This document shows, piece by piece, positions 1 to 51,569 of a stretch of 51,569 bases of DNA; the stretch's first letter is position 1; the number at the start of each line of letters is the position of its first letter. Below the pieces are notes generated by a model. That model made no database searches and was not told the DNA's origin. It saw nothing but the letters and a program-made list of their open reading frames with translations. This stretch comes from Actinomycetes bacterium (GTDB taxonomy: Bacteria; Actinomycetota; CALGFH01). A program made the translations under genes and the position numbers. The stretch lies in contig DASYUT010000267.1 of the NCBI GenBank assembly GCA_036000965.1, positions 1-51,569 on the forward strand, read 5' to 3'.

Positions 1-34
1 AAAGGTTGCGGCCGGACCGGCCGATAACGCTAGC

Positions 35-1666
35 GTGATCCCGAAATCGATGCGCGTGTTCCTTGCCGCCGAGGCGGTGTTCACCCTCGGCTACTTCCTG
101 TTGCCGCCGTCGCCGCCCAAGGCGGCCTGCTACACGGCGGCTGGCATGTCGTCTGTTGTCGCCGTGGTCGTCGGTGTCCGCATCTACCGGCCCCGCCAGC
201 CGCTGGCCTGGCACCTGCTGGCGGCCGGTCTGTTCATGTTCAGCGCCGGGGACACGATCAACAACGGCTACGAGTGGGTGCTGCGGACCGAGGCGCCGTT
301 CCCGTCGGTGGCCGACCCCGTCTACCTGGCCTTCTTCCCGCTGCTGGCGGCCGGTCTGCTGCTGCTGATCCGGGCCCGGACCCCGGGCCGCGACCGCACC
401 AGCCTGATCGACGCGGTCATCATCGCCACCGGTGTCGGCCTGCTGACGTGGGTCTTCCTGATGGTCCCCTACGTCAGGGCGCCCGACCTGACCCTGCTGC
501 AGCGGCTGGTCTCGATCGGCTACCCGCTTGAGGACGTCCTGCTGCTGGCGGTGGCGGTGCGCCTGTGGCGTGCCGGCACCCAGAGCACCACCGCCTTCCG
601 GTTGCTCACCGCCGGCCTGGCGGCCCTGCTGATCGGGGACACCGTGTACGGGCTGAGCCAGCTCACGGTCGGCTGGGTCCCCGGCGGCGCCCTTGACCTC
701 ATCTGGATCGTCTTCTACGCCGGGCTGGGCGCAGCCGCCCTGCACCCGTCGATGCGGTCGCTGTCGGAGCCTACCCCGCCGGCGCCGCCGCGGCTGACCG
801 GCAGCCGGCGTGCGCTGCTCACGGCCGCCACGCTCATGGCCCCGGCGATGCTGGTGATCCAGTCCGCCCGCCATCAGCCACTGGACGTCGGCGTCAACGC
901 GGCCGGCTCGGTCGTGCTGTTCGTCCTGCTGACCGCGCGCATGACCGCGCTGGCGGGCCAGGCCGCCGACCAGGCAGCCCGCCAGCAGGAGCGCGAGCGG
1001 GCAGTGGGCAGGATCCTCACCGCCACCCAGCAGGAGCGCCAGCGGCTGGCTGCCGAGCTCCACGACGGGCCGGTGCAAGAGCTCACCGCCATGAGCTACG
1101 GGCTGGAGCGGGTCGGTCGACGGCTCCAGACCCAGAACCTCGACGTCGCGAGCGAGCTGCTCAGCCAGCAGCAGGAGGCGCTGGCCACCGTGACCCGCAC
1201 CCTGCGCCACCTGCTGGCCGAGCTGCGCCCACCCGCCCTCGACCAGCACGGCCTGGCCGGCGCCCTCAAGCTCCACGGGGACAGCTTCGCGCGGCAGAGC
1301 AAGGTCAACGTCAACGTCGACGCCCACGTCGACGAGCGCCCGGCGCCGGAGGTGGAGACCATCGTGTACCGGGTGGTGCAGGAGGCCTTGACCAATGTGG
1401 CCAAGCACGCCCAAGCCAGCAACGTCTGGGTCCGCCTGGCCGCCAACCAGCACACCGTGGACCTCACGGTCCGTGACGACGGGATCGGCTTCGACCCCGC
1501 GACGGCGGCGCAGCTGCTCGAAGACGGCCACTACGGCCTGGCCGGCATGCGGGAACGGGTGGAGCTCGGCGCCGGGCGCTTGGAGCTCGACTCCCAGCCC
1601 GGGCAGGGGACCTGCATCCACGTCGCGCTGGCCCCGCAGTTCACCTCTTCCGTCCTGGAGCCCTGA
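35..1666 (+). CDS. Membrane sensor histidine kinase, NarL/LiaS-type (HisKA_3)
   Basis: The N-terminal half (to about residue 310) is a series of hydrophobic membrane segments, followed by a coiled linker rich in Gln/Arg/Glu. The dimerization box has AAELHDGPVQEL with the phospho-accepting His at residue 343, typical of HisKA_3 kinases. The ATPase domain follows, with an N-box (EALTNVAKHA), a DDGIGFDP box and a GLAGMRERV box. It would autophosphorylate and pass phosphate to the receiver protein encoded 32 bases downstream. The start taken is GTG at 35; ATG at 50 is an alternative. There is no in-frame stop between base 2 and the start, so the gene could extend beyond the left edge. The signal sensed is not apparent. 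Confidence 0.9.
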   Translation: MIPKSMRVFLAAEAVFTLGYFLLPPSPPKAACYTAAGMSSVVAVVVGVRIYRPRQPLAWHLLAAGLFMFSAGDTINNGYEWVLRTEAPFPSVADPVYLAFFPLLAAGLLLLIRARTPGRDRTSLIDAVIIATGVGLLTWVFLMVPYVRAPDLTLLQRLVSIGYPLEDVLLLAVAVRLWRAGTQSTTAFRLLTAGLAALLIGDTVYGLSQLTVGWVPGGALDLIWIVFYAGLGAAALHPSMRSLSEPTPPAPPRLTGSRRALLTAATLMAPAMLVIQSARHQPLDVGVNAAGSVVLFVLLTARMTALAGQAADQAARQQERERAVGRILTATQQERQRLAAELHDGPVQELTAMSYGLERVGRRLQTQNLDVASELLSQQQEALATVTRTLRHLLAELRPPALDQHGLAGALKLHGDSFARQSKVNVNVDAHVDERPAPEVETIVYRVVQEALTNVAKHAQASNVWVRLAANQHTVDLTVRDDGIGFDPATAAQLLEDGHYGLAGMRERVELGAGRLELDSQPGQGTCIHVALAPQFTSSVLEP

Positions 1667-1698
1667 TCGCGGATGCACCATCACCCCAGGAGCCTCAC

Positions 1699-2199
1699 GT
1701 GAGCTTGAGCTTGCTGGACCGACCCGACGACACCGCGCGCGCCAGCCGCGCTGACGGCCGTGAGGCTGGCCGCCTCGGCGGCGTCCCCGCCCCGGCCACG
1801 TCGGCTGGCTGGCCGGCTGACGTGGCGCCACTGGCGTCTCGAGTGCTGGTGGTCGACGACATCTCCAGCATCCGCCGTGAGATCCGGGCCCTGCTCGAGG
1901 ACGCCGGGTTCACGGTGGTCGGGGAGGCCAGCCACGGGGCGGAAGGCGTGGTGCTGGCGCGGCGGCTCCGACCCGACGTCGTCGTGATGGACATCCGCAT
2001 GCCCATCCTCGACGGGATCGCCGCTACCGCCATCATCACCCGGGACCTTCCCGACACTCGGGTCGTCGTGATCAGCGCCTTCGACGACCAGGACCTCAAG
2101 GACACGGCCAGGGCGGCCGGAGCGAGCCGCTTCCTTTCCAAGGATGCCCCCGCAGCGGCGATCGCCGCCGCCGTCCGGCAGGTCGCCAGCGGCGGCTGA
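1699..2199 (+). CDS. Single-domain response regulator (receiver only)
   Basis: A receiver domain occupies about residues 48-166: acidic pair in VLVVDD, phospho-acceptor Asp98 in VVMDIRMP, the switch Ser in VVISAF and a conserved Lys in FLSKDAP. No DNA-binding domain follows; the protein stops at the end of the receiver, so output must be through a partner. The first ~47 residues are a low-complexity leader. The GTG start has a CAGGAG ribosome site nine bases upstream. It lies directly behind the histidine kinase gene and is its likely partner. The stop codon sits inside the first unit of a 48-bp tandem repeat, so the repeat may have cut off a former output domain, but no remnant HTH is visible downstream. 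Confidence 0.85.
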   Translation: MSLSLLDRPDDTARASRADGREAGRLGGVPAPATSAGWPADVAPLASRVLVVDDISSIRREIRALLEDAGFTVVGEASHGAEGVVLARRLRPDVVVMDIRMPILDGIAATAIITRDLPDTRVVVISAFDDQDLKDTARAAGASRFLSKDAPAAAIAAAVRQVASGG

Positions 2200-2288
2200 G
2201 TCTCCGACGGCCCGCCGCCGATGAGGTCCGGGCACCGCCGCGGCTGAGTCTCCGACGGTCCTCTGCGGATGAGGTCCGGGCACCGCTG
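2193..2288. repeat. Two-copy 48-bp tandem repeat over the regulator stop codon
   Basis: Two units beginning CGGCTGAGTCTCCGACGG at 2193 and 2241, differing at a few bases. The TGA in the first unit is the stop of the receiver gene. Confidence 0.85.
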
Positions 2289-2328
2289 CGGATGCCGCTG
2301 CGACCGGCGCGGCTCCCGGGCGCCGCCG

Positions 2329-2356
2329 CCTGGTGACCCCTGACCGGGTCACCAGG
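2329..2356. terminator. Bidirectional hairpin between convergent genes
   Basis: A perfect 11-bp stem, CCTGGTGACCC paired with GGGTCACCAGG, around a six-base loop. No T-tract on either side. It lies between the regulator and the convergent PLP enzyme gene. Part of the right arm is repeated again just downstream as an 18-bp tandem copy. Confidence 0.6.
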
Positions 2357-2366
2357 CCTGACCGGG

Positions 2367-3734
2367 TCACCAGGCCGGGGCCTGGAGCGGGAACCGCTCG
2401 GCCAGCTCGTCGAGCACGCCGAGCAGGCTGGTCACCTGCTCGTCGGTGTTGGCCGCGGTGACCTGCAGGCGGAAGCCGACCTCGTGGCGGGGCACCCCCG
2501 GGTAGAACGCCAGCGTCGCATAGATCCCCCGCTCGAACAGGAGCGCGCCCGCCGCGTCGAGGTCGTCCGGGTCGGCCAACGGCACCTCGATGATCGGGAA
2601 GCCCGAGCGGTTGAGGGTCGTGGCTCCCAGCGCGTCCAGGTGGTCGAGGACCCTGCGGGTCCTGGCGTACAGCTCCGCGCGCAGGTCGTCCCCGCGCCGG
2701 GCGTTGACCTCGAGGCCGACCAGCGCGCTGGCCAGCGAGGCAACCGGGGACGGCCCGGAGTACAGGTACGGCGGAGCGGCGATCTTCAGCAGGTCCTTCA
2801 GCTCGGTCGGGCAGGCCACGAATGCCAGCAGCGACGAGTACGCCTTGGAGAACCCGCCGGTCAGCACGACGTTGTCGTAGCTCTCGCCCAGGTGGCGCAC
2901 CACGCCGTTGCCGCGCCGCCCGTACGGGCACGGCTCGTCGCCGGCACGCTCGCCGACCACCCCGAACCCGTGGGCGTCGTCGACGTAGAGCAGGGCGTCG
3001 TAGGCGCGGGCCAGGTGGGCGAACCTGGCCAGCTCCGGGGGGTTGCCGGTCATCGAGTTGACGCCGTCCATGCAGATCAGCCGGGGCGGGGCGGGGTGCT
3101 GGCGCAGCAGCTGCTCGAGCGCGCCGGGGTCGTCGTGGGGGAAGCGGCGGATGGTCGCCCCGTGCGCGCGGGCGACCACGCAGCCGTCGTAGATCGTCTT
3201 GTGGGCCCGGGCGTCCAGGAAGATCGTGCCCGCGCTGGCCAGGACCGGGATGACCGAGGCGTGGATGTGGGTGAGCGTGGGCAGCAGCAGTGCGTCCTCG
3301 GTGCCGAGCAGGTCGCGGAGGCCGGCCTCGATCTGCTGGTACAGGATCGGGCTGCCCAGCATGCGCGACCAGCTCGGGTGGGTGCCCCACTGGTCGAGGT
3401 AGGCGGGGATGGCCTCGATCACCTCGCGGTCCAGGTCCAGCCCGAGGTAGTTGCAGGAGGCGAAGTCGGTGAGCCAGTGCTCGCCGACCCGGATGCGCCG
3501 CCCGTCGACCTCGGCGACGACGGCATCGAGCATGGGGTTGCGCGCCTTGAGGCGGGCCAGGTCGGCGCAGGCGGCCAGCCACCGGTCGAGCCAGAGGCCG
3601 GTGGTCCGGCCGTGGACGACCCTTCGGCCCCCAGGGGCGGAAGGGTCGACGGGCGGCGCATCCGGGTCGGCGGGCGGCGCATCCGGGTCGGCGGGTCGCG
3701 CGGCCTCGGGCTGCGGGAACGGAGCCGCTGCCAT
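2367..3734 (-). CDS. Alpha-oxoamine-synthase-like PLP enzyme (BioF/SPT/CqsA group)
   Basis: Fold-type I PLP enzyme. After a Pro/Asp-rich leader (to about residue 35) come the substrate-loop region (SCNYLGLDLD), the PLP-binding Asp/His motif YVDDAHGFGVVGE and the Schiff-base lysine Lys297 in TGGFSKAYSS. These match enzymes that condense an acyl-CoA with an amino acid, such as 8-amino-7-oxononanoate synthase, Gly C-acetyltransferase, serine palmitoyltransferase and the autoinducer synthase CqsA. No biotin or sphingolipid genes are nearby, so the substrate is open. The ATG start is chosen because AGGAGGT precedes it at ideal spacing. The leader PADPDAPPADPDAPPVDP comes from a 21-bp DNA repeat at about 3640-3705. 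Confidence 0.85.
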   Translation of the reverse strand: MAAAPFPQPEAARPADPDAPPADPDAPPVDPSAPGGRRVVHGRTTGLWLDRWLAACADLARLKARNPMLDAVVAEVDGRRIRVGEHWLTDFASCNYLGLDLDREVIEAIPAYLDQWGTHPSWSRMLGSPILYQQIEAGLRDLLGTEDALLLPTLTHIHASVIPVLASAGTIFLDARAHKTIYDGCVVARAHGATIRRFPHDDPGALEQLLRQHPAPPRLICMDGVNSMTGNPPELARFAHLARAYDALLYVDDAHGFGVVGERAGDEPCPYGRRGNGVVRHLGESYDNVVLTGGFSKAYSSLLAFVACPTELKDLLKIAAPPYLYSGPSPVASLASALVGLEVNARRGDDLRAELYARTRRVLDHLDALGATTLNRSGFPIIEVPLADPDDLDAAGALLFERGIYATLAFYPGVPRHEVGFRLQVTAANTDEQVTSLLGVLDELAERFPLQAPAW

Positions 3735-3890
3735 GAAACCTCCTGCCTGCTCGGCATGGCCGCCGTTGCCCACACGAATATCGCTAATCCTGACAGACGG
3801 TAGCAGATGCGCCAACTGTTCACGAACCGCGCTCGCCGCGACCAGCCCGGCCAGGTACATGGGCCCGAGCGCGCCTTCTCGGACCGGGCC

Positions 3891-3995
3891 CGTGCTCGGG
3901 CCGGTGTCGCCGTGCTCGGGCCGGTGTCACCGGGCTCGGCCGGTGCCGCGGGGCTCGGCCGGTGTCACCAGGGCTCGGGTCGGTGTCAGCGCGGC
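3891..3995. repeat. Degenerate GC-rich tandem repeat, 20-22 bp units
   Basis: About five imperfect copies of a unit like GTGCTCGGGCCGGTGTCACC. It lies between the PLP enzyme start and the end of the next small gene. No gene or clear promoter was recognised in 3735-4007 apart from this array. Confidence 0.7.
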
Positions 3996-4007
3996 TCGGT
4001 CGCGCGG

Positions 4008-4217
4008 TCAGCCGACCTGGCCGGCGAGCCAGCGCGCGAACCGCCGCGCCTCCGCCCGGTCGAGCGGGATCGGGCAGTACTGGGTGGCGACGAAGACGGT
4101 GACGGCGAGGACCGTGTCGCTGATCCACCGCGCTTGCAGCTCACGCGGCACCCCGTCGGCGCCGACCTTGGTCAAGCTGAACGAGTCGGGCGTCTCCCTG
4201 ACGAGCGGCTCCGCCAT
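4008..4217 (-). CDS. Small protein of unknown function (69 aa)
   Basis: Not recognised. The protein begins MAEPLVRETPDSFSLTKVG, has a central stretch ISDTVLAVTVFVATQYCPI and ends with an amphipathic Arg-rich helix (DRAEARRFARWLAGQV). The ATG is preceded by AGAGAGG at good spacing and codon third positions are strongly G/C, which supports a real gene. A longer reading frame upstream has low-complexity composition and is not favoured. It is transcribed toward the PLP enzyme gene across the repeat array. Confidence 0.55.
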   Translation of the reverse strand: MAEPLVRETPDSFSLTKVGADGVPRELQARWISDTVLAVTVFVATQYCPIPLDRAEARRFARWLAGQVG

Positions 4218-4371
4218 GGGTACCTCTCTTGGCGTGGGGCCCGCCGGCGAGCCGGCGGAGCGTCCTGTCCTGCCGCCAGTAGCGCAGCATGAGCCGGGCC
4301 GGGTCAAGGTGGCTGTGACGCTGTCGACTGGATGGTCGTGGCTTCCCTCCGTTGGGCGCCGCCCAGCCGTG

Positions 4372-5124
4372 ATGGCCGCCGCGGCGGTCATCGGCGCGTC
4401 CGGCCGCCCGCTGCCGCTCGGGCGCACCATCCTGGTTCAGCTCGCCTCCTCGGTGGCCAACCGGCTCGCGCCCGGCGGCATCGGGGGGGTCGCCACCAAC
4501 GTCCGCTACCTGGAACGGTCAGGCCTGCGGCGACCGGAGGCGATGGCGGCGGTGGCGCTGACCACTGCCGCCGGGTTCGTCGTCCACGCCCTGGCGCTCG
4601 CCTCCGCGGCCGCCCTCCTGAGCGATGCCGACATCCAGCCCATCCGCCTGCCGCGCCGGTGGGGCCTGCTCGTCGCCATCGTCGCTGTCACCACGCTCCT
4701 CGGGCTGGTCTTCTGGTCGCCGGTCGGCCGGCGCCTGCTGCCCCAGGCCCGGCAGGCGGCACGAAGCCTCCTCGCCGTGTTCCAGCGCCCCAGGCAGGCC
4801 ACGTTGGTGTTCGCCGGCGCCGCCGGCGTCACCGCCGGCTACGTGCTCGCCCTGTCGTTTGCCCTGCGCGCCTTCGGGGCGCACCCGCCGCTGCTCTACG
4901 TCGCCGCCGCCTACCTGGCAGGCGCAGCGATCGGGGCGGCCAGCCCCACCCCGGGCGGGCTCGGCGCGGTCGAGGCCGCGCTCGTCGCCGCGCTGACCCG
5001 TCTCGACGTACCCGGCGGCGCGGCCATTGCCGGTGTCCTGTCGTTTCGCCTCGTCACCTACTGGCTCCCGATCGTCGCGGGCGTCGCGGCCTTCCACACG
5101 CTCCGCCGCAACGGGGCCCTCTGA
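4372..5124 (+). CDS. Flippase-like membrane protein (LPG synthase TM / UPF0104), N-terminally short
   Basis: The family core is clear: SSVANRLAPGGIGGVATNVRYLERSGL early in the protein, then several hydrophobic helices, then the second conserved block GAASPTPGGLGAVEAALVAAL and a final helix before RRNG. Such integral membrane proteins are usually 300-350 residues, with two or three extra helices before the first conserved block. This copy is 251 residues and starts almost at that block, so it looks truncated at its 5' end. Upstream in-frame sequence (from about 4250) is low-complexity and does not restore helices. It may be a remnant or a compact variant; function is not established. Confidence 0.6.
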   Translation: MAAAAVIGASGRPLPLGRTILVQLASSVANRLAPGGIGGVATNVRYLERSGLRRPEAMAAVALTTAAGFVVHALALASAAALLSDADIQPIRLPRRWGLLVAIVAVTTLLGLVFWSPVGRRLLPQARQAARSLLAVFQRPRQATLVFAGAAGVTAGYVLALSFALRAFGAHPPLLYVAAAYLAGAAIGAASPTPGGLGAVEAALVAALTRLDVPGGAAIAGVLSFRLVTYWLPIVAGVAAFHTLRRNGAL

Positions 5125-5196
5125 CCCCACATGCCGTGGTCCCCCACGCCATCCCGTTGCTAGTGCCATCGCCGGAGGAAGCGGCCGGGAGACGCT

Positions 5197-5223
5197 TTTC
5201 GCCCAGATCGGATCTGGGTGAAA
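5197..5223. terminator. Hairpin in the 5125-5383 intergenic region
   Basis: A 12-bp stem, TTTCGCCCAGAT pairing with ATCTGGGTGAAA (one G-U), around a three-base loop, 73 bases after the flippase-like gene. It may end that transcript or act on the DUF1996 gene downstream. A weak promoter-like pair (TTGCTC at 5245, TTATCG at 5268) follows it. Confidence 0.45.
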
Positions 5224-5383
5224 GAGCGGCTTCGACGGCTCGGTTTGCTCTTGCCGTTATCGCCTTGTTATCGTCACGTGACCCGCTCCCCGACTCCAGC
5301 CGCCTCCCGGGTGCTGTGCCCCCACATGGCACCCGTCTACCGGTCCCCCTCCTGCATCCGGCTCCCTCCCCCAAAGGAGTTGC

Positions 5384-6544
5384 ATGATGCGAACGCTCTG
5401 GCGCGTTCTGCTTCTGTCTGTCGTCGTGCTCGGCACGCTCCTGGCGATCCCGGCCCCCTCCCAGGCCGCGTCCAGCGGGTGGCTGCTCAAGTGTGGGCTG
5501 GCCCGGTCGCTGCCAGACGACCCGATCGTCCATCCCGGCATGCGCGGGATGAGCCACCTTCACGACTTCTTCGGCAACACCTCCATCGACGCGACGTCGA
5601 CCTACCAGTCGATGCGCGCGGGCGGCACCACCTGCCCGGCGGGCGACACCGCCGGCTACTGGACGCCGGCCCTGCTCCGCAACGGCGTGAGGGTCAGCCC
5701 GGCCGGGCAGGGCGTCCGTGAGCAGGTCTACTTCCGGGCCAACAACCTCGCCGCCGGCACCCACATCGAGCCGTTCCCGCCCGACCTGCGCATGGTCGCG
5801 GGCAACTCGCGCGCCAAGAGCCCGAGCGAGAACCCCAAGCTCGGCCGCGAGATCTACTGGGGCTGCTCGGACAACTCCGGCAGCGGCAAGGCCGTCGCGC
5901 CACCGGCGTCCTGCCCGACCGGGATCGTCGCCCTGCACGTCGGGTTCCCCAACTGCTGGGACGGAGTGCTGACCCACGCGGACGACACGCCGCACCTGCG
6001 CTACCCGTCGGGCGGGAAGTGCCCGCCGGGCTTCGGGCGTGCGCTGCCGCGCCTCATCCTGCGCACCGAGTACCCCGTCGGCGCCTCCACCGGCATGACC
6101 ATGCTCTCCTCCGGCCCGACCTTCACCATCCACGCGGACTTCTGGAACACCTGGGACCAGGCCAAGCTGCAGACCCTCGTCGACACCTGCCTGAACGCCG
6201 GCAAGAGCTGCGGCACCTTCACCGGAAGCGGCGGCACCACCTCGAGCCCGACGTCCTCGAGCCCGACCTCCAGCCTCGGCGCGAGCACGGCGCTCAGCCC
6301 GAGCACGACCACGCCGCACGGTTCCATGGTCGCCGCGGCGACGTCGAGCACAGGGAGCTCGGCGTCCTCCGGGCAGGTCCTCGGGGCGACGACCTCGACA
6401 GGCTCAGGCGGCCTGCTGTTCACGAGCTCAGGCGGCCTGCCGTTCACCGGCGTGCGGACGAGCGCCCTGCTGGTGCTCGCAGTCGGCCTTCTCGGCCTTG
6501 GCGCGGCCACCCTGGTCGGGGCGCGGCGACGAGCGAAGCACTGA
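5384..6544 (+). CDS. Secreted DUF1996 protein with LPXTG cell-wall anchor
   Basis: An N-terminal signal peptide (hydrophobic run, cleavage near PSQAAS at about residue 29) is followed by a DUF1996 domain, recognisable by HPGMRGMSHLHDFFGN and conserved Cys, Trp and Tyr positions, to about residue 280. A Ser/Thr-rich spacer then leads to LPFTG, a hydrophobic helix and a basic tail (RRRAKH), a complete sortase sorting signal. The mature protein should be covalently attached to peptidoglycan. The catalytic role of DUF1996 is unknown. ATG is preceded by AAAGGAG; a second ATG follows immediately. No sortase gene is in the window. Confidence 0.85.
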   Translation: MMRTLWRVLLLSVVVLGTLLAIPAPSQAASSGWLLKCGLARSLPDDPIVHPGMRGMSHLHDFFGNTSIDATSTYQSMRAGGTTCPAGDTAGYWTPALLRNGVRVSPAGQGVREQVYFRANNLAAGTHIEPFPPDLRMVAGNSRAKSPSENPKLGREIYWGCSDNSGSGKAVAPPASCPTGIVALHVGFPNCWDGVLTHADDTPHLRYPSGGKCPPGFGRALPRLILRTEYPVGASTGMTMLSSGPTFTIHADFWNTWDQAKLQTLVDTCLNAGKSCGTFTGSGGTTSSPTSSSPTSSLGASTALSPSTTTPHGSMVAAATSSTGSSASSGQVLGATTSTGSGGLLFTSSGGLPFTGVRTSALLVLAVGLLGLGAATLVGARRRAKH

Positions 6545-6597
6545 TCGGCGACGCCCGAGGACCCTGAACCGCACGTTGCTCCGCCTGGCACGACCGG

Positions 6598-8148
6598 TCA
6601 GCTGCCCACCGGTGTCGCCGGGGGTGCCGAGTCGGGCGCGCGGCCGGCGGCCACCTCGTCGACCGCCTGGCCGAACAGGCGTAGCGCGGTGTGGCACTGC
6701 TCCTCGGTCACGACCAGCGGGGGCGACATGCGCACCGCGCTCTCGCCCGCCTCGAGCACCAGCAGGCCGCGCCGGAACGCGGCCACAGCGACCTCCTCGG
6801 CGAGCCGGGCGTCGGGGAGCTCCACCCCGATCATCAGGCCCACGCCACGCACGTCCTCGACCAGCCAGGGCAGCCGGCGGCGGATCAGGTTGAGCCCGGC
6901 CAGCAGCAGCTCCCCCTGGGCGGTGGCGTTGTCGAGCAGCCGCTCCTCGCGCAGCACCTCCAGGGTCGCCAGCCCGGCAGCACACGGCACCGGGCTGCCG
7001 CCGTAGGTGGAGCCGTGCGCCCCCGCCGACCAGCGCTCCATCAGCTCGGCGCGGGCCATGAACGCGCCCAGCGGCAGACCGGAGGCGAGCCCTTTGGCCG
7101 AGACGACCATGTCCGGCTCGACCCCCGTGTGCTCGACCGCCCACATCCGCCCGGTGCGTCCCATGCCCGACTGCACCTCGTCGGCGACGAACAGGATGCC
7201 GTGCCGGTCGCAGACCTCCTTGAGCTTCTCGAGCCACCCGGGCGGGGGGACCACGTAGCCGCCCTCCCCCTGGATCGGCTCGACGAACACCGCGGCCACC
7301 TCCGACGGGTCCACCTCGTACTTGAACACCACCTGCTCCAGGTGGTCGACGGTGGCGTTGTCGCAGGCCGGCCAGGTCAGGTTGATCGGGCAGCGGTGGC
7401 AGTAGGCATAGGGCGCGTGGATGACCCCCGGCAGCAGCGGCCCGAACCCGGCGTGGTACTTGGCCTTGGACGCGGTCAGGCTCACCGACCCGTAGGTGCG
7501 CCCGTGGAAGGCGCCCAGGAACGAGATCGCGTAGGGCCGGCCGGTCGCCGCCCGGGCCAGCTTCAACGCGCCTTCGACCGCCTCGGTGCCGGAGTTGGTC
7601 AGGAAGGTGCGCACCGGCCCCGAGATCGGGGCGGTCGCCGCCAGCGCTTCGCACATCTCGGAGTAGATCGGCAGGTAGAAGTCGCTCGCCGAGTAGTGCA
7701 GCAGCTCCCCGGCCTGCCTGCGGACCGCCTCCACCACCCGGGGATGGGCGTGCCCGGTCGAGGTCACCGCGATGCCGGCGTTGAAGTCCAGGAACAGGTT
7801 GCCGTCGACGTCCTCGACCACCGCGCCCAGGCCCCGCCTGGGCGCCATCGGGTAGGCGCGGGGCAGCGACGGGCTGGTCACCCGGGCATCGCGCTCCAGT
7901 ACCCGCCGCGCCTCCGGCCCGGGCAGCGCGGTGCGCACGTCGGGCACGGGCCGGGCCGGGTCCAGCCACGCGCCGTGGCGTGAAGCGCGCGAGGCCCCGC
8001 TGCCTGAAGCGCGCGAGCCCTCGCTGCCTGAAACGCGCGAGGCCTGGTCGGCAGGACGGGCGGCCGCTGCGGCCACGCCCCCGCCGTCGGGCCCGGACCC
8101 GCCCCCGCCGTCGGGCTTGGCCCCGGTCAGGGTCCGGGCCTCGCTCAT
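6598..8148 (-). CDS. Class III PLP aminotransferase (ornithine / 4-aminobutyrate type)
   Basis: After a low-complexity leader (to about residue 60) the class III fold is intact: TNSGTEAVEGALKLAR for cofactor phosphate, AFHGRTYGS, VFVEPIQGEGG, the Asp of VADEVQSGMGRTG and the Schiff-base lysine Lys352 in VVSAKGLASGLPLGA. A Cys-containing segment, YCHRCPINL, resembles 4-aminobutyrate/ornithine aminotransferases of the GabT group. The start ATG overlaps the stop of the upstream dehydrogenase (ATGA), so the two are translationally coupled. The likely joint role is turning ornithine or a related omega-amino acid into glutamate semialdehyde and then glutamate. The exact donor is uncertain. The leader contains a 24-bp repeat also found near 21.3 kb. 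Confidence 0.85.
   Translation of the reverse strand: MSEARTLTGAKPDGGGGSGPDGGGVAAAAARPADQASRVSGSEGSRASGSGASRASRHGAWLDPARPVPDVRTALPGPEARRVLERDARVTSPSLPRAYPMAPRRGLGAVVEDVDGNLFLDFNAGIAVTSTGHAHPRVVEAVRRQAGELLHYSASDFYLPIYSEMCEALAATAPISGPVRTFLTNSGTEAVEGALKLARAATGRPYAISFLGAFHGRTYGSVSLTASKAKYHAGFGPLLPGVIHAPYAYCHRCPINLTWPACDNATVDHLEQVVFKYEVDPSEVAAVFVEPIQGEGGYVVPPPGWLEKLKEVCDRHGILFVADEVQSGMGRTGRMWAVEHTGVEPDMVVSAKGLASGLPLGAFMARAELMERWSAGAHGSTYGGSPVPCAAGLATLEVLREERLLDNATAQGELLLAGLNLIRRRLPWLVEDVRGVGLMIGVELPDARLAEEVAVAAFRRGLLVLEAGESAVRMSPPLVVTEEQCHTALRLFGQAVDEVAAGRAPDSAPPATPVGS
7981..8044. repeat. 24-bp repeat, three copies, inside the aminotransferase gene
   Basis: Units starting TGAAGCGCGCGAG at 7981, 8005 and 8029. 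The period is a multiple of three, so it reads through and encodes a Ser/Gly/Arg-rich leader (SRVSGSEGSRASGSGASRAS). The same core with the same period occurs in inverted orientation at 21303-21345. Confidence 0.85.
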
Positions 8149-9713
8149 GACGACACCACCGTCTGCGACTGCTCCCGAAGGAACTGCTGCACGTAGTACA
8201 GGCCGCCGCCCGCCTTGCCCGAACTGCCCGAGCCCTTCCAGCCCCCGAACGGCTGCACGCCCGGCCACGCGCCGGTGGTCGCCCCGGCCCGCCGGTTGAC
8301 GTACACCACCCCGGCCTCGATCTCGTCCAGGAAGCGCCGCACCTCGGCGTCGTCGCTCGAGTAGAACCCGGCCGTCAGCCCGTACTCGGTGTCGTTGGCG
8401 AGGTCCAGCGCCTCGTCCAGGGAGTCGACCGGGCTGACGGCCACGAGCGGCACGAACAGCTCCTCCTTGAACAACCGGTGGTCGGCGGGCAGGTCGGTGA
8501 CCACCGTCGGGGCGACGTAGTTGCCCTCGGGCAGCCCCCCACCCCGGAGCACCTCCCCGCCGGCCAGCACCCGGCCCTGCTCGCGGGCTTCCTTGACGGC
8601 CTGCTCGAACCGCTGCACCGCCTCGGCGTCGATGACCGGCCCCATGTACACGGCCCGGTCGACCGGGTCGCCCACGGCCACCTTCGCGGCCCGGTCGGCC
8701 AGCTTGTCGGTGAACTCGCCGGCCACCGCCCGCTCCACGTACACCCGCGAGCAGGCCGAGCACTTCTGCCCGGAGAACCCGAACGCCGACCGCATCACCC
8801 CGTCGGCGGCCAGGTCCAGGTCGGCCTTGGCCGACACGATGGCCGGGTTCTTGCCGCCCATCTCGCACACGGCCGGGCGCGGGTAGCCCTTGGAGAACTG
8901 CTTGTAGATCGTCATCCCGACCTCGTAGGAGCCGGTGAAGGTGATCCCGTCGACGCCCTCGTGGGCCACGACGGCCTTGCCCACGTCGTCGCCACCCGGC
9001 AGGCAGTGGAACGCGCCCGCCGGCAGCCCGGCGTCACGCAGGCACTCGTACAGCTTCATCCCGGTGAACGACCCCTGCGGCGACGGCTTGAGCACCACCG
9101 TGTTCCCCGCCACCAGCGCGCCACCGGCCGGGCCCGCGGCCAGCGCCATCGGGAAGTTGAACGGGCTGATCACCGCCCACACCCCGTAGGGCCGCAGCAC
9201 GCTGCGGGTCTGCTCGCTGGCCGACAGCTGCCCCATATTCCGGTCGAACCCGTCGTTGGCCTCGAGCTGGTCGCAGTAGTAGCGGATCAGGTCGGCCGAC
9301 TCCTCCACGTCCCCGAGCGCCTCCAGCCGGTTCTTGCCCACCTCCATCGACATCAGCGCCGCCAGCTCGTTGGAGCGCTCGCTGATCAGGTCGGCGGCCC
9401 GGCGCAGCAGCGCCACGCGCTCCTGCCACGGCGTCCGCGACCAGGCGGGGAACGCCGCCTTCGCCGCGGCCACCGCGTCGTCCACGTCGCGCCCGGTCGC
9501 CTCGTGGAAGGTGCCGAGCCGCAGCCCGGCGTCGTTCGGGCTGACCACGTCGAACGTGGGACCGTCGGTGCGCGCCTCCCCGTTCACGTACACCGGGAAC
9601 GTCGCCCCCAGCCAGCCGCGCGCCGTCCGCACGCCCTCGTCGTAGGCGGCATGCAGGTCCTCGTTGTCGGCCGACAGGGTCGCGTAGGTGACGCGGAACT
9701 TGGACTTGGCCAT
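8145..9713 (-). CDS. pruA: L-glutamate gamma-semialdehyde (1-pyrroline-5-carboxylate) dehydrogenase
   Basis: Aldehyde dehydrogenase of the RocA/PruA type, 522 residues. Visible elements are SPFNFPMALAAGP (oxyanion Asn), the NAD-binding FTGSYEVG, the general-base Glu in CEMGGKNPA, the nucleophile Cys318 in FGFSGQKCSACSR and a C-terminal QPFGGWKGSGSSGKAGG. It oxidises glutamate semialdehyde to glutamate with NAD+, the last step of proline or ornithine catabolism. The ATG has AAGGGAG upstream. The coupled aminotransferase could supply the semialdehyde from ornithine. No proline dehydrogenase gene is present in the window. Confidence 0.9.
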   Translation of the reverse strand: MAKSKFRVTYATLSADNEDLHAAYDEGVRTARGWLGATFPVYVNGEARTDGPTFDVVSPNDAGLRLGTFHEATGRDVDDAVAAAKAAFPAWSRTPWQERVALLRRAADLISERSNELAALMSMEVGKNRLEALGDVEESADLIRYYCDQLEANDGFDRNMGQLSASEQTRSVLRPYGVWAVISPFNFPMALAAGPAGGALVAGNTVVLKPSPQGSFTGMKLYECLRDAGLPAGAFHCLPGGDDVGKAVVAHEGVDGITFTGSYEVGMTIYKQFSKGYPRPAVCEMGGKNPAIVSAKADLDLAADGVMRSAFGFSGQKCSACSRVYVERAVAGEFTDKLADRAAKVAVGDPVDRAVYMGPVIDAEAVQRFEQAVKEAREQGRVLAGGEVLRGGGLPEGNYVAPTVVTDLPADHRLFKEELFVPLVAVSPVDSLDEALDLANDTEYGLTAGFYSSDDAEVRRFLDEIEAGVVYVNRRAGATTGAWPGVQPFGGWKGSGSSGKAGGGLYYVQQFLREQSQTVVSS

Positions 9714-9765
9714 GACGTGGCTCCCTTCGTTGGGTGGTGGTCGCCCGAGTGTACGTACGTCCCTG

Positions 9766-9835
9766 GAGCCTGGGCTTCCCCTTGAGCCGGGGCTTCCCCT
9801 TGAGCCCGGGGCTTCCCCGGGAGCCCGGGTTTCGG
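9766..9835. repeat. Degenerate ~18-bp tandem repeat between divergent genes
   Basis: About four copies of a unit like GCTTCCCCTTGAGCCGGG between the dehydrogenase and ispD starts. Part of the unit is self-complementary (CCCGGGGCTTCCCCGGG). Confidence 0.7.
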
Positions 9836-9903
9836 CGCACCTCTTCCGCGAACCACCCGGACAGCCAACCGGGAATCCCCTGCCCTCAGGCAGCGGAGGG
9901 TGG

Positions 9904-9909
9904 CAATAT
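9904..9909 (+). promoter_or_regulatory. Putative -10 box of a leaderless ispD transcript
   Basis: GG followed by CAATAT, then exactly six bases, then the ATG of ispD. The same layout precedes pafA, pafB, helY and the M24 peptidase gene. No Shine-Dalgarno sits at normal distance. A -35 element is not evident. Confidence 0.45.
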
Positions 9910-9915
9910 TCCTCC

Positions 9916-10635
9916 ATGAGACGACAGCCAGGCGCGGTGCATGCCGGCGTGGTGCTGGCCGCGGGCACGGGAACCAGGGTCGGCAACAGCCGCAACAAGG
10001 CGTACCTGCCCTTGGCCGGTCGCCGCATCGTCGTCTGGTCGCTCGAGCTGTTGCAGAGGGTGTCCGGCATCGGCCGGCTGGTGCTGGTGGTGCGTGCCGA
10101 CGACGTCGAGCTGGCCGCGGAGGTACTCGACCGGGAGTACGCCGGGATGCCGGTCGACGTGGTGCTCGGAGGCGCCACCCGCCACGACTCGGAGTTCCGG
10201 GCGCTGCTGCACCTCGCCGACACGATCCGCCGCGGGGAGGTCGACATCGTCCTCATCCATGACGCCGCTCGGCCTCTGACGCCCTTGCGCATGGCCCAGG
10301 ACGTGCTCGCGGCCGCTCTGCGGACCGGCGCGGCCGTGCCCGGTCTCCCGGTCGAGGGGGTGCTGGACGTCGATGCGGCCGGGCTTCTGTCCGGTCCCCC
10401 GTACGACGACCTGGTCTCCATGCAGACGCCCCAGGCCTTCCGAGGTGCTCCCCTGCTGGCCGCGCACGAGGCGGCGGCACGCGACGGCTTCGTCGGGACC
10501 GACACTGCCGCATGCGTCGAGCGCTACAGCGATCTCGCCGTGTCGGTCGTGCCCGGGCACCCGCGCAACCTCAAAGTCACATACGCACACGACCTCTTCG
10601 TCGCCGAGCGGCTGCTCGCTGGGGAAAGGCCATGA
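9916..10635 (+). CDS. ispD: 2-C-methyl-D-erythritol 4-phosphate cytidylyltransferase-like protein
   Basis: The 239-residue protein has the nucleotidyltransferase signature LAAGTGTRVGNSRNKAYLPL near the N-terminus, with the Arg and Lys that bind CTP phosphates, then IHDAARPLTPL, the metal/substrate site of IspD, and a C-terminal TDTAACVER block. IspD makes CDP-methylerythritol in the MEP isoprenoid pathway. The loop after Gly is longer and less canonical than in model enzymes, so a related cytidylyltransferase of wall polymer synthesis (TarI-like) cannot be excluded. IspF is not adjacent. Confidence 0.8.
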   Translation: MRRQPGAVHAGVVLAAGTGTRVGNSRNKAYLPLAGRRIVVWSLELLQRVSGIGRLVLVVRADDVELAAEVLDREYAGMPVDVVLGGATRHDSEFRALLHLADTIRRGEVDIVLIHDAARPLTPLRMAQDVLAAALRTGAAVPGLPVEGVLDVDAAGLLSGPPYDDLVSMQTPQAFRGAPLLAAHEAAARDGFVGTDTAACVERYSDLAVSVVPGHPRNLKVTYAHDLFVAERLLAGERP

Positions 10636-10685
10636 GGTGAGGACATGGAGCACGTGCTCGTGTCGGGTCGAGAGGCTCACATTCA

Positions 10686-11114
10686 TCACCTTCCAGACTT
10701 GCTGGCCGCCTCGGCTGCCTCGCCGGCGGCCGCGTCGGTCTCCACCCCCTCGATCACCAACCTGGTGCCCGGCCGCACCTTGGGCAGCGGCACCGCCTCC
10801 ACGCACACGTCGCCGGGCAGGGGCGCGTCGTCGGCGCCGTTGGCCTTCAGGTCGATGTGGCCGAGGTTGACCAGGTTGTCGTTGGCCACGTGGCCGACCG
10901 CGGTCACCCGCAGGGCGTGGTCGTCGATGTGGATGACGTCGCCAGGGCGCACGCCGCCCGTCGTCTGCTCCGGCTGGTGCAGCACGGAGAAGAAATGCAG
11001 CTCCTCGGGAGCGCCCTCGGCGAACAGGATGAGGATGCCCTGCTCGACGAATTCGGGCACCTGCTCGCCGACCCTGGTGACCGTGGTCACGTAGCGGGTC
11101 GGCAGAGGGGTCAT
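10686..11114 (-). CDS. srlB: PTS glucitol/sorbitol-specific EIIA component
   Basis: The 142-residue protein matches the EIIA-Gut fold: RYVTTVTRVGEQVPEFVEQG, ILFAEGAPEELHFFSVLHQ with the candidate phospho-His in SVLH, and the conserved VNLGHIDLKANG. It would take phosphate from HPr and give it to EIIB. The tail from about residue 125 is Ala/Glu-rich and not conserved. Its ATG overlaps the preceding EIIB stop by one base (TGATG). Because the membrane subunit gene upstream is frameshifted and no EIIC gene is seen, its transport role is doubtful here; a regulatory role is possible. Confidence 0.85.
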   Translation of the reverse strand: MTPLPTRYVTTVTRVGEQVPEFVEQGILILFAEGAPEELHFFSVLHQPEQTTGGVRPGDVIHIDDHALRVTAVGHVANDNLVNLGHIDLKANGADDAPLPGDVCVEAVPLPKVRPGTRLVIEGVETDAAAGEAAEAASKSGR

Positions 11115-11485
11115 CAGACTTCCTTCACGTTGTCCAGCTTGACGCCGGAGACGAAGATGTCCTCCTTGATGAACTGGGCAAGGGGGCCGGCCGGCGAGGT
11201 GGCGTGCACGTCAACCGTTGGCACCTTCTTCATGGGGTAGACCCCGACCCGGGCGGTGCCTCCACAGTCGATGACCGCCACGGCGATCTTGTCGAAAGGA
11301 GCTGAGCTCTTGAAGCCGTCGAAGGGCTCACCGCCGGTCAGCTCGGCGATCCTCTGGGCCACCGGGTGGATCCCGCCGCCGGTCACCGAGTAGATCAGCG
11401 GCCGCTCCGCGGTCGGCTTGATGGTGAGCGGGCCACCCCACCCGCCCCGGCCAGCCTCGACCCTGACCGCCTTGTACTCCGCCAT
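11114..11485 (-). CDS. srlE: PTS glucitol/sorbitol EIIB, N-terminal domain as a separate protein
   Basis: Residues 1-123 align with the N-terminal half of SrlE: GRGGWGGPLTIKPT, a DGFKSSAPFDKIAVAVIDCGGTARVGVYP block whose Cys (VIDCGG) is the phospho-accepting residue, and GPLAQFIKEDIFVSGVK. In enterobacterial SrlE this domain is followed by a membrane part in the same polypeptide. Here the protein stops at the domain boundary, and the membrane part is encoded upstream in a separate broken frame. ATG is preceded by AAGGAGG. It is coupled to srlB. Confidence 0.85.
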   Translation of the reverse strand: MAEYKAVRVEAGRGGWGGPLTIKPTAERPLIYSVTGGGIHPVAQRIAELTGGEPFDGFKSSAPFDKIAVAVIDCGGTARVGVYPMKKVPTVDVHATSPAGPLAQFIKEDIFVSGVKLDNVKEV

Positions 11486-11527
11486 CGTGGGAACCTCCTT
11501 GTTTCTCAGGCGCCGTTTCTCAGACGC

Positions 11528-12082
11528 CTACCTGCCGGAATACAGGCCGAAGCTGGCGAGGTAGGCGATGATCACGGCTGCCGGCCCGGTCACGAGCCGG
11601 GAGAACAGTACCGCGGGCACGCCCACCTCAACCGTCTCCGGCTCGGCCTCCCCGAGGGCGAGCCCGACCGGGATGAAGTCGCAGCCGACCTGCGGGTGAT
11701 CGCGAACAGGGCCGGCAGCGAGTACTGCAGCGGGATCTTGCCCTGGCCGATCTGCACGCCGAGCAGGGTGCCGACGATCTGGGCGATCACCGCGCCGGGC
11801 CCGAGCAGCGGGGACAGCACGGGCAGCGCGCAGACCAGGGAGATGACCAGCAGCCCGGGCAGGCTGGAGGCGAGCGGCGACAGCCGGTCGGCGATGAACT
11901 TGCCGATCCCCGTGGCGAGGATGAAGCCGATGATGAGCGAGATGAAGGCGATGAACGGCAGGACGTTGCGGATCACCACGTCGATCGTTTCCCGGCCCGC
12001 CTGGTAGAGCGCGCCGACGATCCCGCCGACGGCCGACAGCCCCCCAGAGCCGTCCCGGCTGCCCGCCCCTCGCCACGACCAT
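11528..12082 (-). pseudogene. srlE: Frameshifted EIIBC-Gut membrane domain (SrlE C-terminal half)
   Basis: One frame carries GGIVGALYQAGRETIDVVIR through GPGAVIAQIVGTLLGVQIG to LPALFAIT. The continuation, VGCDFIPVGLALGEAEPE and VGVPAVLFSRLVTGPAAVIIA, lies in another frame. A single missing C near 11694-11697 accounts for the shift. A second shift near 12030 is likely, since an N-terminus beginning MVVARGGQPGRLWGAVG (ATG at 12082) is in a different frame from GGIVG. In SrlE the two halves form one protein, N-domain first; here the membrane half precedes the EIIB half in transcription order. The shift could be real decay or a sequence error. Confidence 0.75.
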
Positions 12083-12119
12083 CGGCAGCGAGCAGGAACG
12101 GCGCACCATGAGCCGCTGC

Positions 12120-12149
12120 TTGACCGTGTCCGCATGCACCAGGAATGGT
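12120..12149 (+). promoter_or_regulatory. Possible promoter of the DUF2252 gene
   Basis: TTGACC at 12120 with an 18-base spacer to AATGGT at 12144, 53 bases before the DUF2252 start. The -10 is poor. Confidence 0.25.
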
Positions 12150-12202
12150 TGTCGCAACGATCCGGCGGGCTGTCCGATGACGGCGCGGTGTCGGGAGGTC
12201 TG

Positions 12203-13570
12203 ATGGCGGACGAGCTGCGCACCCCGTTGCCGACGCAGGACGAGCGCTACGCCGCGGGGCGGGCGTTGCGGGACCGGGTCAAGCGTGGTGCCCTGGGCCG
12301 CTGGCGGCCCGCGGAGCACCGGCCCGACCCGATCGACCTCATCGAGGAGCTGCATGCGGGCCGTCTGGAACGGTTGGTCCCCTTGCGGGTCGGGCGGATG
12401 GTGGCGTCGCCGTACGCGTTCCTGCGCGGCTCGGCCGCCCTGATGGCCGAGGACTTCGCGGGCCTGCCGTCCACGGGGGTGGAGCCGGTCATCTGTGGCG
12501 ACGCCCATCTGGGCAACTTCGGGTTCTACGCCTCGCCAGAGCGGAACCTGGTGTTCGACCTCAACGACTTCGACGAGGCCCATCCCGGCCCGTGGGAATG
12601 GGACCTGTGGCGGCTGACCACCAGCGTGTGGGTGGCCGGCCGGCAGAACAGCCTGGCGGAGGGCACCTGCGAGGACGCGGCACTGTGGTGTGCTGCGGCG
12701 TACCGCCGGCAGATCCGCCGGCTGGCCGGCCAGCCGCTGCTGACCCGGTCGTTCGACCGGCTGGACATCGACCGGATGCAGCAGGAGATGGCCGACTGGT
12801 CGCTGCGGGGAGAGATCGAGCGGGCCGCGAACCTGGCCCGTGGCCGGACCAGCGACCGGGCGCTGCCCAAGCTGACCCGCGAGCGCGCCGGCGTGCGCCG
12901 CATCGTCGACCAGCCGCCCGTGGTCATGCACGTGTCGGAGCAGGAGACCGACCGGCTCGTCGACGGGCTGGAGGCCTACCTGGACACCTTGCGACCCCAC
13001 TGGCGGCGGGTGCTCAGCTACTACGTGGTCGTCGACGTCGCCCACAAGGTGGTCGGGGTGGGCTCGGTGGGCCTGCGTGCCTTCGTCGCGCTGCTGCAGG
13101 GAAACGGCGCCCACGACATGCTCTTCCTCCAGCTCAAGCAGGCCAGGCGGTCGTGCGTGGCCCGCTTCGTGCACGGCGACACCGCCTGGCACGCCCATCA
13201 GGGGCAGCGGGTGGTGGAGTACCAGCAGACGCTGCAGACCGTCAGCGACCCGCTCCTCGGCTGGACCACAGTGGACAACCGCGACTACTACGTCCGCCAG
13301 TTCCGTGACATGAAGGGCGCGGTCACCGTGGAGGGCCTGGACGGGTCGGCGCTCCTGGACTACGCCCGGATCTGCGGCACGCTGCTGGCCAAGAGCCATG
13401 CCCGGTCGACCGGCGCCACGGTGCTGTCCGGCTACCTCGGCAAGGGCGACACCGTCGACCGGGCGTTCGCACGCTTCGCCCGCGCCTACGCCGACCAGAC
13501 CGAAGCCGACCACCAGGCGCTCCTCCGGGCCACCAAGTCCGGACGGCTCCCCGCCGAGCACGGTCTCTAG
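12203..13570 (+). CDS. DUF2252 protein (kinase-fold-like, function unknown)
   Basis: The 455-residue protein matches DUF2252: SPYAFLRGSAALMAEDF, the strongly conserved CGDAHLGNFGFYASPE, FDLNDFDEAHPGPWEWDLWRL, and later KVVGVGSVGLRAFVALL and QRVVEYQQTLQTVSDPLLGW. The GDAHLGN and DLNDFDE motifs resemble the catalytic and metal sites of aminoglycoside-phosphotransferase-like kinases, so phosphotransfer is a reasonable inference but unproven. ATG is preceded by GGGAGG; a longer in-frame start exists upstream but lacks such a site. It is divergent from the broken PTS genes and convergent with the amidohydrolase gene. Confidence 0.85.
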   Translation: MADELRTPLPTQDERYAAGRALRDRVKRGALGRWRPAEHRPDPIDLIEELHAGRLERLVPLRVGRMVASPYAFLRGSAALMAEDFAGLPSTGVEPVICGDAHLGNFGFYASPERNLVFDLNDFDEAHPGPWEWDLWRLTTSVWVAGRQNSLAEGTCEDAALWCAAAYRRQIRRLAGQPLLTRSFDRLDIDRMQQEMADWSLRGEIERAANLARGRTSDRALPKLTRERAGVRRIVDQPPVVMHVSEQETDRLVDGLEAYLDTLRPHWRRVLSYYVVVDVAHKVVGVGSVGLRAFVALLQGNGAHDMLFLQLKQARRSCVARFVHGDTAWHAHQGQRVVEYQQTLQTVSDPLLGWTTVDNRDYYVRQFRDMKGAVTVEGLDGSALLDYARICGTLLAKSHARSTGATVLSGYLGKGDTVDRAFARFARAYADQTEADHQALLRATKSGRLPAEHGL

Positions 13571-13636
13571 TGGTCCGTCTCCGAGGTGCTTGGACGCCTC
13601 CAGGCGGTCACCCGGACTACCTGGCCGGCGCTCTGG

Positions 13637-15223
13637 TCAGGGGGCGGCGTGCTCGGCGGTCTGCACCGCCGCCGCGGCCGGGCCGTGCACCAGCCGGCCG
13701 GCGACCAGAGTGAGCACGGCGTCGGTGCAGGTCTGCTTGCGCGGGTCGCCGGCGAGCACGTCGCCCGGGAAGGCGGTGAGGTCGGCGCGCTGCCCGGGCT
13801 GGATCCGCCCGGTGAGCCGCTCCTGGCGGGCCAGCACGCGCCCGCCCAAGGTGAACAGCTCGAGCGCGACGGGCAGCCCGAGGCGCTGGTGGGCGCGGTG
13901 GTGGTGGACGCAGGCGGCCACCCCGTGCCACGGGTCGAGCGGGGTCACGCACGAGTCGGATCCCCCGCCGGTGGGCACCCCCCGCCGCCACAGCTCGGCC
14001 AGCGGGTTCATGCTCTTGGCCCGCCGTGGCCCGAGCCGGCGCACATACATCCCCTCCGGCCCGCCCCAGGCCGCGTCGAACGCCGGCTGCACGCTCGCGG
14101 CCAGACCCAGCTCGGCCATGCGGTCGGCACCGTCGGCCCCGAGCAGCTCGGCGTGCTCGATCCGGTGCCGGCAGGCCGCGAACGGGCCCCGCCCGACCGC
14201 CTTGGCCGCCCGCCGGGCGCAGCGCAACGCCTGCCCGATGGCCACGTCCCCGATCGCGTGCACCCCGACCTGGACCCCGGCCAGCGTCGCCCGCACGTAG
14301 AGGTCGGCCAGGTCGGCATCGTCGACGTAGAGCGTGCCGGTGGTCTCCGGGGCGTCCTCGTAGGGCGACGACAGCGCCGCGGTGTGCGACCCGAGCGAAC
14401 CGTCCAGGAACAGGTCCCCGCCCACCTGGCCCAGCTTGCGCTCGGCCACGTAGTCGAGGTCGAGGTCGCCCCAGTAGGGCACCACCTCCACCGGCAGCGA
14501 CTCCAGCCGGTTCAGCAGCAGCTCGAAGTCGCGCCGGCCGGTCACGTCGGGCCCGCCCATCTCGTGCACCGAGGTGACCCCGTGCCTGGCCGCGAGCCTC
14601 AGCGCCCGGTCCTGGGCGGCCACCACCGCCTGCGCCGGCAACGCCCCGAGCGCGTGACGGCGGGCCAGATGGTTGGCGTGATGGCGCACCACCCCGGTCA
14701 GCCTGCCGTCGGGGTCCCGCTCGCAGCCGACCGCCTCCACGGCGTCGGACTCGGCCAGCAGGTCGAGGGTGGCCAGGCCCTGGTGGCCGTCCACCCGCGA
14801 CAGGTACACCGGTCGGCCCGCGGCCGCCTCGGCCAGCGCGTCGGGGCTCGGCAGGCCTTCGGGCCGGAACGTGGTCTCGTCGAAGCCGTCGCCCCACACC
14901 ACCCCGGACGACGACGCCGCCGCGGCCACCCGCACCCGGCCAAGCAGCTCGGCCGCTGACCCTGCCCCGCGCAGGTCGGCGCCACCGACCGCGAGGCCGG
15001 TCGGGGTCAGGTGGACGTGGGCGTCCACGAACCCGGGCAGCAGCGTGACGTCGCCGAGGTCGACGACCCGGTCAGCGCGCAGGCCGGCCACCTCGGCGGC
15101 CGGGACCACGTCGGCGATCTGCCCGTCCACCACCCCCACGGCGAGGTCGTGGCGGCGGCCCAGCGCATCGGTCGTTCCCGTCGTACCCCAGACGGTGCGG
15201 GCGACGAGCGCGAGCCCGGGCAG
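13637..15223 (-). CDS. Amidohydrolase family protein (YtcJ-like), probable CTG start
   Basis: A metal-dependent hydrolase of the amidohydrolase-3 group: LLPGFVDAHVHLTPTG supplies the HxH metal pair, DGHQGLATLD and SVHEMGGPD follow, then DGSLGSHTAAL, VGVHAIGDVAI, CRHRIEHAEL and GGGSDSCVTPLDPWHGV with the metal Asp. Substrate is unknown; relatives hydrolyse exocyclic amides. GTG at 15139 is the first standard start but leaves out the N-terminal beta-strands. The frame stays open upstream and encodes PGLALVARTVWGTTGTTDAL, typical of the family, beginning at a CTG six bases after a perfect AGGAGG (15231-15236). CTG is therefore preferred here. Confidence 0.8.
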   Translation of the reverse strand: MPGLALVARTVWGTTGTTDALGRRHDLAVGVVDGQIADVVPAAEVAGLRADRVVDLGDVTLLPGFVDAHVHLTPTGLAVGGADLRGAGSAAELLGRVRVAAAASSSGVVWGDGFDETTFRPEGLPSPDALAEAAAGRPVYLSRVDGHQGLATLDLLAESDAVEAVGCERDPDGRLTGVVRHHANHLARRHALGALPAQAVVAAQDRALRLAARHGVTSVHEMGGPDVTGRRDFELLLNRLESLPVEVVPYWGDLDLDYVAERKLGQVGGDLFLDGSLGSHTAALSSPYEDAPETTGTLYVDDADLADLYVRATLAGVQVGVHAIGDVAIGQALRCARRAAKAVGRGPFAACRHRIEHAELLGADGADRMAELGLAASVQPAFDAAWGGPEGMYVRRLGPRRAKSMNPLAELWRRGVPTGGGSDSCVTPLDPWHGVAACVHHHRAHQRLGLPVALELFTLGGRVLARQERLTGRIQPGQRADLTAFPGDVLAGDPRKQTCTDAVLTLVAGRLVHGPAAAAVQTAEHAAP

Positions 15224-15365
15224 AGAGCACCTCCTCGAGGCGAGGCCGCCCGCCAGTGTCCGGCACGACGGGCAGCGGGCATGTCGGGCGAACGAGCCGA
15301 CCGGTACTGGCGCAGTCTACGGAACCGGCGAGGCGGGTACCACCGCCTGTCGGGAACCGGGCGGT

Positions 15366-15570
15366 TGGGAGCCGGGGTCGGGAGCCTGGCGGTCGGGAGC
15401 CTGGCGGTCGGGAGCCGGGGTTCGGACCGGGGGTTCGGACCCGGGCAGTCGGGAGCCGGGGGGTTCGGAGCCGGGGAGTTTGGGAGCCTGGCGGTTGGGA
15501 GCCGGGGGTTCGGAGCCGGGGGTTGGGACTCGGGCGGTCGGGGACCCGGTGGTCGGGAGCGGGGCCGACC
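15366..15570. repeat. Degenerate GC-rich minisatellite in the 15224-15649 gap
   Basis: More than a dozen imperfect units of about 14-15 bp (for example GGCGGTCGGGAGCCT, GGGGTTCGGAGCCG). It fills much of the space between the divergent amidohydrolase and ftsH-like genes and so lies across both promoter regions. After it, 15595-15630 is relatively AT-rich (GCATACTTGCTGGCAGGATA) and probably holds the ftsH promoter. No gene is seen in this gap. Confidence 0.75.
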
Positions 15571-15649
15571 GGTGTAGCGGTCAAGAAAGCCGGGGAGCAT
15601 ACTTGCTGGCAGGATAGACGGCCCGCATCGGGTCAGGAAGGCGGCTCTC

Positions 15650-17680
15650 TTGTCACCACCTGTGCGCTACGTCTTGAAGAAGACGTTGAGGATCCTGATC
15701 TGGACCGCCGTGCTCTACATCATCTCGCTCCCGATCCTGTACTGGATGTACAAGTCGAACCGGGGCCTGGACTGGTGGGGCATCCTCGGCGGCGACCCCC
15801 GGATCCCGCCCGAGTACCGAACCTTCCTGATCAAGAGCAACAACCAGTACGCGCCCGACTTCGACCTGTGGGCGACCACCAGGGCGCTGCCGTTCGCGAT
15901 CGTCAGCTTCCTCCTCACGATCATCATGCTGATGATGTTCATGATCGTGCAGTTCGCGGGCCTGTTCTGGTTCCTGTCGCGCGGGCGCACCTACGTCATC
16001 TACCCGCGCGAGTACGACGTCACCTTCGACGACGTCCGTGGCCAGCCCGAGATCGTGGAGTCGACCAAGGAAGCCCTCACCCTGTTCCAGGGGTTCAAGA
16101 AGTTCCGGGAGGCCGGCGGGTACCCGCCCCACGGGATCTTGTTCGAGGGGCCGCCTGGCACCGGCAAGACGCTGCTCGGCAAGGCGATCGCCGGCTCGGC
16201 CAAGGTGCCGTTCGTCTACGCGTCGGGCACGAGCTTCAACAACATGTTCATGGGCATCGGCAACCTGCGGATTGCCAGCCTGTTCCGGAAGGCCCGCCGG
16301 CTGTCCAGCAAGCACGGCGGGTCGGTCATCTTCCTCGACGAGCTGGACGCGGTCGGCGGCTCGCGGGGCGCGGTGTCGCAGGCGATGGCCGACGCGCCGC
16401 CGGTGCGGGGCCCGCTGCGGTTCATCATGGCGCCCGGCGGCATGGGCGGCATGGGCGGCATGTACGTCAACGAGCTGCTGATCCAGATGGACGGCATGGT
16501 GATGCCCAAGGGGCTGATGCGCCACGTGCGGCGCATCCTGCGCCTCGGCAAGCCGAAGATCCCGCAGTACAACGTGATGGTGATCGGGGCCACCAACCAG
16601 GCCTCGACGCTGGACCCGGCGCTGCTGCGGCCGGGCCGGTTCGACCGCAAGCTGCACGTGGGCCTGCCGTCGGGCTCCGGCCGCGAGGACATCCTGGGGT
16701 ACTACCTGGCCAAGGTGCAGCACGACTCGGTGGACGTGGCCCGGCTGGCCCGGGCGACCTACGGGTTCTCGCCCGCGCAGATCAAGAACCTGGTCAACGA
16801 GGCGCTGATCTTCGCGCTGGTGGACGGGCGCGAGAAGCTGAACTTCAACGACCTGTGGACGGCGAAGGTGACCGAGGAGATCGGCCTGAAGGAGCCGACG
16901 AAGACCTCTGCTCGCGACCGCCAGATGACCGCGTTCCACGAGGCCGGCCACGCGGTGCTCGGCTACATCCTGGAGCTGGACGACCAGATCCAGGTCGCCT
17001 CGATCATCAAGCGGCGCGACACCCTGGGCGTGGTCTACCGGACGCCGCTCGAGGAGCGGCACACCGAGCTGCGCGAGGACATGCGGCGCGACATCGTGGT
17101 GTCGCTGGGCGGCCTGGCCGCCGAGGAGATCTGGTTCGGCGACACTACCGGCGGGCCCTCCTCCGACCTCCAGATGGCGACCTACCGGGCCGCGATCATG
17201 CTGGGCATGCTGGGCATGGGCGACAGCCTGATCTCCTATGGGGTGCTGAACGAGAACCCGTACGCGGGCGGCCCGATGAGCGCGATCCTCTCCAACCCCG
17301 ACAACCGCAAGGCGATGGGAGAGCTGCTGGCGTCCTGCAAGCAGGAGGCGGTCGAGCTGCTGCGCCGCAACGAGCCGGCCATGCGGGCGCTGGCCGAGAA
17401 GCTGCTCGAGAAGGACGAGGTCGGCGGCGAGGAGATCGAGGAGCTGATGCAGGCCAAGGCGGTCGCCCGGGCCACCCCGTCGTTCCGTCCGGTGCTCGAG
17501 CTGGTCGGCGAGAGCTGGCACGCGCCCATGCTGGTGGAGGCCAACCGCAGGGAGAAGCCCGAGGAGCGGGAGCCAATGGTACCCGCGCCGCGTCCGCCCG
17601 CGCCCGCGCCGCCGCCGTCCGGGCCGTCTGTCCCGCCGGTCGCCGACCGGTCGTCGTCGGGCCGGGACTTCGAGTGGTGA
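15650..17680 (+). CDS. FtsH-like membrane AAA+ zinc metalloprotease, divergent
   Basis: Two membrane segments (about residues 14-33 and 83-110) precede an AAA+ domain with Walker A GPPGTGKT (167-174), Walker [12 protein letters not shown] and the arginine-finger region [11 protein letters not shown]. The M41 site is intact: HEAGH at 430-434 and a later Asp in [12 protein letters not shown]. It should extract and degrade membrane proteins. Unlike classical FtsH it has about 35 extra residues between QMDG and VMVIGATN and a Gly/Met-rich loop after Walker B. The last ~45 residues are Pro-rich. The TTG start has AGGAAGG eight bases upstream; a GTG 12 bases in is an alternative. It is a distant FtsH, likely additional to a housekeeping copy. 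Confidence 0.85.
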
Positions 17681-17719
17681 CCGCCCCGGGCGGCTGAGCG
17701 CCCGCCGGGAATCTGGGTC

Positions 17720-17746
17720 CGAGCGCGCCGCGAGCCGGCGCGCTCG
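17720..17746. terminator. Hairpin after the ftsH-like gene
   Basis: Perfect 10-bp stem CGAGCGCGCC / GGCGCGCTCG with a seven-base loop, 40 bases past the stop, between convergent genes. There is no T-tract. Confidence 0.55.
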
Positions 17747-17782
17747 CTCGTCTCCGGCCACGGTGGGCCGGGTCTCCGGGCC

Positions 17783-17893
17783 ACCGTGGCCGGGTCCAGC
17801 CGACGGTCGTGGTGGGCCGGGTCCAGCCGACGGTCGTGGTGGGCCGGGTCAGCCGACGGCCGTAGTGGGCCGGGTCAGCCGACGGTCGTGGTG
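17783..17893. repeat. 27-29-bp tandem repeat overlapping the end of the zinc-ribbon gene
   Basis: Four units like GGGCCGGGTCCAGCCGACGG plus GTCGTGGT. The last unit contains the stop codon and final codons (TTTTVG) of the minus-strand gene, so the array has replaced or extended that C-terminus. Confidence 0.8.
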
Positions 17894-18987
17894 GTGGCAC
17901 CGGGCTGGGCGAGGGTGGCCTGCAGCGGGATGGCCTGGACGCCGGTGCCCAGGCGGACGGTGAGCCGGTCGGTCGGGGCGGTCCGGCAGCTCACCACCAG
18001 GCCGGGCCCGGGCAGGGTCTGGATGCCGCTCACCATCTCGGTCTGCCGGCACAGGGTCCGGCCGCCAGCTCGCAGCTCGGCCGTGACCGGCAGGATGCCG
18101 GTGACGGACTGGCCCTGCTCGGTCGGCTTGACCGCGACCACGGCGGTCGCGCGGCCGGCGCCCACGAAGGCGGCGGTCACCTCGAGCCGGAGCCGGCCGT
18201 TGAGGGAAGGGCCGGGCCGGATCTCGACGGCGTCCTGACCGAGGGAGACCGGCTCGGCGCGGGCGGGCCATGGCGTGGGCGTGTCCAGCCGGATCTCGGT
18301 CTCCTCGATCCTGCCGACGACCAGGCCGCCCACCTCGATGGTGGCGAGCTGCGAGGCCGGCGGGGTGGGTCCGAGCAGTACCATGTAGGAGCGCCCGTCG
18401 TCGCTGGTCGGGAAGGTCTCGGCCCCGTCGGTGCCGGCCAGCTCGTTGCGGTCGGGGCTGGCGAACAGCCCGCCAGCGGTGTCGCGCAGCCGCAGGTCGG
18501 CGAAGGCCAGCACCCGCTGGCCATGGGCGAGGCCGTCGATGCGCAGGGCGAGCTGGCCGGTGGTCTCCTCCTCGCCCGGCTCCTGCCCGCGCTCGATCGC
18601 GACGGCGGTCAGCGTGATCCCGTCCCGCGAGGCCGACCACCCGAGCCGGCGGCGCTGGTTGGCCGGCTCGGCCGGGGTCGTGGTGGGGGTGGGGCGGGTG
18701 GTGGCTGCCTGCTCGGCCGGCCGGGCTGCCTGCCCGCCGGCCCGGCCGGCCACGAACGCGATGCCGGCCAGCACCACGGCGGCCAGGACCAGCGCGGCCC
18801 GGGTGCGGGGCGGGGCCGGCGGTGGCTCGACCGGGGCCATGTCGTGCCGCGGGGCGGGGGCCGGGACGGGGGGCGCCGGGTCCAGCACGGCCAGGAGGGT
18901 GCCGCAGACCGGGCAGGCGGTCGCGCGCTCGCGGACCGCGTCGCAGCGGGGGCACCAGCCGGTCACGGCGGGCCACTCATACGCCAC
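17875..18987 (-). CDS. Zinc-ribbon single-pass membrane protein, paralogue B
   Basis: Not assigned to a known family. Residues 12-30 form a CPRCD...CPVCG zinc ribbon, followed by a Pro-rich linker, one hydrophobic segment (about 62-82), a Thr/Pro-rich linker and an extracytoplasmic region of about 250 residues rich in beta-forming sequence (GQLALRIDGLAHGQRVLAF). Its layout matches the upstream gene closely (ribbon, linker, helix, beta domain, the SP-RNEL motif and an ASDDGR/TSDDGR-like segment), so the two are tandem paralogues. They overlap by 25 bases. The GTG start has GAGG nine bases upstream. With the ribbon inside and the domain outside, it may link an outside sensor to a cytoplasmic partner; this is inference. 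Confidence 0.7.
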   Translation of the reverse strand: MAYEWPAVTGWCPRCDAVRERATACPVCGTLLAVLDPAPPVPAPAPRHDMAPVEPPPAPPRTRAALVLAAVVLAGIAFVAGRAGGQAARPAEQAATTRPTPTTTPAEPANQRRRLGWSASRDGITLTAVAIERGQEPGEEETTGQLALRIDGLAHGQRVLAFADLRLRDTAGGLFASPDRNELAGTDGAETFPTSDDGRSYMVLLGPTPPASQLATIEVGGLVVGRIEETEIRLDTPTPWPARAEPVSLGQDAVEIRPGPSLNGRLRLEVTAAFVGAGRATAVVAVKPTEQGQSVTGILPVTAELRAGGRTLCRQTEMVSGIQTLPGPGLVVSCRTAPTDRLTVRLGTGVQAIPLQATLAQPGATTTTVG

Positions 18988-20036
18988 GGTCCGCTGACCT
19001 CGCGTTCCAGGTGGCCCTGGACGCTGACCATGAACTTGTAGCGTCCGGGGCTGTCGGCGGCCAGCGAGGCCCCATCGAAGCGGACCGCGGTGGTGCCGTC
19101 GGGCCCGCTGCTGACCGTCGGCTGGATGTCGGTGAGGGCGTTGGCGATCGTCACCTGGGGCCCGCCGCTGAGGACCGACCGGGTCAGGGGGCCCTTCGGG
19201 GTGAGCAGGATGACCACGTCGCGGCGGCGGTAGTCGGACGCGGCCACCGCCATGGTCGGGCAGTTCCTGCAGCGCACCTTCACGCCGCAGCCCCGGCAGG
19301 TCGCCGGGGGGACCATCACCTCGATGGACTCGTCGGAGGGCCGCAGCCCGGGGTGGACGAGCGTGCCCTCGGCCTCCTCGAGGACCCGGTTGGTCACGAA
19401 GATGTCCTGGACGGTCACGGCGGCCACGGCGGCCAGGCGATCCACGGGGCTGCGGACGAGCACCTCGGCCTCTGGGCCGCCGCGCCCGTCGTCGCTGGCG
19501 GGGGCGAAGCCGACCGGCCCCCCACGGAGGAGCTGCCCGCCGTCCTTGTCGGTGACGCTGACGCCCCGCAGGCCCATGACCGTCTCGCCGTCAGCCAGCC
19601 CGTCCACCCTGACGGTCAGGGTGCTGCCCCGCTCCCGGACCTGGATGCGCTGCAGCGTCAGGCTGAGCTGGTTCCGCTCCGGGCTGGGCCATCCGTAGGT
19701 CAGGTCGCCGCGGGTCGCCGGGCCAAGGTCGTCGCCGGTCGTCTCGGTCGGGCTGGACGCCACCGGACCGGCCGACGGGGTCGTCCGGGTGACGCGGCCG
19801 GCCGCGAACGCGCCAGCGACCACGGCGACGACCGCGAGCCCGGCGGCGAGGGTCCGGGCGGCCGGCAGCAGGGCGCGCAAGCGGCCGGTGGCAGCGTCCC
19901 ACCAGCCGGCCGGGGTGGGGCGCCGTTCGGCGGACGGGAGCCGCAGGAGCGTGCTCGAGCAGGCCGGGCAGGGCGATCCGGCGCGGGCGGGCCGGAGCTC
20001 GTCGCACCGGGGGCACCAGGCCTGCCGCCGTGCCAC
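18963..20036 (-). CDS. Zinc-ribbon single-pass membrane protein, paralogue A
   Basis: Same plan as its downstream neighbour: CPRCDELR...CPACSS ribbon (residues 8-27), one membrane helix (about 60-82) and an outside domain containing YGWPSPERNQLSLTLQRIQV. It carries an additional four-Cys knuckle, CRGCGVKVRCRNC, about residue 245, absent from paralogue B. This knuckle is on the predicted outside, where zinc or disulfide chemistry is possible. The GTG start lies six bases after the M24 peptidase stop with no good ribosome site, so translation is probably coupled to that gene. Function unknown. Confidence 0.7.
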   Translation of the reverse strand: MARRQAWCPRCDELRPARAGSPCPACSSTLLRLPSAERRPTPAGWWDAATGRLRALLPAARTLAAGLAVVAVVAGAFAAGRVTRTTPSAGPVASSPTETTGDDLGPATRGDLTYGWPSPERNQLSLTLQRIQVRERGSTLTVRVDGLADGETVMGLRGVSVTDKDGGQLLRGGPVGFAPASDDGRGGPEAEVLVRSPVDRLAAVAAVTVQDIFVTNRVLEEAEGTLVHPGLRPSDESIEVMVPPATCRGCGVKVRCRNCPTMAVAASDYRRRDVVILLTPKGPLTRSVLSGGPQVTIANALTDIQPTVSSGPDGTTAVRFDGASLAADSPGRYKFMVSVQGHLEREVSGPWRMSGPP

Positions 20037-20042
20037 GGCGGT

Positions 20043-21158
20043 TCAGCCGTCGACCACCCGCAGGCCGCGGGCGGTGGTGTTGAGCCGGCGGGCGCCGGTC
20101 TCGGTGCAGACCACGATGTCCTCGATGCGGGCGCCGAACCGGCCGGGCAGGTAAATGCCGGGCTCGACCGAGAACGCCATCCCGGCCACCAGCGGCTCGT
20201 CGTTGCCCTCGACGATGTAGGGGTCCTCGTGCTCCTCGAGCCCGATGCCGTGGCCGGTGCGGTGGATGAAGTGCTCGCCGTGGCCGGCCGCGGCGATCCG
20301 GTCGCGGCAGGCGGCGTCGACCGCGGCGGCGCGGACCCCGGGCGTGACCGCCTCGCAGCCGGCCTCCTGCGCGTCCTGGAGCACCTCGTACAGTTCGGCG
20401 AAGCCGTCGGGCGGCTCCCCGACCACGACCGTCCGGGTGGTGTCGGAGCAGTAGCCGGCCAGGCGCCCGCCGATGTCGATCACCACCGGGTCGCGCGGCT
20501 GGATGACCCGCCGCCCGGCCACGTGGTGGGGGCTGGCCCCGTTCGGGCCCGAGCCGACGATCACGAACAAGGTCTTGTCGTGGCCGGCGTCGCGGATCGC
20601 CCGGTCCAGGTCGCGGGCCACGTCCTGCTCGGTGCGGCCGGCCCAGCGGAGCTCGCCGAGCCCGTCGACGACCCGGTCGATGGCGGCGGCCGCGCGGGCC
20701 AGCGCCTCGACCTCGGCGGCGTCCTTCACCATCCGCAGGGCGCGGGTGAGCGCCGAGGCGGCCAGGAACTCGGCGGCGGGCAGCCGGGCCTGGAGCCGGA
20801 GCAGGAACGTGCTCCAGAGCCGGTCCCCCACCCCGAGCCGCCCGGCGGCCGCCCCGGCCGCGGTCAGTGCCTGCCGGACCAGCACGACCGGGTCCTCGGT
20901 CTCGTTCCAGGGCGTGACCGCGACGTCCAGGCCGGCCAGGTGCTCGCGGGCCAGCGGCGCCTCGAGGGCGGGCACGACCAGCCGGGCGTCGCCCTGGGCG
21001 GTGACCACGAGCAGGGTCATGCGCTCGAGCGCCGGCGCGTCGTAGCCGGTCAGGTAGTACAGGTCGGCCGACGGTCCGAGCAGGAGCGCGTCGACCCCGC
21101 GGCCGGCGAGCTCCTTGCCCGCCCGGGCCAGGCGCTCGGCGTGTGGGCTGGTGGCCAT
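20043..21158 (-). CDS. pepE: M24 metallopeptidase, Xaa-Pro dipeptidase/aminopeptidase
   Basis: A creatinase-like N-domain (residues 1-140) precedes a pita-bread domain with all five metal ligands: Asp in VVIDIGG, Asp in YCSDTTRT, His in HRTGHGIG, Glu in FSVEPGIY and Glu in RIEDIVV. It should cleave dipeptides or short peptides with Pro in second position, in the cytoplasm. In Mycobacterium a homologous gene (pepE) also lies beyond helY in the pafBC-tatAC-helY cluster, so synteny supports the name. A peptidase acting on peptides released by the proteasome would fit but is not shown. A GGTAGGAT-N6-ATG element precedes the start. Confidence 0.88.
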   Translation of the reverse strand: MATSPHAERLARAGKELAGRGVDALLLGPSADLYYLTGYDAPALERMTLLVVTAQGDARLVVPALEAPLAREHLAGLDVAVTPWNETEDPVVLVRQALTAAGAAAGRLGVGDRLWSTFLLRLQARLPAAEFLAASALTRALRMVKDAAEVEALARAAAAIDRVVDGLGELRWAGRTEQDVARDLDRAIRDAGHDKTLFVIVGSGPNGASPHHVAGRRVIQPRDPVVIDIGGRLAGYCSDTTRTVVVGEPPDGFAELYEVLQDAQEAGCEAVTPGVRAAAVDAACRDRIAAAGHGEHFIHRTGHGIGLEEHEDPYIVEGNDEPLVAGMAFSVEPGIYLPGRFGARIEDIVVCTETGARRLNTTARGLRVVDG

Positions 21159-21164
21159 GTAGTG

Positions 21165-21170
21165 ATCCTA
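21165..21170 (-). promoter_or_regulatory. Putative -10 box, leaderless M24 peptidase transcript
   Basis: GG-TAGGAT with six bases to the ATG, no Shine-Dalgarno. It belongs to the GGYARNAT-N6-RTG group. Confidence 0.5.
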
Positions 21171-21221
21171 CCTGGCGGGACGGCCGGGGGCGACGGAGCG
21201 CCCGCGGCGCGGGCATCCATG

Positions 21222-21345
21222 CCGACGGCCAGGTTCGGCCCAACGGCTTGGAGCGCCTTCGGCGCAAGCATCCCAATTCCGACGGCCAGGTTCGGCTGTC
21301 GGGCCTCGCGCGCTTCAGGCGGGTGGGCCTCGCGCGCTTCAGGCG
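21222..21345. repeat. Nested repeats between the M24 and lipid-kinase-fold genes
   Basis: CCGACGGCCAGGTTCGG occurs at 21222 and 21279 (57-bp period). Then GCCTCGCGCGCTTCAGGC occurs at 21303 and 21327 (24-bp period), the inverted form of the repeat coded inside the aminotransferase at 7981-8044. Confidence 0.85.
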
Positions 21346-21351
21346 ACACGG

Positions 21352-22305
21352 TCACACCTTGACCCGGAGGGCACCGGGGAGGACGTCGACGGCGAGCGGC
21401 GGGCCGCCGGGCACGAGGCGGCCGTCCAGGGCGAGGACGAGCGGCTCGGCCGTGTCGACCTCGACCCGGCGGGACTGGTACTCGCGCACCGAGGGGTGGG
21501 GGATGTGGTCGCCGTAGTAGAGCCGCTTGGAGCGCGAGTAGATGGCGAGGGGCTGGCCCTCGAAGGCGATGACCGACAGGCGGCCGTCGTCGGGCAGGGC
21601 ACGCGGGGCGACCTTCATGTGGCCCATGGAGAACTGGCCGTTGGCGACGGTGAGCCCGGCCAGGCGGAAGTCGACCGTGGCGTGGTCCAGGCCGAGGCGG
21701 GCAGGGGTGCTCCGGCTCGTGGCCAGGCCGCGCAGGGCGGCGGCGAACCGGGCCACCCGCGCGCTGCGGTCGCGTCCGGCGATGCGGCTCGACACCAGCG
21801 CCGGGTAGCCCAGCTCGGCGGCGTTGGCGAACACGGCGGACCGCTCGACGCCGGCCGGGCCGCGCCAGCGGGCCCGGCCCACGTCGGCCAGGAACACGGT
21901 GTCCCCGAGCAGGTGCCGGGCGGCTCGCTCGGGGTCGTCGGGCAGCCCGAAGGTGGCCGAGAGGTCCTGGCGGCCGAGACCGACCAGGCCGAGCACGGCG
22001 TCGGGGGCGCGCGGGCCGTCCGGGCCGACGAGCGTCCCGACCAGGGCGTGGGCCACCTCGTCGGAGCCGACCGCGACGAGCAGGCGCGCTCCCCCGGCCA
22101 GGGCCCGGGCGGCCAGCGCCCCCGCCCGGCCGACCGGCCGGGCGACCGCCGCCTCGGCCACCACCCCGGCCCTGGCCAGGTGCTGGCGCAGCTCGGTCAG
22201 GCCCGAGCGGCCGGCGGCCGGGTCGCCGATGAGGTACGGCGCACCCCAGGGCAGCCGCCCGGGGTCGGAGCCGAGCTCTCCGGCCTGGTCGGCGGTTGAC
22301 GTCAC
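21352..22305 (-). CDS. Diacylglycerol-kinase-fold protein with degenerate nucleotide site
   Basis: The C-terminal half resembles DAGK/LCB5-type lipid kinases: VANGQFSMGHMKVAPRALPDDGRLSV corresponds to the conserved substrate block, and DGRLVPGGPPL is a later glycine loop. The N-terminal half aligns in layout, but the invariant GGDGT is replaced by VGSDEVAHAL (residues 79-88), so ATP binding as usually described is doubtful. It may have lost activity or changed role, for instance as a partner of the intact homologue upstream. The GTG start has GAGGAG eight bases upstream. It follows helY after 114 bases. Confidence 0.65.
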   Translation of the reverse strand: MTSTADQAGELGSDPGRLPWGAPYLIGDPAAGRSGLTELRQHLARAGVVAEAAVARPVGRAGALAARALAGGARLLVAVGSDEVAHALVGTLVGPDGPRAPDAVLGLVGLGRQDLSATFGLPDDPERAARHLLGDTVFLADVGRARWRGPAGVERSAVFANAAELGYPALVSSRIAGRDRSARVARFAAALRGLATSRSTPARLGLDHATVDFRLAGLTVANGQFSMGHMKVAPRALPDDGRLSVIAFEGQPLAIYSRSKRLYYGDHIPHPSVREYQSRRVEVDTAEPLVLALDGRLVPGGPPLAVDVLPGALRVKV

Positions 22306-22419
22306 AGGACGCTCCTCGGGTGGACGGCGGCGGACGGGGGGAACGATAGCGGACGGCGGGCGGCCGGGGCCGGCCCGGCCGGTTGACATCGGGAGGCTGA
22401 CGGGAGGTGAGCCCGAAGG

Positions 22420-25116
22420 TCAGAGCAGGCCCGAGTAGGCGACCACCCCGCGCTGGCAGGCGTCGACCGCCGCCCGGGCGGTGCCGGCCAGGCCGGGGTC
22501 CTCGGCGACCAGCGCGATCTGGCGCAGCAGGTCCAGGAGCTGCTTGGTCACGCGCACGAAGTCGCCCGGGGTGATCTCCTGCTCGCCGAGCACGTCCTCG
22601 AGCGACTCCCCCATCGCCCAGCGGTAGGCGAGGTCGGCGAACCCCGGGTCCAGGGCGCGGGTCAGGTCCAGCCCCTCGGCGGCCTCGTGGGCGCGGACCT
22701 CCTCCCAGACGTCGTCCAGCGCGGCCAGGGCGGTCCCGACCGCCGGGGTGGGCAGCTCGACCCGTTCGGGCGGGCCCTCCCCCCCGCGCGCCTCGTAGAC
22801 CAGGGCGGAGGCGCAGGCGGCCAGCTCGGCCGGGCCAAGCCCGCGCCACACGCCCCGGTGGATCGCCTCGACCACCACCAGGTCCGCCTCGCTGTACACC
22901 CGGCGCAGGGTGGCGCCTTTGCCGCTCAAGGTGAACCCGTCGACGTAGCCGAGCCGCTCGAGTACGAGCAGGACCCGGTTGAACAGCCGCACCAGCGAGC
23001 CGGTGCGGCGGCGGACCCGGCCGGCCAGGTGCTCGGTGTCCTTGGCGAGCTGCTCGTGGCGCTGCATCCAGCGCTCGTGCTCGGGCCGGTCCGGGCAGGC
23101 GTGCACCAGGTGGGCGCGCAGCGCGGCCCGCAGCGCTGCCAGCTCGGGGTCGTCGGCGGCCGCCTTGCGCCGGCGCGAGGGGGGGTCGGGCCGGGGCAGG
23201 TCCAGCTGGGCGAGCGCCTCGGCCACCCTGGCCTTGAACCGCGGGCTCTTGGGAGAGAGCGTCCGCGGCATCGCGACCCGGCCGACCGGCACTGGCGCGA
23301 CCCCGAAGTCGCGCACGGCGACCCGGCGCACGCGCCGGTCCTCGGTCAGCACCAGCACCCCGGCCGAGCCGTCCCGCCCCCCGGCCGGGCCGAGCACCGC
23401 GGCCAGACCCCGGCGCCGCCCGCCGGGCAGGTGGACGACGGTGCCAGGGGTGAGGGCGCGGACCGCCTCGGCCGCCTCGTCGGTGCGGGCCCGGCGCTCG
23501 GCGTCGGCCAGGGCGCTCTCCTGGGCCCGGACCCGCCGGCGCAGGTCCCAGTACGCCTCGACGTCGCCCCGGTCGCACGCTGCCGAGCGGAGGTAGCCGG
23601 CCAGGTACTCGGCGTTGCGGGCCAGCGTCTGCTCGGCCCCGTGCACGGTCCGGTCGGCCAGGAACTGCGCGAACGAGGAGGCGAGCAGGCGCTCGGCCTC
23701 CTCGCGCTCGTAGTTGGCGACCAGGTTCACGGCCATGTTGTAGGAGGGCCGGAATGACGACGCGAGCGGGTAGGTGCGGGTCGAGGCCAGCCCGGTGATC
23801 CGCTCGAAGGGGATGTAGGGCTGGTGGAGCACGACCGCCGCGCCCCGGCTGTCGATCCCGCGCCGGCCCGCCCGCCCGGTCAGCTGGGTGTACTCGCCCG
23901 GGGTGAGCAGCTCGTGCCGCTCCCCCTGCCACTTCGACAGCTTCTCGATCGCGACCGTGCGGGCCGGCATGTTGATCCCGAGCGACAGGGTCTCGGTGGC
24001 GAACACCACCTTCACCAGCCCCTGCGCGAACAGTTCCTCGACCGCCTCCTTGAACAGCGGCAGCATGCCGGCGTGGTGGCTGGCCACGCCGCGGCTGATC
24101 GACTCGGCCAGCTCGTCGTAGCCGAGGGCGTCCAGGTCGCCGGGGTCCAGGACGGCCACCCGCAGGTCGAGGAACTCGAGGATCTCGGCCCGCTCGGCCT
24201 GGGTGGTGAGCCGGATGTTGGCCGCCCGGCACTGGGCCACGGCCTGGTCGCAGCCGGCCCGCGAGAAGATGAAGTAGATCGCCGGGAGCAGCCCCTCGTC
24301 CTCGAGCAGGTCCACGACCTCGACCCGGGACGGCACCCAGCTCCGCCCGGCTCCCTGGCGGCCGGCCCGGCCCCGCCGCCCGCTGTCGCGGGAGCGGGAC
24401 GCGCTCCACTCGCGCTCGCCCCGCCTCGCCAGTGCCGGGTTGGGCACCAGGTCGCCGTCGCCCCGGTTGACCAGCAGCGGGTGCAGCTCGCGGCCGACCA
24501 GGTAGTAGTTGTCCAGCGGCACCGGCCGGCGCTCCTCGATGACCACCTCGGTCGGCCCCCGGGTCGCCTCGAGCCACTCCCCGAACTCCTCGGCGTTGGA
24601 GACCGTGGCCGACAGCGCGGCCACCTTGACCGTCACCGGGAGGTTGATGAGCACCTCCTCCCAGACCGCCCCGCGCACCCGGTCCTGCAGGTAGTGGACC
24701 TCGTCCATGACCACGTAGCTGAGCCCGTCCAGGGTCGGGCTGCCCTCGTAGAGCATGTTGCGCAGGACCTCGGTGGTCATCACCACCACCGGCGCCTCCC
24801 CGTTGATGGAGTTGTCGCCGGTCAGCAGGCCCACGTTGGCGGCGTGGTGGCGGGCCACGAAGTCGCCGAACTTCTGGTTGGACAGCGCCTTCAGGGGGGT
24901 GGTGTAGAACGCCTTGCCGCCCGAGCGCAGCGCCAGCCACACCGCGAACTCCCCCACCACGGTCTTGCCCGCGCCGGTCGGGGCGGCGACCAGGGTGCCC
25001 TCGCCCGCGGCCAGCGCGAGGCAGCCGCGACGCTGGAAGTCGTCGAGGTCGAACGGGTAGCCGGCCGCGAACTCGTCGACGAGCGCGCGCTGGGCGGGGG
25101 TCGGGGTCTGCATCAC
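22420..25116 (-). CDS. helY: SKI2/Mtr4-like DEVH-box RNA helicase HelY
   Basis: An 898-residue helicase with Walker A APTGAGKT (45-52), TTPLKALSNQK (motif Ia), a DEVH box, the SAT motif LSATVSNAEEFG, and in the second RecA domain ASHHAGMLPLFKEAVEELF, FATETLSLGINMPA and QLTGRAGRRGID. The C-terminal part has the DSHCT-like helical region of exosome helicases. It unwinds structured RNA, presumably in decay or processing. Its place after tatC matches Mycobacterium. GTG at 25116 is chosen because GGCAGCAT lies exactly six bases before it; ATG at 25113 is the alternative. About residues 225-255 there is an Arg/Ser-rich insertion. Confidence 0.9.
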   Translation of the reverse strand: MMQTPTPAQRALVDEFAAGYPFDLDDFQRRGCLALAAGEGTLVAAPTGAGKTVVGEFAVWLALRSGGKAFYTTPLKALSNQKFGDFVARHHAANVGLLTGDNSINGEAPVVVMTTEVLRNMLYEGSPTLDGLSYVVMDEVHYLQDRVRGAVWEEVLINLPVTVKVAALSATVSNAEEFGEWLEATRGPTEVVIEERRPVPLDNYYLVGRELHPLLVNRGDGDLVPNPALARRGEREWSASRSRDSGRRGRAGRQGAGRSWVPSRVEVVDLLEDEGLLPAIYFIFSRAGCDQAVAQCRAANIRLTTQAERAEILEFLDLRVAVLDPGDLDALGYDELAESISRGVASHHAGMLPLFKEAVEELFAQGLVKVVFATETLSLGINMPARTVAIEKLSKWQGERHELLTPGEYTQLTGRAGRRGIDSRGAAVVLHQPYIPFERITGLASTRTYPLASSFRPSYNMAVNLVANYEREEAERLLASSFAQFLADRTVHGAEQTLARNAEYLAGYLRSAACDRGDVEAYWDLRRRVRAQESALADAERRARTDEAAEAVRALTPGTVVHLPGGRRRGLAAVLGPAGGRDGSAGVLVLTEDRRVRRVAVRDFGVAPVPVGRVAMPRTLSPKSPRFKARVAEALAQLDLPRPDPPSRRRKAAADDPELAALRAALRAHLVHACPDRPEHERWMQRHEQLAKDTEHLAGRVRRRTGSLVRLFNRVLLVLERLGYVDGFTLSGKGATLRRVYSEADLVVVEAIHRGVWRGLGPAELAACASALVYEARGGEGPPERVELPTPAVGTALAALDDVWEEVRAHEAAEGLDLTRALDPGFADLAYRWAMGESLEDVLGEQEITPGDFVRVTKQLLDLLRQIALVAEDPGLAGTARAAVDACQRGVVAYSGLL

Positions 25117-25122
25117 CCGCTC

Positions 25123-25128
25123 ATGCTG
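25123..25128 (-). promoter_or_regulatory. Putative -10 box, leaderless helY transcript
   Basis: GG-CAGCAT then six bases to GTG. The next sequence upstream is the 27-bp minisatellite, so any -35 contact would fall at its edge. Confidence 0.4.
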
Positions 25129-25163
25129 CCACCGGCGGGCGCCGCGTGCCGCGTGCCCCGCCG

Positions 25164-25429
25164 GCCTCGGCGCAGCCGGGTGGCGGGCCTCGGCGCAGCC
25201 GGGTGGCCCGGCCGGCTCGGCGCAGGCAGGTGGCCCGGCCGGCTCGGCGCAGGCAGGTGGCCCGGCCGGCTCGGCGCAGGCAGGTGCCCCGGCCGGCTCG
25301 GCGCAGGCAGGTGCCCCGGCCGGCTCGGCGCAGGCGGGTGCCCCGGCCGGCTCGGCGCAGGCAGGTGGCCCGGCCGGCTCGGCGCAGGCAGGTGGCCCGG
25401 CCGGCTCGGCTCAGGCAGGTGGCCGGGCG
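25164..25429. repeat. 27-bp minisatellite, nine units, upstream of helY
   Basis: Units begin GGCTCGGCGCAGGCAGGTGG at 27-base steps from 25187 to 25403, preceded by a shorter variant copy. Copies are nearly identical, differing mainly at GTGGCCC/GTGCCCC. It fills the gap between the lipid-kinase-fold gene (whose stop lies in the last unit) and helY. There are no spacers and no cas genes, so it is not CRISPR. Confidence 0.9.
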
Positions 25430-26358
25430 AACCCGGGCGCGCCCTCCGCGGCGAGCACCTCGATCGCGGCCGGGCAGGACTCGAACAGCGCCGGCAGCGG
25501 GCCGTGCCGCTCCCCGTCGGCGTACACCGACAGGGGCCGGTCGGCGGCCACCTCGACCCGGCTGACGCGGTGCACCGACACGGCCGGGAGGTCGACATGG
25601 CGGCCCGAGAACACCTTCGGGAAGGCGGCCAGCAACCCCAGCCGGGACAGGGCGCCGTCCACCACGACCACGTCCAGCAGCCCGTCGTCGACCCTGGCGT
25701 CGGGTGCGATCCGCATGCCGCCCCCGTAGCTGGGGCCGTTGGCCACCACCACGAACCAGGCCCTGACCTCGCGGGGCTCGTCGTCCAGGGTGAGGGTGAA
25801 CGTGGCCGGCCGGTGCACGGCCAGTTCGGCCAGGAGCGCGCCGACGTAGCGGACCCGGCCGGGGGCGCGGGCCAGCCGCTCGTTGGCCAGCCGGTTCACC
25901 TCGGAGTCGAAGCCGGCGCCGGCGACGTTGAGGTAGTGGCGGTCCCCGACCCGGGCCAGGTCCGCACGCCGCCTGACCAGGGACGGCAGCAGGGCGGCGG
26001 CGGCCGCCTGGTCGCCGAGCGGGATCCCGAACGTCCGGGCCGCGTCGTTGCCGGCCCCGGCGGGAATGACCGCGAGGGCGGCAGGGGCGGCCGGGCGCTG
26101 CCCGGCGTGCCCGGCCGCCGCCGCGAACTCGGCCAGCCCGGCCGCGCACGCCCCGACCACGCCGTCGCCGCCCATCGCGGCCACCACGTCGACCGACCCG
26201 GCCGCGCCGCACGCGGCCGCCCGGGCGTCCTCCAGCGAGACGGTGCGGTGGGCCTCCGCCTCGATCCCGAGCCCCCGCAGGCGGCCGAGCACGCCGGGCA
26301 GCGCCCGGCCGCTCCGGCCGCCCCGGGCGGCCGGGTTGCACACCACCAGGGCGCGCAC
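25411..26358 (-). CDS. Diacylglycerol kinase family lipid kinase
   Basis: Intact DAGK catalytic fold: VVCNPAARGG at the start, the nucleotide motif AAMGGDGVV (GGDG at 63-66), VIPAGAGNDAARTFGIP, then VAGAGFDSEVNRLAN, VVANGPSYGGGMRIAPDARVDDGLLDVVVV and a C-terminal YADGE. It should phosphorylate diacylglycerol or a related polyprenol/sphingoid lipid at the membrane. The start is GTG, 12 bases after the neighbouring stop, with no strong ribosome site, suggesting coupling. The stop falls in the last unit of the 27-bp repeat. A degenerate homologue lies on the other side of helY. Confidence 0.85.
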   Translation of the reverse strand: MRALVVCNPAARGGRSGRALPGVLGRLRGLGIEAEAHRTVSLEDARAAACGAAGSVDVVAAMGGDGVVGACAAGLAEFAAAAGHAGQRPAAPAALAVIPAGAGNDAARTFGIPLGDQAAAAALLPSLVRRRADLARVGDRHYLNVAGAGFDSEVNRLANERLARAPGRVRYVGALLAELAVHRPATFTLTLDDEPREVRAWFVVVANGPSYGGGMRIAPDARVDDGLLDVVVVDGALSRLGLLAAFPKVFSGRHVDLPAVSVHRVSRVEVAADRPLSVYADGERHGPLPALFESCPAAIEVLAAEGAPGFARPPA

Positions 26359-26370
26359 CGCCGGACCGGC

Positions 26371-27147
26371 TCAGTTACCGATCGGTGTCTGGATGGGCGC
26401 GGGCGCGCCGGCATAGCGCCTGGCGTAGGACTCGGCCGACTCGCCAGGCATCTGCCTGGCCACGTCGAGGTGGTAGCGGGCGGTGAGCCGGGCCAGCATG
26501 GTCGCGGCCGCGTCCATCGCCTGCTCGCCCCGCTTGGCGGTCTGGTTGCCCTGGATGACGAGCTGCCCGGCGAGCTGGCTCTTGGCCGGCGCGGCCGCGG
26601 CCAGCTCGTAGGTGTGGGCCGCCTCGAAGTAGGTCCCGGCCGCGGCCGCATACGCGTCGCGGATGCTCGACAGCATCGGCACGTGCCCGCCGGTCGCGTT
26701 GGCCGGGTTGCCGTCCAGGGCGCCGGCCTCGGGCGCCGGACCGAGGTTGGCATTGCCGACCTTGGCGCGGATGTCGGCGAGCTGGGTCTGCCAGTCCTTG
26801 GCCCGCTCGGCCAGGTCGGCCGGCTTCAGCTTGCCCCCGGCCAGCTCGGCGGCGGAGGCGAAGCCCGGCTTGGCGGTCGTGCCCGCCCCAACGATGTCGG
26901 GCATGCGCGCCAGCGGCGTGCGCACCTGGTCGGTGAACCGGCGCACGTCGTCGCGGCTGTAGCCCTCCTGGACCCGGTTGGCTGCCGCGATCAGCGTGCC
27001 GAGCAGCGCGACCACGGCCAAGGTGACCGGGAAGGCGGTCGCGCGGTACCACTTCTCGCGCCGCTCCAGGGCCTGGATCCGTGGGCCGGTCGCCGGCCGG
27101 CGCACGGGCCGGCCCTGGCTCCGCTTGGTCTTTCCCTTGATTGCCAC
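26371..27147 (-). CDS. Unknown membrane-anchored protein next to TatC
   Basis: No family recognised. A strongly basic leader (KGKTKRSQGRPVRRPATG) is followed by a hydrophobic segment at about residues 37-55 (ATAFPVTLAVVALLGTLIAA) and then about 200 residues that look alpha-helical and Ala-rich, predicted outside the cell. Conserved-looking stretches are DDVRRFTDQVRTPLARMPDIVG and PMLSSIRDAYAAAAGTYFEAAH. It ends with a Pro-rich YAGAPAPIQTPIGN. It starts six bases after the tatC stop (GTG), so it is co-transcribed with tatAC. A role linked to Tat export is possible only by position. Confidence 0.6.
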   Translation of the reverse strand: MAIKGKTKRSQGRPVRRPATGPRIQALERREKWYRATAFPVTLAVVALLGTLIAAANRVQEGYSRDDVRRFTDQVRTPLARMPDIVGAGTTAKPGFASAAELAGGKLKPADLAERAKDWQTQLADIRAKVGNANLGPAPEAGALDGNPANATGGHVPMLSSIRDAYAAAAGTYFEAAHTYELAAAAPAKSQLAGQLVIQGNQTAKRGEQAMDAAATMLARLTARYHLDVARQMPGESAESYARRYAGAPAPIQTPIGN

Positions 27148-27153
27148 GCTCGG

Positions 27154-27960
27154 TTAGCTCCCTTGCAACGCCTGGGCCCGGCGTCTGCGCCGGGGCTCGA
27201 TGATGAACTTCGCCACCGCGGCCGCCGCGAAGTAGAACACCCACATCGGCAGCGCCATCGCGAGCAGGCTGATCGGGTCCTGGCTCGGCGTGACCACGGC
27301 GGCGACAACGATAATGATTGCGACCGCCGGTCTCCAAGCCTTGAGCATGGCCTGGGACGACAGCGCACCCACCATCGACAAAAATACCAGGACCAGCGGG
27401 AACTCGAAGGTGAGCCCGAACGCCAGCCCCATGAACAGCACGAAGCGGAGGTACTTGCCGGCCGCGTAGAAGTTGATGAGGCCGGGCCCGCCGGCCGCGG
27501 CCAGGAACCCGATCGCCTTCGGCATGGTGTAGAAGGCCAGGGCCACGCCGCCAGCGAACAGCAAGGTGCTGGCCAGCGCGAACGGGATCGCGTACCGTTT
27601 CTCGTTCTGCTTCAGCCCGGGGGTGATGAAGCGCCAGAGCTGGTAGGCGACCACCGGCAGAGCCAGGACCAGGCCGAGCACGAGCGAGACGCGGATGCGG
27701 ATGCCGATGCCTTCGAGCGGGCTCTGGGCGAGCAGCCCGCACCCGCGCCCGTCCGCGGTCTCGATCCGGTACTTCGGGTCGATGTCGCAGTACGACTGCG
27801 TGATCCACGTGAACGTGCGGTTGTAGAGCACGAACGCGGCGACCAGGGTGGTGACGGTCAGCGCGATGCAGCTTTTCACCAGCCGGTCGCGCAGCTCCGC
27901 GATGTGCTCGAGGATCGACATCTCGGCCCCGGGGTTGGCCGGGGCCTTGCGCAGTCGCAT
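27154..27960 (-). CDS. tatC: Sec-independent protein translocase TatC
   Basis: Six predicted membrane helices and the family landmarks: HIAELRDRL near the N-terminus (E of the first cytoplasmic loop recognises twin-arginine signals), YQLWRFITPGLKQNEKRYA, and FEFPLVLVFL. TatC is the receptor for folded Tat substrates and partners TatA, encoded 20 bases upstream in the same operon. The window itself contains a candidate substrate, the Cys-rich protein at its right end. ATG start. Confidence 0.95.
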   Translation of the reverse strand: MRLRKAPANPGAEMSILEHIAELRDRLVKSCIALTVTTLVAAFVLYNRTFTWITQSYCDIDPKYRIETADGRGCGLLAQSPLEGIGIRIRVSLVLGLVLALPVVAYQLWRFITPGLKQNEKRYAIPFALASTLLFAGGVALAFYTMPKAIGFLAAAGGPGLINFYAAGKYLRFVLFMGLAFGLTFEFPLVLVFLSMVGALSSQAMLKAWRPAVAIIIVVAAVVTPSQDPISLLAMALPMWVFYFAAAAVAKFIIEPRRRRRAQALQGS

Positions 27961-27980
27961 GGGCTAGGGGCGCTCGGCGC

Positions 27981-28187
27981 CTACGCCAGCGGCTTGCGGT
28001 CGTCGGCAGGGGCGGCCGGCTGGCTCTTCGGCTCGGCCGCGTCCTCGTCCCGGGACGCGTCCTTGACGCCCTTCTTGAACTCCTTGATGCCCTGGCCGAC
28101 GTTGCGGCCGAGCAGGGGCAGCCGGCTGGCGCCGAACAAAAGGACGATCACCACGAGCACGACGATCCACTCAGGCCCAATTCCCAT
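27981..28187 (-). CDS. tatA: Twin-arginine translocase subunit TatA
   Basis: 68 residues with one N-terminal helix (IVVLVVIVLLFG), the hinge GASRLPLLGRNVGQG and an amphipathic helix containing IKEFKKGVKD, then an acidic, Pro-rich tail. It forms the Tat pore with TatC. ATG is preceded by GGAGGAG at suitable distance. A longer frame upstream is not needed. Confidence 0.93.
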   Translation of the reverse strand: MGIGPEWIVVLVVIVLLFGASRLPLLGRNVGQGIKEFKKGVKDASRDEDAAEPKSQPAAPADDRKPLA

Positions 28188-28298
28188 TGGTACCGCTCCT
28201 CCGGTCGCGACCCGGCGAGACCGAGCCCTCGACACGTCAGTCTACCGGTTCGCCACCCTCCACAACATCCGCCGGCCGGGATGTTAGGAGGAGCAGGA

Positions 28299-28535
28299 TC
28301 AGCGGTCGTCCCTGCCCGCGCGCTCGGCCCGGGCCGACAGGCGTGCAGCCCGCTCGGCCGCCACCTCGCTCTTGGCTGCCAGGTCCTCGAGGGCGGGGGT
28401 GAGCCGCTCGTTGAGCTCGGCCAGGGACCTCGCCAGCGACTTCAGGTTCGCGAGCAGGCGCCAGACCGTGAGCCCGACCGTGCACAGCACGCCGAGCCAG
28501 AACAGGCCGAGCAGGATCGCGAGGTAGACGGGCAG
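28299..28535 (-). CDS. Small single-pass membrane protein, possible CTG start
   Basis: Unknown function. The frame encodes a membrane segment (VYLAILLGLFWLGVLCTVGL) followed by a heptad-like helix (LANLKSLARSLAELNERLTPALEDLAAKSE) and a basic end. A GTG at 28490 would remove most of the membrane segment. A CTG at 28535 keeps it and lies five bases after GGGAGG, so CTG is favoured. The architecture recalls DUF948-type proteins but similarity is weak. It lies between the zinc-binding protein gene and tatA. Confidence 0.5.
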   Translation of the reverse strand: MPVYLAILLGLFWLGVLCTVGLTVWRLLANLKSLARSLAELNERLTPALEDLAAKSEVAAERAARLSARAERAGRDDR

Positions 28536-28608
28536 GAGGACCTCCCGGATCGAGCGCTCGGGCCGGCCGGTGCGGTCGGCCCAGCCGGATCCTACCCGTC
28601 CGGCCGGG

Positions 28609-28959
28609 TCAACGGCACGCCGCGACCAGGCGGCTCCACCAGCCCGGGGACTCGAGCTCCAGGTGCAGGTCGAGCAGGTCGTCCCAGGTGAGGGCGGGAC
28701 CCGACCGGGGCTCGAGCAGCTCGGCCGGCGGCTCCCAGAACTCGGCCTCGACGCCGCCCGAGATGAGCAGCCGCACCACCCGCTCGTCGGCTGGCTTGGT
28801 GACCATCTCGAGGCAGTCGGGACAGACGAACGCGTAGAAGCTGTGCTCGGCGGTCGTGCACACCTTGAGCTCGACGTCGGGCGGGGTCAGCTCCACCTCG
28901 CCGCACGCCGGGCAGGTGGCGCGGATCCTGGTCTGGGGCTTGTGCTCATGGTTTCGCAT
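28609..28959 (-). CDS. Small zinc-ribbon protein of unknown function
   Basis: 116 residues. Two CxxC pairs, CPAC (16-19) and CPDC about 28 residues later, form a likely zinc ribbon (residues 16-50). The remainder is acidic and ends with WDDLLDLHLELESPGWWSRLV. No DNA-binding helix is evident. It sits between pafC and the tat genes, all on the same strand. The ATG has no strong ribosome site. Confidence 0.65.
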   Translation of the reverse strand: MRNHEHKPQTRIRATCPACGEVELTPPDVELKVCTTAEHSFYAFVCPDCLEMVTKPADERVVRLLISGGVEAEFWEPPAELLEPRSGPALTWDDLLDLHLELESPGWWSRLVAACR

Positions 28960-29004
28960 CTTGCCGCGGGTATCGACGCCGATCGCGGAACGCTTGAGAC
29001 CCCG

Positions 29005-29022
29005 GCCGGCCCCAGGGCCGGC
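29005..29022. terminator. Short hairpin after pafC
   Basis: GCCGGCCC / GGGCCGGC stem, 8 bp with a two-base gap, 56 bases past the pafC stop. It could partly separate pafBC from the tat genes. There is no T-tract. Confidence 0.35.
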
Positions 29023-29077
29023 GAATGACCCGATCGGGCCATGGCCGCGGGTACCGGCGAGCCAGCGCCCGGCCCTC

Positions 29078-30094
29078 TCAGCGGCCCGGGCGGGCCTCCG
29101 CGCTCGTGGCGTAGACGGCCAGGCCCTGGCGGACCGCCTCGGCCACCGCCGAGCGCAGCTCCGGCGGGGACACCGGCTCGGCGTCGGGGGCCAGGCGCAG
29201 GATCAGGCGCACCACCCAGGAGAGCTCCCGGGCGGCCAGGCGGATGCGCAGCCGCCCGTCGGGGGTGCGCCCGCTCCCGAGGATCGGGAAGTAGTCGGCC
29301 GCCCACTGGGCCGGCCGGTCAAGGTCCAGCTCGCACAGCAGGCCGTCGGTGAACGCGCTGGCGGTCGGGTCGCCGTACGCGGACGGGTCGAACCCGGCCG
29401 GGCGCTCGAACGGCTCGTCGGTGGGCTCCACGCCGACCACCCGGTCGACCCGGAACAGCCGTTCCCCGCCCGCGAGATGGCACCAGCCGCTCAGGTACCA
29501 GTGCCCGGAGGCGGCCCACACCAGCCAGGGGTCGACCTTGCGCCGGGTCAGCACGTCCCGCGAGCCCGTGTAGTACTCGAGGACGACCCGGTGGCTGGCG
29601 GCGGCGGCGCGGGCCAGCGCGGTCCGGCGCGTGGTCTCCAGGTCGTCGCCGTCCAGGTCGACCGAGACCTTGCGGTCCAGGTCTTGCACCTGGGCGAGCT
29701 GGTCGGCGGGCAGGACCGTCTCGAGCTTGGCGAGCGCCCTGGTGAGCGCGCCCTGCTCGTCGATCTCGGGCAGCGCGGCCAGCGCCCGCCCGGCCAGGTA
29801 CAGGCCGGCCGCCTCCCGCCAGGTGAGCCGGGGCGCTCGCGCGAAGAACTCGGCCAGCCCGATGTGGACCCGGTCCCCGTCCAGCCACGCCTCGATCAGG
29901 TCGCCCGGCCCGTAGGGGGGCACCCCGGAGACGAACAGCAGCTCAAGGTCGGCAACCAGGGCCTCCCGGGTCATGCTGAAGCGGGCGCAGACCTCCTCGA
30001 CCGTCACCCCTGGGTGGTCCATCACCCAGGGGACCAGCGCGAGCAGGCGCTGCAGCCGGCCAGCTGCGCTCGCGTCAGGCCCGCGCGGGGTCAT
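29078..30094 (-). CDS. pafC: WYL-domain regulator PafC
   Basis: 338 residues: N-terminal winged helix (HPGVTVEEVCARFSMTREALVADLELL), central helical part, then a WYL domain with HWYLSGWCHLAGGERLFRVDRV. A C-terminal WCX extension completes the family layout. In mycobacteria PafBC is the transcription activator of the LexA-independent DNA-damage response and is encoded beside pafA; the WYL domains sense a nucleic-acid-type ligand. Its initiation region lies in a 50-bp tandem duplication that places a 17-codon ORF just upstream, overlapping the start as ATGA. Confidence 0.9.
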   Translation of the reverse strand: MTPRGPDASAAGRLQRLLALVPWVMDHPGVTVEEVCARFSMTREALVADLELLFVSGVPPYGPGDLIEAWLDGDRVHIGLAEFFARAPRLTWREAAGLYLAGRALAALPEIDEQGALTRALAKLETVLPADQLAQVQDLDRKVSVDLDGDDLETTRRTALARAAAASHRVVLEYYTGSRDVLTRRKVDPWLVWAASGHWYLSGWCHLAGGERLFRVDRVVGVEPTDEPFERPAGFDPSAYGDPTASAFTDGLLCELDLDRPAQWAADYFPILGSGRTPDGRLRIRLAARELSWVVRLILRLAPDAEPVSPPELRSAVAEAVRQGLAVYATSAEARPGR

Positions 30095-30144
30095 CGGCGC
30101 CGCTCCTGCCCGCGTGTCCCGGGGGTGGCGCCCGCCGTGCTCAT
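30091..30144 (-). CDS. 17-residue upstream ORF overlapping the pafC start
   Basis: Created by the 50-bp duplication: the second copy of the pafC ATG and its GCAGGAG site opens a 17-codon frame (MSTAGATPGTRGQERRR) whose TGA overlaps the true pafC ATG. It may couple or limit pafC translation. No function is expected for the peptide itself. Confidence 0.45.
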   Translation of the reverse strand: MSTAGATPGTRGQERRR

Positions 30145-30191
30145 CGGCGCCGCTCCTGCCCGCGTGTCCTGGGGGTGGCGCCCGCCGCGGG
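30092..30191. repeat. 50-bp tandem duplication of the pafC initiation region
   Basis: Units start CATCGGCGCCGCTCCTGCCC at 30092 and 30142 and differ at only a few bases. Each contains an ATG and ribosome-binding site on the minus strand. The array fills the pafB-pafC gap. Confidence 0.95.
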
Positions 30192-31139
30192 TCACGGCGT
30201 CACCTTCGCGGCCAGGGCGTCGAGGCGGCGGAGGGCCTCGGCGCGCAGCTCCGGCGGCTCGACCACCTCGACCGCGTTGCCGACCGCCCAGGCCACGAAC
30301 GCGTCGCCGTCGCCGACCGGGAGCTTCAAGGTGACCCGCCCGTCGGCGCCCACCGGCTCGACCGGCTCGGCGCCGCGCACCTCGGCCAGGCGGGCGGCGG
30401 GCTGGCCGGCGCGGACCAGCGCGACCGGCGCGCCGCCGGTCTCGCCCGCGGTCGGCAGGACGCCGCCCGGGTCGAAGCCAGCCGGGATCTCGTAGTCGGG
30501 GCCGCGGGCACCGGGCCGCACGCGGCGCACGTCGGACTGGACGCGGGAGAGCCGGAACGAGCGCTGCGCGTCCCGGTCGACGTCGTGCCCGACCACGTAC
30601 CAGGTCCCCCGCCGGTGCACGAGCGCGTACGGGTTGAGCGTGCGCAGGCTCGCCGACCGCCCCGGCGGCCGGTAGGTGAAGGTGATCCGCTTGCGGCTGG
30701 TTACCGCCTCGAGCAGGGCCGCGAGCAGCGGGCTGTCGCCGTGGAGGTCGGCCCGGACCGGCTGGGGCCCGGCGCCCGGGTCGAGGTCGAGCTTGGCCAG
30801 CCCCGAGACCGCGGCCGGGTCCAGGCCCGTGCCCGACCAGGCGCGGGCGGCCAGGGCCAGGGCGGCGCGCTCGTCGGGAGCGAGGTCGAGCTCGGGCATG
30901 CCATACGCCCCGGGATCGATGAAGTAGCCCTCCTCGGTGCCCCAGGCGTCGATCGGGGCCCGGTCCACCGGCACCCCGAGCCCGCGCAGCTCCTCCTTGT
31001 CCCGCTCGAACATCCGGCGCAGGCTCTCGCCGCTCGCCTCGTAGCCCGGCACCAGCTCGGCCACCTCGTCCAGGGTGAGCGGGCGTCTGGTGTCGAGCAG
31101 GAGGGCGATCAGGTTGACGAGCCGCTCGACCTTGCTCAT
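30192..31139 (-). CDS. pafB: WYL-domain regulator PafB
   Basis: 315 residues with a winged helix at the N-terminus (MSKVERLVNLIALLLDTRRPLTLDEVAEL, SGESLRRMFERDKEELRGLG), then a WYL domain (TWYVVGHDVDRDAQRSFRLSRV) and a C-terminal WCX part. It pairs with PafC, encoded immediately downstream, to form the heteromeric DNA-damage regulator. A GGTAGCAT element ends six bases before the ATG and there is no Shine-Dalgarno, identical in layout to pafA, so the two may be co-expressed. It is divergent from a SufR-like regulator gene. Confidence 0.92.
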   Translation of the reverse strand: MSKVERLVNLIALLLDTRRPLTLDEVAELVPGYEASGESLRRMFERDKEELRGLGVPVDRAPIDAWGTEEGYFIDPGAYGMPELDLAPDERAALALAARAWSGTGLDPAAVSGLAKLDLDPGAGPQPVRADLHGDSPLLAALLEAVTSRKRITFTYRPPGRSASLRTLNPYALVHRRGTWYVVGHDVDRDAQRSFRLSRVQSDVRRVRPGARGPDYEIPAGFDPGGVLPTAGETGGAPVALVRAGQPAARLAEVRGAEPVEPVGADGRVTLKLPVGDGDAFVAWAVGNAVEVVEPPELRAEALRRLDALAAKVTP

Positions 31140-31145
31140 GCCCGC

Positions 31146-31151
31146 ATGCTA
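31146..31151 (-). promoter_or_regulatory. Putative -10 box, leaderless pafB transcript
   Basis: GG-TAGCAT followed by six bases and ATG; identical octamer and spacing to pafA. Confidence 0.55.
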
Positions 31152-31275
31152 CCTCCCCGGGCGGCTCCGGCGGGGGCCACCACATGGTGCTCGGGCTGTC
31201 TCTTGCGCTAGCCTGGCCCCTCTGGCCCCGCAGGAAGGACCCTTCGACCTGGCCGCCCACCGTCGGGAACCTCTC

Positions 31276-32025
31276 GTGACCGAGCCAGCACACAACCCAC
31301 ACACCCGCCGCGCCGTCCTCGACCTCCTCAAGCGGTGCGGGCCCCAGACCGTGGCCCAGCTGCGCGAGGCGCTCGGTGTCTCCGGGGTGGCTGTGCGCCG
31401 GCATCTGGAAGCGCTCGAGCACGACGGGCTGGTGCAGCAGACGACCCGCTCCTCGGGCCGCGGGCGCCCCGCCTACGTGTACGCGCTGACCGAGGTCGGC
31501 CACGACCTGTTCCCCCGCAACTACCACCAGCTCGTCGCCCAGCTCCTGGAGGCGGCCGGCACCCAGTTCGGCGCTGACGCGGTCGAGGAGCTGTTCGCCT
31601 ACCGCCAGCGGGTCCTCGCCGACCTGTACCGCGGCCGCACCGCCGGCCGGCCCCTGCCCGAGCTGGCCCGGGCCCTGGCCGCCATCCAGGACGAGAACGG
31701 CTACATGACCGACTGCACCGCCACCGGCGACGGCCGTTACCTGGTCCAGGAGCACAACTGCGCCATCGCCCGGGTGGCTGGATCCTACCCGACCGCCTGC
31801 GTGCACGAGCTGGAACTGTTCCGCGAGCTCGCCGGGCCCGGTATCGAGGTGGACCGGGTCGCCCACATCCAGGCTGGCGACCCGGTGTGCGCGTACGTGC
31901 TGCGGCCCGCCGACGGGGGTGCCGACACCGGGTGCGGGGCCGTGGTCGCGCCCCAGCCGGTCCCGGTACCCGGGCCGGTGCTGGTCGACGGCCCCGGCCG
32001 TCCCGCCCCGCCCGCTGGTCGCTGA
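31276..32025 (+). CDS. SufR-like winged-helix regulator, probable Fe-S sensor
   Basis: An N-terminal winged HTH (RRAVLDLLKRCGPQTVAQLREALGVSGVAVRRHLEAL, then RGRPAYVYALTEVG for the wing) is followed by a C-terminal domain with Cys147, Cys162, Cys175 and Cys205. Cys-X12-Cys and a later Cys resemble the cluster ligands of SufR repressors, which control suf genes according to Fe-S status. The last ~40 residues are Pro/Gly-rich. GTG at 31276 is taken because conserved sequence starts there, but its ribosome site is weak; CTG at about 31246 after AGGAAGG is possible. No suf genes are in the window. It is divergent from pafB. Confidence 0.75.
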   Translation: MTEPAHNPHTRRAVLDLLKRCGPQTVAQLREALGVSGVAVRRHLEALEHDGLVQQTTRSSGRGRPAYVYALTEVGHDLFPRNYHQLVAQLLEAAGTQFGADAVEELFAYRQRVLADLYRGRTAGRPLPELARALAAIQDENGYMTDCTATGDGRYLVQEHNCAIARVAGSYPTACVHELELFRELAGPGIEVDRVAHIQAGDPVCAYVLRPADGGADTGCGAVVAPQPVPVPGPVLVDGPGRPAPPAGR

Positions 32026-32030
32026 CCGCC

Positions 32031-33212
32031 GTGGTCCGCATCCGCAGCGGCCGCGTGACCGCGATCCTCGCCCGGCGGCCCGGGGTGACCGAGGCCCTGG
32101 TCGCGATCGATCCCCGACCAGCGGCGGGAGCCCCGCCTCCTGGTCCGGGCGACCAAGGAGCAGGCCTCGGTGGCCCGGCCGGAGTGGGGCGGGCCGGGGA
32201 GCCCGCCATCGGCTACGACGCGGTCACGGGGCCGCTCGAGGTCGGCGACCGGGTCGTGCTGAACACCACCGCGGTCGCCCTGGGTCTGGGCACCGGCGGC
32301 TGGCACCTGGTCATGGCCAGGGTCGACCGGGACGGCGACCCCGGCCCCGGGCCGGGGCACGTGATGAAGGCCCGCTACACCCCGTCGCAGGTCCGGGTCC
32401 TGGCCGTGGAGGAGGAGGCGAGCCCGCACCGGGCCGCGCTGGCCGCCTGCGCCGACCTCGGCGGCCTGCCGGTGGTCTGCGCCGAGCTCCACTCGATGGT
32501 GCCGGTGGTCGCGGCGGCGGCCAGGGCGGTGGCCGACGGGCTGGCCGTCGCCTACGTCATGACCGACGGCGCCGCGCTGCCGCTCGCCTTCTCGCGCCTG
32601 GCCGCCGACCTTCGGGCCAGCGGGCTCGTGGCCGGGATCGTTACCACCGGCCAGGCGTTCGGTGGCGACCTGGAGGCGGTCACTCTGTACTCGGGCCTGA
32701 TCGCGGCCCGGGCGGTGCTCCGGGCCGACCTGGCCGTGGTCGCCCAGGGCCCGGGCGGCATAGGGTCGGGCACCCGGTACGGGTTCTCGGGCACCCAGGC
32801 CGCCGAGGCGGTCAACGCCACCGCCGCGCTCGGCGGCCGGCCCGTCGCCTGCCTGCGCATGTCGGTCGCTGACGGCCGGGCCCGGCACCGAGGGGTCAGC
32901 CACCACAGCCTGACCGGGCTCGGGCGGCTCGCGCTGGCCCGGGCCACCGTGGCCGTGCCCGTCCTCGACGACGAGGCGCTGGGCGCCGCGGTCGACCGGC
33001 AGCTCGCCGAGGCCGGCGTGGCCGCCCGCCACGACCTGGTCCGGGTCGCCGCCCCCGACCCGGCCAAGCTGCTCGCCGGCTGGGGCCTGCGGGTGGCCAC
33101 CATGGGCCGGGGCCCCGACGACGACCCGGTGTTCTTCGCCGCCGCGGCGGCCGCCGGTGCCCTGGCCGGCCGCCTGGCCGCCGGCCTCCCCGCTGCCGAG
33201 GCGGCCCGGTGA
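32031..33212 (+). CDS. DUF3866 protein, with two compensating frameshifts
   Basis: Most of the 393-residue frame matches DUF3866: VVRIRSGRVTAILA at the start, GDRVVLNTTAVALGLGTGGWHLV, HRGVSHHSLTGLG and a C-terminal GRGPDDDPVFFAAAAAAGALAG. Function is unknown. Between about 32112 and 32198 the main frame is unlike protein and has many A/T third positions. A neighbouring frame there reads DQRREPRLLVRATKEQ and ASVARPEW with all third positions G/C. So one extra base in CCCC (32112-32115) and one missing base in the G-run near 32185-32199 are inferred. It starts five bases after the SufR-like gene and overlaps the next gene (GTGA). Confidence 0.75.
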   Translation: MVRIRSGRVTAILARRPGVTEALVAIDPRPAAGAPPPGPGDQGAGLGGPAGVGRAGEPAIGYDAVTGPLEVGDRVVLNTTAVALGLGTGGWHLVMARVDRDGDPGPGPGHVMKARYTPSQVRVLAVEEEASPHRAALAACADLGGLPVVCAELHSMVPVVAAAARAVADGLAVAYVMTDGAALPLAFSRLAADLRASGLVAGIVTTGQAFGGDLEAVTLYSGLIAARAVLRADLAVVAQGPGGIGSGTRYGFSGTQAAEAVNATAALGGRPVACLRMSVADGRARHRGVSHHSLTGLGRLALARATVAVPVLDDEALGAAVDRQLAEAGVAARHDLVRVAAPDPAKLLAGWGLRVATMGRGPDDDPVFFAAAAAAGALAGRLAAGLPAAEAAR

Positions 33213-35062
33213 GCGCGGCCAGCCGGAACGGTGCCGGGAACCCTCCGGGAGGATCCGGGGACGCCCCGCGGGGCGTCCCGGCGGGCCGGCGGGCAGGCGT
33301 CCCGGCGGGCCGGAGCGGCGCGGCGCACCGGACAGGCGGGCCGGACAGGCGGCCAGGCGGCCCGGCGGCCCGGGTCTGGCGCTGGCTCGCCGGCCGCAGC
33401 GACGAGCAGGTGTTCGCTGCCTGCCTGGCCGGCATCGCGCTGGCCGTGGGGCTGTTCCTGGTGGTGCCGCTCGTCCCGCTGTTCGGCCCCATCCACCAGG
33501 TGCCGACCCAGCTCGACTACAACGTGGTCGGCAAGCCGGAGGGCGGGGTCACCGGGTTCTGGCTCCTGGCCATGGGCTCGTTCGGCTGCGCCGTGTGGCA
33601 GTGGCGGCGGGGCCGCCGCCCGAGCGGGCGGCTCCTGGTCGCCGGGGCCATCATGCTCACCCTGGTCTCGCTGCTGGTCCCGCCGTTCGCCTCCGAGGAC
33701 GTGTACGCCTACTCGTTCTACGGCAAGGTGCAGAGCACCTACGGCGTCAACCCCTACCTGTCGTTCCCCGAGCAGTACTCGTTCGACTCCTGGTACCACT
33801 TGTGGCCGTGGCGGCTGGTCGGGCCGGTGTACGGGCCGCCCTTCCTGCTGCTGCTCCGCGGCGTCGCCGCCCTGGCCGGACCGAGCCTGCTCGCTTTCGT
33901 GGTCGCCATGAAGCTGCTGCTCGTCGCGGCCGAGCTGCTGGCTGTCTGGCTGCTGGCGTGCGCGACCGCCGGTCCCCGCGGTCCCCGGGCGCCGGGTGCC
34001 ACCGCTGCCGGCGATCCCCGGGCGCCGGGCGCCGGCGGCACCGGCGATCTCCAACTGCGGGGTGCCGTCGGCACCGGCGACCCGGACGACGCCGGCACCG
34101 GCGACCCGGACGCCGGCACCGGCGACCAGGGCGACCCGCGCTGGCCGGTGCTGCTCATCGCCTGGAACCCGATGGTGATGCAGGCGGTCGCCATGTCCGC
34201 CCACGTCGACGCGCTGCTGCTGCTGGCCGTGGCCGGCGCCGTGCTCGCCCACCGTAGGGGCCACCGGCTCGTCGCGTTCCTGCTGCTGGTGCTCACCTTC
34301 CTGTTCAAGATGTACATGGGGCCGGTCGCCGCCCTCTACGCGCTGTGGCTGGCGTTCGCGGGCGCGCCGCGGGCTGGTTCCCTGGGCCGCCGGCTCGCCC
34401 ACGTCGCGGGCCTCGGCGCCCTTGGCGCCGCGGTCACCGCCCTCACCTACCTGCCCTACGCGAGCGCGGGCACGAAGCTGTTCTCCAGCGCGCTCGACGT
34501 GAGCGGCCACTTCTCCACCGGCAGCCCGCCGAACCTGGTCCGGCGGGCGCTCGCCGCCGTGCTGCCCGCCTTCGGGGTGGTGGACACCACCGCAGCGGCC
34601 GTCAGCGACCAGGTCGCCCGGCTGGGCGCCGTCGCCGCCATCCTGGTCGCGTTCGCCCTGGTCGCGCGGAAGGTGGTGCGCGCCACCGACCCGTGGCCGC
34701 CGATCGCCACCTACTTCCTGGCCTACCTGCTGCTCACGCCCTGGGTGTTCTACTGGCACGAGCTGCCGCTGCTCGGGTTCGTCGCGGTGATCCCGTGGGG
34801 GGTGACCAGCCTCGTGGCGGTCGTGCTGTCGATGACGCTGGTGCCGCTGGCGCCCCGGCCCCCCCGAGCGGGGGTGAGCATGGGCGGGCCGACCGCCGCC
34901 CGGGAGCTCGGCAACACCGTGGCCGGCCTGGCCGAGCGGTACGGCGCGGCGTTCGTCGCGCTCTGGCTGGGGCTGGCCCGGCGCCGCCGGGCGGCCGCCC
35001 TGCCTCCGGGCGCGGGGGAGCCCGGGCCGGCGGCGCCTGCCCGGGTCACATCGACGCGATGA
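33209..35062 (+). CDS. GT-C polyprenol-phosphate mannosyltransferase-like membrane protein
   Basis: A multi-pass protein (about 12 helices) with the GT-C acidic loop after the first helices: [23 protein letters not shown], resembling actinobacterial alpha-mannosyltransferases of the PimE/MptA type that use polyprenyl-phosphate-mannose outside the membrane. The first ~55 residues and residues ~254-311 are Gly/Pro/Asp-rich low complexity ([18 protein letters not shown]) coded by GC-rich DNA repeats, the second lying in a loop between helices. The GTG start overlaps the DUF3866 stop. The 3' end overlaps the convergent pafA gene by 17 bases. Confidence 0.78.
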
Positions 35063-36401
35063 GCTTGTCGACCCGGTCGTCGTGGGCGCGGAACGGGTCC
35101 TTGCAGAGCACGGTCCGCTGCGCCTGGTCGTTCAGCTTCAGGTGCACCCAGTCGACGGTGTAGTCGCGGCGGCGCTCCTTGGCCTGGCGGATGAACTCGC
35201 CCCGCAGCCGGGCCCGGGTCGTCTGGGGCGGCTCCTGGGTGGCCCGGTCGATGGCCCGGTCGTCGCACACCCGCTCGACCGCGCCGCTCCGTTCGAGCAG
35301 GTAGTACAGGCCGCGCTTGCGGTTGACGTCGTGGTAGGTGAGGTCCATCAGCGCGACCTTGGGGTGGGACAGGGGCATCCCGTCCCTGGCCCGGGCCCGC
35401 TCGATCAGCAGGTACTTGGTCACCCAGTCGACCTGGCGGCCGATGCGGTCGAGCTCCTGGGCCTCGAGCGCGTCGAGCACGTGGCCCCACATCGACACGA
35501 CCTTCTTGGCCACCGGGTCGTCGCGGCGGTCGACGAACCGGACCGCCTTGTCGAAGTACTCCCGCTGGATCTCGAGGGCACTCGCCTCCCGGCCGGTGGC
35601 CAGGCGGACCTTGCGCCGGCAGGTCATGTCGTGGGAGATCTCCCGGATGGCCCGGATCGGGTTCTCGAGGGTCAGGTCGCGCAGGACGGTGGCCTCCTCG
35701 ACCATCGAGAGCACGAGGTCGGTGGCGCCCACCTTGAGGAACGCCGACCACTCCGACATGTTGGAGTCGCCCACGATCACGTGCAGGCGCCGGTAGCGCT
35801 CGGCGTCGGCGTGGGGCTCGTCGCGGGTGTTGATGATCGGGCGTGAGCGGGTGGTGGCCGACGACACGCCCTCCCAGATGTGCTCGGCCCGCTGGGCGAT
35901 GCAGTACACCGCGCCGCGGGGGGTCGCGAGCACCTTGCCGGCCCCGCACAGGATCTGGCGGGAGACGAAGAACGGGATCAGCACGTCGGCCAGGCGCTGG
36001 AACTCGCCGTACCGGGACACCAGGTAGTTCTCGTGGCAGCCGTAGGAGTTGCCGGCCGAGTCGGTGTTGTTCTTGAACAGGAAGATCTGCCCGGCGATGC
36101 CCTCCTCGTGCAGGCGGGCCTCGGCCGCCGCGAGCAGGCTCTCGAGGATGCGCTCACCCGCCTTGTCGTGGGTGATCAGCTCCTCCACCGAGTCGCACTC
36201 GGGCGTGGCGTACTCGGGGTGGGAGCCCACGTCGAGGTAGAGGCGGGCGCCGTTCTCGAGGAAGACGTTGGAGGACCGGCCCCAGGACACCACGCGGCGG
36301 AACAGGTAGCGGGCGACCTCGTCCGGCGAGAGCCGGCGCTGGCCTCGGAACGTGCACGTGACCCCGTACTCGTTTTCGAGGCCGAAAATCCGCCGATCCA
36401 T
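35046..36401 (-). CDS. pafA: Pup-protein ligase PafA
   Basis: Carboxylate-amine ligase fold: GLENEYGV at the N-terminus (Glu9 binds Mg-ATP), [16 protein letters not shown] with the catalytic base Asp57, [21 protein letters not shown], and [26 protein letters not shown]. It joins the C-terminal Glu of deamidated Pup to target lysines. The Dop-specific loop after the first helices is absent, which separates it from the paralogue Dop at 41.7 kb. It is not directly joined to the prc genes; a GGTAGCAT-N6-ATG element suggests its own leaderless promoter. Confidence 0.96.
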
Positions 36402-36407
36402 GCGCTC

Positions 36408-36413
36408 ATGCTA
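36408..36413 (-). promoter_or_regulatory. Putative -10 box, leaderless pafA transcript
   Basis: GG-TAGCAT, six bases, ATG; same as pafB. The rest of the 36402-36523 gap shows no gene. Confidence 0.55.
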
Positions 36414-36523
36414 CCGGTCCCCGCCATGCCGTGGGGGATGTCGACTCGCCCCAGATCACGGGAGCGCAGATCCTCGATGAGGTGGCCCTCGACCACCCGA
36501 AAGAGACGTCGACCCGCCCGCGG

Positions 36524-37975
36524 TCACGGGACGGGCAGGGGGCGGTCCCGGGCGGTAAGGGCGAGCAGCACGATCGCAGTCGTCCAGGCGATGGGCGCCA
36601 CCGACCGGGGCGCGCCGTCCCCGCGGCGGACCCGCTCCGGGAACGCGCCCAGGGTCGTGCGGTGATCCAGCAGCCAGCCGAGCCGCCGGTCGGCCACGGC
36701 CCGGTCCCCCGAGGCCGTCTCGGCCAGGGCGAGCGCGGCGGTGGCCGGTGTCCACGGGTCGCCGCCGCGCCAGGGCGACCCCGGAACCGCCCCGCCGCCC
36801 CCGCCCGAGGCCAACCGCTGGGCCGCGGCGGCGACCGCGGCCCGCACGGCCGGGTCGGGTGGCTGGAACGGCGGAGCCAGCCAGGCCACGGCGGCGTCGG
36901 GCCCGCCTCCGTAGGGCGAGTGCCGGTAGACCAGCCCGAGCCCGGCGAAGCGGGTGCGCACCGCCCGGGCGAGGCGGCCGGACGCCCGCTCGTAGCGGGC
37001 CAGGGCGGCCACGTCGCCGGCCGCCCCGGCCAGCCGGGCGGCCGCGCGCAACCCGGCCAGCAGGGCGGCCGCCGTGCCGAGGGTCGGGGCGTGCTCGGTC
37101 CGCTCCCAGTAGTCGGGGCCGGGCGGCGGCAGCCCCTGGGCGTCGAGCGAGCCGGCGGCCGCGTCGGCGGCCGCCCGCACCATCGGCCACACCCGCCCGA
37201 CCAGCGCCCGGTCGGCCCCCTGCCCGGTGGCCAGAAACGCCGCCCAGCAGACCCAGCCGGTCGCGTCGAGCTGGGACGGGCGCCCGTCGGCGACCGGGGC
37301 GCCGTCCGGGCGGGAGCGGGCCGGCCAGGTGCCGTCGGGCCGCTGGGTGCGGCCCAGGAACCCGAGGATCGCCTGGCTCTCGGCGCCGTGGCCGGTGGCG
37401 TGGAACGCGGCGGCCACGAAGCTCGCGTCCCGGGGCCACACAAAGGCCCAGTAGGGCGCCTCGGCGGCGACCGCGGCCCCGCCCGGGCGGAGCAGCAGGC
37501 GCAGGAAGAGCAGGGAGCGGGCAGCCGCGTCGCGCTCGGCCGGGGTCCGGCCCGGGACGGTCCCGGCCGCGAGCCAGGCTCGGTCGGCCGCTGCCGCGGC
37601 CAGGGCGCCCGGGTCGTCCGCGGCCACGGTGACCGCTGCCTTCGCCCCCGGCGGCAGGTAGCGCAGACCAGCCCCGCCGGGCAGCCGCAGCACCGTGCTG
37701 CCCGGCAGGTACGCGAGCCCGCGGGCCTCGCCGGGTCCGATGCCGAGCAGGGTCGCGTCGTTGCCGAGCAGCCCGGCCGAGAACAGCGGGGGCGATGCGC
37801 TCAGCCGGTTCGCCCCGAGCAGGCCGGCGAGCATCAGCCCAGCCGTGGCCCCGGTGGCCAGGCGGCGAACGGTGATGGTTCTGGTGGTCTGGCGCCGGAG
37901 GGGGGTGGCCCTGCGGGCCTGGCGCCGGAGGGGGGTGGCCCGGGTGGCCAGGCGGCGGAAGGGGAGCCGGCGCAT
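36524..37975 (-). CDS. Glucoamylase-like (alpha/alpha)6 protein, probably exported
   Basis: GH15-like features: YWAFVWPRDASFVAAAFHATGH, the DGAPVADGRPSQLDATGWVCWA block, PDYWERTEHAPTLGTAAA with an acidic residue in the active-site region, and a late WTPATAALALAE. It would hydrolyse alpha-glucosidic bonds, though catalytic identity is not certain. A short hydrophobic segment (residues ~43-55) follows an unusual Arg-rich leader made of four 10-residue repeats (RRLATRATPL, RRQARRATPL, RRQTTRTITV). The leader could resemble an over-long Tat/Sec signal. It starts nine bases after the metallopeptidase stop, so it is in the prcBA operon. Confidence 0.75.
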   Translation of the reverse strand: MRRLPFRRLATRATPLRRQARRATPLRRQTTRTITVRRLATGATAGLMLAGLLGANRLSASPPLFSAGLLGNDATLLGIGPGEARGLAYLPGSTVLRLPGGAGLRYLPPGAKAAVTVAADDPGALAAAAADRAWLAAGTVPGRTPAERDAAARSLLFLRLLLRPGGAAVAAEAPYWAFVWPRDASFVAAAFHATGHGAESQAILGFLGRTQRPDGTWPARSRPDGAPVADGRPSQLDATGWVCWAAFLATGQGADRALVGRVWPMVRAAADAAAGSLDAQGLPPPGPDYWERTEHAPTLGTAAALLAGLRAAARLAGAAGDVAALARYERASGRLARAVRTRFAGLGLVYRHSPYGGGPDAAVAWLAPPFQPPDPAVRAAVAAAAQRLASGGGGGAVPGSPWRGGDPWTPATAALALAETASGDRAVADRRLGWLLDHRTTLGAFPERVRRGDGAPRSVAPIAWTTAIVLLALTARDRPLPVP

Positions 37976-37980
37976 CAGCC
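37861..37980. repeat. 30-bp repeat, four units, coding the leader of the glucoamylase-like protein
   Basis: Units at 37861, 37891, 37921 and 37951 share GGCGCCGGAGGGGGGTGGCC-like sequence. The period is a multiple of three and preserves the frame. Confidence 0.85.
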
Positions 37981-37984
37981 GGCC

Positions 37985-39631
37985 TCAGGGCCGGCCGAGG
38001 CCGCTCGACAGCTTGACGAGGGTCGGGCGGTCGGGTGCCGACAGCAACGTCGCGCGGGTGTCCCGGCAGGCCAGGGCAAGCTCCTGGCCGTGGCCCGACC
38101 AGCGGCCCGGGCCGACGGTCGGGCCGAACCGGGCCGTGGCCCAGCGGGCCGAGGCCCGGCAGAACTCGCTCGCCTCGCCCGGTGAGTCCCAGACCGTGCG
38201 CAGCACCAGGGCGGTGCGCCCGCCGCGCTCGAAGGTGCGCAGCCGCCCGCCGTCCCAGCCCTCGGCGGCCGCCTCGGCCACCGTGACCGGCAGCTCCCCG
38301 GCGAGCACGAGCTGGGTGTCGAACTCGCCCCACTGGACCTCGGCGGCCGGCCGCCACCCGGCGCCGAGGGCACGGGCGAGGTCGGGCACGGCAACCGGCT
38401 GGGGCCGGTCCCGCGTGAGGTACTTCTCGGGGTGCATGACCTGTTCGGTCGAGGTGGGCGGGTCGGTGTAGGCGCGGTTGACCGCGGCCCAGCCGCCGCG
38501 GTCGTACAGGGCGTGGACGAACGAGAGCCCGGTCTGGTACGGGAACAGCAGCGACTCCCGGAGCGCGGCGGGCGCCGCGTCCAGCTTGGGGGTGCGCTCC
38601 CGCGACGCCGTGGCGGCGACCGCCAGCTGCTGGGCGGTGGTCAGCTCCTCGGTGAGGTAGCGCTGCATGGTGAGGGTCGCGTCACCCTCGGCCAGAGCGC
38701 TGTAGGCGGCCACCTCGTCGTCGCGGCCCTGGGCCTGGAGCCGGTCCGATCGGGTGAGGTCGAAGTGCTGGTCGGTGACGGCATGGGTCAGCTCGTGGGA
38801 GAGCACGAACTCGGCGTACGGGTCGAGCCCCTGGCTGGAGCGCACGTACAGCCGCCCCTTGCCCGGCGGCTTGCCAGGGACGTAGAAGCCGAGCACGGTC
38901 TCGGCCTGGACCGAGCGGATCAGCTTGGGCAGGTTGGTGTCCGGACGCAGCTCGCCCAGCAGCACCAGGGCGCGACCCTGCCGGGTCAGGGCCGCCTCGT
39001 CGGTGTCGTCGTCGATCGCGCGCAGCAGCTCGGTGGCGAGCTTGGCCGGGGGCAGGATCTTGGTCGGCACCGCGCGGGTGAACCGCAGGCCCCGGACCTG
39101 CTCCACCCGGCGCTCGACCCCCGCGATGGCGACCCGCGCCTGGCCGTTGGCCGGCGGGGCGCTCGCCGGCGGCGCGGTCGACGCCGGCGGGGCGGGCGTC
39201 GTGGCCGGCGCGGCGCTCCGGTCCCGGCTGCGGGCGGCCAGGGACAGGCCGCCCCCTGCGGCCAGCACGGCCAGCAGCGCGACGACCAGCACGGCGGGCA
39301 GCAGGGCGCCCCGCCGCGGGGACGGCGGCGGCACCGGCGGCGGCCACTGCCCAGGCACCGGCGGCCACTGCCCAGGCTCCCGCCCTCGCGGGCCCGGGGA
39401 TCCTCGAGCCGGCCACCCCTGCGTTCCCGGGGGCGGCTGGGGCGACCCCCACTGCGGCCGGGCGCCGGGGGGCTGTGAGCCGGCAGGCGGGGTCGACCCC
39501 CACTGTGGCCGGGCGCCGGGGGGCGGCGGGCCAGGTGGCGGCAGCCAGGCCGGCCGGTCCGGCTGCGGCGGCTCGTCCCCGTCTGGAGGCACCCCGGGGG
39601 AGGAAGGCGGAGCGGGGGCGTCGTCGCTCAC
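37985..39631 (-). CDS. Membrane-anchored zinc metallopeptidase-like protein
   Basis: A Pro/Gly-rich cytoplasmic segment (about residues 1-105, with repeated GARPQWGS), one membrane helix (ALLPAVLVVALLAVLAAGG), a Pro/Ala linker and an outside domain. That domain has SHELTHAVTDQHFDL (HELTH at 279-283) and a downstream ALAEGDAT that could supply the third ligand, so a gluzincin-like zinc site is likely. Substrate is unknown. GTG start with GAGGG seven bases upstream, 34 bases after prcA; it belongs to the same transcript. A surface peptidase in the proteasome operon is unusual. Confidence 0.75.
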   Translation of the reverse strand: MSDDAPAPPSSPGVPPDGDEPPQPDRPAWLPPPGPPPPGARPQWGSTPPAGSQPPGARPQWGSPQPPPGTQGWPARGSPGPRGREPGQWPPVPGQWPPPVPPPSPRRGALLPAVLVVALLAVLAAGGGLSLAARSRDRSAAPATTPAPPASTAPPASAPPANGQARVAIAGVERRVEQVRGLRFTRAVPTKILPPAKLATELLRAIDDDTDEAALTRQGRALVLLGELRPDTNLPKLIRSVQAETVLGFYVPGKPPGKGRLYVRSSQGLDPYAEFVLSHELTHAVTDQHFDLTRSDRLQAQGRDDEVAAYSALAEGDATLTMQRYLTEELTTAQQLAVAATASRERTPKLDAAPAALRESLLFPYQTGLSFVHALYDRGGWAAVNRAYTDPPTSTEQVMHPEKYLTRDRPQPVAVPDLARALGAGWRPAAEVQWGEFDTQLVLAGELPVTVAEAAAEGWDGGRLRTFERGGRTALVLRTVWDSPGEASEFCRASARWATARFGPTVGPGRWSGHGQELALACRDTRATLLSAPDRPTLVKLSSGLGRP

Positions 39632-39665
39632 GCGGTGCCCTCGGTCTCCGGGGGCGGCCTCGCGA

Positions 39666-40418
39666 TCACGTCGAGCCCTTGGCCGCTCCGGCTCCGGTTT
39701 CCGGGCCGGCCCCGTTCGCGGCGCCGGCGCGCGCGCCCGTCCCCGTCCGGGCGGTGACTTCCTCTTGCGACAGGCGCCGGAACGACCGCCGCGGGCGGCC
39801 GCGCTCGAGCACGGCGACCTCGAGCCGAGCGGTGCTGTCGCCGCTCGGGGTGGCGGCGCGCAGGGTACGCACGGCCAGGTCGGTCGCGCCGCCAAGGTCC
39901 AGGCCCTCGCTGTAGCTCCGCTGCAGCTCCGCGTTCAGCTCGTCGGACTGGCCGCCCATGGCCAGGAAGCCCTTGCGGTCCACCACCGTCCCGTCGTAGA
40001 GCACGTGGTAGAGCGCGTTGGCGGCGCCCTCGGTGCCCACCTCGGCCACGCACAGCTCGATCTCGTACGGCTTGGGCTCCTGGATGAAGATCTGGCCGAG
40101 GTTCTGGGAGTAGAAGTTGGCGATGGCCCGCGAGGTGACGTCCTCGCGGCCGTAGGCGTAGCCGCGGATGTCGGCCAGGCGGACGCCGGCGACCCGCAGG
40201 TTCTCGAGCTCTGAGAACTTGCCCACGGCGGCGAAGGCGATCCGGTCGTAGATCTCGGCGATCTTGTGAAGGTGGCTGGACGGGTTCTCGGCGACGAAGA
40301 CGATGCCGCCCGCGTACTCCAGCACCACCAGCGGGCGCCCGCGTGAGATGCCCTTGCGGGCGAAGTCCGCCTTGTCCTTCATCTGCTGCTCGGGCGAGAC
40401 GTAGAACCCCATGCTCAT
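39666..40418 (-). CDS. prcA: 20S proteasome alpha subunit
   Basis: Alpha-type proteasome fold: MGFYVSPEQQMKDKADFARKGISRGRPLVVLEY near the N-terminus, including the RKGISRGR segment that lines the ring, then KFSELENLRVAGVRLADIRGY and YYDGTVVDRKG-like sequence. No catalytic Thr, as expected. The ~50-residue C-terminal tail is variable. The alpha ring gates the core and docks the ARC ATPase. ATG is coupled to prcB (six bases after its stop), with GGGGAGGGG spanning that stop as the ribosome site. Confidence 0.95.
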   Translation of the reverse strand: MSMGFYVSPEQQMKDKADFARKGISRGRPLVVLEYAGGIVFVAENPSSHLHKIAEIYDRIAFAAVGKFSELENLRVAGVRLADIRGYAYGREDVTSRAIANFYSQNLGQIFIQEPKPYEIELCVAEVGTEGAANALYHVLYDGTVVDRKGFLAMGGQSDELNAELQRSYSEGLDLGGATDLAVRTLRAATPSGDSTARLEVAVLERGRPRRSFRRLSQEEVTARTGTGARAGAANGAGPETGAGAAKGST

Positions 40419-40424
40419 CTGGTG

Positions 40425-41216
40425 CTACCCCTCCCCTCGGCCACGGGCTTCCACGATCCGCTCGGTCGCCGCCCGCAGATCGTCGTCGCTTACGCGCTGG
40501 TACCCCTCGGCGGTCACCGTGGCCACGATCGGGAAGATCCCCCGGATCAGGTCGGGGCCTCCGGTGCCGGCGTCCTCGTCGGCCGCGTCGTACAGCGCCT
40601 CGACGAGCACGTCCACGGCGCTGGCACGGTCCATGTCGTGGCGGTAGCGTTTCTTCAGACTGCCGCGTGCGTCCTTGCCGCCCGAGCCGTTGGCGTGGTA
40701 GTCGGTGTCCTCGTAGCGGCCGCCGGTGACGTCGTAGCGGAAGATCCGCCCGGTCTCCTTGCGCTGGTCGTAGCCGGAGAACAGGGGCACGACAACCAGG
40801 CCCTGCATGGCCAGGGGCAGGTTGGTGCGCACCATCTGGCCCAGCTTGTTGGCCTTGCCCTCGAGCGAGAGGGTCAGGCCCTCGACCTTCTCGTAGTGCT
40901 CCAGCTCGGTCTGGAACAGGCGCACCATCTCGATCGCGGGCCCGGCCGCCCCGGCGATCGCCACCGCCGAGTAGTCGTCGGCCGGGAACACCTTCTCGAT
41001 GTCGCGCTGGGCGATCGAGAGCCCCTCGGTGGCGCGCCGGTCCCCGCCGATGACCACCCCGTCGGTGTACCGGAGCGCGGCCACCGTGGTCGCGTGCGGC
41101 ACCTCCGTCAGCGGCCCGCCGAGCGCCGGCGGCGCGAGCAGCTCGGGCGCGTACGACCGCAACGCGTCGATGAACGACGGGCTGAACAGCGCCGGGCCGT
41201 TCAGTGGGTCCCTCAC
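40425..41216 (-). CDS. prcB: 20S proteasome beta subunit, catalytic
   Basis: A 42-residue propeptide ends at PHA, and the mature enzyme starts at Thr43 (TTVAALRYTDGVVIGGDRRAT), the N-terminal nucleophile formed by self-cleavage. The catalytic Lys lies in RDIEKVF and the Ser/Asp helpers in the C-terminal half (GRYEDTDYHANGSGG). It degrades proteins threaded by ARC. The GTG start is preceded by AAGGGAG. It follows the endonuclease-VII-like ORF after 31 bases in the dop-pup-prcBA order. Confidence 0.96.
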   Translation of the reverse strand: MRDPLNGPALFSPSFIDALRSYAPELLAPPALGGPLTEVPHATTVAALRYTDGVVIGGDRRATEGLSIAQRDIEKVFPADDYSAVAIAGAAGPAIEMVRLFQTELEHYEKVEGLTLSLEGKANKLGQMVRTNLPLAMQGLVVVPLFSGYDQRKETGRIFRYDVTGGRYEDTDYHANGSGGKDARGSLKKRYRHDMDRASAVDVLVEALYDAADEDAGTGGPDLIRGIFPIVATVTAEGYQRVSDDDLRAATERIVEARGRGEG

Positions 41217-41247
41217 CAGACTCCCTTCGTAAGCTTCGTCAGGTTGA

Positions 41248-41436
41248 TCAGGCTGTCGCGGCTGCTAAGGTAAACGACGGCACGGGCAGCCATTCGGGGT
41301 TGTCGTTGAACTGTCCCAAGCCGCCGTTGCACCCGAAGCAGAGAACGCCCCGGACCTCACCCGATTCATAAGTGTTTTTGTTCCTGGGAAATTCTTCGGG
41401 AGGCTTCTTCTTGCTACAATTGGGGCACCGCTTCAT
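41248..41436 (-). CDS. Shrunken endonuclease-VII-like zinc protein between pup and prcB
   Basis: 62 residues: CPNCSKKKPPEEFPRNK at the start and EVRGVLCFGCNGGLGQFNDN toward the end. These match the two ends of the endonuclease-VII-like (His-Me finger) proteins found in actinobacterial proteasome loci. In full-length forms roughly 50-60 residues with a second Cys pair and the catalytic HVDHDH-type motif lie between them; here they are absent and the two ends are directly joined. The remaining four Cys could still bind zinc, but nuclease activity is not expected. Its ATG overlaps the pup stop (ATGA). Codon use is A/T-rich relative to neighbours. Confidence 0.7.
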   Translation of the reverse strand: MKRCPNCSKKKPPEEFPRNKNTYESGEVRGVLCFGCNGGLGQFNDNPEWLPVPSFTLAAATA

Positions 41437-41645
41437 TGGCCCCCTTTCTGCACATATTGCTTCACGAATTCTTCTGCATTTTCTTCTAGAACGTCGTCAA
41501 TTTCATCGAGGAGGGCGTCCAGTTCTTCCTTGAGCTCCTCGCCCTTCTCGGTGACGTCGGCAGACGCTTGGACGTCGTCGGTGTCGGCGTCCTGCTTGCC
41601 CGCGGCGCGGCGCTTCTGCTCGGCGCCGCCGCTGTCCTTCGCCAT
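41433..41645 (-). CDS. pup: Prokaryotic ubiquitin-like protein Pup
   Basis: 70 residues, hydrophilic and disordered-looking, with the helical ARC-binding segment GEELKEELDALLDEIDDVLEENAEEF and the end VKQYVQKGGQ. The terminal Gln means Dop must deamidate it before PafA can ligate it. ATG has GAGGAGG five bases upstream. Codons of the 3' third (from about 41536 downward) are A/T-ending far more often than in neighbouring genes. Confidence 0.97.
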   Translation of the reverse strand: MAKDSGGAEQKRRAAGKQDADTDDVQASADVTEKGEELKEELDALLDEIDDVLEENAEEFVKQYVQKGGQ

Positions 41646-41738
41646 GGTTCCTCCTCGGCTTCGCTGTCCGGCCAGTGTCTCACACGCCACCTGCCGGACC
41701 GGCGGCCACTCGGAGCGGTTGTGGATCGCTACCCCTGG

Positions 41739-43223
41739 CTATCCCTGTAGGTTGCGGATGAGGTCCTCTGCTGTCGGGCTGCCGTCCAGGACGGCCGCGG
41801 TGTGGGCCGCGGTGCCCCGCGTCGGCTCCAGCATCGGCACCCGCTGCAGGGTCTCCCGCCCGATGTCGAAGATGATCGCGTCCCAGCCCGCCGCGGCGAT
41901 CTGGGGGGCGTACTTGGCCAGGCAGCGGCCGCGGAAGTACGCCCTGGTGTCCTCGGGCGGCTCGGTGGTGGCCTTGACGATCTCCTGCTCGGCCACCAGC
42001 CGCTCGACCCGGCCACCGGCGGCGAGCCGGTAGTACAGGCCCTTGTCCATGCGCACGTCGTGGTACTGGAGATCCACCAGGGCGAGCTTGGCGTCGTCCC
42101 AGTCGAGCCCGTCACGGTCGGCGATCTGCTGCATGAGCGTGTACTTGGTGACCCAGTCGACCGTGCGGCTGGCCTTCCGCGGGTCGTCCTCGAGCTGGGA
42201 CAGCACCGCCTCCCAGCGCTCGAGCACCTCGAGCTGCCAGTGCGAGGTCTCGCGGTCCTTCAGGTAGGACTTGGCCGCATCCAGGTAGGCCCACTGGATC
42301 TCGCACGGGGTGACGTGGTGGCCGTCCTTGCGCTCGACCGTCTCCTTGAGGGTCGGGTCCCTGGCGATGGCGCGCAGGGCCTGGACCGGGTTGGCGAGTT
42401 GCCACTCCTCGCCGGGCGTGGCGTTGTCCTCGATCATGTTGAGCACGACCGCGAGCGCGCCGGTCTTCAGGAACGTGGCCACCTCGTTCATGTTCGCGTC
42501 GCCGATGATCACGTGCAGGCGCCGGTAGCGCTCGGGGTCGGCGTGGGGCTCGTCCCGGGTGTTGATGATCGGGCGCTTGAGGGTCGTCTCCAGCCCGACC
42601 TCGACCTCGAAGAACTGGGAGCGCTGGGCGATCTGGAACCCGACCGAGCCGTCGTGGTGGTCGCGGACCAGGCTCCCGGCGCCGGCGAAGACCTGGCGGG
42701 TGACCAGGAAGGCGGTCAGGTCCCTGACGATGCGGGCGAACGCGGTGGTCCGGTCGACCAGGAAGTTCTCGTGGGTGCCGTAGGAGGTGCCCTTGCCGTC
42801 GGTGTTGTTCTTGTAGATCTGGATGCGCCGGCCGCCGGGGGCGAGCTCGACCGCCCGGCGGGCGGACTCGGCCAGGATCCGCTCCCCCGCCTTGTCGTAG
42901 GTGACCAGCGTACGCGGGTCCAGGCACTCGGGGGAGGAGAACTCCGGGTGGGCGTGGTCGACGTAGTAGCGCGCGCCGTTGGTGAGGATGACGTTGGCCA
43001 GGCCGAGGTCGTCGTCGGTGGGCGCCTCGGGCTCGCGCGCGGCCTCGAAGCCGCGCGCGTCGCGCAGGGGCGACTCCTCCTCGTAGTCCCAGCGTACCTT
43101 GCGGCCCCGCCCGGAGAACGCGTTCACGAGCAGGCTGGAGGCGAGGACGGGGTTGGAGTCGGGCGAGCCTGGAACCGTGATGCCGTACTCGGTCTCGATC
43201 CCCATGACCTTGGTGATGGCCAT
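41739..43223 (-). CDS. dop: Deamidase of Pup / depupylase Dop
   Basis: PafA-like fold with Dop hallmarks: GIETEYGITVPG, the Dop loop (SPLRDARGFEAAREPEAPTD, residues 51-70) absent from PafA, and RYYVDHAHPEFSSPE with catalytic Asp89. IYKNNTDGKGTSYGTHENFL and [26 protein letters not shown] follow. It converts Pup C-terminal Gln to Glu and cleaves Pup from substrates. ATG lies 12 bases after the ARC stop with GGGGGA upstream. The 93-base gap to pup may hold an internal promoter. Confidence 0.96.
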   Translation of the reverse strand: MAITKVMGIETEYGITVPGSPDSNPVLASSLLVNAFSGRGRKVRWDYEEESPLRDARGFEAAREPEAPTDDDLGLANVILTNGARYYVDHAHPEFSSPECLDPRTLVTYDKAGERILAESARRAVELAPGGRRIQIYKNNTDGKGTSYGTHENFLVDRTTAFARIVRDLTAFLVTRQVFAGAGSLVRDHHDGSVGFQIAQRSQFFEVEVGLETTLKRPIINTRDEPHADPERYRRLHVIIGDANMNEVATFLKTGALAVVLNMIEDNATPGEEWQLANPVQALRAIARDPTLKETVERKDGHHVTPCEIQWAYLDAAKSYLKDRETSHWQLEVLERWEAVLSQLEDDPRKASRTVDWVTKYTLMQQIADRDGLDWDDAKLALVDLQYHDVRMDKGLYYRLAAGGRVERLVAEQEIVKATTEPPEDTRAYFRGRCLAKYAPQIAAAGWDAIIFDIGRETLQRVPMLEPTRGTAAHTAAVLDGSPTAEDLIRNLQG

Positions 43224-43235
43224 CCGTCCCCCTGC

Positions 43236-45020
43236 CTACAGGTACTGCCCGGTGTTGACCTGCTCGATCGCGCGCCCGAGGTCCTTGGAGCTACCACCGA
43301 TGAGGGTGCGCACATACACGATGCGCTCGCCCTTCTTCCCGGAGATGCGCGCCCAGTCGTCGGGGTTGGTGGTGTTGGGCAGGTCCTCGTTCTCCTTGAA
43401 CTCGTCGGCCACGGCCACGAACAGGTCGAGCGGCTTGATGCCCTTCTTGCCGGTCTCCAGGAACCGCTTGATCGCCATCTTCTTGGCCCGGGAGACGATG
43501 TTCTCGATCATCGCGCCCGAGTTGAAGTCCTTGAAGTACAGGACCTCCTTGTCGCCGTTGGCGTAGGTGACCTCGAGGAAGCGGTTCTCCAGAGCGTCGG
43601 AGTACATCCGCTCGACGGTCTCGCCGATCATCTTGGTCAGGGCTTCGTCGCGGGCGCCGCCGGCCAGGTCGAGCACCTCGGTGGCCAGCGGCAGGGAGGC
43701 AAGCAGGTACTTGGAGAAGATGTCCTTGGCGGCGGTGGCGTCCGGGCGCTCGATCTTGATCTTCACGTCGAGCCGGCCCGGGCGCAGGATCGCCGGGTCG
43801 ATCATGTCCTCGCGGTTGGAGGCGCCGATCACGATGACGTTCTTGAGCTGCTCGACGCCGTCGATCTCGCTGAGGAGCTGGGGCACGATGGTGTTCTCCA
43901 CGTCGGAGGAGACCCCCGACCCGCGGGTGCGGAAGATCGAGTCCATCTCGTCGAAGAACACGATCACGGGCACGCCCTCGTTGGACTTCTCCTTGGCCCG
44001 CTGGAAGATGAGCCGGATCTGCCGCTCGGTCTCGCCGACGTACTTGTTGAGCAGCTCCGGGCCCTTGATGTTGAGGAAGTAGCTGCGCCCGGCCTGCTGG
44101 CCGGTGATCTCGGCCACCTTCTTGGCCAGCGAGTTGGCCACCGCCTTGGCGATCAGCGTCTTGCCGCACCCGGGCGGCCCGTAGAGCAGGATGCCCTTGG
44201 GCGGCTTGAGCTGGTGCTCGGCGAACAGGTCGGCGTGGAGGAACGGCAGCTCGACGGCGTCGCGGATCTGGTCGATCTGGTTGGCGAGCCCGCCGATGTC
44301 CTGGTAGGAGATGTCGGGGACCTCCTCGAGGATCAGCTCCTCCACCTCGGGCTTGGGCAGGTGCTCGAGGACGAAGCCCGAGCGCGTGTCGAGCAGCAGC
44401 GAGTCGCCCGCGCGCAGGTGGCGGTTGCGCAGCGGCTCGCCGATCTGGACGACGCGCTCCTCGTCGGCGTTGCCGATCACCAGCGCCCGGTCGGGGCCGA
44501 GCATCTCCTTGAGGCTGACGACCTCGCCCTGGACCTCGTAGGCGCACGCCTCGACCACGTTGAGCGCCTCGTTGAGCATCAGCTCCTGCCCGAGCTGCAG
44601 CGACTTGGGGTCGATGTCGGGGTGCACGTTGACGCGGAGCTTGCGCCCGCCGGTCGAGATGTTGATGGTGCCGTCGTCGTTGACCCCGAGGAACACCCCG
44701 AAGCCGGACGGCGGCGCCGTGAGCTTCTCGACCTCCTCCTTGAGCGCGACGATCTGGTCGCGCGCCTCCCGCAGGGTGGCCGCCAGCCGCTCGTTCTGGG
44801 AGAGGGCCTGGGCGAGCTGCCCCTTGGTCTCCAGCAGGCGCTCCTCGAGCACGCGGACCTGCCGCGGGGAGTCGTGCAGCCGGCGGCGGAGCAACGCCGT
44901 CTCCTCCTCGAGGAACTGGATCTGGCGCTGGAGCTCGCTCGCCTCGATCGCCGGGTCGGCGGCTGGCTCGGGAGGCTCCCGGCGGGATCGTGGCGGCCTC
45001 GGGCGATCGGCGTCTTTCAC
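43236..45020 (-). CDS. mpa: Proteasomal ATPase ARC/Mpa
   Basis: An N-terminal coiled coil (about residues 25-100, Pup-binding), two OB domains (to about 240), then one AAA+ domain with Walker A GPPGCGKT (281-288), Walker [13 protein letters not shown] and [10 protein letters not shown]. The protein ends GQYL, the penultimate-Tyr tail that docks on the PrcA ring. It unfolds pupylated proteins into the core. GTG start with GGGGGA upstream. It is the first gene of the ARC-dop-pup-prcBA run. Confidence 0.96.
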
Positions 45021-45386
45021 GTTGCGTCCCCCTTCGGCGGTGGCAGATGAGCAGGTATCGACGGGTCTCGTGCAGGGACTAGGTAGAGCTGTCCAAACCC
45101 TATCGGCCTTTCCGCCGTCGCGCTTGTGGTCAACCCATCCAGCCCTCTTGGGTCAACCCAATCCGGCCCTCTGGGGCCGTGGCCGAAGCGGTTGCCACGG
45201 TCGGAGGCGCCGACTCGTGGGGCAACGACGCGGGCCCACCGCCATGCTACCCGTCCTCGGCGACATGGCCAGCCCCTGCGCTCCGCCCCGAACGGCAGCG
45301 GACCGGCCCTTGCACCCCGCCCCGAACGGCAGCGGACCGGGCCGCGCGGTACGCGGCCCGGTCCGGGTTCGGTGTGGCCTGGTCGG
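45021..45386. other. Intergenic region between ARC and CsbD genes, repeats and likely promoter
   Basis: No gene seen. It contains a short direct repeat (CCCTCTTGGGTCAACCCA and a variant, 45105-45175), a 34-bp-period repeat (CCGCCCCGAACGGCAGCG at 45283 and 45317) and, on the minus strand, GGTAGCAT at 45244-45251, a possible -10 element for the ARC operon with a long leader. Confidence 0.4.
45334..45364 (-). terminator. Perfect 13-bp hairpin after the CsbD gene
   Basis: GGACCGGGCCGCG pairs fully with CGCGGCCCGGTCC around a five-base loop, 22 bases past the CsbD stop. No T-tract. Confidence 0.65.
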
Positions 45387-45557
45387 CTACCTGAAGGCGT
45401 CCTTCACCTTCTCGCCAGCCTGCTTGAGGTCCGACTTGGCCTGGTCGGACTGGCCCTCGGCCTCGAGGCGCTCGTCGTCGGTGGCGTCGCCCCAGGCCTC
45501 CTTGGCCTTGCCCTTGAGGTCCTGCGCCTGGTTGCGAAGCTTGTCGTCGGTGCCCAT
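45387..45557 (-). CDS. CsbD family stress protein
   Basis: 56 residues: GTDDKLRNQAQDLKGKAKEAWGDATDDERLEAEGQSDQAKSDLKQ is characteristic of CsbD, a small, hydrophilic helical protein of bacterial stress responses with no known biochemical activity. The ATG at 45557 is ten bases after GGAGG; an upstream in-frame GTG is not supported. It sits between trmI and the ARC operon and is followed by a strong hairpin. Confidence 0.85.
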   Translation of the reverse strand: MGTDDKLRNQAQDLKGKAKEAWGDATDDERLEAEGQSDQAKSDLKQAGEKVKDAFR

Positions 45558-45630
45558 GGAAGGCATCACCTCCGCCCCGGGCCTATCCAAGCGACGGCGG
45601 CCACAAACCCTGGCGAGTTCGCCGGGCAGG

Positions 45631-46527
45631 TCAGCGGACCGGGCCGGGTGCGGGCCATGGCGCGGCCAGCCGGCGGCTCGACACGAGGAAGCCGGTGTGG
45701 CCGACCATGCGGTGCTCGGGCCGCACGGCCAGCCCGTCGACGTGCCAGGGACGCAGAATGGCCTCGGAGGTCTCGGTGAGGCCGAACCGGCCCGACCCGT
45801 CCAATGCCTCGACCAGGCGCATCACCTGCGGGATGGTCGCCACGAAGGCGACCAGGACCCCGCCGGGGACGAGCACCTCGGCCGCGCCCGGCACCACCAG
45901 CCAGGGCTCCAGCAGGTCGAGGCAGACCCGGTCGACCGGTCCCACCTGGCCGATGCCGTCCACGACGTCACCCTCCCGCAGGTCCCAGCGCTCGGGCGGC
46001 TTGCCGAACCACGCCTCCACGTTCCGCCTGGCCTGGGCGGCGAAGTCGGGGCGGAGCTCGAACGACACCAGCCGTCCCTCCGTGCCGAGGGCCTGGAGCA
46101 GCGCGGTGGACAGCGCGCCCGAGCCGGTGCCGGCCTCGACCACGGTCAGGCCGGGCCGCACGTCGGCCGCCATCACCATGAGGGCGAGCACCCTGGGGTA
46201 GATCACCTGGGCGCCGCGGGGCATCTTGACCAGCCAGTCGGCCAGGGTCGGGCGCACCACCAGCAGGCGCTGGCCGAGGTCGGTGCGCACCACCTCGCCC
46301 TCGGGGGCGCCGATGAGCTGGTCGTGGGCGAGCCGCCCCCGATGGGTGTGGAAGGTCGCGCCCCGCTCGAGCGTCACCAGGTAGCGCCGCCCCTTGCCGT
46401 CCTGCAGCAGCACCCGCTCCCCCGCCTCGAGCGGTCTGGCCGGGGCCCCCCCTCGGGGCTCCCCGGACCCCTCCGGTCTGACCGGGGCACCCCCTCGAGG
46501 TTCCCCGGACCCCTGCGGCGGCCTCAC
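45631..46527 (-). CDS. trmI: tRNA (adenine-58-N1) methyltransferase TrmI
   Basis: After a repetitive leader (GSGEPRGGAPVRPEGSGEPRGG type) the family is clear: an N-terminal beta domain, THRGRLAHDQLIGAPEG, then PRGAQVIYPRVLALMVMAADVRPG and SAM-binding VVEAGTGSGALSTALLQALG, with VDRVCLDLLEPWLVV later. It methylates A58 in the tRNA T-loop. A homologue also lies near mpa in Mycobacterium. The GTG overlaps the stop of the TtuA-like gene (GTGA), linking it to T-loop thiolation. The leader repeat of about 51 bp is at 46430-46520. Confidence 0.88.
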   Translation of the reverse strand: MRPPQGSGEPRGGAPVRPEGSGEPRGGAPARPLEAGERVLLQDGKGRRYLVTLERGATFHTHRGRLAHDQLIGAPEGEVVRTDLGQRLLVVRPTLADWLVKMPRGAQVIYPRVLALMVMAADVRPGLTVVEAGTGSGALSTALLQALGTEGRLVSFELRPDFAAQARRNVEAWFGKPPERWDLREGDVVDGIGQVGPVDRVCLDLLEPWLVVPGAAEVLVPGGVLVAFVATIPQVMRLVEALDGSGRFGLTETSEAILRPWHVDGLAVRPEHRMVGHTGFLVSSRRLAAPWPAPGPVR

Positions 46528-47522
46528 CGGGCGGCCGCCTCCTCCCGCTCCACGAGGGGCAGGGCCGTCCCGGCGAGGGGTAGGGCCGTCCCGGCGAGGG
46601 CCGCCTCGCCGACCAGGCGGGCCCGGCTGCGGCAGAAGGCGCAGACCGCCTCCTCGGCCGGGTCCTCGGGCGCGACCGTGACCATGCCGCAGCGCGAGCA
46701 CTCGGCGAGGTCGGCGTCGTCGGCCACCCGCAGCAGCTCGGCCGCCCTGTCGAGGTAGCCGAACAGGAAGTTGTGCTTGGTGCCGGGCGACGCCTCCTCC
46801 ATCTGGTTCAGCGTCTCCTTGAACCGCATCTGGGTGTTGCCGGCCACCAGCGGGCACTCCTCGACCACGTAGTCGATGCCCTTCAGCACGCAGTAGGCCG
46901 CGGTCTCGCGCTCAGCCACCCGGTAGAGCGGCTTCACCTTCTTGACCAGGCCCGGCCGCGTCGCCTCGAGCACCGGGAACTGGCGTGCCATGGCCGCGGT
47001 GTCCCAGCGCAGGGTGTTGCCGAACAGCACGGCCGCCTCGTCGTCGAGGTTGTGGCCGGTGGCGACCACGTCGTAGCCGCCCTCCAGGGCGGCCCGGTTG
47101 AACACGTACCGCTTGGACAGGCCGCACACGCCGCAGGACGAGCGGCCGTGCTTCCCGGCCGCCTGCGGGATCGTGTACCCCTGCTCGACGGCCAGGTCGT
47201 GCACGACCAGCCTGGCACCCCGGGCGGCGGCGAAGTCGCGGCAGATCTCCTTGGAGCGCTCGGAGTACCCGCCGATCCCGAGGCCGAGGTAGAGCCCGTC
47301 GGCCTGGTAGCCGAGCTCGAGCAGCAGGTCCCACAGGGCCAGCGAGTCCTTGCCCCCGGAGACCGCGACCACGACCCGGTCGGTGGGGGCGAGCATGCGG
47401 TGCTTGGCGATCGCCCGGGTGACCTGCTGGCCGACGTAGTGGAAGAAGCAGTCCCGGCAGAAGGCGGCGTTGTGCCTGCGGATCTCGATGACGATCGGCC
47501 CGCGGCACCGCTTGCAGCGCAT
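46524..47522 (-). CDS. TtuA/TtcA-like tRNA thiolation enzyme
   Basis: An N-terminal zinc finger (MRCKRCRGP...CRDCFF), a PP-loop ATPase motif VVAVSGGKDSLALWDLL, Cys residues for an Fe-S cluster in RSSCGVCGLSKR and VEECPLVAG, and a C-terminal zinc finger (CSRCG...CAFC). The double finger is the TtuA layout, an enzyme that makes 2-thioribothymidine at tRNA position 54 using a thiocarboxylated TtuB. Relatives acting on other positions exist. The MoaD-like gene immediately upstream is a fitting sulfur carrier. ATG at 47522 is preceded by GAGG; a GTG two codons earlier is possible. The 3' end carries a duplicated LAGTALPL. Confidence 0.88.
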   Translation of the reverse strand: MRCKRCRGPIVIEIRRHNAAFCRDCFFHYVGQQVTRAIAKHRMLAPTDRVVVAVSGGKDSLALWDLLLELGYQADGLYLGLGIGGYSERSKEICRDFAAARGARLVVHDLAVEQGYTIPQAAGKHGRSSCGVCGLSKRYVFNRAALEGGYDVVATGHNLDDEAAVLFGNTLRWDTAAMARQFPVLEATRPGLVKKVKPLYRVAERETAAYCVLKGIDYVVEECPLVAGNTQMRFKETLNQMEEASPGTKHNFLFGYLDRAAELLRVADDADLAECSRCGMVTVAPEDPAEEAVCAFCRSRARLVGEAALAGTALPLAGTALPLVEREEAAAR

Positions 47523-47529
47523 GGCCACC

Positions 47530-47757
47530 TCAGCCGTCCCCCCGCCCGTCCGCGCCGGACCCCCCCGAGATCGCGAACCGGACCTCCACCTTGTCGCCGT
47601 CGTGCAGCTCGTCCTGGCTGGTGAGCAGGGCGCCGTCGCGGATCACGAGCACGGTGGTCGGCAGCACCTCCAGACGGGCCAGGAGGTCGGCGACGCGGTG
47701 GGCGTCCGGCACCTCGACGGTGCGGTCGGGTGGGCGCAGTCGCGCGGTCACGAGCAT
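47530..47757 (-). CDS. MoaD/ThiS-type ubiquitin-fold sulfur carrier (TtuB-like) with C-terminal tail
   Basis: 75 residues: a beta-grasp pattern MLVTARLRPPDRTVEVPDAHRVADLL, VLVIRDGALLTSQDELHDGDKVEVRFAISGG. In this family the protein normally ends at the Gly-Gly, whose terminal carboxylate is adenylated and thiocarboxylated. Here nine more residues (SGADGRGDG) follow Gly66. Either the tail is removed or the family assignment needs care. It ends seven bases before the TtuA-like start, so the pair is co-translated. ATG start, AAGGA upstream. Confidence 0.75.
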   Translation of the reverse strand: MLVTARLRPPDRTVEVPDAHRVADLLARLEVLPTTVLVIRDGALLTSQDELHDGDKVEVRFAISGGSGADGRGDG

Positions 47758-47790
47758 AGGCGGGTCCTTGTCTTGGTCGGGACGGGCCAG

Positions 47791-47810
47791 CCCAGGCGGA
47801 GCCGCCTGGG
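47791..47810. promoter_or_regulatory. Inverted repeat upstream of the sulfur-carrier gene
   Basis: CCCAGGCGG-AG-CCGCCTGGG, 34 bases before the MoaD-like start. It could be an operator or leader hairpin. Confidence 0.3.
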
Positions 47811-47991
47811 CGGCATCCCCGGGGCGCTCCCGGCGGGTCCGGGTCCGACGCCGGCGGGTCGCCGTCGTCCGTACCGGGCCGGTTGCCGGCATCAACGACA
47901 CCATACCGTTCCCCCACCGTCGGCGACACCATCGGGCGGTCCGCGGCCCGCCGGCTGCCCGCTCGTCCACTCCCGAGAGCGCAGTCATCCC

Positions 47992-48050
47992 GGACCTCCG
48001 GAGCGGGTGGTCACCTGGACCTCCGGAGCGGGTGGTCACCTGGACCTCCT
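47992..48050. repeat. 25-bp tandem repeat, 2.3 units
   Basis: GGACCTCCGGAGCGGGTGGT plus CACCT at 47992 and 48017, then a partial copy. In the 47758-48363 gap no gene was recognised apart from this, the inverted repeat at 47791 and repeat copy A. Confidence 0.85.
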
Positions 48051-48265
48051 TCTTCGAGGCAGGGCTCCAACCAGCATCCAGACGGCCCCGCCGGGACCAG
48101 AGATGGCGAAAGCCACAGCATGCCGCGCCAGCACACCGCCGTGACCAGCGATCACGCGGCGGCGACGCTCTCGCGGCGGGCCAGGCACGCTCGCATGTGC
48201 GCTGTACACCTTCCAGCCATCCGCGGCATGCTCGACCGATTCACGCCAGCAAACTGCCGCACGGC
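48046..48265 (-). repeat. Diverged direct repeat, copy A
   Basis: Shares CTCCTTCTTCGAG, GTGACCAGC and an almost identical core at 48195-48222 (ATGTGCGCTGTACACCTTCC) with copy B at 50226-50440. On the minus strand both copies can encode a similar peptide (ADGWKVYSAH, then RRRV-AGHG--L-RHA), so they may be remnants of a duplicated small gene. Confidence 0.6.
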
Positions 48266-48363
48266 AGGCGCCGTACAAGGAACGACGGGCAACCGTGATG
48301 GATGGCGTGATGAGACTCGGCGGCCGTCCGAGCGGTGATCCTGGCACGCTCAGGGCGGCCTGA

Positions 48364-48756
48364 GTGGTCCGAGACTTGCCGGTCGCTCGTCCCGTCCCCG
48401 ACCCGCTCGCCGAGGTCTGGGCCGGGCTCTACGATTGCCCGCTGTCGGCCGCCTGCCACGACGTCCACTTCGATCCCGCAGCCGGGCTGGTGCCTCGCGG
48501 GATCTGGTCACTGCCCTCCCTCGACCGTGTTGAGCTGCTTGTCGTCGCCCACAACCCGGGCACGCCCCGGCGAACCCGAGCACTTCCAACGCATGCTGCC
48601 AGGGCGGCCGAGGATGGAGCTGGCCAGCGGCTACACCAGCGACTCGTTGCGCATAGCTCGCGCAAGCCGTACCACGGGCGCCTGCTGCGGGTCCCGTGCG
48701 AGGCGCTGGCGGACACACAGCCGCTGACTCCGGCAGAAGCGCTCGACAGTCACTGA
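48364..48756 (+). pseudogene. Broken gene, possibly uracil-DNA-glycosylase-like
   Basis: Coding-like sequence shifts frame twice. It opens with VPDPLAEVWAGLYDCPLSAAC and LDRVELLVVAHNPG, continues near 48565 in another frame as PGEPEHFQRMLPGRPRMELA and SGYTSDSLR, and returns near 48655 to the first as RKPYHGRLLRVPCEALADTQ. G/C-rich third positions follow this path. The LLVVAHNPG region vaguely recalls uracil-DNA-glycosylase folds; the match is weak. The gene is out of frame as it stands, either decayed or misassembled. Confidence 0.45.
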
Positions 48757-48776
48757 ATGCCATGAAGAGGGGCCTC

Positions 48777-48806
48777 CTTGGTGGCAACCTCCGGGTTGTC
48801 ACCAAG
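48777..48806 (+). ncRNA. Hairpin upstream of the IS110-type gene, possible bridge-RNA remnant
   Basis: CTTGGTGGCAACC and GGTTGTCACCAAG pair over 13 bp (one G-U) with a TCCG loop, flanked by GGCCTCC and GGAGGCC at 48771 and 48821. IS110-group elements encode a structured guide (bridge) RNA in the non-coding end before the recombinase gene, so this position is suggestive only. Confidence 0.35.
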
Positions 48807-48870
48807 GAACGTCGCCACGAGGAGGCCGGTGACAAGGTTGCACGCAGGGTGAGATCTGTCGCGTCACCGC

Positions 48871-49940
48871 TTGGACGTGCACCTGATGGACGAAGGAGGT
48901 GCGCTGGTGGAGGCCACCGCGGTGGCACCAGACGCCGATGGGTTGGGTGGGTTGGCCCGCTCGCTTGGGAAGTCCGGTCAGCCGGTCCAGGCCGCGACCT
49001 GGTCGATGAACGGCGCCCGGTTCGTGCATGACCAGCTTGAGCTGGCGGGGTGGGAGGTGCTGATCGCCGACGCGCAGAAGGTCAAGGGGCTGGCGCCGCT
49101 GGCGTGCAGGACCGACCGGATCGACGCGCGGGTGCTCCCCCGAGTTGTCGCGCTGGGCCTTGGTCCCCGAGATCTGGCTGCCCGCCCCAGAGGTGCGGGC
49201 CGAGCGGGAACGGGCTCGCTGGCGGTTGCACCTGGTGCGCCACCGGGTCGCGTTGAAGAACCGGGTGCACGCCACCGTGCTCGTGTTCGGGCGGCCCTGC
49301 CTGACCTCGGACCTGTTCGGCGTCGGCGGCCGAGCGCTGCTGGACAGGCTGGCGCTGCCTTGAGCCGTGGGCAGGCTCCATGACCGCCAGCCTGCAACTG
49401 CTCGACGAGCTCGACGAGCGGGTCGACGCCTGCGAACGCGAGCTGCGCCGGCTCGGCGCCGACCACGCCGACGCGCCCCTGCTGATGACCGCACCCGGGA
49501 TCGCGTGGGTGCTTGGCCTGGACGCCGACGAGCAGGCCCGCAGCGGCTTCCGCTACGCCTACTCGGTCTACCAGGCCGAGTACAGCCGCAACCTGTTGTT
49601 CAAGGTCGGCGGCCAGATGGACCGCGTCTTCAACGCCGTCGTCGACCGAACCCGCTCCCGGCTGGACGTGCCGATCCTACGGACGCTGTTCGGCGCCAAG
49701 GCACGCCCCCACCACGACCGCGCGACCGGGCCGCCCACGCTGGCAGTCGTGCTCGAGAAACCTCGCTATGACCTGACCTGGTTCCACGAGGCTGTGACCT
49801 GCGGATTCACAAGACCGGTTCGTGGGCCGATCCGACCGTCCGATCAGTCTGAGCGGCTGATATGTCATGGTTTCGCCACATCCGAAGCCGGAGTCGGGAG
49901 GTGTGAATGTGTCCCAATCATGCCTCTGACCTCTGGCTGA
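48871..49940 (+). pseudogene. Frameshifted IS110-type transposase fused to an unrelated fragment
   Basis: The start reads as an IS110 DEDD recombinase: LDVHLMDEGGALVEA, AQKVKGLAPLACRTDRIDARVL. One extra C in CCCCC at 49137-49141 shifts the frame to ELSRWALVPEIWLPAPEVRA and ALKNRVHATVLVFG. A second shift near 49360 leads to DELDERVDACERELRRLGAD and LLMTAPGIAWVLG. Normally a C-terminal transposase domain follows. Instead, after about 49520 the frame runs into FRYAYSVYQAEYSRNLLFKV and DRTRSRLDVPILRTLFGAKA, from a different protein I cannot name, itself cut off near 49785. The element is dead and mosaic. Confidence 0.7.
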
Positions 49941-50654
49941 ACAGCTACGTCTGTGGGCCATCCCAGACCACACCACACCGCTGCAACCATCGCCGGCCGG
50001 ATGTATTCCACCTGGATGTCCAAACGTGTGAGTGTTCCGGAAGCAGTGCGGGCGGCGATGCTCGAATGGCGTTCCTGGCCGCCCGGTGTCTGGGGTCCGT
50101 CGTCTGCTATGGGCCTTACACCAATTCATCACGTGATTGACCGGGCCCCGCAAGTGATCCGCGGACCCTCATCTGCGCCAGTATGACCTCTAGGAAGATT
50201 TGGAACGTGTACAGCGCGCTTGCGCCTCCTTCTTCGAGCCATCACTCCTACCGCCGCTTCGGGCGGCTTTCGGCAAGGCCGAGACGAGAAACGCGCTGCA
50301 TGACGCCACAGAGCAGCACCGTGACCAGCAGCAACGCGACGACGCCACTCCCCCACCCGGCCGGACACCCTCGTATGTGCGCTGTACACCTTCCAGCCAT
50401 CGGCGGCCTTCTGGACCGCGTTGCGCCAGCGACTGTCCCTGTCAGACTGTCCTGTCCCACCACGCCGCGAGGACCTCTGCGCTCGGGATGTCGATTGGCA
50501 TGGCCGGAGTCTGCCTACGTCTCACAATCTGGTCAACTGAGGGCGTTTGGCGTGGCGGCGCCGGCCCGCTGGAGGTCCGGTCGTCCGGCCATGCTTTTCG
50601 CCGTGGCAACCGAAAGCAGAGGCACATGAGGGTAACCGCGTTCGAGGCCCAGTT
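49941..50654. other. Accessory gap with repeat copy B, no clear gene
   Basis: Lower GC and irregular third positions in all frames. Only repeat copy B is recognised. Short open frames here lack ribosome sites and coding bias. Confidence 0.4.
50226..50440 (-). repeat. Diverged direct repeat, copy B
   Basis: Partner of copy A at 48046-48265, same orientation, about 2.2 kb apart and enclosing the broken glycosylase-like gene and the IS110 remnant. The core ATGTGCGCTGTACACCTTCC is at 50375. Confidence 0.6.
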
Positions 50655-50846
50655 GTGATCGCGTCGCTCGCAGCCGGGGCCGCCCTGCTCGGAGCACGGG
50701 TCAACTCGACCTGGCAGGTGAAGCGAGAGCGGCAAGCCAGGGAAACCGAACGCCGGCATGTCTTCCAGCGGCATGTCTTCCAGCAAGAGACGCTCGTCGC
50801 CCTCCAAGATTCATTGGAGGAGCTGTACCGTGTCGTTGAGGAGTAG
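50655..50846 (+). CDS. Short membrane/coiled-coil protein, possibly truncated
   Basis: 63 residues: a hydrophobic segment (VIASLAAGAALLGARV), a basic, helical part (WQVKRERQARETERRH) and FQQETLVALQDSLEELYRVV. This resembles the N-terminal part of small actinobacterial proteins with one helix and a QxxRE/LLALQD coiled coil, usually longer. A 15-bp tandem duplication (CGGCATGTCTTCCAG) inserted an extra RHVFQ. The stop TAG adjoins the MITE-like element. GTG start without good ribosome site. Confidence 0.4.
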   Translation: MIASLAAGAALLGARVNSTWQVKRERQARETERRHVFQRHVFQQETLVALQDSLEELYRVVEE

Positions 50847-50958
50847 ATCCTAGCCCCAATGCCATCCGGTTAAGGGTCCTTCTGGCCTGATTTGACCGTG
50901 CTGACCAGGGAGTTTGTACTCGCAAATCCAGCTAACCGGATGGCATTGATCCTAGCCC
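50847..50958. mobile_element. MITE-like element, 92 bp, with 16-bp inverted ends and 10-bp target repeats
   Basis: Terminal arms CAATGCCATCCGGTTA (50857-50872) and TAACCGGATGGCATTG (50933-50948) are exact reverse complements. Outside them ATCCTAGCCC occurs at 50847-50856 and 50949-50958, directly abutting both arms, as expected for a target-site duplication. The 60-base interior has no gene. A 10-base duplication suggests mobilisation by an IS4-like or ISAs1-like transposase, which is not in the window. Confidence 0.85.
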
Positions 50959-50994
50959 GGCTGAATGGAGCATCGACGGCTCGTAGGTCGTCGC

Positions 50995-51345
50995 CTAGCA
51001 GTCGCCGAGGTTGACGATGCGCGAGCTGGTCACGCCGGTGCAGTCCGAGTCGCAGTCGGATCCGCTGTTGCAGTAGCACTCGATGCACCGGTAGAGGGTG
51101 ACGCGAGCCCCTGACGTATAACAGCAGGTCCAGGACCAGGTGCAGACCGCCGGACGTGCGCCGCAACACGTCGATCCCGGCGAGCGGCACAGGTGGCAGC
51201 ACGCCACCGTGATGGTGGCCGCGGCTGGGTCGGCAAGTCCGAGGACGACGAAGGCCGCCGACAGGGTGGCCGCGCCGACGCGCGAGAGGAACCTCCTTCG
51301 GCCCATGGACCCACCGATGCGTTGGACGACATCGTCTGCAGACAT
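50995..51345 (-). CDS. Tat-exported Cys-rich small protein
   Basis: 116 residues. A twin-arginine signal (MGRRRFLSRVGAATLSAAF, cleavage near DPAAA) leads to a mature part of about 70 residues with 14 Cys, including ACCHLC, CTWSWTCC, CIECYC and CDSDC. Such density suggests several disulfides or a redox cofactor. The WSWTCC arrangement recalls cysteine-rich light chains of quinoprotein amine dehydrogenases, but the match is weak. Export of a folded protein by Tat fits tatAC in this window. ATG with AGGGGG eight bases upstream. The membrane protein gene just upstream may be in the same operon. Confidence 0.65.
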   Translation of the reverse strand: MSADDVVQRIGGSMGRRRFLSRVGAATLSAAFVVLGLADPAAATITVACCHLCRSPGSTCCGARPAVCTWSWTCCYTSGARVTLYRCIECYCNSGSDCDSDCTGVTSSRIVNLGDC

Positions 51346-51385
51346 CGTTCCGACCCCCTTCGTGTTTGATGCCGACGCGGCGCCG

Positions 51386-51569
51386 CTAGACCCCCTCCAG
51401 AAGCAACCCGACGAGCGCCGCTGCCATCAGGACGATCCCGGCGATGTTGGTGATCCGGAAGACGGTGCGGGACTCCTCGATCTCGTCCAGCAGTTCGTTC
51501 GTGTAGGCCGGGCTGTGGAGCAGTACCGGACCGGCAAGGATCGACACCGCACGCCCTAGCCAATGGGTG
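51386..51569 (-). CDS. C-terminal part of a membrane protein running off the right edge
   Basis: The minus strand is open from the window end to a TAG at 51386-51388. It encodes SILAGPVLLHSPAYTNELLD, then EIEESRTVFRITNIAGIVLMAAALVGLLLEGV, with a final membrane helix. Third positions are mostly G/C. The start lies beyond the window. It precedes the Cys-rich protein gene by 40 bases on the same strand, so they are probably co-transcribed. Family not recognised. Confidence 0.5.
   Translation of the reverse strand, partial: THWLGRAVSILAGPVLLHSPAYTNELLDEIEESRTVFRITNIAGIVLMAAALVGLLLEGV

Follow-up and report, generated by a model that had tools for sequence, protein, structure and literature searches.

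Probable remnant of an endonuclease VII-like gene between pup and prcB in an actinobacterial genome

What is the small gene between pup and prcB in this genome: a reduced zinc protein kept by selection, or what is left of a larger gene? In the window, that is, the whole stretch of 51,569 nucleotides that was analysed, a 62-codon open reading frame (ORF) lies directly behind pup:

41433..41645, minus strand: pup (PF05639, 84.7 bits)
41440..41447, minus strand: Shine-Dalgarno-like AAAGGGGG in the pup terminus, upstream of the ATG of the ORF (seen in the sequence; putative role)
41248..41436, minus strand: the 62-codon ORF with a PF02945 match, a probable remnant of a pup-linked endonuclease VII-like gene
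40425..41216, minus strand: prcB (proteasome beta subunit), the next gene (ORF list and profile match)

The ORF matches Endonuclease_7 (PF02945) with 36.5 bits, the curated cut-off being 23.6. Its ATG shares four nucleotides with the pup stop codon as ATGA, an overlap that an earlier note on this DNA had described and that the sequence bears out for a 62-residue product on the minus strand. No stop has arisen in the 62 codons, and the frame remains open until 32 bases short of prcB. The source of the Shine-Dalgarno-like AAAGGGGG is the KGG codons of pup; the conserved pup terminus KGGQ/KGGE encodes such a purine run and may aid translation of any gene landing behind pup. The same genome (G000) contains two more Endonuclease_7 matches, C300:1992-2171 and C315:13632-13790 (L001, L003).

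A profile was made from 20 full-length endonuclease genes of other pup loci; the full-length protein has an N-terminal zinc ribbon and a C-terminal DHxH. The ORF matches this profile in two pieces, positions 14-37 and 106-133, with positions 38-105 missing. The two matches (1.6e-7 and 1.5e-12 in a nine-fragment search) are not chance, and the earlier description of the ORF as an internally deleted relative of the pup-linked endonuclease-VII-like protein is thereby confirmed. At the junction, residue 22 of the ORF (36 in the stop-to-stop frame) is followed directly by residue 23 (37):

41371..41436, minus strand: N-terminal piece still present (first CxxC of the zinc ribbon, EEFPRNKNT), 22.4 bits, where full-length genes average 18.2 (leave-one-out)
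41370..41371, minus strand: deletion junction; 68 codons of the full-length gene gone, frame kept across the junction (profile and alignment)
41296..41370, minus strand: C-terminal core piece still present (YESGEVRGVLCFGCNGGLGQFNDNP), 37.8 bits, where full-length genes average 43.4

When the ORF is aligned with full-length homologues, 68 consecutive residues are lacking, and in the alignment with one of them, L020, 68 columns are absent. (L020, CAMDCC010000337.1, is labelled as a Bifidobacterium breve MAG and has a pup-endonuclease-prcB locus; the contig is probably wrongly binned.) The lost residues are the second half of the N-terminal zinc ribbon, the CxIC pair of the core and the DHDH motif, and the catalytic D-H-x-H of Endonuclease_7 is missing from the ORF. 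The N-terminal KRCPxC...EEFPRNKNT and the final VRGVLCFGCNGGLGQF are both kept; that the final block survives while the middle with the catalytic segment is gone had been noticed before, and both the profile and the L020 alignment agree with it. All four Cys (C4, C7, C33, C36) are kept in the ORF. The four-Cys core zinc site is incomplete: only the second core pair is present, and the other Cys pair derives from the zinc ribbon. The pair earlier called the first zinc Cys pair is thus present as stated, but it belongs to the N-terminal zinc ribbon, the CxIC of the EndoVII core itself being deleted.

In full-length proteins, a helix ending ...RAxxYL comes after the QF.D.P block. In the window, the conserved C-terminal helix runs on after QFNDNP in register but in another frame (RMAARAVVYLSS), so that the ORF carries two lesions, the second a frame shift:

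41290..41299, minus strand: one-base frame shift within a run of four C / GAATGG, exact base undefined (sequence and profile)
41213..41293, minus strand: out-of-frame remnant of the C-terminal helix (MAARAVVYLSSRDSLINLTKLTKGVW), its stop overlapping the prcB start as GTGA (sequence and helix profile)

The in-frame tail PVPSFTLAAATA is unrelated to the helix, scoring -10.7 bits on a helix profile versus +4.8 bits for the out-of-frame helix; intact genes reach 16 to 31 bits on the same profile. Among dinucleotide shuffles, 23 of 20,000 attained 4.8 bits (best of three frames), a figure that is a guide and not a blind test, as the helix had been recognised by eye before the shuffles were run. The TGA of the shifted frame, which overlaps the prcB GTG (GTGA), may be read as the ancestral end of the gene; the full-length gene of L019 has 4-nt overlaps at both ends, GTGA with pup and ATGA with prcB. 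The earlier statement that the frame is preserved holds across the deletion junction but not to the end, where the helix is out of frame at 41213-41293.

Three genomes represent the class. In the two class relatives (G001 and G002), prcB comes directly after pup with no gene between them, and in G002 the two genes overlap. No other copy of the 62-codon short form was found in the three class genomes or in one profile scan of genome contigs, which returned full-length relatives only. No paper on a pup-linked endonuclease gene was found in the open-access literature.

Elsewhere in the phylum, the full-length pup-linked gene is an optional gene between two conserved genes. In a sample of 297 genomes of the phylum, pup is present in 126, and an Endonuclease_7 match lies directly behind it in about 21 of these, the window's own included (the coordinates of the two kinds of match were compared by eye). 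Several phylum loci have the endonuclease in tandem behind pup; more than one copy, whole or partial, is present at L023, L024, L026, L027, L028, L031 and L032. A script sorted 88 Streptomyces pup loci into 27 intact (whole motif in one long frame), 1 partial, 59 degraded and 1 absent. The degraded class is a wide one: it takes in both L034 and L090, nearly full-length genes in which zinc Cys are replaced, and several of the shortest gaps, where no motif can be recognised. What still matches is split over two or more frames at 26 of 59 non-intact loci. The intact copies keep DHxH, and their median dN/dS of 0.32 (333 pairs, dS below 1.5) argues that they are under purifying selection. Endonuclease and prcB distances correlate weakly (0.20), as either noise or transfer would produce. 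Phage relatives of the intact protein are many (1,919 records).

The endonuclease gene is also accompanied by a change in its neighbour. At loci that have it, the final ~24 pup codons show synonymous recoding and a higher AT content, a pattern clearest in Streptomyces, in family f56 and in the window:

41436..41507, minus strand: last 24 pup codons, recoded (codon comparison with class relatives)

In the window, 15-16 of 23 shared-residue codons in this stretch differ from those of the class relatives, versus 6-7 of 24 upstream and 22-25% in prcB, and the protein sequence is nearly unchanged. The scope of the recoding is 41436-41507 in the window and loci L021-L040, L081-L160 and L163-L211, with a step near codon -24 in Streptomyces and the window. 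A comparison of GC3 at the pup end set loci that have the gene against loci that lack it, using partly overlapping sets. Over the last 16 codons in the phylum sample, it is 0.65 with the gene (21 loci, including the window and some degraded Streptomyces copies) versus 0.89 without (42 loci), the preceding 25 codons being equal. The Streptomyces values over the last 16 codons are 0.65 for intact and 0.83 for degraded loci, and the last 24 codons differ between intact and shortest-gap loci with a p of 4.6e-7 that ignores relatedness. For the last 24 codons in f56, GC3 is 0.66 with the gene (7 loci) versus 0.89 without (21 loci; p 2e-4 using 18 of the 21, again ignoring relatedness); families f2 and f11 show the same direction with small numbers and smaller differences. 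With regard to co-conversion of the flank, a partial Mantel comparison of the recoded tract with the endonuclease gave 0.14 (p 0.026), but family-specific pup residues are kept alongside the recoding.

The recoding could stem from selection for a start region of the downstream gene, from local mutation following repair, from co-conversion or from escape from cleavage. The evidence disfavours a pup end brought in from another family: the window shares KQY with its class relatives, and in f56 RGY stands whether or not the gene is there; a donor inside the family is still compatible. A single cleavage site was also considered and set aside: a terminal 20-base stretch of pup shows the most consistent change in both groups, but its margin in Streptomyces is small, a stretch near -97 tying with it on the minimum.

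Taking these observations together, we consider it quite probable that the ORF is what recently remained of an endonuclease VII-like (HNH/beta-beta-alpha-metal) gene, which had no promoter of its own and shared four nucleotides with pup on one side and with prcB on the other. It has lost 68 codons, and with them half of the zinc ribbon, the first Cys pair of the core and the catalytic DHDH, and a one-base shift has left its C-terminal helix out of frame. The ORF may still be translated by coupling to pup, and its product, devoid of catalytic residues, most likely has no selected role. The loss appears recent, because the retained pieces are undecayed and the pup recoding is still strong. As for the intact gene, it most likely encodes an endonuclease that is dispensable, perhaps of homing type, and that has repeatedly been lost at the pup locus. 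Some points count against a remnant: the retained pieces score about as in full-length genes with four Cys kept, which recent loss or selection would both give; the 62 codons have acquired no stop; the shuffle figure was obtained post hoc; and the frame shift, lying in a short run of C in a draft assembly, may be an error in the sequence.

The earlier note had left the choice between a neutral remnant and a mini-zinc protein open. The remnant is favoured: a second lesion shifts the frame, the two class relatives lack the gene, and elsewhere decay at this locus is widespread. A selected mini-zinc protein, in which C4, C7, C33 and C36 from two zinc sites make one new site in 62 residues co-translated with Pup, would account for the retention of both Cys pairs, for their spacing of 29 residues (25 in the native core site of L019) and for the open frame, ATGA overlap and Shine-Dalgarno-like sequence. 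We nevertheless judge it unlikely: the frame shift cost the conserved helix, these searches yielded no second example, the class relatives have no gene here at all, and a single-sequence structure model of the product shows no fold with confidence (pLDDT 47), although a model made from one sequence tells us little.

The same overlap with pup, and a frame open until shortly before prcB, would suit a translated spacer whose product is irrelevant and whose translation keeps ribosomes coupled from pup to prcB. This is very unlikely, as the frame shift took the stop away from the prcB start, giving weaker coupling than the ancestral frame would have given, and in G002 pup and prcB overlap directly. 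That the real gene is full-length and the lesions are assembly or sequencing artefacts seems highly improbable; the genome is a draft of 358 contigs and the frame shift sits at a C run, but a clean 204-base deletion with the frame kept is unusual for short-read error, and the region is single-copy in its genome apart from one 54-base match (78%).

The broken gene is in itself ordinary. The wider pattern is that of an optional nuclease gene behind pup, often present and often decayed, with the pup end recoded where the nuclease is intact. One possible, if doubtful, account is that pup-linked EndoVII-like genes are chromosomal free-standing homing-type endonucleases targeting the 3' end of pup, the recoded end escaping cleavage or recording repair; the window would then capture the locus just after inactivation, with the recoding still in place.

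Among solved structures, the best match of the full-length pup-linked protein (of L019/L025) is Hpy99I (7.9e-7), followed by T4 endonuclease VII (gp49; 1.4e-5). Unlike these PF02945 proteins, the window ORF has neither the catalytic residues nor half of the core zinc site. T4 Seg/Mob proteins are free-standing homing endonucleases encoded as cassettes between conserved genes, several of them promoter-less, with effects on the flank (PMC2988022). The pup-linked endonuclease gene is similarly a promoter-less cassette between conserved genes with its flanking sequence affected, but the nuclease families are different, and co-conversion is experimental for Seg/Mob whereas here there is a recoded flank only. 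F-CphI is a free-standing EndoVII-motif homing endonuclease adjoining psbA in a cyanophage (PMC6083498). Like F-CphI, the pup-linked gene adjoins a conserved gene, and its full-length product carries the EndoVII motif C-terminally, like the endonuclease clade of that study; unlike F-CphI, it is a putative homing gene on a bacterial chromosome, at the pup locus and with no intron. This F-CphI-like layout, together with the many phage relatives, makes a homing-type lifestyle plausible, and the recoded pup end would fit, without proving, a homing-type endonuclease resembling F-CphI. Should the nuclease cut pup that is not recoded, the locus would hold a homing-type element inside a bacterial proteasome operon.
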